Shown here in pieces: positions 1 to 51,023 of a stretch of 51,023 nucleotides of DNA. Source of the DNA: Frankia sp. AgB32. GTDB lineage: Bacteria; Actinomycetota; Actinomycetes; Frankiales; Frankiaceae. A program made the translations under genes and the position numbers. Each line of letters starts with the position of its first letter. Positions within the stretch are counted from its first letter, which is position 1. A model generated the notes under the pieces. The model saw only the letters and a list, made by a program, of their open reading frames with translations, was not told the DNA's origin and did not search any database. The stretch is from positions 1 to 51,023 of the forward strand of contig NZ_JALKFX010000048.1 of assembly GCF_023243045.1 (NCBI RefSeq), read 5' to 3'.

Positions 1-2030
1 TGCCGATACCGAAGGGCCTACCTTCATCTCCGCAACAGCATGGTCGCTGCCGAGCGTTCCGTCTTCTACATCAGAACCCCATCCAGTTCCCTTCAGGACA
101 CACTAACCCGTACAGTGAATCCCAGTTCAAGACCCTTAAATATCGGCCGGACTATCCGGGGTCGTTCGAGAACCTGCAGGCGGCCCGTGCCTGGTGCCGG
201 CGATTCTTCGACCACTACAACAACCACCATCGCCATTCCGGGATCGGGATGCTCACCCCGACGGTCGTCCACCACGGCCTGGCCGACAGCGTCCGCCAGG
301 CCCGCGCCGCGGTCCTCGACGCCGCCTACGCCGCCCACCCGGAACGGTTCATCCGCCGGCCCCCGACCCCACCGAAGCTCCCGGCACCCGCCTGGATCAA
401 CCGGCCACCGGACGAGGAGCAACCAGACCCGGAACCGACGAGTGTCGGATCTGGCCGTGTCACCGTTCGCGATGCCGCTATCACTGCTGCACGGAGAGGT
501 CCGCGTTGCCTTCGCCGGGCGCACGTCCACCGAGGAACAACGGGATCCGCGCCAGTCGCTGATCCGCCAGCTCGGCCGGGCCAAGTCGGCGCTGCCCGAG
601 TCCTGGATGATCGTCGCCCACTTCTACGACGTGGAGTCCGGACGCAAGGAGTTGGCGGAGCGCGGCCACGGCGCCGACGTCTCCCGCTTCGACATCCCGA
701 TCCCGCGGGACGGCGGCATCGACGATCTCCTCGCCGAGGCCGCTCATCCGAACCGCCGGTTCGATGTGGTGATCTGCGAGTCGATGTCAAGGATCGCCCG
801 GCGGATGTTCGAGAACCTCTCCATCGAGCGTCAGCTTGAGCGCGCCGGGATCCCGCTGTTCGCCTGGAACGAGCCGATCAAGATCGACGGGCCCCGAGCC
901 TCGCAGATCCTGCAGCGGCGGATCAACCAGTCCGTCGCTGAATATGAGGTGTGGAACACCCTGGAGAGTTCCTGGGGTGGACTGTGCACCCATGTCCGGG
1001 ACGGCTGGAACATCGGCAAGGCGCCCTACGGCTACCGGGCCAAGAGCTACCGGCACCCCAACTCGGCCAAGGCCGACCGCGGAGCGACGAAGAACCGGCT
1101 CGAGCCGGACGGGGCACGCGGGGAGACCGTCACCCAGATCGCACACTGGCGCTACTACCGGCAGCTCGGCTACGGCGCGATCGCCGAGCAGCTCAACACC
1201 GATCTTGAGCGCTATCCGCCACCCCAACCAGTCGGCGGAGCCCACCAGGCACGGGGGGCCTGGTCCAAGTCCACGGTGTCCGACCTGCTCCGTAATCCCA
1301 AGTACACCGGCTATCAGGTGTTCAACCGGCGGGCGAGTCGCTCCCGGCACGGGGCGGTCAACGAGCCGGAGAAATGGGTCTGGTCACCGCAACCCGTCCA
1401 CGAGCCGCTGATCCCGAAGTGGATGTTCGACGAGCTCAACGCCCGGCGGCAGGCCAGGCGGGGTTCCCGGGCGGGAAATGCCCTCAACGCCCATCCCGCG
1501 GCCCTGCGTACCTATGTCCTCCGAGGCATGATCCTCTGCGCCTGTGGGCGGCGTATGTCCGGTAATCTCCGCCGACCCGGGAACCCCGTCTACTACATCT
1601 GCTGGCCGAAGGCGAACAACCGGGGGCGCGAGGACAAACTGGCCGACCATCCCAGAACGGATCGCATTCGAGAGGACGTCCTGCTCGGCGCGATCGCGAC
1701 CTTCTACACCGAGCGGGTGTTCGGCCGCAGTCGAGTGGCTCTGCTGACAGCCGAGCTGGCGACCTATGACGACCGGGCCGCCCAGGAACGGGCAGCCGAG
1801 AGAAACAGACTCCAACGCAAGGTCGACGACCTCGCGCGCAGGCAGGACAACATCCTGCGACAGGCGCAGGAAGGAGACCCAGCTGACCCGTTCACCCAGG
1901 GACTACGACGCAACTACAACGACCTCGACGCGGAACGCACCGCCGCACTGGCGAGAATCGAGGACCTTGACACGGCGGAGGAGTCCGAACCAGGCCACGC
2001 TGGCCCCGACAGCCTGAGGATGCTGTACGT
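1..2030. mobile_element. Edge of an integrated element at tRNA-Arg
   Basis: An insertion-sequence remnant and a large serine recombinase lie directly against the 3' end of a tRNA-Arg gene, whereas everything to the right is conserved actinobacterial core. tRNA 3' ends are classic attachment sites, and an integrase gene beside the tRNA is the usual layout of actinobacterial integrative elements. The element would extend to the left beyond the window, so its other end, cargo and att repeat cannot be seen. The boundary at about 2030 is inferred from the tRNA, not from a visible direct repeat. Confidence 0.5.
105..440 (+). pseudogene. IS3-family transposase remnant (C-terminal part of integrase core)
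   Basis: Reading from 105 gives NPYSESQFKTLKYRP, then a stretch containing YNNHHRHSGIGMLTP. This is the C-terminal end of the DDE integrase core of IS3-family (OrfB-type) transposases, including the region of the last catalytic Glu and the H-RHSGIG signature. The first about 200 residues of a normal OrfB are absent: sequence left of about 100 does not continue the family. The frame has no stop at the expected end and runs on into the recombinase gene, so the 3' end is also rearranged. The gene cannot encode an active transposase. It marks an old insertion point for the neighbouring recombinase. Confidence 0.75.
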
Positions 2031-2166
2031 GCCCCCGGCAGGATTCGAACCTGCGCCACCGCCTCCGGAGGGCGGTGCTCTATCCCCTGAGCTACGGGGG
2101 CTCGGGGCTGACGCGACTTACGTTACCAGGAGGGAACGGCGGATCGTGCGACCGGGTCGGCCGTAA
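442..2166 (+). CDS. Large serine recombinase (site-specific integrase)
   Basis: Predicted 574-residue DNA integrase. The N-terminal resolvase domain carries GRTSTEEQ with the nucleophile Ser at about residue 29, and CESMSRIARRMFEN further on. A recombinase domain follows (GYGAIAEQLN, then WSKSTVSDLLRNPKYTGY), then a zinc ribbon (CACGRRM ... YYIC) and a charged coiled coil rich in Arg/Glu. This order is typical of large serine recombinases that insert and excise mobile elements. The start is uncertain: GTG 442 or ATG 472, neither with a strong ribosome site. The frame has no stop before the tRNA, so the last about 45 residues are translated from the antisense of tRNA-Arg and its flank, ending at 2166. 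The C-terminus is therefore probably not ancestral. Upstream lies the transposase remnant. Confidence 0.85.
   Translation: MSDLAVSPFAMPLSLLHGEVRVAFAGRTSTEEQRDPRQSLIRQLGRAKSALPESWMIVAHFYDVESGRKELAERGHGADVSRFDIPIPRDGGIDDLLAEAAHPNRRFDVVICESMSRIARRMFENLSIERQLERAGIPLFAWNEPIKIDGPRASQILQRRINQSVAEYEVWNTLESSWGGLCTHVRDGWNIGKAPYGYRAKSYRHPNSAKADRGATKNRLEPDGARGETVTQIAHWRYYRQLGYGAIAEQLNTDLERYPPPQPVGGAHQARGAWSKSTVSDLLRNPKYTGYQVFNRRASRSRHGAVNEPEKWVWSPQPVHEPLIPKWMFDELNARRQARRGSRAGNALNAHPAALRTYVLRGMILCACGRRMSGNLRRPGNPVYYICWPKANNRGREDKLADHPRTDRIREDVLLGAIATFYTERVFGRSRVALLTAELATYDDRAAQERAAERNRLQRKVDDLARRQDNILRQAQEGDPADPFTQGLRRNYNDLDAERTAALARIEDLDTAEESEPGHAGPDSLRMLYVPPAGFEPAPPPPEGGALSPELRGLGADATYVTRRERRIVRPGRP
2030..2101 (-). 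tRNA. tRNA-Arg, anticodon CCG
   Basis: On the minus strand the 72 bases fold as a cloverleaf. The acceptor stem GCCCCCG pairs with CGGGGGC, the D stem is GCTC/GAGC, the anticodon stem CCGCC/GGCGG holds loop CTCCGGA (anticodon CCG), and the T arm is GCAGG-TTCGAAT-CCTGC. The discriminator base is A and CCA is not encoded. It reads CGG Arg codons, which are heavily used in such GC-rich genomes. The arginyl-tRNA synthetase gene lies about 520 bp away on the other strand. The 3' end abuts the recombinase gene, which reads through the tRNA in antisense. Confidence 0.96.
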
Positions 2167-2169
2167 GCT
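2164..2169 (+). promoter_or_regulatory. Candidate -10 element, leaderless response regulator
   Basis: TAAGCT (TANNNT pattern) ends six bases before the GTG start at 2176, which would put transcription initiation at the start codon. No convincing -35 is seen. It overlaps the stop codon of the recombinase frame. Confidence 0.35.
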
Positions 2170-2175
2170 TCCGGT

Positions 2176-2562
2176 GTGTACCCCGCCGCCCCCCGGATCC
2201 TGGTCGTCGACGACGACGCGGTGATCCGTCAGCTTGTGGTCGTGAACCTCGAGTTGGAAGGATTCGAGGTCCACACGGCGGTCGACGGTGTCGACGCCCT
2301 GGAGATGGCGCGGGAGGTGGACCCGCAGGTGATCACCCTCGACATCATGATGCCGAGGATGGACGGCTGGGACGTGGCCGCCCACCTGCGCGAGGATCCC
2401 GTGACCGCCAACATCAAACTGATCATGCTGACCGCCCGCGCGCAGGAGGCCGACGTCCGCCGCGGCTCGCGGATCGGTGTCGACTACTACCTGACCAAGC
2501 CGTTCGATCCCGACGAGTTGATCACTGTGGTGCAGAGGTTGGCGGCGGGTCAGCCGGTCTGA
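2176..2562 (+). CDS. Single-domain response regulator (CheY-like receiver)
   Basis: 128 residues consisting only of a receiver domain. The acidic pocket is VVDDDA (Asp12-14), the phosphoacceptor is Asp56 in TLDIMMPRMDGW, the switch Thr is Thr86 in IMLTA, and the conserved Lys is Lys108 in YLTKPFDPDEL. All phosphorylation residues are present, so it should accept phosphate from a histidine kinase. There is no DNA-binding or enzymatic output domain, so it probably works by protein-protein contact or in a phosphorelay. No kinase gene is adjacent; the only kinase in the window is 45 kb away and has its own receiver. Start GTG 2176 has no ribosome site but fits a leaderless transcript. Confidence 0.85.
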   Translation: MYPAAPRILVVDDDAVIRQLVVVNLELEGFEVHTAVDGVDALEMAREVDPQVITLDIMMPRMDGWDVAAHLREDPVTANIKLIMLTARAQEADVRRGSRIGVDYYLTKPFDPDELITVVQRLAAGQPV

Positions 2563-2608
2563 CCGGCGCGGTGGGTCGGCGGCCGGCGCCGGTGTGCTGC
2601 CGCGCCGA

Positions 2609-2614
2609 TAGCAT
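2609..2614 (+). promoter_or_regulatory. Candidate -10 element, leaderless argS
   Basis: TAGCAT lies six bases before the argS ATG at 2621, with no Shine-Dalgarno between them, consistent with a leaderless mRNA. The -35 region has no TTG match. Confidence 0.4.
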
Positions 2615-2620
2615 CGCGAC

Positions 2621-4279
2621 ATGACCCCCGCCGATCTCGCCGATGTCATCCTCGCGGCCATCGGTCGCGCGGTCGCCGACGGCGACCTGGACGTGACAGT
2701 GCCGAGTGCCGTCACGGTGGAGCGTCCGAAGAACCCCGAGCACGGGGACTACGCGACTCCGGTGGCGCTGCAGCTCGCCAAGGCCGCCCGCCGCCCGCCG
2801 CGCGCCGTCGCCGAGGTGCTGGCCGGTCGTCTCGCCGCCGAGAGCGCCATCGCGCGCGTCGACATCGCCGGCCCCGGCTTCCTGAACCTCACGCTGGCCG
2901 GCTCCGCGCTGGGTGAGATCGCCCGCGGCGTGGTCCGGGCGGGGGCGAGCTACGGGCACGCGGCCAAGCCGCGTGACGTGCGGGTCAACCTCGAGTTCGT
3001 CAGCGCGAACCCGACCGGGCCGGTGACGCTCGCCTCCGCGCGCTGGGCCGCCGTCGGCGACGCGATGGCCCGGATCCTCACCGCGGCCGGGTTCTCCGTC
3101 GGCGCCGAGTACTACGTCAACGACGCCGGTGTGCAGATCACCCGGTTCGGCGCGTCCGTGCTGGCCGCGGCGGTGGGCGGGGAGATCCCGGCGGACGGCT
3201 ACCACGGCGCCTACGTCGCGGAGATCGCCGCCTCGGTGCTGGCCGACCGGCCGGACCTGCTGGACCTGCCGGCCGACGAGGCGCTGGCCGCGGCGGCGGG
3301 GACCGGTCTGGCGCTGATGCTCACCGAGATCCGGTCCACACTGGAGGGCTTCGGGGTCCATTTCGACCGCTGGGCGTCGGAGAAGGAGCTGCACGACGCC
3401 GGCGCGCTCACGGCCGCCGTCGACGACCTGCGGGCGCAGGGGCACGTGTTCGACTCCGACGGCGCGGTGTGGCTGCGCACCACCGACTTCGGCGACGACA
3501 AGGACCGGGTGCTGGTCAAGAGCGACGGCGAGACGACCTACTTCTGCGCCGACGCCGCCTACTACCGCGACAAGCGGGGACGCGGCTTCGACCAGCTCGT
3601 CTACCTGCTCGGCGCGGACCACCACGGCTACGTGGCCCGGCTGAAGGCCATCGCCGCCTGCTTCGGCGACGACCCGGCGACCAGCCTCGACGTCATCATC
3701 GGCCAGCTGGTCTCGCTCACCCGGGCCGGCGCGCCGGTGAAGATGTCCAAGCGGGCCGGGACGTTCGTGACCCTGCACGACCTCGTCGACGCGGTGGGGG
3801 TCGACGCGGCCCGCTACTCGCTGGTGCGCTCCTCCCTCGACTCGGCGATCGAGCTCGACCTGGACCTGGTCACCCGCCAGACCAGCGACAACCCGGTGTT
3901 CTATGTCCAGTACGCGCACGCCCGGATCAGTTCGCTGCTGCGGGGCGCCGAGGCGCTCGGGCTCGTCGTCGCGCCGGACAGCGCCGACGTCGCGCTGCTC
4001 ACCCATTCCCGCGAGGTCGACCTGCTGCGTTCCCTCGGCGAGTTCCCGCGGGTGGTCGAGGCCGCCGCGGCCCTGCACGGCCCGCACCGGGTGGCCCGCT
4101 ACCTGGAGGAACTCGCCGGCATCTACCACCGGTTCTACGACGCCTGCCGGGTACTTCCCCAGGGGGACGAGCCGGCGGGCCCGCTCACCGACGCGAGGCT
4201 GCTGCTGGTCGCGGCGACCCGCGTCGTGCTCGCGAACGGGCTCGGGCTGCTCGGCGTCAGTGCGCCCGAGCGGATGTGA
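2621..4279 (+). CDS. argS: Arginyl-tRNA synthetase with altered HIGH motif
   Basis: 552-residue class I aminoacyl-tRNA synthetase that charges tRNA-Arg with arginine. It has the N-terminal tRNA-binding domain, the Rossmann core starting at [12 protein letters not shown], a conserved [11 protein letters not shown] segment, the motif VKMSKRAGT (Lys374-Lys377) and an all-alpha anticodon domain at the C-terminus ending near [11 protein letters not shown]. The ATP-binding HIGH motif, normally HIGG or HVGH after NPTGP in ArgS, reads TLAS at residues 136-139, so both usual His positions are changed; the KMSK loop is normal. Length and all other landmarks are those of a full ArgS, and the conserved position before lysA suggests this is the housekeeping copy. 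Whether a second argS exists cannot be seen here. Confidence 0.93.
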
Positions 4280-4293
4280 GGGCGGGCGAGGCA

Positions 4294-4406
4294 TGACGTC
4301 GGCAGCGGCACATCGACCGCCCGCGCGCCGCGGCGCGGCGGCGCGGGCAGGCACCCGCAGGCAAGGCACCCGCGGGCAGGCCCGCAGACAGGCAGAGGCG
4401 ATATGA
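4294..4406 (+). CDS. Possible Arg-rich 37-residue small ORF between argS and lysA
   Basis: ATG 4294 opens a 37-codon frame with nine Arg codons that ends in a four-base overlap with the lysA start. The DNA contains a 15-bp-period duplication (GGCACCCGC at 4350 and 4365). The overlap geometry would suit a coupled leader peptide, but Arg-rich translation is also what GC-rich noncoding DNA gives by chance. No homologue is recognised and it may not be a gene. Confidence 0.2.
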
Positions 4407-5848
4407 GCGACACCGACAACCCGACGTCGGCAGGCCGGGCGACGACAGCTTCGGCGGAGCCCGGGGCGGGTGCCCTGGAGGAGAACCTCTGGCCGGCCAC
4501 GGCCGCGATCGACCCCGACGGCGTGCTGCGGATCGGCGGCGTCCGGGTCGACGCGCTGGCGGAGCAGTTCGGGACACCGGCGTACATCCTGGACGAGGCC
4601 GACTTCCGGGCCCGCTGCGCGGCCTGGCGGCGGTCGTTCGCCGACTGTGACGTCTATTACGCCGGCAAGGCGTTCCTGTGCCGCGCGGTCGCTCGCTGGG
4701 TCGAGGAACAGGGCCTGAGCCTCGACGTCTGCACCGGCGGCGAACTGGCCGTCGCCCGCTCGGTCGCCTTCCCGCCCGAGCGGCTGCTGTTCCACGGCAA
4801 CAACAAGTCCGTCGCCGAGCTGCGGGCCGCGCTCGCGTACGGCGTCGGGCGGATCGTCGTCGACTCCTTCGCCGAGATCGACCGGCTCGCCGCGCTCGCC
4901 GCCGAGGCGGGGGTGCGCCAGCGGGTGCTCATCCGGGTCACCCCGGGCGTGGAGGCGCACACCCACCACTACGTCTCCACCGGCCAGGAGGACCAGAAGT
5001 TCGGCTTCTCGCTGGCCGGCGGCGCGGCCGCGCAGGCCGTCGAACGCGTCCTCGCCGCGGACGGCCTGCACCTGGTCGGCCTGCACGCGCACATCGGCTC
5101 GCAGATCTTCGACACCGCGGGCTTCGGCCTGGCCGCGCACCGCATGGTCGGCCTGCTCGCCCGGGTGCGGGACACCCACGGCTTCGAGCTGCCCGAACTC
5201 GATCTCGGCGGTGGCCTCGGCATCGCCTACACCGGCGAGGACGCCCCGCTCGACGTCGACGACGTCGCCGAGCGGCTGGCCGCCGTGGTGGGCAAGGAGT
5301 GTGCCGCCGCGGGGCTGGCCGTGCCCCGGCTGGCCGTCGAACCCGGTCGCGCCATCGCCGGCCCGACGACGGTGACCCTCTATGAGGTCGGCACGGTCAA
5401 GGAACTGCCCGGCCTGCGCACCTTCGTCAGCGTCGACGGCGGAATGAGCGACAACATCCGCACCGCGCTCTACGACGCCCGGTACACCGCGCGGCTGGTC
5501 TCCCGACCCGGTGCGCCCACCCCCGGGGTGGTCACCATCGTCGGCCGGCACTGCGAGTCCGGCGACGTCGTGGCGCACGACGTGCCGCTGCCGGTGGACG
5601 TGCGTCCCGGCGACCTCGTCGCGGTGCCGGCCAGCGGTGCCTACCACCGGTCGATGGCGAGCAACTACAACCACGTCACCCGCCCGCCGGTCGTCGCCGT
5701 GCGCGACGGTGCCGCCCGGGTGATCGTCCGCCGCGAGACCGAGGAGGACCTGCTGCGTCTCGACACCGACCCGGAGGCCGAGCCAGCCCCGATCCCGGCG
5801 ACCTCCCCGGGCAGCTCCGCCGCGACCCGCCCGGCGGAGGCCCGATGA
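4403..5848 (+). CDS. lysA: Diaminopimelate decarboxylase
   Basis: 481-residue PLP enzyme of fold type III catalysing the last step of lysine synthesis, meso-diaminopimelate to L-lysine. The PLP-binding Lys is Lys89 in YYAGKAF. Other family landmarks are LHAHIGSQIFD, LDLGGGLGIAYTGED, VEPGRAIAGPT, the substrate-site GRHCESGDV and SGAYHRSMASNYN near the end. About 40 extra residues precede the usual N-terminus (Ala/Gly/Thr-rich). An AGAGG ribosome site lies before ATG 4403. Its stop overlaps the start of hom by four bases (ATGA), so the two are translationally coupled in an aspartate-family operon. Confidence 0.96.
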   Translation: MSDTDNPTSAGRATTASAEPGAGALEENLWPATAAIDPDGVLRIGGVRVDALAEQFGTPAYILDEADFRARCAAWRRSFADCDVYYAGKAFLCRAVARWVEEQGLSLDVCTGGELAVARSVAFPPERLLFHGNNKSVAELRAALAYGVGRIVVDSFAEIDRLAALAAEAGVRQRVLIRVTPGVEAHTHHYVSTGQEDQKFGFSLAGGAAAQAVERVLAADGLHLVGLHAHIGSQIFDTAGFGLAAHRMVGLLARVRDTHGFELPELDLGGGLGIAYTGEDAPLDVDDVAERLAAVVGKECAAAGLAVPRLAVEPGRAIAGPTTVTLYEVGTVKELPGLRTFVSVDGGMSDNIRTALYDARYTARLVSRPGAPTPGVVTIVGRHCESGDVVAHDVPLPVDVRPGDLVAVPASGAYHRSMASNYNHVTRPPVVAVRDGAARVIVRRETEEDLLRLDTDPEAEPAPIPATSPGSSAATRPAEAR

Positions 5849-7128
5849 ACATCGCGCTGCTCGGATGCGGAGTGGTCGGCAGCGAGATCGTCCGGCTGCT
5901 GCGGACCAGCGCCGACGACCTCGCCGCGCGGGTCGGCGAGCCGCTGCGGCTGGCCGGGATCGCGGTGCGCCACCCGGACCGGGTCCGCGACCCGGACATC
6001 GACCCGGCGCTGTTCACCGCCGACGCCGCCGGGCTCGTCGCCCGCGACGACGTCGACCTGGTGATCGAGGTGGTCGGCGGGATCGAGCCGGCCCGCGGGT
6101 GGCTGCTGGCCGCCCTGCGGGCCGGTAAGCCCGTGGTCACCGCCAACAAGGCGCTGCTGGCCTCGCATGGCGCGACGCTGCATGACGCGGCCGCCGCCGC
6201 CGGCACGGACCTGTACTACGAGGCCGCGGTCGGCGGGGCGATCCCGCTGATCCGGCCGCTGCGGGAAAGCCTGGCCGGCGACCGGGTGCGCCGCGTGCTC
6301 GGCATCGTCAACGGCACGACCAACTTCGTGCTCACCCGGATGGACGAGACCGGCGCGTCGTTCGCGGAGGCGCTCGCCGAGGCGGGCGCGCTCGGGTACG
6401 CGGAGGCCGATCCGTCGGCGGACATCGACGGCTTCGACGCCGCCGCCAAGGCAGCGATCATGGCGCAGCTCGCCTTCCACTCCCCGGTGACGATCGACGA
6501 CGTGTACCGCGTCGGCATCGGCGACGTCACCGCCGCGGACATCGCCAGCGCCCGGGAACTCGGCTGCACGGTGAAGGCGCTGGCCGTCGCCGAGCGGTCG
6601 GCGGAGACCGAGGGAATCAGCGTCCGCGTCCACCCGGCGATGATCCCGCGCACCCATCCGCTGGCCGGGGTGCGCGAGGCGTTCAACGCCGTGTTCGTCG
6701 AGGCCGAGGCAGCTGGGCAGCTCATGTTCTACGGCCAGGGCGCGGGCGGTGCGCCGACCGCCTCCGCGGTGCTCGGTGACGTGGTCGCCGTGGCCCGCAA
6801 CCGGCTCGCCGGACGGCGCGGCCCAGGTGAGTCGTCCTACGCGGCGCTGCCTGTGCTGCCGATGGGCCGTACCGTGACGAGGTATCACGTGAACCTCGAT
6901 GTCACCGACAAGACCGGCGTGCTTGCGACGGTCGCCAGTGCCTTCGCGCGTCACGATGTGTCCATCAGGAGCGTCCGTCAGGACGGCCGCGGCGATGACG
7001 CGAGCCTCGTCCTGGTGACCCATGCCGCCCCGGACGCCGCACTGTCCGCCACCGTCGAGGAGCTTCGCAGCCTCGCGGGGGTGCGGGCGGTGTCCGGCGT
7101 GCTCCGGGTCGAGGGAGGTGAACCGTGA
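5845..7128 (+). CDS. hom: Homoserine dehydrogenase
   Basis: 427-residue NAD(P)-dependent enzyme converting aspartate semialdehyde to homoserine, the branch point to threonine and methionine. It shows an N-terminal Rossmann motif [12 protein letters not shown], the family signature [14 protein letters not shown], a catalytic-domain segment [17 protein letters not shown], and a C-terminal ACT domain starting near [13 protein letters not shown]. The ACT domain is the usual site of threonine feedback inhibition in actinobacterial enzymes, so allosteric control is likely. Both ends overlap neighbours (ATGA with lysA, GTGA with thrC), indicating one polycistronic transcript. Confidence 0.96.
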
Positions 7129-8312
7129 CCACGGCTTCGTCCATGTCAACGGCGTCCATGTCAACCGTGTCCGGATCGACCGGGTCGGGGCCGACCACTG
7201 TGGCCGGTCCGGCCGTGGTGGGGACGGGCACGGCCACGTCGACCGAGCGGTCGCACCGGCCGTGGCGGGGCATCATCGAGGAGTACCGGGACCGGCTGCC
7301 GGTCGACAGCACCACCCCGGTCGTCACTTTGCGTGAGGGTGGTACCCCTCTCGTGCCCGCGCCGCACCTGTCCGAGCTGACCGGCTGTGAGGTTCATCTC
7401 AAAGTTGAAGGGGCGAACCCGACCGGTTCGTTCAAGGACCGCGGCATGACGGTGGCGATCAGCCGCGCCGTCGGCGCCGGCTCGCAGGCGGTGATCTGCG
7501 CGTCGACCGGCAACACGTCGGCGTCGGCCGCCGCCTACGCCGCCCGCGCCGGCATCACCTGCGCGGTGCTCGTCCCCAGCGGGAAGATCGCGCTGGGGAA
7601 GCTTGCCCAGGCGCTGGTGCACGGCGCGCGGCTGCTACAGCTCGACGGGTCGTTCGACGACTGCCTGCGGGTCGCCCGCGAGCTCGCCGACACCTCGCCC
7701 GTCACGCTGGTGAACTCGGTGAACCCGTTCCGCCTGGAGGGGCAGAAGACGGCCTCCTTCGAGATCGTCGAGGCGCTGGGCCGGGCGCCCGACGTGCACT
7801 GTCTGCCGGTCGGCAACGCCGGCAACATCACCGCCTACTGGCGGGGATATCTCGAGGAGGACAAGCGCGTCGGCTCGGGCCGGCCGCGGATGTGCGGGTT
7901 CCAGGCGGCGGGTGCCGCGCCGATCGTGCGCGGCGAGGTGGTCACCTCGCCGCAGACGATCGCGACCGCGATCCGCATCGGCAATCCGGCCTCCTGGGAC
8001 TTCGCCGTCGACGCGCGTGACTCCTCCGGCGGCCTGATCGACGCCGTCAACGACCGGCAGATCCTCTCCGCCTACCGGTTGCTCGCCACCCGGGAAGGCG
8101 TGTTCGTCGAGCCGTCCAGCGCGGCCAGCGTCGCCGGCCTGCTGCTGGCGCGCGCCGACGGTCGGATCGAGGCGGGCCAGCGGATCGTCTGCACGGTCAC
8201 CGGCAACGGGCTCAAGGACCCCGAGTGGGCGATCAGTGGTGCCAAGAAGCCGGAGACGATCCGCCCGACCGTCGCGGGTGCCGCCGAGGCACTCGGGCTG
8301 CGAACCTCGTGA
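7125..8312 (+). CDS. thrC: Threonine synthase
   Basis: 395-residue PLP enzyme converting O-phosphohomoserine to threonine. The PLP Lys is Lys104 in GSFKDRGM; other landmarks are [19 protein letters not shown], the phosphate-binding [10 protein letters not shown] and the C-terminal [11 protein letters not shown]. The first about 45 residues before [16 protein letters not shown] are a Ser/Thr/Gly-rich extension not needed for the fold; it contains a 15-bp-period DNA duplication (CCATGTCAAC at 7141 and 7156). The true start could be downstream, but GTG 7125 overlaps the hom stop in the same GTGA style used throughout the operon. Confidence 0.95.
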
Positions 8313-9295
8313 CGACGCGGGCGCCGGCCCGCCGCGTCAGGGTGCGGGTGCCCGCGACGAGCGCGAACCTCGGCCCCGGCTTCGACTCCTTCGGCCTGGC
8401 CCTGGCCCTGTACGACGAGGTCGAGGTGGAGCTGACCGGGGCTGGCCTGAGCGTCGACGTCGTCGGCGAGGACGTCGTGGCGCAGGACGAGACACATCTG
8501 GTGGTTCGGGCGATTCGGGCCACTTTCGACGCGCTCGGGCGTACGCAGCCCGGGCTCGCGCTGCGCTGCGTGAACCGGATCCCGCACGGGCGGGGGCTCG
8601 GCTCCTCTGCGGCGGCGATCGTCGCCGGCATCACCGCCGCGGCCGCGCTGGCCGAGGTTGGGCTGGCCGAGGTTGGGCTGGCCGCGGCAGCTGGGCCGGC
8701 CGTGGACACCTCGGCGGCGGCGCGGACCGGGTGGATGCTCCGGCTGGCGAACGAGCTGGAGGGGCATCCCGACAACGTCGCGGCCGCGCTGGCGGGCGGG
8801 TTCACCGTCGCCTGGCAGGATCCGGCCGGCGCGTCGAGCCTGCGGGTGGCGCCGTTCGAGGAGCTACGGCCGGTGGTCTTCGTGCCGACGTTGCGGCAGT
8901 CCACCGAGGCGTCGCGCGGTGCGCTGCCGCAACGGGTCCCGCTGACCGACGCCGCCCGCACGGTGGGCCGGGCGACGCTGCTCGCGCTGACGCTGGCCGC
9001 GACCGAGCCCGCCGCCGTCGCGCGGCGGGCGGAACTGCTGCTGCGGGCCACCGAGGACTTCCTGCACCAGCCCTACCGGCTGCCGTCCGCGCCCGCGACG
9101 GGCGCGCTCGTCGGCCGGCTGCGTGAACTGGGAATCCCGGCGACGCTGTCCGGCTCCGGTCCGTCCGTGCTCGCGCTCGCGGTCGGCGGCGGGCAGGCCG
9201 CCACGGCGGTGGGCGTGGCGGGCGCGGAGTTTTCGGTCGTGCCGCTGACGGTCGACCTCGGCGGCGCCCGGGTTGACCGCCTCGACTCCCACTGA
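8309..9295 (+). CDS. thrB: Homoserine kinase
   Basis: 328-residue GHMP-family kinase that phosphorylates homoserine for threonine synthase. It has the N-terminal motif [18 protein letters not shown], the ATP-binding glycine loop [16 protein letters not shown] and the C-terminal [14 protein letters not shown] 8309 overlaps the thrC stop (GTGA); this start gives the normal family N-terminus. After the glycine loop there is a tandem duplication of 15 bases (CTGGCCGAGGTTGGG at 8648 and 8663) that adds five residues (LAEVG) in a surface region. It is the last gene of the lysA-hom-thrC-thrB group; about 460 noncoding bases follow. Confidence 0.95.
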
Positions 9296-9756
9296 GGACG
9301 CGGGCCGCCCGCAGGGTAATAGCCCCATAAGGGGATCTTACGGACGGACGGTTCGCCGACTGAGCCCTTGGTCGCGGTGATGTGTCACATCGGGAAGTCC
9401 TGACGTCTCAAGGTTGTTGCCGAGGTGTCTGCCGCTGGATAGTCTGGTGACTGCACCCGCTGCCACCGCGGCGCGTGCTCGCTCCCGCTGCATCGCTCTG
9501 GCTCTGCCAGATGGACCGTGGTTCGGGACTCCGGTGTTACGGCCTCGTCGTCGTTGCCTCGGCTCCACACCGGCACACCTGGGCGGGATCGGCGAGTTCG
9601 CTCGCGGCAGTCGGCCGCTGGCGCCGTAGACGGGCGCACCTGTCGCCCATCCGGTGCTGTACATCCCCTTCATCCGGCATCTGTGTGCAGGCGAAGAAGG
9701 TTCAGACGCTACGCCCGGCTCGTCTGTCGAGCCAGTTCCTTCAGGGAAGGAAAACC
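9296..9756 (+). promoter_or_regulatory. Noncoding gap and long rho leader
   Basis: 461 bases without a supported gene. Just after thrB is a small hairpin (CCCC-ATAA-GGGG, about 9327-9338). A promoter-like pair follows at 9417-9445. The remaining about 300 bases would be the 5' leader of rho and end with the ribosome site GGGAAGGA. Long leaders where Rho controls its own mRNA are known in other bacteria; the same role here is an inference. Confidence 0.5.
9417..9445 (+). promoter_or_regulatory. Candidate housekeeping promoter for rho
   Basis: TTGCCG (9417-9422) and TAGTCT (9440-9445) are separated by exactly 17 bases, the best -35/-10 pair seen in the window. It would start transcription near 9452, leaving a leader of about 300 bases before rho. 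Confidence 0.5.
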
Positions 9757-12090
9757 TTGAGCGACACCACCAACGTGCTGCCACCGAGCGCACGTGAGTC
9801 TGCGGCGCCCGCAACGCCCGCGACGCCCCACGAGGGCGGGCTGGCGGCTGCCGGCGCGTCCGCAGACGCCCTCGCCTCCGCGCCCGCGGTCGAGAACGGC
9901 AGCGCCCGGACGAGCCGTGGTTCGCGGCCGGCCGACGAGCCCTCCGCGGCAGCCGCGGCTGCGGCCGCGGCCGGGACTCGCCGGCGTCGGCAGGGCACCG
10001 GGCTGTCCGCGATGCTGCTGCCGGAGCTGCAGGCGATGGCCCAGTCCATGGGCATCCAGGGCGTCGGCCGGCTGCGCAAGGGCCAGCTGATCGCCGCGAT
10101 TCAGAATCTGCAGAACGACGCCGCGGGCGGTGCCTCGGCCCCGGCCGCGTCCGGCGCGTCGCAGGCCCCCGCCGAGTCCGCGCCGCCCGCCGACATCCCG
10201 GCGCCGAGCGACGCGCCGGCCCCGGCGCCCACGCAGGCTCGCCAGTCCGGCGACGCCGCCGGCACCCCGGCCGCCGCCGGCAACCCGACGCGGACCCGCA
10301 CCCGCCGGGGCGCCTCCCGCGGGGTAGCCAGCCCGGCCGCCGAGCAGCAGACCCTGCCCGGCGCAACCGGTGACACGGCCGTCGAGACCCGCCCGGCCGC
10401 CACCGCGGCGCCCGCGCAGGCGACTGCCACTGCCACCGCCGCCGCGCCGGTCACCGCGCAGGCGGCCGCTCCCACCCAGCAGGCGCCCGCCGCGGGCCGC
10501 CAGAACGAGGGAACCTCCCGCGGTCGCGAGGACCGGCGGGACCGCTCCGGAGAGAACTCCCGCTCCGGCGGCGACTCGCGTTCCAGCGAGGGCGGGCGCG
10601 CGGGCGGCGAGGCCGGCGAGCGTGGCGGCAACGACCGCCAGGGCTCGGACCGCCGCCCGGACCGTTCGGACCGCCCGGACCGTTCGGACCGGTCCGAGCG
10701 TCCTGACCGTTCCGAGCGCGCGGACCGTTCCGAGCGCGCGGACCGACAGTCGGGTGACCGGCCCGGTCGCGGTGAGCGCGCGGACCGGTCGCAGGGGGAC
10801 CGGTCGGCCAACCAGAACGGCCAGAGCGGCCCGAACAGCCAGAACGACGACGACTTCGCCCGCGGGCGGCGGGGCCGCTTCCGCGAGCGGGGCCGCAACC
10901 GCGGCCGTGGCGGCCAGGCCGGCCCGGCCGAGAACGAGCCGGTGGTGCGCGAGGACGACGTCCTCGTCCCCGTTGCCGGCATCCTGGATGTTCTGGACAA
11001 CTACGCCTTCGTCCGGACCAGCGGGTACCTCACCGGTCCGACCGACGTCTACGTCAGCCTGGCCCAGGTCCGTCGCAACGGCCTGCGCCGCGGCGACGCC
11101 ATCACCGGCGTCGTGCGGGCGCCGCAGGAGGGCGAGCAGCGCCGGGACAAGTACAACGCGCTGGTCCGGCTGGACACCATCAACGGGATGGAGCCGGAGG
11201 AGGCCCGCGGTCGGCCGGAGTTCACCAAGCTGACCCCGCTGTACCCGCAGGACCGGCTGCGCCTGGAGACCGAGCCGCACCTGCTGACGACCCGGGTCAT
11301 CGACCTGGTCATGCCGGTCGGCAAGGGCCAGCGGGCGCTGATCGTCAGCCCGCCGAAGGCCGGCAAGACGATGGTGCTGCAGTCGATCGCCAACGCGATC
11401 ACCACGAACAACCCGGAAGTCCACCTCATGGTCGTGCTCGTCGACGAGCGCCCGGAGGAGGTCACCGACATGCAGCGGTCGGTGAAGGGCGAGGTCATCG
11501 CCTCGACCTTCGACCGCCCGCCGGCGGACCACACCAACGTCGCCGAGCTGTCCATCGAGCGGGCCAAGCGCCTGGTCGAGCTCGGCCACGACGTCGTCGT
11601 ACTGCTCGACTCGATCACCCGGCTGGGCCGTGCCTACAACCTGGCCGCCCCCGCCTCCGGCCGGATCCTCTCCGGTGGTGTCGACTCGACCGCGCTGTAC
11701 CCGCCGAAGCGCTTCCTCGGCGCGGCGCGGAACATCGAGAACGGCGGCTCGCTGACGATCATCGCCACCGCGCTGGTCGAGACCGGCTCGACGATGGACA
11801 CCGTCATCTTCGAGGAGTTCAAGGGCACCGGTAACGCCGAGCTCAAGCTCGACCGCAAGATCGCCGACAAGCGCATCTTCCCCGCGGTCGACGTCGACGC
11901 CTCCAGCACCCGCAAGGAGGACATCCTCCTCGCTCCGGACGAGCTCGCGATCATGCACAAGCTGCGCCGTGTGCTGCACACCCGGGACAACCAGCAGGCG
12001 CTGGAGCTGCTGCTCGACCGGCTCAAGCAGACCCGGACGAACTACGAGTTCCTCATGCAGATCGCGAAGACGGCTCCGCCGCAGGACTAG
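9757..12090 (+). CDS. rho: Transcription termination factor Rho
   Basis: 777-residue hexameric RNA helicase/translocase that ends transcription. The start is TTG 9757: it follows the ribosome site GGGAAGGA and gives the MSDTTN start typical of actinobacterial Rho. Order: Rho N-domain ([15 protein letters not shown], residues about 80-120), a 250-residue Ala/Pro- then Arg/Asp/Ser-rich insertion (repeats such as [15 protein letters not shown]), an RNA-binding cold-shock-like domain ([17 protein letters not shown]), and the RecA-type motor with Walker [12 protein letters not shown] (Lys537) and Walker [12 protein letters not shown]. The insertion is characteristic of high-GC Gram-positive Rho and is thought to add RNA binding. 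Next to rpmE and prfA, as in most actinobacteria. Confidence 0.96.
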
Positions 12091-12281
12091 TGCCGGGCGC
12101 CTCGACCAGCGTGGGGCGGACCCGCCGCGGGCGGGAACACCCCGGCCGGTCGCGGCGTTCGGATCGGCGGGGCGCGGGCCGACGGCTGCGGCGTCCCGCT
12201 CTGGCAGACTGGAACGGACCGGCTCCGGTTCACGCCCTCCACACGGGACGGCGACCCGGCGGCCATATCGAAAGAGGGACC

Positions 12282-12518
12282 ATGAGGCCTGACATCCACC
12301 CGACCTACCACGAGACGACCGTGACCTGTACCTGCGGGAGCACGTTCACCACCCGCAGCACCAAGGACAACGGCGTCGTGAACGCCGAGGTCTGCTCGCA
12401 GTGCCACCCGTTCTACACGGGCAAGCAGAAGATCCTCGACGTCGGCGGGCGGGTCGAGAAGTTCGAGCGCCGGTTCGGCCGGCGGCGCCCCGGCGAGAAG
12501 GTCGGCGGCGCCAAGTAG
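12282..12518 (+). CDS. rpmE: 50S ribosomal protein L31, zinc-binding type
   Basis: 78-residue large-subunit ribosomal protein. It begins [16 protein letters not shown] and keeps the four-Cys zinc site: Cys16 and Cys18 (TCTCGS) and the pair in VCSQCHPF, followed by YTGKQK. This is the C+ form that is normally exchanged for a Cys-less paralogue under zinc limitation. Start ATG 12282 lies behind an AGAGGG ribosome site; open reading frame upstream of it is not conserved. A perfect-stem terminator follows at once. Confidence 0.95.
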
Positions 12519-12526
12519 CGCGGTCG

Positions 12527-12560
12527 CGGCGCCCGTCCGGATCCCGGACGGGCGCCGTTT
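12527..12560 (+). terminator. Intrinsic terminator after rpmE
   Basis: A 14-bp perfect stem (CGGCGCCCGTCCGG and its complement) with an ATC loop is followed by TTT. The stem starts nine bases after the rpmE stop codon. Confidence 0.85.
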
Positions 12561-12681
12561 GCGTCCTGGGGCGGTCAGCGCCGTCCCGACGTCGGGACCC
12601 GAAGCCTCGGGTTCCCGAAACCCTCCGGCTCCCGGGAGAGCGCGGCGTTTCCGGGGCCGAGACGTGCGAAGAGGAAACACC

Positions 12682-13749
12682 ATGACGTCCCCGCTCGACG
12701 GCCTCGTCGCGGAGCATGCCGAGATCGAGGGGCAGCTCGCCGATCCGGCGGTGCACAACGACCCCGCGAAGGCTCGCGCCCTCAGCCGCCGCTATGCGCA
12801 ACTCGCCCCGGTCGTCGACCTGGCCCGGGAGCTGGAGCGGGTCACGGACGACCTGGCCACCGCCCGCGAGCTCGCCGCCGAGGACGCCTCCTTCCGCTCC
12901 GAGGCCGTGGAACTCGACGCCGAGCTCGCCGGGCTCAACGAGCGGGTGCGCGCGTACCTGGTGCCGGTCGATCCGGACGACGCCCGCGACGCGATCCTCG
13001 AAGTCAAGGCCGGCGCGGGCGGCGAGGAGTCGGCCCTGTTCGCCGGTGACCTGCTGCGGATGTACCTGCGTTACGCCGAGCGGCGCGGCTGGAAGACCGA
13101 GATCCTCGACGCCAACCCGTCGGATCTCGGCGGCTACCGCGACGTCAGCGTCGCGGTGAAGTCCCGCGGCTCGTCCGGTGACGGGGTGTACGGCCGGCTG
13201 CGGTTCGAGGGCGGCGTGCACCGCGTGCAGCGGGTGCCGGTCACCGAGTCGGCCGGGCGGATCCACACCTCCGCGGCCGGCGTGCTGGTGCTGCCGGAGG
13301 CCGAGGACGTCGACGTCGACATCGACCCGAACGACCTGCGCATCGACGTGTTCCGCTCGTCGGGCCCCGGCGGGCAGAGCGTGAACACCACCGACTCGGC
13401 GGTTCGCATCACCCACCTGCCGACCGGCGTCGTGGTGTCCTGCCAGAACGAGAAGAGCCAGCTGCAGAACAAGGAGTCGGCGCTGCGGATCCTGCGCGCC
13501 CGGCTGCTCAGCGCGGCGCGGGAACGGGCCGAGTCCGAGGCGTCGCAGGCCCGCGCGAGCCAGGTGCGCACCGTCGACCGCTCGGAACGCATCCGTACGT
13601 ACAACTTCGCCGAGAACCGCATCGCCGACCACCGGGTCGGTTACAAGGCGCACAACCTCGACCAGGTTCTCGACGGCGAGCTCGACGAGGTGCTCGACGC
13701 GCTCACCGCCGCCGACCTCGAGGCCAGGCTGGCGGCCCAGTCATCGTGA
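12682..13749 (+). CDS. prfA: Peptide chain release factor 1
   Basis: 355-residue class I release factor for UAA/UAG codons. The codon-recognition tripeptide is Pro186-Val187-Thr188 ([14 protein letters not shown]), the RF1-type PxT motif rather than the SPF of RF2. The peptidyl-hydrolase motif GGQ is at residues 230-232 ([11 protein letters not shown]). The segment NYPENR is replaced by [15 protein letters not shown] as in actinobacterial RF1. ATG 12682 follows GAGGA. The stop overlaps the start of prmC, whose product methylates the Gln of GGQ, so enzyme and substrate are coupled. Confidence 0.96.
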
Positions 13750-14756
13750 CCGGTCCCGCGGCGACCCGCGGACCCCGCTCCGCGGCGCCGGTGCCGGCAG
13801 CGGCGGGGCTGGCCGCGCTGCTCGCGGACGCGACGGAACGACTACGCCTGGCCGGCGTGGCGAGCCCGCGGGCCAACGCCGAGCAGCTCGCCGCCTTCGT
13901 CCTGGATGTCCACCGTTCCCGGTTGGTGCTCGTCACCGAGCTACCGGCCGCCGCCGCCGAGCGGTTCGCCGAACTGGTGCGCCGGCGGGCGGCCCGGGCG
14001 CCGCTGCAGCACCTGACGGGCGTGGCGGGCTTCCGCTACCTCGACCTGGCCGTCGGTCCCGGGGTGTTCGTCCCGAGACCGGAGACGGAGTCGGTGGTCG
14101 GCTGGGCGATCGACTGGCTGCGGAACCGCGCCGGGGCCGGGGCCGGGGCCGGCGCGGGCCCGGTATGTGTGGATCTGTGCGCTGGTTCCGGCGCGATCGC
14201 GTTGTCCCTGGCCAGCGAGGTGCCGGGAGCCCAGGTGCACGCCGTCGAGGTGGACGCGGCGGCGCTGGCGTGGTTGCGGCGTAATGTGACGGCCAGCGGC
14301 CGGGCGGTCGAGGTGCACGAGGCCGACGTGCGCGCCGAGCCGCCGGCATCGCTGGCCCGGCTGGCCGGCTCGGTCGACCTGGTCGTCAGCAATCCGCCGT
14401 ATCTGCCCGACGCCGATCGGGCCGCGGTGGAGCCGGAGGTCGGCGAGCACGATCCGGCGCTGGCATTGTGGGGCGGCCCCGACGGCCTCGACGTGGTGCG
14501 GTCCGTGATGGAGCTGGCCGCGCGGCTGCTGCGGCCCGGCGGCGGGCTCGTCGTGGAGCACGCCGACGGCCATGGCGCCGCCGCCGTGGCGCTGGCGCGT
14601 GCCGACGGCCGCTGGACGGACATCGGTGACCACCCCGACCTGGCCGGCCGGGACCGTTTCATCACAGCTCGGCGCGCTGCGGCCGGCAGCGGTGCCGCGC
14701 GCCAGGATGGCGGCGCGGGCCGGGCGGCCCGCCCGGGTGACTGGAAGGACGGCTGA
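13746..14756 (+). CDS. prmC: Release factor glutamine methyltransferase
   Basis: 336-residue SAM-dependent enzyme that methylates the GGQ glutamine of release factors. Landmarks: N-terminal helical domain with [30 protein letters not shown]-binding [16 protein letters not shown], and the catalytic SNPPYLPD (NPPY). GTG 13746 overlaps the prfA stop (GTGA). Just before the SAM motif there is an Ala-Gly stretch from a GCCGGG hexanucleotide repeat (about 14132-14155). A roughly 30-residue basic tail after FITARRAA is not conserved. Confidence 0.94.
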
Positions 14757-15406
14757 TGCAGCGCTTCGACTGCTCCGACGAGGCCGAGCGGTCCCGTGGG
14801 CTGGAGGCGGCCGCCGCCGTCGTCGGCCGCGGGGAGCTGGTCGTGTTGCCCACCGACACCGTCTACGGTCTCGGTGCCGACGCCTTCGACAGCGACGCGG
14901 TTGCCGGCCTGCTGGCCGCCAAGGGGCGGGGGCGCACCATGCCCGTGCCGGTGCTGATCGGCTCCTGGCGGACCCTCGACGGCCTGATCGACCGGGTCAC
15001 CCCGCAGGTACGGGACCTGATCCAGGCGTTCTGGCCAGGTGGGCTGACCCTGGTGGTCCGCCACGTGCCGTCCCTGCGCTGGGATCTCGGCGACGCGCGG
15101 GGCACGGTGGCGGTGCGGATGCCACTGCACCCGGTCGCCATCGAACTGCTCGGCCGGACCGGGCCGATGGCGGTCTCCAGCGCGAACATCAGCGGCCAGC
15201 CGCCGGCCGCCACCGCCGACGAGGCGCTGGCCCAGCTCGGCGGAGCCGCCGAGGTGTACCTCGACGGCGGCCCGTGCCGGAACGCGACACCGTCCACGAT
15301 CGTGGACTGCACCGGCGAGGTGCCGGTCGTGGTCCGCGCCGGGGCGGTCGGCCTCGAGACGCTGCGTGAGGTTCTCCCGCTGATCCGCGAGCCAGCCGCG
15401 CGCTAG
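14756..15406 (+). CDS. tsaC: L-threonylcarbamoyladenylate synthase (Sua5/YrdC family)
   Basis: 216-residue YrdC-fold enzyme that makes threonylcarbamoyl-AMP from threonine, bicarbonate and ATP for the t6A base of ANN-decoding tRNAs. It shows VVLPTDTVYGLGADA near residue 35, the Lys-rich loop LLAAKGRGRTMPVPVLI, FWPGGLTLVV, AVRMPLHP and AVSSANISGQPP. It lacks the extra Sua5 domain of the long form. The start overlaps the prmC stop (TGATG). Conserved position in the prfA-prmC-tsaC group. Confidence 0.93.
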   Translation: MQRFDCSDEAERSRGLEAAAAVVGRGELVVLPTDTVYGLGADAFDSDAVAGLLAAKGRGRTMPVPVLIGSWRTLDGLIDRVTPQVRDLIQAFWPGGLTLVVRHVPSLRWDLGDARGTVAVRMPLHPVAIELLGRTGPMAVSSANISGQPPAATADEALAQLGGAAEVYLDGGPCRNATPSTIVDCTGEVPVVVRAGAVGLETLREVLPLIREPAAR

Positions 15407-15511
15407 GGACCCGCCCGGGAGCCAACCCCCCGACGCCGAGTGGAGTGCGGCGGCGGGGGAGAGGACCATCGAGGCGGATCGGGTGGGACGAACGCTGGAG
15501 GTGGACACGCC

Positions 15512-16768
15512 ATGAGCACCCCGTTCTGGGGCCCGGACTTCGGCCAGCTCGCCGACACCGACCCGGAGATCGCCGATGTGGTGCTGGACGAACTCGCCCG
15601 GCTGCGCGGCGGCCTGCAGCTCATCGCCAGCGAGAACCTGACCTCGCCAGCGGTGCTCGCCGCGCTCGGCTCGACCCTGTCGAACAAGTACGCCGAGGGC
15701 TATCCGGGCCGTCGGTACTACGGCGGCTGCCAGGTCGTGGACCGGGCGGAGGAAATCGGGATCGCCCGGGCAAAGGAACTTTTCGGCGCCGAGCATGCCA
15801 ACCTTCAGCCGCATTCCGGCGCGTCGGCGAACTTCGCGGTGTACGCGGCGTTGCTGAAACCGGGGGACTCGGTGCTCGCGATGTCGCTGCCGCACGGCGG
15901 TCACCTCACTCACGGCAGCAAGGTGAGCTTCTCCGGAAAGTGGTTCGACGTCGCCGCCTACGGCGTGCGTGAGGACACCGAGCTCATCGACTACGACCAG
16001 GTTCGGGACCTGGCCCGGGAACACCGCCCCAAAATGATTATCTGTGGTGCGACGGCCTATCCCCGCCTGATCGACTTCGCCGCGTTCCGGTCGATCGCCG
16101 ACGAGGTCGGTGCCTGGCTGATGGTCGACGCGGCGCATTTCATCGGCCTCGTCGCCGGTGGGGTGATCCCGAGCCCGGTGCCCTATGCAGACGTCGTCAG
16201 CTTCACCACCCACAAGGTGCTGCGCGGCCCGCGCGGCGGAATGATCCTGGCCCGGGAGGAGCTGGCGGCCCGCATCGACAAGGCGGTGTTCCCGTTCAGC
16301 CAGGGCGGCCCGCTGATGCACGCCGTCGCCGCCAAGGCGGTCGCGCTGCGTGAGGCGGCCACCCCCGCCTACGCCCGGTACGCTCGCCAGGTCGTCGCCA
16401 ACGCCCAGGTTCTCGCCGACGGTCTCGCGGCCGAGGGCATCAGGCCGGTCGCGGGTGGCACCGACACCCATCTCGCCCTGCTCGATCTGCGTGAGCTCGA
16501 CGTCAGCGGGCGGGATGCGGAGGCTCGGTGCGGCGCGGCCGCCATCACCCTGAACAAGAACGCGATCCCCTACGACCCGCGGCCGCCCGCGATCTCCTCC
16601 GGGATCCGGGTGGGCACCCCGGCGGTCACCACCCAGGGCATGGGCGAGGACGACATGAAGGAGATCGCCACGCTGATCGCCCGGGCGGTGCGTGATCCCG
16701 CGGCGGCGCCGGAGGTCGCCACGGCGGTGTCCGTGCTCGTCGCGAGACATCCGGCGTATCCCCGGTAG
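15512..16768 (+). CDS. glyA: Serine hydroxymethyltransferase
   Basis: 418-residue PLP enzyme interconverting serine and glycine with tetrahydrofolate; main source of one-carbon units. PLP Lys is Lys235 in [14 protein letters not shown]. Other landmarks: [36 protein letters not shown] and the segment [15 protein letters not shown] 15512 follows a GGAGGT ribosome site; frame open upstream is not family sequence. Placed between tsaC and wecA as in Streptomyces and Frankia-like genomes. Confidence 0.96.
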
Positions 16769-16848
16769 GGGGCCCGCGCGGCGGTCCGGACGTAAGACCT
16801 GCAGCAGTTCCCGGTTCCATTCTCCTCGGCGGTGGGAGTTCCCGAACG

Positions 16849-17955
16849 GTGCGCGAGTACCTGCTCGTCTTCGTGGTCTCAGCGGCGGTGACGTTTCTCG
16901 CGACACCGCTGGCCAGGGCCTTTGCTCTGCGCATCGGCGCCGTCGCCGGGGTCCGCGCCCGGGACGTGCACGCCACCCCCACCCCGCGCCTCGGGGGACT
17001 GGCGATGCTCGCCGGGCTCTACGCGGGCCTGGAGGTGGCGGACCGGTTGCCGTTCCTGTCCGTGGTCTCCCAGGACTGGTCGGAAACCCGCGCGGTCCTC
17101 GTTGCCGGAACCCTGATCTGCCTGCTCGGCGTCGCGGACGACCGCTGGGAGCTGGACTCGCTGACCAAGCTCGCCGGCCAGGTCGCCGCCTCCGGAATCA
17201 TGGTTCTGCTCGGCGTCCAGTGGTCTTTCGCCATCAACCGGGACAGCGAGACGACGCTCAGTCTCGGCCCGGAGACGGCGGTCCCGCTGTCGATCCTGGC
17301 CATCGTCGTCATGATCAACGCGATGAACTTCATCGACGGCCTGGACGGGCTGGCCGCGGGCGTGGCGGCGATCGCGTCGCTCGCGACGTTCTACTTCGCC
17401 TACGAGATCGCGGTGATCGACGGGTTCTACCGGGCGTCGCCCGCGGCCCTGCTCGCCGCGGTCACCGCCGGAGTCTGTATCGGCTTCCTGCCGCACAACT
17501 TCAACCCGTCGCGGTTGTTCATGGGCGACTCCGGCTCGATGCTCATCGGCCTGCTGTCCGCCGCCTCGATGATCTCCGTTACCGGCCAGGTCGCCTACGG
17601 GGGTTACGCTGGACCCTCCCGGTCGTATCCGTCGCTGATTCCGTTGGCGATCCCGCTGGCCGTCCTTGCGGTTCCGTTTCTCGATCTCGGGCTCGCGGTC
17701 ATCCGGCGGACCCGGGCGGGCCGGTCACCGTTCGCGGCCGACAAGATGCATCTCCACCACCGCATGTTGGAGATCGGCAATTCGCACGTGAGGGCGGTTC
17801 TCTTCATGTATTTCTGGGCGGCTCTGGTCGGGTTCGGCGGGGTCGCGGCGTCGTTCTCCGCGTCCCCACTGCCGATCCTCGTCGCCACCGTCGGGGTCGG
17901 GCTCGCGGCGCTGCTGGCGCTGCTGGTCCGCACGCAGAAGTCGGCGCGGACATGA
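16849..17955 (+). CDS. wecA: Undecaprenyl-phosphate sugar-1-phosphate transferase (WecA/Rfe-like)
   Basis: 368-residue membrane enzyme of the MraY/WecA family (glycosyltransferase 4) with about ten hydrophobic segments. It transfers a sugar-1-phosphate, in the mycobacterial counterpart GlcNAc-1-phosphate, to the decaprenyl/undecaprenyl carrier to start cell-envelope polysaccharide synthesis. Motifs: GVADDRWELDSLTKLAGQ (Mg-binding Asp pair), NAMNFIDGLDGLAAG, FNPSRLFMGDSGSMLIG and the WecA-type His motif DKMHLHHRML. GTG 16849 has a GGGAG ribosome site. Its stop overlaps the next start by four bases. Confidence 0.92.
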   Translation: MREYLLVFVVSAAVTFLATPLARAFALRIGAVAGVRARDVHATPTPRLGGLAMLAGLYAGLEVADRLPFLSVVSQDWSETRAVLVAGTLICLLGVADDRWELDSLTKLAGQVAASGIMVLLGVQWSFAINRDSETTLSLGPETAVPLSILAIVVMINAMNFIDGLDGLAAGVAAIASLATFYFAYEIAVIDGFYRASPAALLAAVTAGVCIGFLPHNFNPSRLFMGDSGSMLIGLLSAASMISVTGQVAYGGYAGPSRSYPSLIPLAIPLAVLAVPFLDLGLAVIRRTRAGRSPFAADKMHLHHRMLEIGNSHVRAVLFMYFWAALVGFGGVAASFSASPLPILVATVGVGLAALLALLVRTQKSART

Positions 17956-18386
17956 TTGTGCCGGCGGCCCGGGTGATCCGGCTCGGCCTGGTGCTCACCG
18001 CCGCGCTCGCGCTGCCCGCGGTCGGCCTGTGCGCGATCCTGCGCGGCGGGTCCGGCGCCGCGAGTGCGGCGCTGGGGCTGGGAATCGTCGTGGTGTTCTT
18101 CAGCGTGAGCAAACTGGCGGTCGGCGCGGTCGCCCGGCGGGCGCCCCAGCATCTGCTGGCCGCCGCGCTCGGCACCTACATCTTCAAGATCGCGGTGCTC
18201 GGCGGGCTGCTGCTGTCCATCCAGGACAGCTCCGCCCTCGACCTGCCGGCGCTCGCCTGGACGATCTTCGTCGGCGTGTTCGTCTGGATGGGCGCGGAGC
18301 TGTGGGTCGCGACCCACACCCGGGTGCCGTTCTACGACCCCGACCGCCCGGGCGCGTGGGATCCCGCGCACCGGCCGCCGGCGTGA
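17952..18386 (+). CDS. atpI: AtpI-like small membrane protein
   Basis: 144 residues with four hydrophobic segments (near residues 8-28, 36-56, 70-90 and 97-117). Position directly before the Fo genes, size and topology fit the ATP-synthase I-chain family; sequence identity is too low for certainty. Such proteins help assemble the c-ring or supply Mg2+ and are usually dispensable. ATG 17952 overlaps the wecA stop (ATGA); the stop overlaps the next gene. Confidence 0.7.
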   Translation: MIVPAARVIRLGLVLTAALALPAVGLCAILRGGSGAASAALGLGIVVVFFSVSKLAVGAVARRAPQHLLAAALGTYIFKIAVLGGLLLSIQDSSALDLPALAWTIFVGVFVWMGAELWVATHTRVPFYDPDRPGAWDPAHRPPA

Positions 18387-18868
18387 CGAGCGCTGGATCG
18401 GACGGTCCCGCCACCGGTGGCGCGGGCCGGCGCTCGCCCAAACGTGCCCCCGCTGACGGAATTTCCACCGGGTCGGCCGGGCCCGCCGAATCAGCGAAGG
18501 ATCCCGGCTCGCCCGGTGTCCCCGGCCGCCGCGGTGGGCCGAAGGCCGCCGGGCCGCCTGCCGCCGACACGCCGGTCCGCCGCGCCGCCCGGTCCGGGAG
18601 GCCCGTCCGGTCGGCGCGGCTCGTCCAGTCCGCGAGGCCGGCCCGGTCCGCGCGGTCCGGCCAGCCAGCCCGGCCCGCGAGCTCCACGCAGCCTTCGGAG
18701 GCCTGGAACATCTTCGGAACTCTGATCGCGGGGATGGCGTTCTGGGGATTGGTGGGGTTCGGCGCGGACCGGTTGTTCGGCTTTCGGGCGCTCTTCCTAC
18801 CGATCGGGCTGGCTCTGGGCATCGCCGCGTCGATGTATCTGGTGATCTACAAGGTCACTCGCCGTTAG
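18383..18868 (+). CDS. AtpZ-like membrane protein with long disordered N-terminus
   Basis: 161 residues. The C-terminal 55 residues (EAWNIFGTLIAGMAFWGLVG ... GIAASMYLVIYKVTRR) have two membrane segments and match the AtpZ/ATPase-gene-1 type found at the head of atp operons. The first about 105 residues are Arg/Ser/Pro/Ala-rich with repeated RSAR units (RPVRSARLVQSARPARSARS), predicted disordered and strongly basic. GTG 18383 overlaps the atpI-like stop (GTGA). A role in ATP synthase assembly or Mg/Ca transport is inferred from family and place. Confidence 0.65.
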   Translation: MTSAGSDGPATGGAGRRSPKRAPADGISTGSAGPAESAKDPGSPGVPGRRGGPKAAGPPAADTPVRRAARSGRPVRSARLVQSARPARSARSGQPARPASSTQPSEAWNIFGTLIAGMAFWGLVGFGADRLFGFRALFLPIGLALGIAASMYLVIYKVTRR

Positions 18869-19604
18869 CCCGCTTGGCTAGGCGGCTGACCCTTTTGTCG
18901 GTGTTTTTGGGTGAGTGCGCCAGTCGTCCCGCGCGGAGCTTCCGATAGTCCCGACCTCCGCGCCCCGAATGGACCTGAGCGTTCCCGCCGGGTGGACCTA
19001 GGTTGTCGACCATTGCCGGCTGTTCGATGGGTGCGGTCGGTCGGATTCGTCGGGATCTCACCGGCCAGCGGGAAATCTGCCGCGAACGTCCGCCCACTCA
19101 CGCCTTCGGGCAGTCATGACCTCGCAGGTCATCGACGGGGCGGCCGATATCGGTAACAGTGGGGACAGGCGGTGCATCGACGAAGGGAGTAGCGGTACGG
19201 TGGCGGAAGGTGCACATCCCGCCACGAAGTCGACCCACGGCCGACGGTGGGCTGCGAGTCGAAACGGGACGTCATGAGATGGTCACGCAATGTGGAAACG
19301 TCATCAACGGAGTGAAACCCCCGGACAACGCGCACATGAACCAGGGTGAACCTCGAACCGAGTTCGTGCCTGTGGCGTGCCGGTGTGGATAGTATCGCGG
19401 GCAACAGGGCGCCGGCCCGCCGACACCCATCCGGGTTCGGCGCTGGCGGAGTGCTCTTCGAAGCGCTGCCACCGGTTGGCAACGGGTCGTTCTTCGGTGT
19501 GGGCGTGTCGTGCGAACCCGGTAGGGTGGTGGCAATCTGCTGCCGGCGCGGCGAGCTCGCTGAGCCGTGGGTGCCTTACTTAACTGATCATGGAGGTGTT
19601 AGCT
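18869..19604 (+). promoter_or_regulatory. 736-bp regulatory gap before the ATP synthase operon
   Basis: No supported gene. It is less GC-rich than its surroundings. It contains a weak hairpin followed by TTTT just after the AtpZ-like gene (about 18867-18897), an operator-like dyad ATGACCT-CGC-AGGTCAT (19116-19132), the perfect palindrome CCGATATCGG (19144-19153), and -10-like hexamers TAGTAT (19390-19395) and TAGGGT (19522-19527). The mRNA leader before atpB would be 75-210 bases depending on which is used. Short frames in the gap have no family resemblance. Confidence 0.6.
19116..19132. promoter_or_regulatory. Inverted repeat, possible operator
   Basis: A perfect 7-bp dyad, ATGACCT, three bases, AGGTCAT, eleven bases before a second 10-bp palindrome. 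The size and symmetry suit a dimeric repressor or activator site upstream of the atp promoter; the regulator is unknown. Confidence 0.4.
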
Positions 19605-20459
19605 GTGCCGGTCCTCGCTGATGAGGGCTTCCAGGGCCCCACCAAGGAGGTCTTCCAGACCCCGCACTGGTTCGACATCGGGATCGGCTCGGCCAACTTC
19701 TATCTCAACAAGGCCACCGCACTCACGATCTTCGCCGCCGCATTTGTTGGTGTGATCTTCTGGCTGGGTTTCCGTCGAGCTAAAATCATACCTCGCGGGA
19801 TCCAGAACCTGTGCGAGTCCGCGTACGACTTCGTCGATCTGCAGATCGCCCGCGGCGTGATCGGGGAGCAGGGCGCCAAGTACACGCCCTACCTGCTGGT
19901 TCTGTTCAGCTTCGTGCTGGTCAGCAACTCCCTCGCGGTCATCCCGGGCGCCCAGTTCCCGGCGACCGCGCGGGTCGCGGTGCCGATGGTCCTGTCGATC
20001 ATCACCTACGTGATGTTCAACTACGCCGGGATCAAGGCCAACGGCGCCCGCGCCTACTTCAAGGAGATGGTCGACCCGGCGCCGACGGCGCCGTTCGGCA
20101 TCCGGCTGATCCTGGCCCCGATCGAGGTCCTCTCGACACTCATCGTGCGGCCGTTCACGCTGGCCATCCGACTGTTCGCGAACATGTTCGCCGGCCATCT
20201 CCTGCTGCTGGTCTTCTCGCTGGGCGCGGACTACCTGCTACCCAAGCCCCCTTACGTGATCGGCGTCCTGTCTCTGCTCGTGGCGATCGTCCTCACCGCG
20301 TTCGAGCTTGTCATCGACGCTCTCCAGGCGTACATCATCACCATTCTCACCGCCGCGTACATCGGCGGCGCGATGTCGCACGGAGAGCACGAGGTTGCTC
20401 CGTCCGAGGATCTCGCCGAGCACGCCCCGGTGGGCGTGCCCGTAGCGGCGCACGCCTAG
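19605..20459 (+). CDS. atpB: ATP synthase Fo subunit a
   Basis: 284-residue integral membrane subunit forming the proton half-channels. The essential Arg is Arg189 in [17 protein letters not shown]; further on are [18 protein letters not shown] typical of the last helix. Start GTG 19605 is preferred over ATG 19590 because GGAGGTG sits six bases before it, while the ATG has no ribosome site. First gene of the eight-gene operon, 61 bp before atpE. Confidence 0.96.
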
Positions 20460-20511
20460 TTTCCCTTCCTCCCTTCCTGCACCGGCCGTGTACCGGTGCC
20501 CGACTGAATAG

Positions 20512-20775
<264 letters not shown>

Positions 20776-20790
20776 ATCGGCGGAGCGACC

Positions 20791-21378
20791 ATGAGCGCAA
20801 CAGCCACCTTCCTTGTCGCCGCTGCCGAAAGCGGCCACTCTGACGAGAACGTCCTGATTCCGCCGCTGAGTGAACTGCTTATCGGCACCCTGGCCTTCGG
20901 TCTGCTGGTGGCCTTCTTCTTCTGGAAGATCCGGCCGCAGATCAGCAAGGTCTACGAGCAGCGCACCGAGCGCATCGAGGGCGGGCTCGCCCGCGCCGAG
21001 GCGGCGCAACGCGAGGCGCAGGCGCTGCTCGAGCAGTACCGCACGCAGCTGGCCGAGGCTCGCGCCGAGGCCGGCCGCATCCGCGAGGACGCGCACACCG
21101 AGGGTCGTCAGATCGTCGATGAGCTGCGGACCTCGGCTCAGCGGGAGATCGCCGACATCAAGGAGCGCGCCGACGCCCAGCTCGCGGCCGACCGGGCGCA
21201 GATCGTCGCCCAGGTTCGCCGGGAGGTCGGTGAGCTCGCGATCGACCTGGCCTCGAAGATCGTCGGCTACCAGGTGGAGAGCAGCACCACCCAGACCCGC
21301 ATGATCGACGACTTCATCGCCGCGCTGGACAACTCGGCTGAGGGCGCCGCCGTGGCGCCGGTCGGGCCGGGGGGCTGA
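20791..21378 (+). CDS. atpF: ATP synthase Fo subunit b
   Basis: 195 residues: one membrane helix near residues 28-48 (LLIGTLAFGLLVAFFFWKI), then a long charged helix (EGGLARAEAAQREAQALLEQ and following) that forms the peripheral stalk. It is a separate protein, unlike mycobacteria where a second b is fused to delta. ATG 20791 follows GGAG. Two bases separate it from atpH. Confidence 0.94.
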   Translation: MSATATFLVAAAESGHSDENVLIPPLSELLIGTLAFGLLVAFFFWKIRPQISKVYEQRTERIEGGLARAEAAQREAQALLEQYRTQLAEARAEAGRIREDAHTEGRQIVDELRTSAQREIADIKERADAQLAADRAQIVAQVRREVGELAIDLASKIVGYQVESSTTQTRMIDDFIAALDNSAEGAAVAPVGPGG

Positions 21379-21380
21379 CG

Positions 21381-22211
21381 GTGGAGGGAGCCTCGAGGCA
21401 CGGGCTCGCCGCCGCGCGGGCAACACTCGACCAGGTCATGGCGACGGCGCCCGGGACAGTCGCCGGCGCGGACGCTGGTCGGGTGGCGGGCGACCTGCGA
21501 GCTGTCGCGGAGCTGCTCAGCAGTGAGCCGACCGTGCGCCGGGCGCTCACCGACCCGGGCGCGCCGGCGACGGCGCGCACGGAGCTCGCCACCCGGCTGC
21601 TCGGCAGCCAGCTCGCCGGGGAAAGCCTGGCGATCGTGCACACCGCGGTCAGCTCGCGCTGGTCGCGACCAGGGGACCTGCGTTTCGCGCTGCACGAACT
21701 GAGCGTCGAGGCGCTGCTGGTCGAGGCCGAGCGGGACGGCTCGCTGGAAGAGGTCGAGGACGAGCTGTTCCGGTTCGGTCGCATCCTCGGCCAGAACCCG
21801 CAGCTCGCCCTGGCCCTGACCGACCCGGCAGCGCCGGCGGAGGTCAAGGACGCGCTGCTGAGCCGGCTGCTGGCCGGTCGGGCCCATTCGGTCACCGTCC
21901 GGCTTGCCCAGCAGGCCGCGGCGGACCGCGTGCACGGCGACGTCGAGCGGCGCCTGGCGGACTTCAGCCGGATCGCCGCCGCCCGCCGGGGTCGGGTCGT
22001 GGCGATCGTGCGGACCGCGGTGCCGTTGAGCGACGACGTCCAGGCTCGCCTGGGCGTCGCGGTCAGCCGGTACTTCGGCCGCCAGATCCAGGTTCAGGTC
22101 GACCTCGATCCCAGTCTTCTCGGTGGGGTCGTGGTCCAGGTCGGTGACGAGGTGGTGGACGGCAGCGTGCTGCGTCGTCTGGTCGCCGCGCGCCGGGCGA
22201 TCCTCCGGTAG
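21381..22211 (+). CDS. atpH: ATP synthase F1 subunit delta
   Basis: 276 residues, about 100 longer than the enterobacterial subunit but normal for actinobacteria, which have a duplicated or extended N-terminal part. The C-terminal section VVAIVRTAVPLSDDVQARLG ... VDLDPSLLGGVVVQVGDEVVDGS is the conserved delta/OSCP signature that ties the peripheral stalk to the top of F1. GTG 21381 starts two bases after the atpF stop. Confidence 0.94.
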   Translation: MEGASRHGLAAARATLDQVMATAPGTVAGADAGRVAGDLRAVAELLSSEPTVRRALTDPGAPATARTELATRLLGSQLAGESLAIVHTAVSSRWSRPGDLRFALHELSVEALLVEAERDGSLEEVEDELFRFGRILGQNPQLALALTDPAAPAEVKDALLSRLLAGRAHSVTVRLAQQAAADRVHGDVERRLADFSRIAAARRGRVVAIVRTAVPLSDDVQARLGVAVSRYFGRQIQVQVDLDPSLLGGVVVQVGDEVVDGSVLRRLVAARRAILR

Positions 22212-22262
22212 TCCGGCGGCGATGATGACCATGTCAGCGATGAACGACGAAGGACGTAAGCG

Positions 22263-23921
<1,659 letters not shown>

Positions 23922-23924
23922 TCC

Positions 23925-24821
23925 ATGGCGGGGCAGCTTCGTGAGTACCGCCGGCGGATCCGTTCGGTCCAGTCGACAAAGAAGATCACCAAGGCGATGG
24001 AGCTGATCGCCGCCTCCCGGATCGCCAAGGCGCGGGCCCGGGTCGCGGCGGCCCGCCCCTACGCCGAGGAGATCACCCGGGTGATCGAGGCGGTGGCGTC
24101 GCAGACGACGATCAGCCACCCGCTGACCACCGAGCACGCGCAGGCCACCCGCGCCGCGGTCGTCGTGATCACCAGCGACCGCGGGCTGGCGGGCGGCTAC
24201 AGCTCGAACGCGCTCAAGCGCACGAACGAGCTGATCGAGCTGCTGCGCTCGGAGGGCAAGTCGGTCGAACTGCACGTCGTCGGCCGCAAGGGAGTGGGCT
24301 ACTACCGCTTCCGTGACCGGGCGATCGACGGGGAGTACACCGGCTTCTCCGAGCAGCCGTCCTACGGCGACGCCAAGTCGGTAGCGGACGCGCTGATCTC
24401 CTCGTTCGTCGCGGCCACCGAGGACGGCGGTGTGGACGAGATCCACGTCGTCCACACCGAGTACGTCTCGGCGCTCACCCAGACGCCGGTCGCGCGGCGG
24501 CTGTTGCCGATGGTGCTCACGGAGACCGACCAGCCGCCGGCCGGTGGTCCGCTGCCCCAGTACGAGTTCGAACCGTCCGCGGAGGCGGTGCTCGACGCTC
24601 TCCTGCCCCGGTACGTCGAGAGCCGGCTGTACGCGGCGATGCTGGAGTCGGCGGCCTCGGAGTCGGCGGCGCGGCAGCGGGCGATGAAGTCCGCGACGGA
24701 CAACGCCGAGGACCTCGCCCGCAGCTACACCCGGCTGGCGAACCGTGCCCGCCAGGACGCGATCACCCAGGAGATCTCCGAGATCGTGGGCGGCGCGAAC
24801 GCCCTGGCCTCGGCCTCCTGA
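23925..24821 (+). CDS. atpG: ATP synthase F1 subunit gamma
   Basis: 298-residue central rotor shaft. N-terminal helix: [20 protein letters not shown], then [19 protein letters not shown]-terminal helix: [25 protein letters not shown], ending [12 protein letters not shown]. Three bases after atpA. The insertion typical of mycobacterial gamma is not obvious. A 252-bp gap follows before atpD, an unusual break inside the operon. Confidence 0.96.
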
Positions 24822-24953
24822 ACGGGAACGGCCGGCTTGTCATCGCCTTGTTCGCCACATTGGGTGACACTGAGGTCGGAGAGTCCTCGCGCGGGAGGGT
24901 TCCGACCCGGCCAGCGCGACCGGCCATGACGTAGAGCGACCACAACCTAGTAG

Positions 24954-26512
<1,559 letters not shown>

Positions 26513-26513
<1 letters not shown>

Positions 26514-26773
26514 TGCCGATCCGGGTCGCGATCGTCTCGCCCGAGCAGGAGGTGTGGTCCGGCGACGCCGACATGGTCGTCGCCCGGACCACCGACGGCG
26601 ACCTCGGCGTGCTGCCCGGCCACGTGCCGCTGCTCGGGGTGCTCGTCCCCGGCGGCACGGTCCGGATCAAGACCGGCGGTCGGGAGATCGCCGCGGAGGT
26701 CGACGGCGGCTTCATCTCCGTCACCCGCCAGGGCGTCAGCATCCTGGCCGAGACGGCGACGCTGAACGGCTGA
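26513..26773 (+). CDS. atpC: ATP synthase F1 subunit epsilon, lacking the C-terminal helical domain
   Basis: 86 residues covering only the N-terminal beta-sandwich: VAIVSPEQEVWSGDADMVV, DLGVLPGHVPLLGVLVPG and AAEVDGGFISVTRQGVSILAE. The usual actinobacterial subunit is about 120-135 residues; here the two C-terminal helices that can insert into F1 and inhibit hydrolysis are missing. No other frame downstream continues a helix-rich sequence and a terminator begins 29 bases later, so this is a genuine short form. The beta-sandwich is enough for gamma and c-ring contact. ATG overlaps the atpD stop. Confidence 0.95.
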
Positions 26774-26802
26774 ACGGCGGAACATCTCCAACCGAGCACA
26801 CG

Positions 26803-26835
26803 GGCGCGCTTCCCCAGCAGGGGAGGCGCGCCTTT
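26803..26835. terminator. Terminator of the ATP synthase operon
   Basis: A 13-bp stem (GGCGCGCTTCCCC with GGGGAGGCGCGCC, one T-G wobble) and AGCA loop is followed by TTT. It lies between the convergent atpC and mazF-like genes and its last T is the first base of the mazF stop codon, so it may serve both. Confidence 0.85.
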
Positions 26836-27176
26836 CACATCTCCAGCAGGAACTTCAGCGCCTCGGTCATGCGGAGCAGGTGATCCGGGCCCACGACGCC
26901 GAGGCGGCGGGTGAACCGCTGCTGCGACACGGACTTGACGTCCTCGACCTTGGCGAAGCTCGTCTCGCGCAGGCCGGTGCCACCGGGGGCGAGCTCGACG
27001 TGGGAGGGCAGGCCGCGGCGGGTCCTCGTGACGGGGACGACGATCGACAGGCCCGCGCGACTGCGGTTGAGGCGATCCGCGGACACGACCACCGCCGGCC
27101 GGCGCAGCCCCTGCTCATGCCCGATCGGCTCGCCGAAGTCGACCATCCACACCTCGCCGCGGCGAGGGGAGATCAC
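26835..27176 (-). CDS. mazF: MazF/PemK-family endoribonuclease toxin
   Basis: 113 residues starting MISPRRGEVWMVDFGEP, then RRPAVVVSADRLNRS and SIVVPVTRTRRGLPSHVEL, the SH3-like barrel of MazF/PemK mRNA interferases. The conserved Arg and Ser/Thr positions used for RNA cleavage (RGEVW, VVPVT) are present. The ATG overlaps the stop of the preceding small antitoxin-like gene (ATGA), the standard toxin-antitoxin arrangement. It converges on atpC and shares that operon's terminator. Confidence 0.9.
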   Translation of the reverse strand: MISPRRGEVWMVDFGEPIGHEQGLRRPAVVVSADRLNRSRAGLSIVVPVTRTRRGLPSHVELAPGGTGLRETSFAKVEDVKSVSQQRFTRRLGVVGPDHLLRMTEALKFLLEM

Positions 27177-27412
27177 CCGAGGTCGTCCCGCAACGCCGGC
27201 GACTCGGCCGAACGCTCGGCCACGACGACGCCCCAGCTGTCCGGATCGCCGGCGAGCTGGTCGTAGCCCTGCTCGAAGCCACGCCAGAACAGCTCGCGCT
27301 CGTAGGCCTCGACGGCCTCGTCGATGATGGTCTGCATCTGCTGGCCGGTGGACGCGGCCATGGCCGCGACCCGCTGCCGCGTCCTGTCGCTCACGCGCAC
27401 CGTGGTACTCAT
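27173..27412 (-). CDS. mazE: Ribbon-helix-helix-type antitoxin of the MazF pair
   Basis: 79 residues. The first about 45 (MSTTVRVSDRTRQRVAAMA, then QQMQTIIDEAVEAYERE) have the beta-strand/two-helix pattern of ribbon-helix-helix DNA-binding antitoxins; the acidic tail (LAGDPDSWGVVVAERSAES) would wrap the toxin. Start ATG 27412 is seven bases after a -10 element, so the mRNA is probably leaderless. By family rule the antitoxin should repress its own promoter. Confidence 0.82.
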   Translation of the reverse strand: MSTTVRVSDRTRQRVAAMAASTGQQMQTIIDEAVEAYERELFWRGFEQGYDQLAGDPDSWGVVVAERSAESPALRDDLG

Positions 27413-27419
27413 GATCGCC

Positions 27420-27449
27420 AGTCTACAATTGGGTTGACTGGGCTGTCGA
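27420..27449 (-). promoter_or_regulatory. Promoter of the mazEF pair
   Basis: On the minus strand TCGACA (27449-27444) and TAGACT (27425-27420) are 18 bases apart. Initiation would fall at about 27413-27412, on the ATG. The spacer contains CAATTG, a possible half-site for the antitoxin. Confidence 0.55.
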
Positions 27450-27497
27450 CCCTCCGGTATGCGCGCATCGCTCGACCGTGATGCGGGCGGCCGTGGC

Positions 27498-28070
27498 TCA
27501 GGCGTGCGCTCCCGGTCGCCACAGCACGTCACCCTGCGGGTTGGCCACCCGGGCGAGGATGAACAGCAGGTCCGAGAGCCGGTTGAGGTACTGGGCGGGC
27601 AGCGGGCCGGTGCGCTCGGCGTCGGCATCCAGCAGGACCCAGACGGAACGTTCCGCCCGGCGGGCCACCGTGCGGGCGGTGTGCAGCAGCGCGGCACCCG
27701 GGGTGCCACCCGGCAGGATGAACGAGTCGAGCTTCGGCAGGTCGGCGTTGAAGCGGTCACACGCCTCCTCCAGCCGCTCGACGTAGGCGTTCGTGATCCG
27801 CAGCGGCGGATAGGCGGGCTCGGGCGTCACGGGCGTGCACAGGTCCGCGCCGACGTCGAACAGGTCGTTCTGGACCTGGTCGAGCACGGCGCGCACGTCC
27901 TCGGCCAGCCCGCCGAGGGCGAGCGCCACCCCGATCGCGGCGTTCGCCTCATCGACGTCGGCGTAGGCGGCCAGCCTCGGGTCGGTCTTCGCCACCCGGG
28001 ACATGTCGCCGAGCGCGGTCGTACCGTCGTCGCCGGTCCGCGTGTAGATCCGAGTGAGGTGCACCGCCAT
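27498..28070 (-). CDS. Cob(I)alamin adenosyltransferase, PduO type
   Basis: 190-residue enzyme that transfers the adenosyl group of ATP to cob(I)alamin to make coenzyme B12. Landmarks: IYTRTGDDGTTALGDMSRV (ATP loop), AYADVDEANAAIGVAL, NDLFDVGADLCTP, FILPGGTPGAALLHTARTV ARR-type segment and YLNRLSDLLFILAR. It supplies adenosylcobalamin to the B12-dependent mutase at 33866. TAGAGT lies six bases before the ATG, so the transcript may be leaderless. Conserved near murA in actinobacteria. Confidence 0.93.
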   Translation of the reverse strand: MAVHLTRIYTRTGDDGTTALGDMSRVAKTDPRLAAYADVDEANAAIGVALALGGLAEDVRAVLDQVQNDLFDVGADLCTPVTPEPAYPPLRITNAYVERLEEACDRFNADLPKLDSFILPGGTPGAALLHTARTVARRAERSVWVLLDADAERTGPLPAQYLNRLSDLLFILARVANPQGDVLWRPGAHA

Positions 28071-28076
28071 GCGCCC

Positions 28077-28082
28077 ACTCTA
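28077..28082 (-). promoter_or_regulatory. Candidate -10 element, leaderless adenosyltransferase
   Basis: TAGAGT on the minus strand ends six bases before the ATG at 28070. No ribosome site lies between and no clear -35 is seen. Confidence 0.4.
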
Positions 28083-28175
28083 CGAACCCCGACGATCAGG
28101 CGCCCGTCCCCGCGCGGCTGGAGCGGGGATTCGGGCCGCTTCGGTACCCCTCCGCGCCCGCTTTGCCCGTACAGA

Positions 28176-28192
28176 AGCGGCCCCAAGCCGCT
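28176..28192 (-). terminator. Weak hairpin after the PP2C gene
   Basis: AGCGGC, five bases, GCCGCT on the minus strand, followed by TCTGT, 30 bases after the phosphatase stop codon. The stem is short (6 bp), so termination is only possible, not certain. Confidence 0.35.
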
Positions 28193-28221
28193 CAGCCCGG
28201 TCGCCGGGAGCGGCGGGGCGG

Positions 28222-29061
28222 TCAGAGGCGGGCGTAGAGCATGGTGGCGTCGTCGCTGCGGGTGAAGCGGGGGTGACGCACGCAGGCGGGATCGGCGTGT
28301 TCGGCGGCGCGCAGCCGGTCCAGCAGGTCGGCGTCCCGACCGGCGGCGATCTCGTCGAGCAGCGCGTCCTCATCGGCGACCAGGCCGAACGGGCAGAGCG
28401 CCCGGGCGAACCCGTCGGACATCACGACCAGCTCGGTGCCCGCGGGGACCGGAACCGAGGCGACGAAGGCGTGCTCGGCGGCGGCCGGCACATCGGCGAG
28501 AACCCACAGACCGGCCGCCGTGTTGCGCCGCGCCCGGCGCTCGCGACTGCGGGCGCGGGCGCGGCCGTACGCCTCGACCGGATCGGTCCCCCGGTCGAGC
28601 TCGGCGCCGATCTCGCGCAGCAGCGCCTCCTCGACGCCGTCGAACTGCGGATCACCGAAGACGACCGGCGCCGCACCGGGACGCCGCAGCACCACCGGGC
28701 TGTCGCCCAGCAGACACAGTTCGAGCTCCCGCCCCGAGAGCCGGGCGAGACTCAGCGTGGCGGTGGGGAAGGCGCCGGGACCAAGGCCGGCGCGCCGTCC
28801 CTCGATCCGGAGGTGGTCGATGAGTCTGCGCACCACCGCCCGAAGCGGTTCGCCCGCCCAGGGCGCCCCGGCCAGAAACGCATCGGCCGTCGAGGACAGC
28901 CAGGCGGCCGGGGAGCGGCCGTCGACCTGCGCCTCGCCACCCAGCGGCGTCGCGCCGTCGATCACCCAGAGCGCGCCCTCGCGAGCCCCGGCGGCGTCCT
29001 CATTGTCCGCCTTGCCCGGCCGACTGATGGAGCGCAGCACCCGCACTCGTCGGCCCCCCAC
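28222..29061 (-). CDS. PP2C-like Ser/Thr protein phosphatase
   Basis: 279 residues with the PPM/PP2C metal-site pattern: KADNEDAAG near residue 18, LWVIDGATP near 31 (DGG usually, here DGA), LGDSPVVLRR near 118, VVMSDGFARAL near 212 and a final RSDDATMLYARL. These hold the Asp residues for the two metals, so catalysis is plausible. No membrane or sensory domain. GTG 29061 is the furthest start; GTG 29046 or 29040 would also give the full domain. It overlaps the end of the upstream TPR/membrane gene by about 60 bp, so the two probably form one operon and one module. No kinase partner is near. Confidence 0.82.
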   Translation of the reverse strand: MGGRRVRVLRSISRPGKADNEDAAGAREGALWVIDGATPLGGEAQVDGRSPAAWLSSTADAFLAGAPWAGEPLRAVVRRLIDHLRIEGRRAGLGPGAFPTATLSLARLSGRELELCLLGDSPVVLRRPGAAPVVFGDPQFDGVEEALLREIGAELDRGTDPVEAYGRARARSRERRARRNTAAGLWVLADVPAAAEHAFVASVPVPAGTELVVMSDGFARALCPFGLVADEDALLDEIAAGRDADLLDRLRAAEHADPACVRHPRFTRSDDATMLYARL

Positions 29062-30045
29062 CAGTCATGACGAAGCCCGCCGACACAAGTATCACCCCGA
29101 CGATCGCCGGCACGAGCCGACGCCGTGCCGATCCACCGTCGGAGGCGCCCACCAACAGGACGTGGAAACCCCAGAAGACCAGCAGCGCGACACCGCCGGC
29201 GAGGGTTAGCAGTCCCGCCGCCGGTTGGGCTGGCTGGCCCGCCGCGATATTGGCCGCCGTGGTGATGAAGGCAATCACGGCGGCGAGCAGGCCCATGACC
29301 TCCAGGACCTGGCCGCGGACCTGGCGCAGCTCCTGTACGGCGGCTTCCTGCCGGGCGGCGAGTCGCTCGCCCTCCTGAGCGAAGTGAATGCGTGCCCGGA
29401 TGAGCTGGTAGTCGCCCACCCGCAAAGCGTATTCCGGCCCGGTGCTGTCCTCGTCCTCGATTGCCCGGGCGATGCTGGCGCGGGCGGCGGCGAACGCGCC
29501 CCGCAGGGTGGCGATCCGCGCGTGGGTTGCGTGATAGCGGGCGTACTGACCTTCGCTGAGGGCTATCGCCTGTCTGATATAGCGCTCGGCGTCGAGCAGC
29601 TGGCGTCGCTCCTGGTCCGGCTCGCGTTCGTACCGGTCCGCGATGATCTGGGCGGCCAGGTGAAGAACTCCTGGGACCCCGGGTAACCGCTCGACCGCCT
29701 CGACCGCGAAGATCAGCGCGGCATCAAGGTTCGCCGGGTCGTCGTCCAGCGTCGCGTAGTACTCGGCCTGGAGGAAGAAGTACATCGGGTGTTGACCGAA
29801 GCTGGACTGATACCGGTCGGTGTTCGCCCGATGCCGTCGATAGTCCTTCCGTCGCCAAGCGCGTGCCTGTAGGCAGTAGAAGGCGTTGAACCGGGTCTGT
29901 TCGGCCAGCTCGGCATCTTCGGCGATAGTGGTCAGGGCCTCGTCGGTCGCGTCGGGCTGGGCGAGCAGGATGCGTGCTGCCGAGCCGAAGCCTGGAGGGT
30001 CTCGGCCGGGAGCCCCGACAACCGTTCAGACAGCGTTCCGGTCAC
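29000..30045 (-). pseudogene. Frameshifted TPR-like membrane protein
   Basis: From GTG 30045 the sequence reads VTGTLSERLSGLPAETLQ, then shifts frame near 29980 and continues ARILLAQPDATDEALTTIAE and on to a 261-residue frame starting at ATG 29785. One missing base restores a continuous protein of about 348 residues: helical repeats resembling TPRs (RYHATHARIATLRGAFAAAR and others), a coiled-coil stretch (EGERLAARQEAAVQELRQ) and three C-terminal membrane segments. The frame of the main part has no start codon before 29785 other than that ATG. It overlaps the phosphatase gene. Either a recent frameshift or a sequencing error; function unknown, perhaps a membrane scaffold or sensor for the phosphatase. 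Confidence 0.6.
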
Positions 30046-30068
30046 CCCGACTGCCGGGTGGCAAAGAG

Positions 30069-30074
30069 TACGTT
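30069..30074 (+). promoter_or_regulatory. Candidate -10 element before the Nudix gene
   Basis: TACGTT is six bases before ATG 30081. The overlapping reverse hexamer TACTCT (30070-30065) could serve the divergent TPR gene, making a compact bidirectional promoter. Confidence 0.3.
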
Positions 30075-30080
30075 CCGCGC

Positions 30081-30516
30081 ATGCATTCAGTGAGCGTAGC
30101 CGGCGTGGTACTTCATGAGAACGGGACGATTCTTGGGATTCGGCGTCGGGACACCGGCGACTGGCAGATTCCAGGGGGAGTGCTTGAGCGGGGTGAGACG
30201 CTCCACCAGGGACTGTGTCGGGAGATCGCGGAAGAGACCGGGGCGGCGGTCCGGCCCGTCCGGCTGACCGGGGTCTACCTGAACCTCCCGCGCGATGTCG
30301 TCGCCATGGTCTTTACTCTGTGCGTGGGCTGGCGGGGTGCTCCAGGCCAGTACGGAGGAGTCGCGGGAGGTCCGCTGACTCACGGTGGACGAGGTCGATG
30401 CCACGTTCGTGCCGGCGTTCGCGGTGCGGGTGACGGATGCCCTGGCCGGGCGGGATGAGCCGTGGGTACGCACGCACGATGGTGTGTCCGTGCTCGACGC
30501 GGACGCTGTGGGATGA
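30081..30516 (+). pseudogene. Decayed Nudix hydrolase
   Basis: From ATG 30081 a normal Nudix domain reads MHSVSVAGVVLHENGTILG and then the Nudix box GGVLERGETLHQGLCREI AEETG with all key Glu residues. After FTLCVGW the frame loses the family pattern, which resumes one frame over as STEESREVR, then an in-frame TGA (30376-30378) where Trp is expected, then LTVDEVDATFVPAFAVRV to a stop at 30516. So one frameshift near 30335 and one nonsense change separate the C-terminal third. The intact frame would end at 30458. The gene is probably inactive. Confidence 0.8.
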
Positions 30517-30581
30517 AGTCGGCGCGCACGGTGATGACGGTCAATAGGGTGGGGGTCGGTGAAGATCTTCACGCCAGGACC

Positions 30582-30587
30582 TAGCAT
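30582..30587 (+). promoter_or_regulatory. Candidate -10 element, leaderless murA
   Basis: TAGCAT ends eight bases before the GTG start of murA at 30596. No good -35 is visible. A GAGG three bases from the start is too close to be an efficient ribosome site. Confidence 0.35.
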
Positions 30588-30595
30588 CGAGGTCC

Positions 30596-31870
30596 GTGGA
30601 GCGCTTCGTCGTGACAGGTGGCACCCGGCTGATCGGCGAGGTCGCCGTGCCGGGTGCGAAGAACTCTGTCCTCAAACTGATGGCCGCGAGCCTGCTGGCC
30701 GCCGGTCGCACGACCCTGACCGCGGTTCCCGACATCCTCGACGTCGCTGTGATGGGCGACGTGCTTGCGGGGCTCGGCGTGTCCATGGCGCGCGACGTGC
30801 CGGGCGGTTGGCTGAGCCTCGACGTCCCGGACGAGCCCGGCGCCGCGGCCGACGGTGACCTCGTGCGCCGGATCCGGGCGTCGGTGGCGGTCCTCGGCCC
30901 GCTGGTGGCCCGGTGCGGGGAGGCTCGCGTGGCGCTGCCCGGTGGGGACGCGATCGGGTCGCGGGCGCTGGACCTGCACGTCAACGGGCTGGCCAAGCTC
31001 GGGGCGGTCATCGACATCGAGGGCGGCGTGCTGGTCGCCCGCAACGCGGGGCGACTGCAGGGCGCGACGATCTGGCTGGACTTCCCCAGCGTCGGTGCCA
31101 CGGAGAACCTGCTGATGGCCGGGGTGCTCGCCAAGGGCACGACCGTGATCGACAACGCGGCCCGGGAGCCGGAGATCGCCGACCTGTGCGCGATGCTCAC
31201 CGCGATGGGGGCCCGGATCGACGGTGCGGGCTCCTCCACGCTGGTGATCGACGGCGTGGACGCGCTCACTCCGGTCGAGCACCGGACGGTGCCGGACCGC
31301 ATCGTCGCCGGTACGTACGCGGTGGGGGCGCTGATGACCGGCGGCGACGTGATGATCCGTGACGGCCGGGCCGGCCATCTCGGGATCGTGCTGGAGAAGC
31401 TGACGCAGGCCGGTGCGGAGATCGACGTCCTGCCGGACGGCTTCCGCGTGGTCGGCCGGGAGCGGCCGCGGTCGATCGACGTGGTGACCCTGCCGTACCC
31501 CGGTTTTCCGACGGACCTGCTGCCGCAGATCATCGCGTTGGAGTCGATCAGCTCCGGGACCTCGCTGATCACCGAGAACGTCTTCGACAGCCGCTTCGTG
31601 TTCTGCCGGGAGCTGCACAAGCTCGGCGCGGACCTGCGCACGGACGGCCATCACGTCGTCGTGCGGCCGGCGCAGCGCCTCACGGGCGGTCGGGTGATGG
31701 CCTCCGACGTGCGCGCGGGGGCGGCCCTGGTGCTTGCCGGTCTGGTCGCGGACGGCGAGACCGAGGTGACCGACGTGCACCACATCGACCGGGGTTATGC
31801 CAGCTTCGTCGAGAGCCTCACGGCGCTCGGCGCGGACATCCGCCGGGTCACCACCGACCGGGCGGCCTAG
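30596..31870 (+). CDS. murA: UDP-N-acetylglucosamine 1-carboxyvinyltransferase, fosfomycin-insensitive type
   Basis: 424-residue EPSP-synthase-fold enzyme for the first committed step of peptidoglycan synthesis: enolpyruvyl transfer from PEP to UDP-GlcNAc. Landmarks: [51 protein letters not shown] and [13 protein letters not shown]. The active-site Cys of most MurA enzymes (PGGC) is Asp118 here (PGGDAIGSR), the same replacement known in M. tuberculosis, which removes the target of fosfomycin. Start GTG 30596. Its stop codon overlaps the stop of the convergent small gene (31867-31870). Confidence 0.95.
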
Positions 31871-32220
31871 GCACCGGCGAGCGCGTGGGCGGCCCGGTCC
31901 GCGTCGGAGTCGAACACCAGCACGTGCCGGCGGCGCCGCGGCCGGGACACGATGTTGCCGGCGGCGTCGATGTGCAGCGGCACCATCGCCAGCGCCCAGG
32001 TGGACCGGATGCCCTGGGCGCGCAGCGCCGCCTGGGCGAGGCTCACCTCTGCCGCCGTGTCGACGACGGCGACCGCGACGAGCAGCCCGAAGTCGAGGTC
32101 GAACACGACCCCGCTGGGCAGTGCCCGCCCGGGCAGGCTCGCCCAGCGGGCGGCGACGATCAGCCCGACCACGGCCATCAGCGCGATGACCGGTTCGATG
32201 ACGTATTCCGCCGTGACCAC
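31867..32220 (-). CDS. Small membrane-associated protein of unknown function
   Basis: 117 residues from GTG 32220 (GGGAGG twelve bases upstream). A hydrophobic segment ([17 protein letters not shown], residues 9-26) is followed by a mixed alpha/beta stretch ([20 protein letters not shown]) and a basic motif [14 protein letters not shown] near the end. No family recognised. It converges on murA, and the two stop codons share the bases CTAG. A longer start at 32370 is possible but the extra 50 residues look noncoding. Confidence 0.6.
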
Positions 32221-32514
32221 GGCTGAAAGACACCTCCCGCCTCGCGACCCCCCGCGTTTGTCATCCATGTTCATCGTCGCAGAAATCGGCGGCCCGGCCA
32301 CCGCGTTCTCGCCACGACTGCGCCACGGAATTCGGCTGACGAAACATCCGGACGTCGCGGCTGCGATCATTCAGGTACCCGGCCCCGACACCTGCGGCCG
32401 ACGGACAACAGTTCGGACGAGGCAGACGGTGCCTCACGACCACTCGCGTGATCGACGCGGGCTGGGCGAAAGTACCGGCGCCCGTCGCGGGCGGCCCGGG
32501 GACGGGAGATCACC
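32221..32514. other. Divergent intergenic region
   Basis: 294 bases between two divergent genes, expected to hold both promoters. The right end has the ribosome site GGGAGA before ATG 32515. No convincing -35/-10 pair, repeat or RNA fold was recognised. Confidence 0.4.
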
Positions 32515-32880
32515 ATGAACGACGACGGTGGCACGCATGTCCGCTGTCTGCCGGCGACCGGGCGGGGCGGCGCGGGCGCGGCGGTCCGGCTGGTCGGTCA
32601 GGTGGACGTGCGCACGGTGGGCACCCTGCGGTCCCTGCTGCACGCCGCGATCGACGGCGGGACCGGCCCGCTGCGGGTCGATGTCGCCGGGCTGGAACTC
32701 GGCGACCACGCGGCGCTCGCGGTGCTGTTCGGTGGCACGCGCCGGGCGCGCGCGGCGGGCCGGACGATGGTGTTCGTCGACGAGCCGAGGGCGCTGGGCC
32801 GGATGTGCGCCGCCGATCGGCGTGGCCGCCTGCGCAGCGGCAGGGAGGGCCCGGATCTGGCCGCGGTGGGACAGGTGTGA
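32515..32880 (+). CDS. STAS-domain protein without the phosphorylatable Ser
   Basis: 121 residues with one STAS domain (AAVRLVGQVDVRTVGTLRS ... LRVDVAGLELGDHAALAVLF ... RTMVFVDEP), the fold of anti-sigma-factor antagonists. In SpoIIAA-type proteins the loop reads D-S-S-G and the second Ser is phosphorylated by the anti-sigma kinase; here it reads D-H-A-A, so that switch is absent. It could bind a partner constitutively. Basic, unstructured C-terminus (RRGRLRSGREG). No anti-sigma kinase is adjacent. Confidence 0.75.
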   Translation: MNDDGGTHVRCLPATGRGGAGAAVRLVGQVDVRTVGTLRSLLHAAIDGGTGPLRVDVAGLELGDHAALAVLFGGTRRARAAGRTMVFVDEPRALGRMCAADRRGRLRSGREGPDLAAVGQV

Positions 32881-33042
32881 GGGCGGCATCGCGCTGGGTG
32901 GGTGGGCGCCGGACATTCGAGCGCAACGCACTGAAACGAGCGCGTTGCGTCACCCGTGGCGCGCCCGCGCGCCACCCGGCCGTGCGATGCGGCATGCTTG
33001 CGGGTACGTGCTGATCGGGTACTGCATTTCGGGTGACGGCCC

Positions 33043-33132
33043 GGCTGGCGGCATGGTGGCTGGCGGCATGGTGGCTGGCGGCATGGTGGCTGGCGGCATG
33101 GTGGCTGGCGGCATGGTGGCTGGCGGCATGGT
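33043..33132 (+). repeat. Six-copy 15-bp tandem repeat
   Basis: Six perfect copies of GGCTGGCGGCATGGT, followed by a decayed partial copy. Fifteen bases is five codons and the unit has no stop in any of the six frames. Each unit contains an ATG. On the plus strand one frame gives repeated LAAWW and another MVAGG. It lies directly upstream of the membrane-protein gene at 33159 and is a likely copy-number-variable site. Confidence 0.95.
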
Positions 33133-33158
33133 GCCTGGCGAACGGAGGCGTGCAGGAC

Positions 33159-33791
33159 GTGGAGGTGCCCGCGCGGGTGGATATCGCCGGTGAACGCAGT
33201 GCGCGTCCCGTGGGCCTGCTCGGGACGCGCGAGCTGCCGTTGATCGCCGTGGTCGCGGCGTTCCTCGTCGCGGTCCTGCTCGGTGTGGGCATCGGGTACG
33301 CCACCGCGGACCGGGGCACCGGGTTGGGCGGAACTGCCGCGGCGGACGTGCCGGTACCCGAGCTGTCGCCCGCGCAGCGGCCGGCACCCTGGACGGCGAA
33401 CCGCGTGCCCGGCGCGGCGAACCAGATGCTGGTGACCGCCGAGCCGGACCCGGCGGCGCTGCGCCTGGCCCTGCAGTGGGCGGTCGCCGACCAGCTCAAG
33501 GCGGCCAACAGCGCCAGCAAGGTCACCGCCCAGAACGTCACGGTCGTGAAGAACATGCTGTACTTCGGGGCCGTCGAGGGCGTGGACGCCGCTCACGACG
33601 TGTACTGGGCGATAGGCCGCATCGAGGTCGGGGGCACTGCCACCCCGACGGCGGACACGTATGTGTGGCGCCGGGTGGGCGCCGCTCCGTGGACGATCGT
33701 GAGCCACGGCCCGGGAGCCTGCGGTAACAACAACGTCCCGGCCGGGATGCTCGCGGTCTTCGGGGGCCCGCCGCAACCCTGCGGCGCGTGA
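33159..33791 (+). CDS. Membrane-anchored secreted protein of unknown function
   Basis: About 210 residues. A cytoplasmic N-terminus (VEVPARVDIAGERSARPVG) is followed by one membrane helix (LPLIAVVAAFLVAVLLGVGI) and an extracellular domain with two Cys near the C-terminus (GPGACGNN and PQPCGA) that may pair. The segment DQLKAANSASKVTAQNVTVV recalls small secreted actinomycete proteins, but no family is recognised. Start uncertain: GTG 33159 has GGAGG ten bases upstream; GTG 33150 and 33165 are alternatives, and the frame is open through the 15-bp repeat back to 33033, which would add a Trp/Ala-rich leader. Confidence 0.7.
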   Translation: MEVPARVDIAGERSARPVGLLGTRELPLIAVVAAFLVAVLLGVGIGYATADRGTGLGGTAAADVPVPELSPAQRPAPWTANRVPGAANQMLVTAEPDPAALRLALQWAVADQLKAANSASKVTAQNVTVVKNMLYFGAVEGVDAAHDVYWAIGRIEVGGTATPTADTYVWRRVGAAPWTIVSHGPGACGNNNVPAGMLAVFGGPPQPCGA

Positions 33792-33865
33792 TCCCCGGTC
33801 GCCGGGCGCGCCCGGCGGGGCGGAGCTAGTCTCACTGCGATCTGGCATCCAGGGAGGCGGTGGCG

Positions 33866-35890
33866 ATGACCGAGGTGTCCAGCGGCGCGGCGCAGCGGGA
33901 TCGGGACCGGCCGTGGATCTTCCGGACCTACGCGGGCCATTCCAGCGCGGCGCAGAGCAACGCGCTGTACCGGCGCAACCTCGCGAAGGGCCAGACGGGC
34001 CTGTCGGTGGCGTTCGACCTGCCGACCCAGACCGGCTACGACCCCGACCACCCGCTGGCCCGCGGCGAGGTCGGCCGGGTCGGCGTGCCGATCGCGCATG
34101 TCGGGGACATGCGCCAGCTGTTCGACGGCATTCCGCTGGACCGGATGAACACGTCGATGACAATCAATGCGACGGCGATGTGGCTGCTCGCGCTCTACCA
34201 GGTCGTCGCGCAGGAGCAGGGGGCCGATCCGGCGGCGCTGGCCGGCACGACGCAGAACGACATCATCAAGGAGTACCTCTCCCGCGGGACGTACGTCTTC
34301 CCGCCCGGGCCGTCGTTGCGGCTGGTCACCGACCTGATCGCCTACACGGTGGCGGAACTGCCCCGCTGGAACCCGATCAACATCTGCAGCTACCACCTGC
34401 AGGAGGCCGGGGCGACGCCGGTGCAGGAGCTCGCCTTCTCGATCTGCTCGGCGATCGCCGTGCTCGACGCCGTCGCCGCCGCCCCGGCGCCGGCCGGGGG
34501 GAACGCGCCCGCGCGGAGCATGGCGGACATCTGTGCCCGCATCTCCTTCTTCGTCAACGCGGGGGAGCGTTTCGTCGAGGAGATGTGCAAGATGCGGGCG
34601 TTCGTGCGGCTGTGGGACGACCTGCTGGTCAGCCGGTACGGGGTGGACGACCCGGCGGCGCGGCGCTTCCGCTACGGCGTGCAGGTCAACTCGCTCGGCC
34701 TGACCGAGGCCCAGCCCGAGAACAACATCATCCGGATCGTGCTGGAGACCCTCGGCGTCACGCTGTCGAAGAACGCGCGGTGCCGGGCGCTGCAGCTACC
34801 GGCCTGGAACGAGGCGCTGGGCCTGCCCCGGCCCTGGGACCAGCAGTGGTCGCTGCGGATCCAGCAGATCCTCGCCTACGAGACCGACCTGCTGGAGCAC
34901 GAGGACCTGTTCGCCGGTTCCGTCGTCGTCGAGAAGCGGGTCGACGAGCTGGTCGGCCAGGCCCGGGAGGAGATCGACCGGGTGCAGGCGATGGGCGGCG
35001 CGGTGGCCGCGGTCGAAAGCGGCTACCTCAAGTCGGCGCTGGTGTCCGCGCAGGCCGAGCGCCGGGCCCGGATCGAGGGCGGTCAGGACGTCGTCGTCGG
35101 CGTGAACCGGTTCGTCGAGACGGAGCCGAACCCACTGCTCGCCGAGCTCGACGCGGCTGTCCAGCCGGTCGACGCGGCGGCCGGGCAGGCCGCGGTCGAC
35201 GCGCTCGCGGGCTGGCGGGCGCGGCGCGACCCGGCGGCCGTCCGCGAGGCGCTCGCGCGGCTGCGGGCCACCGCCGCGACGACGGCGAACCTGGTACCCC
35301 CGACGCTGGCCTGTGTGCGGGCCGGGGTGACCACGGGGGAGTGGGCGGACACCCTGCGGGAGGTCTTCGGTGAGTTCCGGGCACCGACCGGGGTGAGCGG
35401 CGCGGCGGGCGCCACGGCCGGCACCGGGTCCGGCGAGCTGCGGGACCTCGTCGCGCGCACCCGGGCGGAACTGGGCCGGCCGGTGAAGCTGCTGATCGGC
35501 AAGCCCGGCCTCGACGGGCATTCCAACGGCGCGGAGCAGATCGCCGTGCGTGCCCGGGACGCCGGATTCGAGGTCGTCTACCAGGGCATCCGGCTGACCC
35601 CGGCGCAGATCGTGGCGGCTGCGGTGGAGGAGGACGTCCATCTGGTCGGGCTGTCGATTCTCTCCGGCGCGCATCTCGACCTGGTGCCCGACGTGCTCGA
35701 CGGGTTGCGGGCCGCCGGCGCCCAGGAGATACCCGTGGTCGTCGGCGGGATCATCCCGCCGGCCGACGCGCGGCGGCTCGAAGAGCTCGGCGTCGCCGGC
35801 ATCTTCACTCCTCGCGACTACGCGCTGGACGCCATAATCCGTGACATTCTACGCGTCGTACGGTCGAGGCATGGTCTTGACCACGGCTGA
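33866..35890 (+). CDS. ecm: Ethylmalonyl-CoA mutase (MeaA-type, B12-dependent)
   Basis: 674-residue single-chain mutase. The N-terminal TIM-barrel part has IFRTYAGHSSAAQSNALYRR, FDLPTQTGYDPDHPLARGE, TTQNDIIKEYLSRGTYVFPP and VNSLGLTEAQPENN, which follow the MeaA/Ecm branch rather than methylmalonyl-CoA mutase large subunits. The C-terminal cobalamin domain has the base-off motif Asp550-Gly-His552 in GKPGLDGHSNGAEQ, LSILSGAH and VVVGGIIPP. It rearranges (2R)-ethylmalonyl-CoA to methylsuccinyl-CoA in the ethylmalonyl-CoA pathway. ATG 33866 has GGGAGG eight bases upstream. TAGTCT at 33827 may be its -10. The ccr, thiolase and meaB genes in this window support the assignment. Confidence 0.9.
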   Translation: MTEVSSGAAQRDRDRPWIFRTYAGHSSAAQSNALYRRNLAKGQTGLSVAFDLPTQTGYDPDHPLARGEVGRVGVPIAHVGDMRQLFDGIPLDRMNTSMTINATAMWLLALYQVVAQEQGADPAALAGTTQNDIIKEYLSRGTYVFPPGPSLRLVTDLIAYTVAELPRWNPINICSYHLQEAGATPVQELAFSICSAIAVLDAVAAAPAPAGGNAPARSMADICARISFFVNAGERFVEEMCKMRAFVRLWDDLLVSRYGVDDPAARRFRYGVQVNSLGLTEAQPENNIIRIVLETLGVTLSKNARCRALQLPAWNEALGLPRPWDQQWSLRIQQILAYETDLLEHEDLFAGSVVVEKRVDELVGQAREEIDRVQAMGGAVAAVESGYLKSALVSAQAERRARIEGGQDVVVGVNRFVETEPNPLLAELDAAVQPVDAAAGQAAVDALAGWRARRDPAAVREALARLRATAATTANLVPPTLACVRAGVTTGEWADTLREVFGEFRAPTGVSGAAGATAGTGSGELRDLVARTRAELGRPVKLLIGKPGLDGHSNGAEQIAVRARDAGFEVVYQGIRLTPAQIVAAAVEEDVHLVGLSILSGAHLDLVPDVLDGLRAAGAQEIPVVVGGIIPPADARRLEELGVAGIFTPRDYALDAIIRDILRVVRSRHGLDHG

Positions 35891-36395
35891 CCCGGTTCCC
35901 GCACCGACCCTGGACGACGCGATCGCCTTCGCTACCCGGATCCACGCCGGGCAGGTCGACAAGGCTGGTGACGAGTACATCGGCCATCCGCTGCGGGTCA
36001 TGGCGACCGTCGCCCGCACCGCCGGGCCGGCCGGCGTCGACCCGCTGGCCGCCCGGTTCGCCGCGATCCTGCACGACGTCGTCGAGGACAGCGACACCAC
36101 CATCGCCGACCTGACCGCGGCCGGCTACCCCGCACGGGTCGTGGCCGCGGTGGACGCGCTGTCCCACCGGCCCGACGAGTCGACGCGGGACTACCTGGCC
36201 AGGGTCGCGGCGGATCCGCTGGCCGTGGTCGTGAAGCTGGCCGACATGCAGGACAACTCCAATCCGAGCCGCCTGGGCCGCCTCGACGCCGAGCAGTCCG
36301 CGCGGCTCGCCGCCCGCTACGTCGACCGGCGCGCGCTGCTGGACGACCTCGTCCTTGACCGGGAGATCCAAGGCCGGAAGATCCAGGGTCGGTAG
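35871..36395 (+). CDS. HD-domain protein, SpoT/MESH1-like
   Basis: 174 residues starting at ATG 35871 inside the end of the mutase gene. The HD-hydrolase pattern is visible: DDAIAFATRIHAGQVDKAGD, YIGHPLRVM, ARFAAILHDVVEDSD and VVVKLADMQDNSNPSR. This is the fold of the (p)ppGpp hydrolase domain of SpoT and the small MESH1-type hydrolases; activity on ppGpp is an inference. The last residues (EIQGRKIQGR) come from a 15-bp tandem repeat and the stop codon itself lies in the repeat. Confidence 0.82.
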   Translation: MVLTTADPVPAPTLDDAIAFATRIHAGQVDKAGDEYIGHPLRVMATVARTAGPAGVDPLAARFAAILHDVVEDSDTTIADLTAAGYPARVVAAVDALSHRPDESTRDYLARVAADPLAVVVKLADMQDNSNPSRLGRLDAEQSARLAARYVDRRALLDDLVLDREIQGRKIQGR

Positions 36396-36423
36396 ATCCA
36401 GGGTCGGGAGATCCAGGCCCGGC
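36364..36423 (+). repeat. Four-copy 15-bp tandem repeat at a gene end
   Basis: Four units of AGATCCAGGGTCGGN with a few differences (36364, 36379, 36394, 36409). A G-to-T difference in unit two makes TAG at 36393-36395 and ends the HD-protein gene inside the repeat. Confidence 0.93.
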
Positions 36424-36605
36424 CGGCGGCACCCGGCGGTGCCGAGGCGCAGTGATCGCCGGGAGCCACCGCCCGGCGGGGAGACGGAGTGCCAGCGCCT
36501 GACCCGCGACCGGAACGAGTTGTTGCATGGAGATCCGGGCCGGTCCGGGAGATGGACCACCCGGTGGGCCCGCCGCCTGGTCGGAGGGGGACGGACCGCC
36601 CGCGA

Positions 36606-36611
36606 TACCGT
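36606..36611 (+). promoter_or_regulatory. Candidate -10 element, leaderless nucS
   Basis: TACCGT ends six bases before the nucS ATG at 36618, with no ribosome site between. No -35 match is clear. Confidence 0.35.
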
Positions 36612-36617
36612 GACCGC

Positions 36618-37280
36618 ATGCGGCTCGTCATTGCTCGGTGCAGTGTGGACTATGTGGGGCGGCTCACCGCCCATCTGCCGAGCGCGGTGCGACTGCTGCT
36701 CGTCAAGGCGGACGGATCGGTGTCGATCCACGCCGACGGCCGGGCGTACAAGCCGCTGAACTGGATGAGTCCGCCGTGCGTCATCGCCGAGGAAGAGGGC
36801 GTCTGGCGGGTGACGAACAAGGCCGCGGAGCAGCTCGTCATCACCGTCGAGGAGATCCTGCACGACTCGTCGCACGAGCTCGGGGTCGACCCGGGGCTGC
36901 GCAAGGACGGCGTCGAGGCCCATCTCCAGGTCCTGCTCGCGGATCGGCCGGACGCGATCGCGCCGGGCCTGAGCCTGGTGCGCCGCGAGTACGAGACCGG
37001 CATCGGACCGGTGGACCTGCTCTGCCGGGACAGTGACGGCGCCACGGTCGCCGTCGAGATCAAGCGGAAGGGCGAGATCGACGGGGTCGAGCAGCTGACC
37101 CGCTACCTCGCCCGCCTGGAGGACGACCCGGCCCTGCCGCATCCGGTGCGGGGAATCCTCGCCGCCCAGTCCATCACCCCGCAGGCGCGGCTGCTGGCCG
37201 CTGACCGCGGCCTGGGCTGTGCCACCGTCGACTACGACGAACTACGCGGCCTGGAACCGTCCATTCCGACCCTGTTCTGA
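36618..37280 (+). CDS. nucS: Mismatch-specific endonuclease NucS (EndoMS)
   Basis: 220-residue homodimeric nuclease that cuts both strands at mismatches and replaces MutS/MutL repair in most actinobacteria. The N-terminal DNA-binding domain begins [16 protein letters not shown]; the PD-(D/E)XK catalytic residues are Asp133 (GPVDLLCRD), Glu147 and Lys149 (VEIKRKGEI), with the conserved EQLTRYL after them. The C-terminus LEPSIPTLF fits the sliding-clamp-binding tail, QL-type in related proteins. ATG 36618 gives the normal N-terminus; longer reading upstream is not conserved. Confidence 0.95.
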
Positions 37281-37577
37281 GGGTTTCGGCGGTTTTCCGG
37301 GGGGCGTGGGGAAGGCGTCGGGCGGCGCGCTTCCGACAGGCCGTCAGGTCTTTCCGGCGCGTTTTCCTGATACCTGGTGCACTAATTCCGGCGCCCAGGC
37401 CAGCCGGATCTGGTGGTGAATAGCCGGGTCGAACCAGGTGATTGCGGGCCGGATACCACCGCGGCCGATCTCGGGCCGGCTCGTGGAAACACTGCGAGAA
37501 TCGGCGCGTCCGCGGTTCGCCTCCGACCGCCCCGCGTGCGCGACCACGCGGCCGGCGATGACGTGCAGGAGCGTGGC
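37281..37577. other. Intergenic region before the dehydrogenase gene
   Basis: 297 bases with locally lower GC near 37360-37440 (TTTTCCTGATACCTGG, CACTAATTCC). No gene, tRNA or clear terminator was recognised. It ends with GGAG seven bases before ATG 37578. Confidence 0.35.
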
Positions 37578-39503
37578 ATGGCCGAGTCCGCCCAGCAGCA
37601 CGGGTCCGCCCAGCAGCACGGGTCTTCGCAGCAGCACGGGTCCTCTCCGCAGCACGAGTCCCCCCACCAGCACGAGTCTCGCCAGCAACGTGCGCACGGT
37701 GGTGCCGGCGGCCGGCGGATCGCCGTGGTCGGCCTCGGCACGATGGGCGCCGGGATCGTCGAAGCCCTCGCCCGCCATGACCTCGCCGTGGTCGGAGTGG
37801 AACGGGACTTCGAATCCCTGCGCCGGGCCCGCGCGCGCCTGGCGCACTCCCTGGACCGGGCGCAGGGCCACGGCCAGCTCGATCCACCGGCCCGCGAGGA
37901 CCTGCTCGCCCGCCTCGACCTGGGCACCGACCTGGCCGCCGTCGCCGACTGCGACCTGGTGATCGAGGCGATCGACGAGCGGATGGACGCCAAGGCGGCC
38001 CTGCTCGCACGGCTGGACACCCTCTGCCCGCCGGCGACCGTGCTGGTGACGAACACCAGCTCGCTGTCGGTGACCGAGCTCGCGGCGGGGACCGGCCGGC
38101 CCGCCCGGGTACTGGGCATGCACTGGTTCAATCCGGCGCCGGTGATGCGCCTGGTCGAGGTCGTGCGCACGGTGGTGACCGATCCCGACGCCCTCGCGGC
38201 CGTGGTGTCGCTGGCCGAGGCGGCCGGCAAGACCGCCGTCGTCGCGGCGGACCGGGCTGGGTTCATCGTGAACGCGCTGCTGTTCGGCTACCTCAACAAC
38301 GCCGTGCGGATGGTCGAGTCCCGCTTCGCCACCCAGGAGGACGTCGACGCGGCGATGCGGCTGGGCTGCGGGCATCCGATGGGTCCGCTGGCCCTGCTCG
38401 ACCTGATCGGCCTGGACGCGGCGCAGGCGATCCTGGCGTCGATGTACGAGCAGACCGGCGACCGTCGGCACGCCCCGGCACCGCTGCTCGGCCAGCTCGT
38501 CGCCGCCGGCCTGCTGGGACGCAAGGCGGGCCGCGGCTTCTACACCTACGCGGCGCCGGATTCCGGCGAGGTGGTCGCCACCGGGGCAAGGGTCGCCACC
38601 GGGGCCGCGGCGGCGGCCGGGGGAGCGGGCAGCGGCGAGGCGGGGCCGCCGGTGCGGACGGTGGGCGTGGTCGGCAGCGGCACGATGGCGCTGGGGATCG
38701 CGGAGGTCCTCGCCCGATCGGGCCACGAGGTCGTCGTGCGGGCCCGGCGCCCGGACGCCGCCGACGGGGTGCGGGCGCGGGTGCAGGCGTCGCTGGACGC
38801 GGCGGTCGCGAAGGGCCGGCTCTCGGAGCGGGATCGCGACGGCGCGGTGAGCCGGCTGCGGGCCACCACCGACCTCGGCGATCTCGGCACCTGCGATCTC
38901 GTCCTCGAGGCCGTCGTCGAGGATCTGGCGGTCAAGCGTGAGCTGTTCACCGACCTCGACAAGGTGGCCCGGGCGGGCGCGATCCTCGCGACCACCACGT
39001 CGTCGCTACCCGTCATCGACTGCGCCATGGCGACCAGCCGGCCCGCGGACGTCGTCGGCATGCACTGGTTCAACCCCGCGCCGGCGATGCGCCTCGTCGA
39101 GATCGTGCCGACCGTGCTGACCGGAGCGCCTGCGATCGCGGCGGTGCTCGGACTGGCCCGCGCGGCCGGGCGGCATCCGGTGCGCTGCGCCGACCGGGCC
39201 GGGTTCATCGTCAACGCGCTGCTGTTCCCGTACCTCAACGACGCCGTGCGGATGGTGGAGGCGAACTACGCGACCATCGACGACATCGACACGGCGATGA
39301 CCGTCGGCTGCGGTCATCCACTGGGCCCGTTCGCCCTCGCCGACGTGGTCGGCCTCGACGTGACGCTGGCGATCACCCGTTCCCTGTACGAGCAGTTCCG
39401 TGAGCCCGCCTACGTTCCCGCCCCGCTGCTGGAGCACCTCGTCCGGGCCGGCTTCCTCGGTCGTAAGGCCGGACGGGGTTTCCGCGAGCATCCTCGGCGC
39501 TGA
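37578..39503 (+). CDS. Double-domain 3-hydroxyacyl-CoA dehydrogenase
   Basis: 641 residues: a His/Gln-rich N-terminal repeat (residues 6-41), then two complete 3-hydroxyacyl-CoA dehydrogenase units, about 48-335 and 358-641. Each has a Rossmann motif (VVGLGTMGAGI; VVGSGTMALGI), the substrate loop (NTSSLSVTEL; TTSSLPVIDC), the catalytic His (GMHWFNPAP in both), a C-terminal domain (GFIVNALLF) and GLLGRKAGRGF or GFLGRKAGRGF. The first ends strand two with Glu (GVERD), expected for NAD; the second has Arg (VRARR), suggesting NADP, and its glycine loop has Ala for the third Gly. Expected role: acetoacetyl-CoA/3-hydroxybutyryl-CoA interconversion with the thiolase and ccr. ATG 37578 has GGAG seven bases upstream. 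Confidence 0.92.
   Translation: MAESAQQHGSAQQHGSSQQHGSSPQHESPHQHESRQQRAHGGAGGRRIAVVGLGTMGAGIVEALARHDLAVVGVERDFESLRRARARLAHSLDRAQGHGQLDPPAREDLLARLDLGTDLAAVADCDLVIEAIDERMDAKAALLARLDTLCPPATVLVTNTSSLSVTELAAGTGRPARVLGMHWFNPAPVMRLVEVVRTVVTDPDALAAVVSLAEAAGKTAVVAADRAGFIVNALLFGYLNNAVRMVESRFATQEDVDAAMRLGCGHPMGPLALLDLIGLDAAQAILASMYEQTGDRRHAPAPLLGQLVAAGLLGRKAGRGFYTYAAPDSGEVVATGARVATGAAAAAGGAGSGEAGPPVRTVGVVGSGTMALGIAEVLARSGHEVVVRARRPDAADGVRARVQASLDAAVAKGRLSERDRDGAVSRLRATTDLGDLGTCDLVLEAVVEDLAVKRELFTDLDKVARAGAILATTTSSLPVIDCAMATSRPADVVGMHWFNPAPAMRLVEIVPTVLTGAPAIAAVLGLARAAGRHPVRCADRAGFIVNALLFPYLNDAVRMVEANYATIDDIDTAMTVGCGHPLGPFALADVVGLDVTLAITRSLYEQFREPAYVPAPLLEHLVRAGFLGRKAGRGFREHPRR
37593..37682 (+). repeat. 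Five-copy 18-bp repeat coding for a His/Gln-rich tract
   Basis: Five in-frame units of CAGCAGCACGGGTCCTCT type (37593, 37611, 37629, 37647, 37665), the last two diverged. They encode QQHGSA, QQHGSS, QQHGSS, PQHESP and HQHESR at the N-terminus of the double dehydrogenase. Confidence 0.93.
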
Positions 39504-39674
39504 CCGTCGCGCCAGATCATCAGTGGTCGCGCCGTCCCGGTCCGATCGGCTGGCCTACTACAATGTCAGCGGTTGGCGGGAAGAGTCGGCGCACGGCGCA
39601 CGGCGCACGGCGCGGGTGCCGGCGTCCGGCGGGAAGGTCCGACTGGTGGCGGATGCGGGAGGCGACTCGGCGGC

Positions 39675-40259
39675 ATGGTGACGCTCGACAAGGACACTGC
39701 GCGAGCGCTGGGCCGGGAGATCGCGATGTTCGTTCCCGATCTTGTGCTCATGCTGCGTCGGGTGGTGGCCGATCCGCGGGTGCCCCATTCGGCGAAGGTG
39801 GAGGCCGCCGCGGCGCTGGCCTACCTGGCCTCGCCGAAGAACCGGTTGACGAACATGATCCCGGTCGTCGGCCAGCTGGACGATGTCGCCATCGTGGCCT
39901 TCGCGTTCCGTCGCCTCGTCGTCGGTGCCGGCGAGCCGATCCTGCGTGAGCACTGGCGGGGCAGTGACCGCGGGTTTCAGGTGTTGATCGGCGCTTCGTC
40001 GGCGCTCGCCAGCCCGGCGGGAGCGGTGCGCAAGGCGAAGCTTGCCCGGTCCCTCGTCACGGCCGGCCTGGACCGGTTCCGGGGCGTGACGTCCACGCCC
40101 GCCGGGCCGGCGGGCGACCCCGACCGGATCGTCGACGGCGAGGTGCTGGGCCGGGCCGACGTGGCCAGCGCGAGCGACGCGGGCACGGCCGACGGGCGGG
40201 AGCGGGGGGCGCGGCGGGGGCGCTCCGGCCGGCCGGGTGGATTCTCGCGCGGGAAGTGA
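39675..40259 (+). CDS. DUF1232-family protein
   Basis: 194 residues. The middle (VVADPRVPHSAKVEAAAALAYL, then PVVGQLDDVAIVAFAFRRLV) is the DUF1232/YkvA pattern, a short helical membrane-associated domain of unknown function. N-terminal part is amphipathic (REIAMFVPDLVLMLRR). The last 60 residues are low complexity and basic. ATG 39675; the open frame upstream holds a GCACGGC repeat (39593-39615) and is not conserved. Its stop overlaps the next start (GTGA). Confidence 0.75.
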   Translation: MVTLDKDTARALGREIAMFVPDLVLMLRRVVADPRVPHSAKVEAAAALAYLASPKNRLTNMIPVVGQLDDVAIVAFAFRRLVVGAGEPILREHWRGSDRGFQVLIGASSALASPAGAVRKAKLARSLVTAGLDRFRGVTSTPAGPAGDPDRIVDGEVLGRADVASASDAGTADGRERGARRGRSGRPGGFSRGK

Positions 40260-40534
40260 CCCGCCGGGCGCGCCGCCGCCCCGAGCGGCCGCGAATCTGG
40301 TGGACGCCGGATCCGGTCGTGCGGCTGCGGGACGGCGAATGGACGGTGCGCCCGCTCAGCGGGGCCGCGTCGACGAAGGTCTACCGGTGTCCCGGGTGTG
40401 ATCATGAGATCAACCCGGGAACGCCCCATCTGGTCGTGTGGCCGCCCGACCGGGTCGACAACCGCCGGCACTGGCACCGGCCATGTTGGGACCGGCGCTG
40501 CCGGGCGGCCCGGCTCCCGCCGGACGCGGGCTGA
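40256..40534 (+). CDS. Small putative zinc-ribbon protein
   Basis: 92 residues, very basic and Trp-rich. It contains YRCPGCDHEINPGTPHLVVW and RRHWHRPCWDRRC, giving a Cys-x2-Cys ... His/Cys set able to bind zinc. Small proteins of this type next to a DUF1232 gene occur in other actinomycetes; function is unknown. GTG 40256 overlaps the previous stop. It converges on the coiled-coil gene, with 25 bases between. Confidence 0.7.
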   Translation: MTRRARRRPERPRIWWTPDPVVRLRDGEWTVRPLSGAASTKVYRCPGCDHEINPGTPHLVVWPPDRVDNRRHWHRPCWDRRCRAARLPPDAG

Positions 40535-40559
40535 CCGCGAGCCGGCGCCGCGATGCCGA

Positions 40560-41279
40560 TCAGACCCCGCGCACGCTGGCGCTGGCGGGCGCCGGCAGCG
40601 CGGCCGTCGGTTCGGCGGTGATTGCCCGGTGTTCTGGCGCGGCCTCGATGGAGGCGATCGAGGCGCTGGCGGCGGTGAGCTTGTCGCGCAGCGCGCCGAG
40701 CTGCGTGGTGACCTGGTCACGCAGCGTGGAGAGCTGCGTGTTCACCTGCTCGCGCTGGCGTTCCAGGTCGGCCAGGCGCCGCTTGGACTCGTCCTCGGCC
40801 GTCGCCGCCGTGGACCGGGCGATCTCCACGATCCGCTCGGCCTCGCCGCGGGCGGTGGACACGATCGAGGCGGCCTGCCCGTCGGCGTCGCGCAGGGTCT
40901 TCTCTCGCGCGGCCTCCGCCTCGGTGACGATCCGGCGGGCCTCCTCGAGCTGCGCCTCCGCCTCGCGGGTTCGTTCGGCGCGGACGGTGGCCGCCTCCTC
41001 CTCGGCGAGCTGGAGGATCTGCGTCACCCGGCCGCCGAACTCCTCCCACGCGGGGCGGTTGGCGGCCAGGTCGTCACGGACGCGCGCCGCCTCGCTGGCT
41101 GCCTCCGACGCGGCGGCCTCGGCCGCCGCCCGGTGGGCCTCGGCCTCGCGCAGCTGCTCGACGAGCCAGTTGACATGGTGGGTTACCTGATTGGGGTCGT
41201 AGCCACGGCGCACCAGATCAAAGGCTGGGGGCCCATCGGTCTCGCCGGCCATCGGGATGAGATCGGTGTGTTCGGTCAT
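40560..41279 (-). CDS. DivIVA-like coiled-coil protein
   Basis: 239 residues. The N-terminus has FDLVRRGYDPNQVTHHVNWL, the short DivIVA-type segment, followed by about 170 residues of heptad-like coiled coil rich in Ala/Glu/Arg (EEARRIVTEAEAAREKTLRD, STARGEAERIVEIARSTA) and a disordered tail. In Streptomyces the polarity coiled-coil proteins Scy and FilP are encoded at the matching place beside the epimerase/thiolase/meaB genes; this much shorter protein may play a cytoskeletal or polar role in hyphae. That is inference from position and architecture. It lies 74 bases downstream of ccr on the same strand. Confidence 0.75.
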   Translation of the reverse strand: MTEHTDLIPMAGETDGPPAFDLVRRGYDPNQVTHHVNWLVEQLREAEAHRAAAEAAASEAASEAARVRDDLAANRPAWEEFGGRVTQILQLAEEEAATVRAERTREAEAQLEEARRIVTEAEAAREKTLRDADGQAASIVSTARGEAERIVEIARSTAATAEDESKRRLADLERQREQVNTQLSTLRDQVTTQLGALRDKLTAASASIASIEAAPEHRAITAEPTAALPAPASASVRGV

Positions 41280-41353
41280 AGGACCTCAGCATCCCAGACC
41301 GCCTGGGCGTTCGTGCCGCCAGCCGGCCTTCGGGCTCGTCGCGATTTCCCTGG

Positions 41354-42703
41354 CTACACGCCGCGGAAACGGTTGATTGCGGCCAGGTGACGGGCTCGCA
41401 ACGCAGTGTCGCGTACACCCAGCCCCTCGGCCGGCGCGAGACAGAGTACCCCGACCTTGCCCTGGTGTGTGTTGCTGTGCACATCGAAGGCGGCCTGGCC
41501 CGTCTCGGTAAGCCGGTACACCCGGGAGAGGGTGGGGTGGATCGCCCCCCGGGCGATGAGCCGGTTGGCCTCCCATGCCTCCCGGTAGTTGGCGAAGTGC
41601 GAGCCGACGATCCGCTTGAGGTTCATCCACAGATGGCGGTTGTCGTACTCGTGCAGGAAGCCGCTCGTCGACGCGCAGGTCGCGATGGTCCCGCCGCGGC
41701 GGGTGACGTAGATCGAGGCACCGAACGTCTCCCGGCCGGGGTGCTCGAAGACGATGTCGGGATCGTCACCGCCGGTGAGCTCGCGGATGCGTTGGCCGAA
41801 CCGCTTCCACTCCTTCGGGTCCTGGGTGTGCTCGTCGCGCCAGAACCGGTAGTCCTCGGCCGCCCGGTCGATGATCAGCTCGGCGCCGAGGGACCGACAG
41901 ATCTCCGCCTTGCGCGGCGAGGAGACCACGCAGACCGGGATCGCGCCGCCGTGCAGCGCCAGCTGGGTCGCGTACGAGCCCAGTCCGCCGGAGGCGCCCC
42001 AGACGAGCACGACGTCGCCCTGCTTCATCCCCGCGCCGTTCGCCGACACGAGCTGGCGGTAGGCGGTGCAGTTGACCAGACCGGGTACCGCGGCCTCCTC
42101 CCAGGTGAGATGGGTGGGTTTGGGCATGAGCTGGTTGGCCTTGACGAGGGCGAGTTCGGCCAGGCCACCGAAGTTCGTCTCGAAACCCCAGATCCGTTGC
42201 TCCGGATCCAGCATCGTGTCGTTGTGACCGTCCGCGCGTTCCAGTTCGACCGACAGGCAGTGCGCCACCACCTCGTCCCCGGGGGACCAGACATGCACGC
42301 CCGGCCCTGTCCGCAGCACGACTCCGGCAAGATCGGACCCCACGACGTGGTAAGGCTGGTCATGTCGGGCGGCGAGGGCGGACGTCCGGCCGTACCGAGA
42401 CAGAAAGCCGAACGTCGGCACCGGCTCGAAGATCGACGTCCACACCGTGTTGTAGTTCACCGAGGAGGCCATGACCGCGACAAGCGCCTCCCCGGGGCCG
42501 ACCTCGGGCGTGGGCACCTCGTCGACGTGCAGCGAGCGGCGCGGGTCCTTCTCCCGCGACGGCGTCCCGTCGAACATTCCGATCTCGCCGCGGCGCACCA
42601 CCACGCCGCGGTAGGACTCGGGTATCTCGAACCCGGCGAACTCCGCCCGCCGGGCATCGGACGGCGGGTTCGCGGCGATGATCGCCTCGACGATCTCCTT
42701 CAC
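41354..42703 (-). CDS. ccr: Crotonyl-CoA carboxylase/reductase
   Basis: 449-residue medium-chain dehydrogenase/reductase that reductively carboxylates crotonyl-CoA to ethylmalonyl-CoA with NADPH and CO2. Landmarks: SSVNYNTVWTSIFEPVPTF, YHVVGSDLAGVVLRTGPGVH, HCLSVELERADGHNDTMLDP, NFGGLAELALVKANQLMPKP, VWGASGGLGSYATQLAL and the C-terminal NTHQGKVGVLCLAP. These distinguish Ccr from ordinary quinone reductases. GTG 42703 has GGAGG six bases upstream, deciding the start. The product feeds ethylmalonyl-CoA mutase (33866) and can also serve polyketide synthesis. Divergent from the sigma-factor gene. Confidence 0.95.
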   Translation of the reverse strand: MKEIVEAIIAANPPSDARRAEFAGFEIPESYRGVVVRRGEIGMFDGTPSREKDPRRSLHVDEVPTPEVGPGEALVAVMASSVNYNTVWTSIFEPVPTFGFLSRYGRTSALAARHDQPYHVVGSDLAGVVLRTGPGVHVWSPGDEVVAHCLSVELERADGHNDTMLDPEQRIWGFETNFGGLAELALVKANQLMPKPTHLTWEEAAVPGLVNCTAYRQLVSANGAGMKQGDVVLVWGASGGLGSYATQLALHGGAIPVCVVSSPRKAEICRSLGAELIIDRAAEDYRFWRDEHTQDPKEWKRFGQRIRELTGGDDPDIVFEHPGRETFGASIYVTRRGGTIATCASTSGFLHEYDNRHLWMNLKRIVGSHFANYREAWEANRLIARGAIHPTLSRVYRLTETGQAAFDVHSNTHQGKVGVLCLAPAEGLGVRDTALRARHLAAINRFRGV

Positions 42704-42866
42704 GGTCGACCTCCGGCGGTGTGGGTGTGGGTGTGGCGGGACGTACTGCAGCGGGAGTTGCCAATGGGTCCAGTGGTGTCGCGGGATGTGGGGGCTGTCT
42801 GTTTCGTGCGCGACGCGATAGAACGTTCGGGACAACTTCGAGGGCGAGGCCCGCGTCCAACGTGGT

Positions 42867-43436
42867 GTGACCGTGCCCATGACAGTCGTGGAGGGGTGGC
42901 GGCCCGTGCCTGCGCGGAGCGACGCCGCCCGTAGCGACGTCGCGCGGGACGCGGATGCCGCCCTGACCGCCTTGTACTCCGAGCACTACCGGTCACTGGT
43001 GCGTCTCGCCGCGCTGCTGCTGGATGACGTCGGCCTGTGTGAAGAGGTCGTCCAGGACGCCTATATCCGGGTTCACGGGGCCTGGGGTCGCCTGCAGGAC
43101 CGGGACAAGGCCCTGGCCTACCTTCGCCAGACGGTCGTCAATCTCGCACGTTCCACGCTGCGTCGTCGACTCGTGGCTCTCAAGCACGCCCCCAAGCCGA
43201 TGCCCGATGCGGCCAGCGCGGAGGAGGGGGCCTACTCTCTGGTCGAGCGGGCCGCCGTCATCCAGGCACTGCGGGAGCTGCCGAGGCGCCAGCGGGAGGC
43301 GGTCGTCCTGCGCTACTACGCCGACATGTCCGAGGCGGACGCGGCGGCCGTGATGGGGTGCAGCGTCGGCTCGGTGAAGGCGTACACGTCCCGAGGGTTG
43401 TCCGCGTTGAGCGGCAAGCTGGAGGGCCTGCGGTGA
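42867..43436 (+). CDS. ECF sigma factor, SigE family
   Basis: 189 residues with sigma-70 region 2 (ALTALYSEHYRSLVRLAALL, EEVVQDAYIRVHGAWGRL, LAYLRQTVVNLARSTLRRR) and region 4 (LRELPRRQREAVVLRYYADM, AAVMGCSVGSVKAYTSRGL). The GSVKAYTSRGL end of region 4 is that of the actinobacterial SigE-family sigma-70 group. Start uncertain among GTG 42867, ATG 42879 and later. Its stop overlaps the start of a membrane protein (GTGA) that is likely its regulator. Confidence 0.92.
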   Translation: MTVPMTVVEGWRPVPARSDAARSDVARDADAALTALYSEHYRSLVRLAALLLDDVGLCEEVVQDAYIRVHGAWGRLQDRDKALAYLRQTVVNLARSTLRRRLVALKHAPKPMPDAASAEEGAYSLVERAAVIQALRELPRRQREAVVLRYYADMSEADAAAVMGCSVGSVKAYTSRGLSALSGKLEGLR

Positions 43437-44434
43437 GTGCGCTGGAACCCGACGAGCTCGCCCGCCTGCTGAGCGAGGCGGTCGAGCCCGTTCGGCCCTC
43501 TCCGGATGCCTACCGGCGCATCCAGGCCGGGGTCGCCCGCCGCCGTCGGTGGCGCCTGCCGGTCTTCACCGTCGGCGGAATGGTGATGGCCGTGCTCATC
43601 GGGCTGGCCGTGGTGGCGATCCGGCCGAGCCCCTCCAACCAGGTCGTCGAGCCCGCGGCGCCGCCGGTGATGCCCACCTACTACACCGAACCGTCGAGCA
43701 CCGGCGCAGTGCAGGTCCCCGGCGGATCGAGTCAGGGCGGCGGCTCCGGCGGCGGTTCGGGGTCGGCCACCCACCTGCCGACGAACCCGGCGACGCCGCG
43801 CAGCTCGGCCCCGGCGACCACGCCCGCGACGCCGACCATCAGCCCGTCCCGGCCCGCTGCCTCGGCGTCCGCGGGGCCGGGCGGCCTCGACAGCCCGCAG
43901 CTTCCGACGCCGGCGGCGAAGCCCGCGGGGGTGAACGACATCGATGGTGACGGCCATCCCGACACCGTCGGCGTGGCCACCGACGGCACCACCCTGCAGA
44001 TCGGGTTCTCCCGGGACAACCAGGTCGCGAAGATCCCCCTGACCTCCATCAGCACCCCGCTCAACAGCGCGGTCGTCGACATCGACGGCGACGGCTTCGG
44101 TGAGCTGCTGGTGCAGACCGGGGCGAGTAACGGGGTCAGGAGCTACGCCCTGCTGCGCTACGTCAGCCTCGACCAGGTCGTCCTGGTGGCCCTGCCAGAC
44201 GGTCTCGCCCTCTCCGCCGGCGTCCACGGCAACGTGGCCAGCGGCTTCCGCTGCGGCGACCGCACCCTGCAGATCGCCGCGGGCACGTCCACCGACGGCA
44301 GCCAGTTCACCGTGACGACCACCACGCTCGACCTGACCGCGGACGGCCTGTCCCCGGGCGACACCGCCTCCAGCGCCGTGCGACTGCCCTCGGACACCTC
44401 GCCCTTCGTCGCCTCCTGCGGAGCCCTGTCCTGA
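43433..44434 (+). CDS. Membrane protein with FG-GAP/EF-hand-like repeats, putative regulator of the sigma factor
   Basis: 333 residues translated in overlap with the sigma factor. A short cytoplasmic N-terminus (SALEPDELARLLSEAVEPVR), one membrane helix (LPVFTVGGMVMAVLIGLAVV), a Ser/Thr/Pro-rich spacer (residues about 85-160) and an extracellular domain with two DIDGDG motifs (NDIDGDGHPD and VDIDGDGFGE), typical calcium-binding loops of FG-GAP/VCBS repeats. It has no zinc-anti-sigma motif, so an anti-sigma role is inferred only from gene coupling and topology. Confidence 0.7.
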   Translation: MSALEPDELARLLSEAVEPVRPSPDAYRRIQAGVARRRRWRLPVFTVGGMVMAVLIGLAVVAIRPSPSNQVVEPAAPPVMPTYYTEPSSTGAVQVPGGSSQGGGSGGGSGSATHLPTNPATPRSSAPATTPATPTISPSRPAASASAGPGGLDSPQLPTPAAKPAGVNDIDGDGHPDTVGVATDGTTLQIGFSRDNQVAKIPLTSISTPLNSAVVDIDGDGFGELLVQTGASNGVRSYALLRYVSLDQVVLVALPDGLALSAGVHGNVASGFRCGDRTLQIAAGTSTDGSQFTVTTTTLDLTADGLSPGDTASSAVRLPSDTSPFVASCGALS

Positions 44435-44468
44435 GCCGGAGCGGGCACCGGCAGGAAGATCAGGTTAT

Positions 44469-44495
44469 CCTCGTCGTCGAGGGGCGACGACGAGG
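44469..44495 (+). promoter_or_regulatory. Inverted repeat over the ribosome site of the thiolase gene
   Basis: CCTCGTCGTCG and its exact complement flank AGGGG, giving an 11-bp perfect stem. The second arm overlaps the Shine-Dalgarno GAGGAGG (44492-44498), so in mRNA it could hide the ribosome site. A -10-like TATCCT (44466-44471) overlaps the first arm, so a DNA operator is the alternative reading. Confidence 0.6.
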
Positions 44496-44503
44496 AGGCA
44501 GCC

Positions 44504-45688
44504 ATGCCAGGTTCCGTGATCGTGGGCGGCGCGCGAACACCGATCGGGAAGCTGTCCGGAGCGCTGAAGAGCTTCTCCGCGGCTGACCTGGGTGGTTTCG
44601 CGATCAGGGCCGCGCTGGAGCGGTCCGGGCTCGGTGGCGACCAGATCGACTATGTGATCATGGGTCACGCGCTCCAGGCCGGTGCGGGTCCGAACGCGGC
44701 CCGCAAGGCCGCGGTCAACGGCGGCATTCCGATGGGCGTGCCGGCCATCGCGATCAACAAGCTGTGCCTGTCCGGCCTCGACGCGATCGCCCTCGCCGAC
44801 ACCTACATCGCCGCCGGCGAGTTCGACCTCGTCGTCGCGGGCGGCATGGAGTCGATGACCGCGGCGCCGCACCTGCTGCGCTCGCTGCGCGGCGGGGTGA
44901 AGTACGGCGACACGGGCGTCGTCGACACCATCGACGCCGACGGTCTGGTCTGCGCGTTCGACCAGGTCTCCATGGGGGCCAGCACCGACCGGCACAACGG
45001 CCGCCTCGGCATCGAGCGGGCCGCGCAGGACGAGTTCGCCGCTCGTTCGCACCAGCGGGCCGCCGCCGCCGCCAAGAACGGCCTGTTCGACGACGAGATC
45101 GTGCCCGTCACCGTGCCGCAGCGGCGCGGTGAGCCGCTGGTGATCAGCGCCGACGAGGGGGTGCGCGCCGACACGACCGTCGAGAGCCTGTCCCGGCTGC
45201 GCGCCGCCTTCGGCAAGGACGGCACCATCACCGCCGGCTCCGCCTCGCAGCTCTCCGACGGCGCCGCCGCGGTCGTCGTGGCCAGCCGGGCCAAGGCCGA
45301 GGAGCTCGGCCTGCCGATCCTCGCCGAGGTCGGCCACCACGGCTTCGTCGCCGGCCCGGACGCGACGCTGCACTCCCAGCCGTCGAACGCCATCCTCGCC
45401 GCGCTGGCCAAGGAGGGGCTCACCCCCGCCGACCTCGACCTCGTGGAGATCAACGAGGCGTTCGCCGCGGTGTCGATCCAGTCGCTGCGGGAACTCGGGA
45501 TCAGCGCGGACATCGTCAACGTCAACGGCGGCGCGATCGCCATCGGCCACCCGCTCGGCGCCTCCGGCGCGCGGGTCGCACTGACCCTGGTCAAGGAGCT
45601 GGCCCGGCGCGGCGGCGGGATCGGTGCCGCCGGTCTGTGCGGCGGCGGCGGCCAGGGCGACGCTCTGGTGCTGCGCGTCCCGGCCTGA
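44504..45688 (+). CDS. Acetyl-CoA acetyltransferase (thiolase)
   Basis: 394-residue biosynthetic-type thiolase condensing two acetyl-CoA to acetoacetyl-CoA. The nucleophile is Cys88 ([12 protein letters not shown]); the second set is [24 protein letters not shown] and the C-terminal acid/base Cys in [15 protein letters not shown]-terminus [17 protein letters not shown]. It provides acetoacetyl-CoA to the dehydrogenase at 37578 and ultimately to ccr. ATG 44504 has a strong GAGGAGG site. Its ortholog in M. tuberculosis at this place is fadA4. Confidence 0.95.
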
Positions 45689-45701
45689 TCGCCCCGCGCC
45701 C

Positions 45702-45746
45702 GGTGGATGGCAGCGCGGTGGATGCCAGTCCGGTGGCTGGCAGTCC
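45702..45746 (+). repeat. Three-copy 15-bp repeat at the start of meaB
   Basis: GGTGGATGGCAGCGC, GGTGGATGCCAGTCC and GGTGGCTGGCAGTCC follow each other in frame and encode the variable N-terminus. Units one and two each offer a GTG start codon (45703, 45718). Confidence 0.8.
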
Positions 45747-46731
45747 GGCCGCGGGCGGGCGGTGCGACGAGCTGGCGCGGCTGGTTGCCGGGGCGGTCGG
45801 CGGTGAGCGTCTCGCCGTGGCCCGGCTGCTGTCCCTGGTCGAGAACGCCCCCGCCCGCTGGCAGGCGATCGGTGCCGCCCTGGCGCCGCACAGCGGTGCC
45901 GCCGAGGTCGTCGGGCTCACGGGTGCCCCGGGCGTCGGCAAGTCGACCACCACGAGCGCGCTGGTACGGGCCTACCGGGACGCCGGGCGCCGCGTCGGCG
46001 TGCTCGCCGTCGACCCGTCCTCCCCGCTCAGCGGCGGCGCGCTGCTCGGGGACCGGGTGCGGATGACCGAGCACGCCGGTGACCCCGGCGTCTTCGTCCG
46101 CTCCCTCGCCAGCCGGGGCAGCCTCGGCGGGCTCGCCATCGCCGCCGCGCAGGCGCTGCGCGTCCTGGACGCCGCCGGGTTCGATCTGATCATCGTCGAG
46201 ACGATCGGCGTCGGCCAGGCGGAGATCGACATCGCCTCGCTCGCGGACACCACCTGCGTGCTGCTCGCCCCCGGCGCCGGCGACGGCGTGCAGGCGGTCA
46301 AGGCCGGCCTGCTGGAGATCGCCGACGTGCTGGTGGTGAACAAGGTCGACCAGCCCGGCGCCGAACGCACCGTCACGGACCTGACCGCGATGACCCGGAT
46401 GCGCGACGACGACCGGCGGCCGGCCGTCGTCCGGCTCGCCGCCGCCCACGGGCAGGGCGTCGACGACCTGGTCGAGCGGATCGCCGAGCACCGCCGCCAC
46501 CTTGTCGCGACCGGCGGGCTGGACCGCCGGCGGCTCACCCGGGCGGCCGACGAGATCCGCGGCCTGACCCTGCACGCCGTGCGGGAGCGCCTCGCCGCCC
46601 CGGAGCACCAGGCCCGGCTGGCCGAGCTCGCCCGCGCGGCCACCGCCGGTACCGTCGACCCGTGGTCGGCCGCCCGCCGGCTGCTGGCCGAGATGGCGAC
46701 GGCGCCCGGCGAACCACCGGCGACTCGCTGA
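45703..46731 (+). CDS. meaB: MeaB/ArgK-family GTPase, chaperone of B12-dependent mutases
   Basis: About 342-residue G3E GTPase that loads and protects adenosylcobalamin in acyl-CoA mutases. Walker A GAPGVGKSTTTS (Lys80), switch region VLAVDPSSPLSGGALLGDR, VETIGVGQAEIDIA, VLLAPGAGDGVQAVKAGL and the guanine-specificity NKVDQPGAE are all present. The C-terminal dimerisation arm continues through HAVRERLAAPEHQARL. Start uncertain: GTG 45703 is 14 bases after the thiolase stop; GTG 45718 is also possible. Its mutase partner here is ecm, 12 kb away. Confidence 0.94.
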   Translation: MDGSAVDASPVAGSPAAGGRCDELARLVAGAVGGERLAVARLLSLVENAPARWQAIGAALAPHSGAAEVVGLTGAPGVGKSTTTSALVRAYRDAGRRVGVLAVDPSSPLSGGALLGDRVRMTEHAGDPGVFVRSLASRGSLGGLAIAAAQALRVLDAAGFDLIIVETIGVGQAEIDIASLADTTCVLLAPGAGDGVQAVKAGLLEIADVLVVNKVDQPGAERTVTDLTAMTRMRDDDRRPAVVRLAAAHGQGVDDLVERIAEHRRHLVATGGLDRRRLTRAADEIRGLTLHAVRERLAAPEHQARLAELARAATAGTVDPWSAARRLLAEMATAPGEPPATR

Positions 46732-46795
46732 CCCCGGCGGAGCTGAGCCGCTGGAGGACCCCGGCGGAACCGACACCGGCGGAGAGGAGCTGACG

Positions 46796-47263
46796 ATGGT
46801 CCGACTCGACGATCCGGACGTCCCCGCCGGCGATCTGATCGCCGCGCTCGGCCTGGTACCGCATCCCGAGGGCGGCTGGTACCGGCGGACATGGGCCAGC
46901 CCCGATCTCATCGACGCGCACGGCGGCCGTCGGCCCGTGATGACGTCCATCCTGTTCCTGCTGCCCCCGGGAGAGATTTCCCGGTGGCATCGGGTGGCCT
47001 CCGCGGAGATCTGGCTCTGGCAGGGCGGCGGCGGGCTGGAGCTCACCCTCGGCGGCGCGGGCGAGCGGCCGGTGCCGGGGGAGATCGCCCTGCTCGGCCC
47101 GGACGCCTCCGGCAGCGAGGTGCCGCAGGTCGTCGTGCCGGCCGGGCAGTGGCAGACCGCGGTGCCCACCGGCGGGCGGGCGGTCCTCGTCGGCTGCGTC
47201 GTCGCGCCCGGCTTCGACTTCGCCGACTTCGAACTGCTCGATGAGTCCGCCCCGCCGGACTGA
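46796..47263 (+). CDS. Cupin-5 (DUF985) family protein
   Basis: 155 residues with the DUF985 pattern: ALGLVPHPEGGWYRRTW, SILFLLPPGEISRWHRVASAEIW (metal-binding His/Glu of a cupin) and WQTAVPTGGRAVLVGCVVAPGFDFADFELL at the C-terminus. A single-domain beta-barrel, enzyme activity unknown. GGAGAGGAG lies just before ATG 46796. It follows meaB by 64 bases and may be cotranscribed. Confidence 0.88.
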   Translation: MVRLDDPDVPAGDLIAALGLVPHPEGGWYRRTWASPDLIDAHGGRRPVMTSILFLLPPGEISRWHRVASAEIWLWQGGGGLELTLGGAGERPVPGEIALLGPDASGSEVPQVVVPAGQWQTAVPTGGRAVLVGCVVAPGFDFADFELLDESAPPD

Positions 47264-47466
47264 CCCCTGCTGGCGGGGCGAGGGTCGTCGCCGGCCGGTT
47301 GGGATGACCGGGCGTGATCGGCCTGGTCGATCAGGGCCCTGGGTCGCCATGGTCGCTCTGTACGGCCAAACCGGACCCGGAAACCATACAGAGGAACCAA
47401 CGTGACCCGGGAAGGGCCGTGGGCGCGGCGCTAGGCCGGGTCCGGCCGATCATGGCGGGGGCATGC

Positions 47467-47490
47467 GGCCAGCCGACAGCGCGGCTGGCC
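47467..47490. terminator. Hairpin between convergent genes
   Basis: GGCCAGCCG, six bases, CGGCTGGCC: a 9-bp perfect stem in the 292-bp gap between the cupin gene and the convergent histidine kinase. No T tract follows on either strand, so it may act as a weak or factor-assisted terminator. Nothing else was recognised in the gap. Confidence 0.5.
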
Positions 47491-47555
47491 GTTCCGTGTG
47501 GGCAAACCGGACGCCGTGCCCCTGGAGCGACCAGCTGGAAGCGTGCGCGGTCCCT

Positions 47556-49253
47556 CTAGCGGGGTGCTGACGCGACGACGGTCAGGGCGGTCGTGGCCGC
47601 GGTCAGGCTCGCCGGGACCAGCGGAAGGTCGAGGACGTCGAGCGCCCCGGCGCGGCGCAGCCCGGCGCGCTCCTGCGGATCGGCGTCCTCGGTGAGGACG
47701 AGCGCGGGGATCGCGGCCGCGGTCGGGTCCGCGGCGAGCTCGGCGAGCAGCTCCGGTGCGGTCGCGTCCGGCAGCTCGTGGTCGAGCAGGACGAACGCCG
47801 GGCGGGCCCGGCGGACCGCGTCGAGGGCGAGGCCGGCGCGCGGAACGGTGACGGTGTCGGCGCCGAGGGTCTCGGCCAGCGTCTGCGCGACGGCCGAGCG
47901 CACGGCGGGGTCGCCGCTGACGTGCACGACCCGCAGGCCCTCCGGTGCCGGGCGCCGGGCCGACGCACCCAGGCCCGCCCCGCCCGCGGTGCCTTCGCCC
48001 GGACCGCCGGCGTGCGCGGCACCGCCGAACCCGGGACCGTGGCCGGAGAGGTGGGTGGGACCAGCCGCCGAGGGGCCACCGGTGCCGTAGCCGTGGTAGC
48101 TGCCGTAGCCGCCCGACCGGTGGGCTCCGGCGTCGTAACCGGTGACGCGGTAGGAGCCGTTGAGGTGGTCGTCGAAGCCGTCATCGTCGTCGGCATCGGG
48201 ATCCTCGAACCGCATGTCGACGGCGTCGAGGATCACGGCGAACACGCTGCCCACGCCGTGCCGGCTGGCGACCGTGAGCACGCCGCCCATCGCCGTCACC
48301 AGGGCGTGGGACAGCGCGAGGCCGAGGCCGCTGCCCTCGATGCCGCTGCGCTCGGCGCCGAGCCGTTCGAACGGGCGGAACAACCGGTCGATGGCCCGCG
48401 GCGACAGGCCCACGCCGTCGTCCTCGACCTCGATGCGGATGCGGGAGCCGGTGATCGGGACGATGCCGACGCGCACGCAGCCGCCCTCCCGGCCGTACTT
48501 CAACGCGTTGCCGACCAGGTTCAGCAGCACCTGCCACAGCCGGCGGCGGTCCGCGTCGGCGACCAGCGGCGCCGCCGGGCTGATCACCCGGCGGATGCTG
48601 CGCTGGGCGGCGAGCGGCTCGACCAGCTCCACCACGCCCGTGACGATGTCGAGGACGTTCACCGGGCCCTTGTTGATGTCGCCGCGCCCCGCCCGCAGCC
48701 GGGCCAGGTCCAGCACGTCGTCGATGAGCGCCTGCATGTGCCGGCCGCCGGTGATGATCCGCTCGACGTCGTCGTGCAGGTCGGGGGTGAGCGGTTCGAG
48801 TTCCAGCAGCTGGGCGAAGCCGAGCATCGCGTTGAGCGGGGTGCGCAGCTCGTGGCCGAGGCGTGCGATCAGTTCGTCCTTGGCCCGCGACTCGGTCTCG
48901 GCGATCTCCCGGGCGCGCTGGTCGGAGGTGTCCCGGGCGATGACGACCAGGCCGCCGCCGTCGGGATCACGCCGCACCGTGACCTGGTGGGGGGCCGTGA
49001 TCCCGGCCAGGGTGACCAGCCCGACCGAGCCCCGCCACAGCCCCGCCTGGGCCAGGCCCGCAGCGACCGCGTCGGACAGGGCCACCCGCAGGGCGGGGTC
49101 GACCACCTCGAGAAGGTCGCGTAGATGGGGGCGGCGCGGCACCCGCTCGCCGAGGAACTCGCGCGCGGTGGCGCCCATGTCGGTGACATGGCCGTCCGCG
49201 CCGGCGATCAGTGCCAGATCCGTCAGCGCATCCAGCAACGTGCGTGGCCCCAC
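47556..49253 (-). CDS. Hybrid histidine kinase with degenerate receiver
   Basis: 565 residues, no membrane segment. A PAS-like domain (residues about 5-115, LALIAGADGHVTDMG to LVVIARDTSDQ), a HisKA domain with His134 (LIARLGHELRTPLNAML), and an ATPase domain with NLVGNALKYG, DDGVGLS and GSGLGLALSHALV. A Gly/His/Tyr-rich linker (about 375-425) leads to a receiver-like domain. That domain keeps FVLLDHELPDA but has lost the acidic pair at its start (VVHVSGDPAV) and the Lys before the last strand (DVLDLPL), so phosphorylation is doubtful. Start GTG 49253. Upstream is a 227-bp divergent gap. Confidence 0.88.
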   Translation of the reverse strand: MGPRTLLDALTDLALIAGADGHVTDMGATAREFLGERVPRRPHLRDLLEVVDPALRVALSDAVAAGLAQAGLWRGSVGLVTLAGITAPHQVTVRRDPDGGGLVVIARDTSDQRAREIAETESRAKDELIARLGHELRTPLNAMLGFAQLLELEPLTPDLHDDVERIITGGRHMQALIDDVLDLARLRAGRGDINKGPVNVLDIVTGVVELVEPLAAQRSIRRVISPAAPLVADADRRRLWQVLLNLVGNALKYGREGGCVRVGIVPITGSRIRIEVEDDGVGLSPRAIDRLFRPFERLGAERSGIEGSGLGLALSHALVTAMGGVLTVASRHGVGSVFAVILDAVDMRFEDPDADDDDGFDDHLNGSYRVTGYDAGAHRSGGYGSYHGYGTGGPSAAGPTHLSGHGPGFGGAAHAGGPGEGTAGGAGLGASARRPAPEGLRVVHVSGDPAVRSAVAQTLAETLGADTVTVPRAGLALDAVRRARPAFVLLDHELPDATAPELLAELAADPTAAAIPALVLTEDADPQERAGLRRAGALDVLDLPLVPASLTAATTALTVVASAPR

Positions 49254-49480
49254 CTACGCCTCGTCATCCGTTTTCTTCCACCCCACGGCGGGCAATGGTA
49301 GGGCGTGCCGTCAGAGCCCGTTGTCCCGGGTTTGCGTTGCCGCCCGGACGGCGTGCCACCGGCGACTTCTGGTGACATGTCAACAGCTTACCGACCCTCC
49401 GGATTTGCCGGTGTAGCGGGAGTGAGGCGCGCCGTCGGGACCGTGGCTGGCAGGGGCCCTGGCGTGGTACGTCTGACCGC

Positions 49481-49777
49481 ATGCTGGTTGCCTTCAGTGT
49501 CACCCCCATCGGAGCCGGCGAGGGCGTCGCCGAACTCGTCGCCGAGGCGGTCCGCGTGGTGCGGGCCAGCGGCCTGCCACACGAGACGAACGCCATGTTC
49601 ACCACCGTCGAGGGCGAGTGGGACGAGGTGATGGACGTCGTGCGCCGGGCGACCGAGGCGGTCTCCGCCCGCTCGGGCCGGGTCAGCCTCGTGCTCAAGG
49701 CGGACCTGCGTCCCGGCGCCACCGACGCGCTGCACACCAAGGTGGAGCGGGTCGACCGCCTCCTGGACGGCGACTGA
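49481..49777 (+). CDS. Thiamine-binding-like protein, MTH1187/YkoF family
   Basis: 98 residues: [20 protein letters not shown], then [22 protein letters not shown] and [13 protein letters not shown]. This is the small ferredoxin-like fold of the MTH1187 (DUF77) family, of which YkoF binds thiamine. Ligand here is not certain. ATG 49481 without a strong ribosome site. Confidence 0.87.
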
Positions 49778-49882
49778 CGGCCGGTCCGGCGAAACACCCG
49801 TGGTCCGGTAGGGGTTACTACGGGCCCGGAAAAGTCGTCTGCCGGCGCGTCCGTGGGGTCAGCCGGATGTCACCATGGAGGC

Positions 49883-50869
49883 ATGCAACGAAGGCCACCA
49901 GTCCCATCCGGATTGCCGCGAGGTGCGGGAGGCCCGGGAGGTCCCGGGCGCCTGCCCGACAGCCTCGGCGGCCTGCGTCTGGCCGGCGCGGTCCCGTTGG
50001 ACCCCAAGCCGGCGACCCCGCCCCCGCCGGCGGGTCCCGCCCCCGCCGCGAACGGCGCCGCCGGGCCCGCCGCGGGCCCGCTCGTCATCGACGTCACCGA
50101 GGCGAGCTTCGCCACCGACGTCGTCAGCCGCTCGATGCAGGTCCCCGTCGTGCTCGACTTCTGGGCCTCCTGGTGCGGCCCGTGCAAGCAGCTCAGCCCC
50201 GTGCTGGAGAAGCTGGCCGTGGCGGACGGCGGCAGCTGGATCCTCGCCAAGGTCGACGTGGATGCCAATCCGGGCCTCGCCCAGGCGGCCGGCGTGCAGG
50301 GCATCCCCGCGGTGAAGGCGGTCGTCGGCGGGCGCATCATCGGCGAGTTCACCGGCGCGGTGCCCGAGCGTGAGGTGCGTTCCTGGCTCGACCAGCTGCT
50401 CGCCATGGTGGCCGAGGCAACGGGCGGGCTGCCGGGCGCCTCGGCGGCCGAGGCGCAGGACCCGCACCTGTCCGCCGCCGAGGCCGCGCTCGCTCGCGGC
50501 GACATCGAGACGGCGGCGGAGTCCTACCGGGCCCGGCTCGAGGAGGCGCCGGGAGACCAGGAGGCACTCACCGGACTCGCGCGCGCCGAGCTGCTGCGCC
50601 GCGTCAACGCCTTCGACCCGGCGCAGGTCCGCGCCCGGGCCGCGGCGAACCCCGACGATGTCGAGGCCGCGATCGCGGCCGCGGACCTGGGGATCGCCGA
50701 GGGCGACAGCGCCGGTGCCCTCGCGGGGCTCGTCGACTTCGTGCGCCGCGCGTCCGGTCCGGAGCGCGACCGTGCCCGCGCCCACCTCGTGGATCTCTTC
50801 CAGGCACTCAGCGACGCCGACCCGGCCGTCGGCCCGGCCCGCCGCTCGCTGGCCGCGGCGCTGTTCTGA
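49883..50869 (+). CDS. Thioredoxin-TPR protein (CnoX/YbbN-like)
   Basis: About 328 residues: a Pro/Gly-rich disordered N-terminus (to about residue 65), a thioredoxin domain with the active site Trp97-Cys98-Gly-Pro-Cys101-Lys (FWASWCGPCKQLSPVL) and cis-Pro in GVQGIPAVKAV, then helical TPR-type repeats (LSAAEAALARGDIETAAESY, AAIAAADLGIAEGDSAGALA). This is the arrangement of YbbN/CnoX chaperone-like thioredoxins; with CGPC it can be redox active. The start is ATG 49883 or GTG 49853; GGAGG is only one base from the ATG. Conserved next to the thiolase region in M. tuberculosis (Rv1324). Confidence 0.92.
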   Translation: MQRRPPVPSGLPRGAGGPGGPGRLPDSLGGLRLAGAVPLDPKPATPPPPAGPAPAANGAAGPAAGPLVIDVTEASFATDVVSRSMQVPVVLDFWASWCGPCKQLSPVLEKLAVADGGSWILAKVDVDANPGLAQAAGVQGIPAVKAVVGGRIIGEFTGAVPEREVRSWLDQLLAMVAEATGGLPGASAAEAQDPHLSAAEAALARGDIETAAESYRARLEEAPGDQEALTGLARAELLRRVNAFDPAQVRARAAANPDDVEAAIAAADLGIAEGDSAGALAGLVDFVRRASGPERDRARAHLVDLFQALSDADPAVGPARRSLAAALF

Positions 50870-50883
50870 GTGGACCCGCTCGC

Positions 50884-50947
50884 GGGGGGGGCGGGGGGGG
50901 GGGGGCGCGCGGGGGGGGGGGGGGGGCCCCCCGCCGCCGGGGGGGCC
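50884..50947. repeat. G-homopolymer-rich stretch
   Basis: Runs of 7, 13 and 16 G separated by one or a few C, then six C and another seven G. It lies 15 bases after the thioredoxin stop codon. Such runs are at the limit of sequencing accuracy and could be collapsed or expanded. The last 76 bases of the window from GTG 50948 are open but too short to call a gene. Confidence 0.8.
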
Positions 50948-51023
50948 GTGACCGCACGGCACAACGGGTGGAGGCCCGCTGGCCTCGACGACCGTACCGT
51001 CGGCGTCGGCGTCGACGCGCTCG

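Follow-up and report, generated by a model that had tools for sequence, protein, structure and literature searches.

TLAS in place of HIGH in an arginyl-tRNA synthetase of Frankiaceae: probably a working variant of the class I signature

The arginyl-tRNA synthetase (ArgS, ArgRS) encoded upstream of lysA in Frankia sp. AgB32 reads TLAS at the site of the HIGH motif, the hallmark by which textbooks define one half of the aminoacyl-tRNA synthetases. Judging from comparative sequence data, the reading that is much the simplest at the level of the lineage, to which we assign a probability of about 0.8, is that this gene encodes a catalytically active ArgRS whose HIGH signature takes an alternative form, because the TLAS enzyme is the sole ArgS found in most of the TLAS-bearing genomes of the family. 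An essential, mostly single-copy synthetase that apparently works with Thr and Ala at the two most conserved positions of HIGH is a natural experiment on the purpose of the motif, and one that signature-based annotation would call dead.

The window, that is, the whole stretch of DNA analyzed here, comprises 51,023 nucleotides (contig NZ_JALKFX010000048.1, positions 1 to 51,023) of the 6.68-Mb, 274-contig assembly of this strain, referred to below as G000. The features of interest are as follows.

2621..4279, + strand: argS, arginyl-tRNA synthetase, 552 aa plus stop (TIGR00456, 385 bits; fold Z 39.4 to 3fnr)
2642..2896, + strand: Arg_tRNA_synt_N domain, residues 8-92 (Pfam PF03485)
3008..3022, + strand: conserved NPTGP, residues 130-134, preceding TLAS (sequence, relatives)
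3026..3037, + strand: TLAS, residues 136-139, at the class I HIGH site (sequence, relatives, model)
3545..3547, + strand: C309, candidate permissive site (column with C, S or T in TLAS rows)
3611..3631, + strand: GADHHGY, residues 331-337, conserved ArgRS segment, intact (active-site column listing)
3740..3751, + strand: KMSK, residues 374-377, intact (active-site column listing)
3905..4276, + strand: DALR anticodon-binding domain, residues 429-552 (Pfam PF05746)
4403..5848, + strand: lysA-like gene downstream, the usual neighbor of the operon argS and of its shortened relatives (locus comparison)

The original prediction had described the protein as normal outside the motif, and this description holds. 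The window ArgS exceeds the cut-off of the argS equivalog profile TIGR00456 (261.65 bits) and the gathering scores of PF03485, PF00750 and PF05746, which represent the N-terminal, class I (R) catalytic and DALR domains, and it carries both GADHHGY and the KMSKS-type loop of class I synthetases. Its predicted structure (model m90c78c1881d8; mean pLDDT 90.7) folds as an ArgRS: in the structural comparison, each of the top 15 matches is an ArgRS, with the Campylobacter enzyme 3fnr in the lead (rmsd 2.2, 441 aligned). In the model, residues 137 to 155 form a helix with residue 136 at its N-terminus, just before it, and the least certain stretch is the KMSK loop (residues 376 to 380, pLDDT <50). 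The HIGH signature itself, with H at position 1 and G at position 3, is absent, and we therefore class the window ArgS as a variant that belongs to the family by orthology and fold. The PROSITE form of the motif has H or T at position 1, G at position 3, and H, N, T or G at position 4.

At the DNA level, the codons acg ctc gcc tcc (3026-3037) specify T136, L137, A138 and S139 directly after N130-P-T-G-P134-V135. Together with the same reading in 24 of the 26 full-length operon ArgS proteins of the family, this bears out the claim that TLAS replaces HIGH at residues 136-139. The prediction went further, stating that both His and the Gly pair were gone. Among 60 sampled H-motif relatives from the Actinomycetes, every one (60/60) has H at the first and G at the third position of the motif, and position 4 holds H 41 times, G 16 times and A three times. 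The real departures of TLAS are H to T at position 1 and G to A at position 3; this part of the statement stands, with the qualification that position 4 varies in the relatives and is G in the HLGG and HIGG of the two other Frankiaceae proteins. Sequencing error and decay in a single strain are ruled out by the recurrence of TLAS in the family with varied synonymous codons, and an alignment slip masking a nearby HIGH is ruled out by the gap-free alignment, in the relatives read, of both flanks of the motif, NPTGP on the N-terminal and R-W-A-A-V-G-D on the C-terminal side.

Our family comparison covered G000 and 34 other genomes, 35 in total, which named matches from Frankia and Parafrankia indicate to be Frankiaceae. 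The 24 genomes whose full-length operon ArgS reads TLAS are G000, G001, G002, G004 to G012, G014, G016 to G021, G028, G029, G031, G033 and G034. The other two full-length proteins, with HLGG in G015 and HIGG in G013, both branch outside the TLAS clade, the main clade of the family, in which the motif is fixed. Thus, the close relatives of the window strain carry TLAS rather than the standard HIGH that would have discredited the prediction, and the standard motif is found in two more distant members. In the remaining nine genomes (G003, G022 to G027, G030 and G032), the operon copy is present in shortened form only. lysA follows next on the same strand at 20 of the 26 full-length loci and at seven of the nine shortened copies, and it was not seen within 1.5 kb at six full-length loci (L018 to L020, L022, L023 and L025). 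The lysA homologue beside the shortened copy of G030 carries Orn/DAP/Arg decarboxylase domains.

According to the TIGR00456 profile, the TLAS enzyme is the sole ArgS in 20 of the 35 genomes, including four single-contig assemblies (G001, G005, G028 and G031). The search was positive in 14/14 control genomes, bacterial and archaeal; the 20 genomes are 85 to 100% complete and include drafts, so that a missed copy is conceivable in some. G013 and G015 each have one standard ArgS, with a further match of just 20.5 bits in G015. A second ArgS above the cut-off accompanies the TLAS enzyme in G000, G009, G010 and G029, and was found in all nine genomes with a shortened operon copy. With no other ArgS in 20 of 35 genomes, an inactive paralogue is ruled out as the lineage-wide reading. 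For the same reason, the proposal that another argS does the work fails for most TLAS genomes, as does the related possibility of an inactive copy beside a second complete argS. For G000 it keeps some force: the genome-wide search that the prediction called for turned up a complete HVGH argS at C33:12549-14486. Since TLAS is present in many single-ArgS genomes, the motif is not a result of having a second ArgS.

Several signs of continued function are visible in the TLAS proteins. The window ArgS has the majority residue at all 37 other motif and active-site columns that were listed, 27 of which are uniform across all 34 TLAS rows. The ten variable columns are 129 (S in two rows), 142, 315, 334, 335, 337, 361, 374, 376 and 379; one deviating row each, from the CPR row, G014 or L147, accounts for columns 142, 315, 334, 335, 337 and 361, whereas column 374 is K or R and column 376 is G in four TLAS rows. 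The catalytic part (residues 111-390) gave omega values of 0.09 to 0.26 by Nei-Gojobori-type estimates across 14 pairs (a two-ArgS genome takes part in six of them), and the catalytic domain of the TLAS ArgS is under purifying selection. G000 itself shows no departure from this pattern, having a branch length of 0.027 vs 0.036 for its single-ArgS sister G006 in the 97-row tree and a catalytic omega of 0.20 for the G000/G006 pair, inside the range of single-ArgS genome pairs. Some other TLAS relatives may be decaying: in G014, GADHHGY is altered to LH for HH and D for Y, and four Nocardioides proteins (L139, L141, L157 and L158) have RMGK instead of KMSK, with G for S. The genome of L139 (N. 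halotolerans, G257) has no further TIGR00456 match besides this RMGK-type TLAS ArgS.

The original prediction had also offered a compensated active site. What survives is a working variant at the level of the lineage, as indicated by the 20 genomes with a sole TLAS ArgS; the compensation is weakly supported, and no accompanying substitution was demonstrated, with an independent-pairs sign test yielding four pairs on supported branches, which is too few. Columns 135, 309, 356, 359, 402 and 528, among others, differ from the H-motif rows in both TLAS groups. A plausible candidate site for a compensating change would be column 309, which is C, S or T in 33/33 actinobacterial TLAS rows vs A in 49/60 H-motif rows, S and T occurring at this column in H-motif neighbors too.

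Outside Frankiaceae, TLAS is rare. Of the 246 genomes sampled from the class, 19 contain the pattern NPTGPxTLA, and each of these belongs to Frankiaceae. A scan of 84,980 species, with one genome per species, in which contigs of <3 kb, as well as records close to the window, may have been missed, returned 29 matches to the strict TLAS pattern, each in frame within an ArgS: 18 from Frankia or Parafrankia, four from Nocardioides, two from Nocardioidaceae bins, two from Propionibacteriales bins, and one each from a Sporichthyaceae bin, a bin labelled Melainabacteria and a Candidatus Kerfeldbacteria bin. Eight of the 11 non-Frankiaceae TLAS genomes, including Nocardioides halotolerans DSM 19273 (L083, G257), have one ArgS match; two Nocardioides bins (G261 and G263) have two full ArgS, and G258 has two partial pieces. 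The TLAS argS of the bin labelled Melainabacteria is locus L094; at locus L147 of the same genome, lysA directly follows and is 72% identical to that of the window. This bin is probably a misbinned actinobacterium.

In the 97-row ArgS tree, computed with the motif columns left out, there are six changes between TLAS and other motifs, four of them forced by well supported branches, and an AU test against grouping the 33 actinobacterial TLAS rows as one clade gave p 0.00096. These trees reject a single TLAS clade, and more than one origin of the motif seems likely. Codon usage suits separate origins as well, since the 34 TLAS sequences encode the motif by 20 different 12-mers and Ser139 is TCN in 24/24 Frankiaceae rows vs AGY in six of the ten other TLAS rows. 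Lateral transfer or recombination of the short motif segment may instead be the cause. Reversion may have taken place in two HIGG rows that lie within Nocardioidaceae-like TLAS rows. Both this tree and the 40-row tree of second ArgS proteins are quick trees carrying long rows (CPR and L117), whose placements we did not use. The 97-row tree contains TLAS, H-x-G and one TAGN, and nothing else. As for intermediates, T-x-G with the Gly-His retained (TLGH, TIGH or TVGH) occurs in five of 396 genomes of the phylum, just part of which belong to the class of the window (L242 to L246; families f48 and f51), while H-x-A was found in none of the 246 genomes of the class.

The second ArgS of G000 has its HVGH at C33:13125-13136, scores 461 bits to TIGR00456 and is of the type carrying GPNIAKEMHVGH, which we take to be the E. 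coli-like type. Upstream of it on the same strand (L267, G000:C33:1-16165) lies a run of genes for an NRPS with condensation, adenylation, carrier and thioesterase domains, a CmlA-type beta-hydroxylase, a PALP enzyme and a P450; the ArgS gene begins ~0.36 kb downstream of this run, and the DNA between the P450 gene and ArgS reads as a transposase-like fragment. The L267 cluster and the HVGH ArgS are a candidate self-resistance pair. Farther downstream, the region L268 (G000:C33:18001-36000) contains a TerD gene and, side by side, two genes with TIR domains. Elsewhere in the family, the second ArgS is flanked on both sides by transposase genes in G003 and adjoins a terpene synthase gene in G029; its neighbors are a siderophore-interacting protein and a SAM methyltransferase in G009, a methyltransferase in G010, a CobU-like protein in G025 and a neighbor without match in G032. 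With one or two neighbors examined per genome, no common cluster was found around the second ArgS of these six other genomes. The second ArgS proteins of Frankiaceae occupy at least three places in the 40-row tree (the G000 type, the G022/G023/G026 type, and G024), and thus were acquired repeatedly. The one from G024 (L117, G024:C48:22500-27000) stands apart from the remaining second ArgS proteins of Frankiaceae, and its loop reads KMST.

The nine shortened proteins illustrate what can become of the operon gene. In a tree built on N- and C-terminal columns they sit inside the TLAS clade in three groups (G003; G022 to G026; G027, G030 and G032), and the losses of the catalytic core amount to three changes across the 5-95% range of bootstrap trees. 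Motif remnants reading TLAS (G003), TVAS (G022) and TLAA (G025) reveal descent from TLAS enzymes. The copies are graded (L112 to L116 and L119 to L122), with open frames of 475, 395, 366-347 and 313 aa, and are stages in the formation of an NrtL-like protein. Against the NrtL profile NF045898, with its cut-off of 340 bits, eight scanned core-less Frankiaceae proteins score 221 to 277 bits and a protein of G049 (L190, family f16) scores 450 bits; family f16 is presumably Streptomycetaceae. The window ArgS resembles NrtL to a similar degree (258.4 bits) but, like the eight, stays below the cut-off and, unlike NrtL, retains its catalytic core. A second ArgS is present in 9/9 genomes with a core-less operon copy vs 4/26 with a full-length copy (Fisher p 1e-5, raw, relatedness ignored). 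On these comparisons, TLAS ArgS gave rise to the NrtL-like proteins of Frankiaceae, in every case within a two-ArgS genome, and from the essential nature of ArgRS we infer that the second ArgS came before the loss of the core. NrtL-like proteins would thereby be tied to a sequence of events in which a second ArgS is present and the old copy then loses its catalytic core. In open PubMed Central text, no paper treats NrtL together with arginyl-tRNA synthetase, and papers on NrtL and Streptomyces seem unrelated by title. At L118 (G003:C1:585500-593500), two further ArgS-like frames below the TIGR00456 cut-off exist besides the shortened and the full ArgS of G003.

Among known systems, the nearest precedent is IleRS2, a natural, housekeeping-capable class I synthetase in which positions 1 and 3 of HXGH are both changed. 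According to the available part of PMC10485003 (Brkic et al. 2023), IleRS2 with G/AXHH is active, has acquired this form on two or more occasions, relatives having HXGH forms, and is linked to antibiotic resistance, with mupirocin hyper-resistance measured, whereas IleRS1 carrying GXHH is inactive; ArgRS has no occurrence in the main text of that paper. In IleRS2 the His is shifted to position 3 so that an imidazole stays, and its activity was measured; TLAS goes beyond this in that no His remains, and the TLAS ArgRS is known from sequence and model. The TIGN signature of active bacterial TrpRS (PMC10201369, available part) shares the Thr at position 1 of a class I enzyme and differs in having Gly at 3 and Asn at 4, where TLAS ArgRS has Ala and Ser, and in belonging to another family. 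Canonical NPTGP-type ArgRS, such as Campylobacter 3fnr or the HLGG, HLGH and HIGG enzymes of Actinomycetes, is encoded by the orthologous gene, usually in the same place before lysA, with the same domains and fold and largely shared other active-site residues; H at position 1 and G at position 3 set it apart from TLAS. The review of aminoacyl-tRNA synthetase duplication PMC9437257 contains no ArgRS case in its available part, and titles and abstracts in open PubMed Central text include no study of a TLAS-type HIGH variant in ArgRS, be it in Frankia or among non-canonical signatures and argS paralogues.

How might such an enzyme work? In HIGH, the first His normally contributes to holding the ATP phosphates. 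With Thr136 at the N-terminus of helix alpha-1, its hydroxyl could take over part of this role, much as Thr may act in TIGN of bacterial TrpRS (PMC10201369, available part). Ala138 would be small enough for adenine packing, and Ser139 would fill position 4, where it probably matters little because this position is G or A in 19 of the 60 H-motif relatives; the rest of the ATP pocket is largely unchanged. TLAS would have been fixed in an ancestor of Frankia, Parafrankia and relatives, once they had diverged from family members with HLGG or HIGG, and the TLAS enzyme alone would charge tRNA-Arg in most of Frankiaceae. In G000, the foreign HVGH ArgS may share charging or be taking over, and where a second ArgS settled, the operon gene has on repeated occasions been reduced to a core-less NrtL-like protein.

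This last step raises the question of whether the TLAS enzyme of G000 has already been superseded, with the foreign ArgS on C33 charging tRNA and the TLAS copy drifting toward an NrtL-like, non-catalytic tRNA-binding protein. The second ArgS is complete and canonical, second copies accompany every core-less gene, and three separate core losses, with remnants that betray TLAS descent, have taken this route within the family. We nevertheless consider the idea rather unlikely for G000, given a gene with no relaxation in branch length, omega or the 37 columns and a motif common to many genomes that have no second ArgS. A recent acquisition of the second ArgS would leave no trace of relaxation yet. 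The TLAS gene of the window is probably still the housekeeper of this strain, beside the canonical second ArgS. It is far harder to believe that the TLAS protein is inactive everywhere and that an unrecognised second arginine-charging enzyme serves all TLAS lineages. The loss of activity in HIGH histidine mutants of TyrRS (PMC5919687, available part) speaks for it and, like the inactivity of IleRS1 with GXHH, against a working TLAS enzyme, but we regard it as highly improbable in view of the four single-contig genomes with only one ArgS by a profile positive in all controls, and of the purifying selection on the catalytic domain.

A different question is why TLAS arose. It could be an antibiotic-escape signature, evading some inhibitor of ArgRS in the environment that recognizes the HIGH pocket and that also drove the repeated import of foreign ArgS. 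Such a history would match the appearance of the same tetrapeptide outside a single clade, the second ArgS genes that a single family drew from three or more sources, and the positions of two of them, ~0.36 kb from the NRPS run in G000 and beside the terpene synthase gene in G029; IleRS2, changed at the same two motif positions, provides a precedent (PMC10485003, available part). Against this, the second-ArgS neighbors in six other genomes share no cluster, the transposase-like fragment separates the P450 gene from ArgS in G000, and open PubMed Central text holds no paper that joins arginyl-tRNA synthetase, a biosynthetic gene cluster and self-resistance. All told, an escape origin seems distinctly unlikely. 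We know of no ArgRS inhibitor in these bacteria. A broader proposal, also unlikely though a little less so, is that TLAS is a convergent second working ATP-binding signature, with neither His nor Gly, borne by the only ArgRS in much of the family and favored by an ArgRS-directed natural product, and that the same pressure imported foreign ArgS and made the old gene NrtL-like, Frankiaceae preserving the stages of this conversion.

Two minor observations concern the profile searches and the surroundings of the window gene. Four genomes (G121, G306, G352 and G396) gave no ArgS match at all by TIGR00456, probably reflecting assembly gaps or divergent enzymes. Upstream of argS, the window contains a 708-aa open frame (40-2166) whose translation reads like a large serine recombinase, and a response-regulator-like frame (2176-2562) lies between it and argS.
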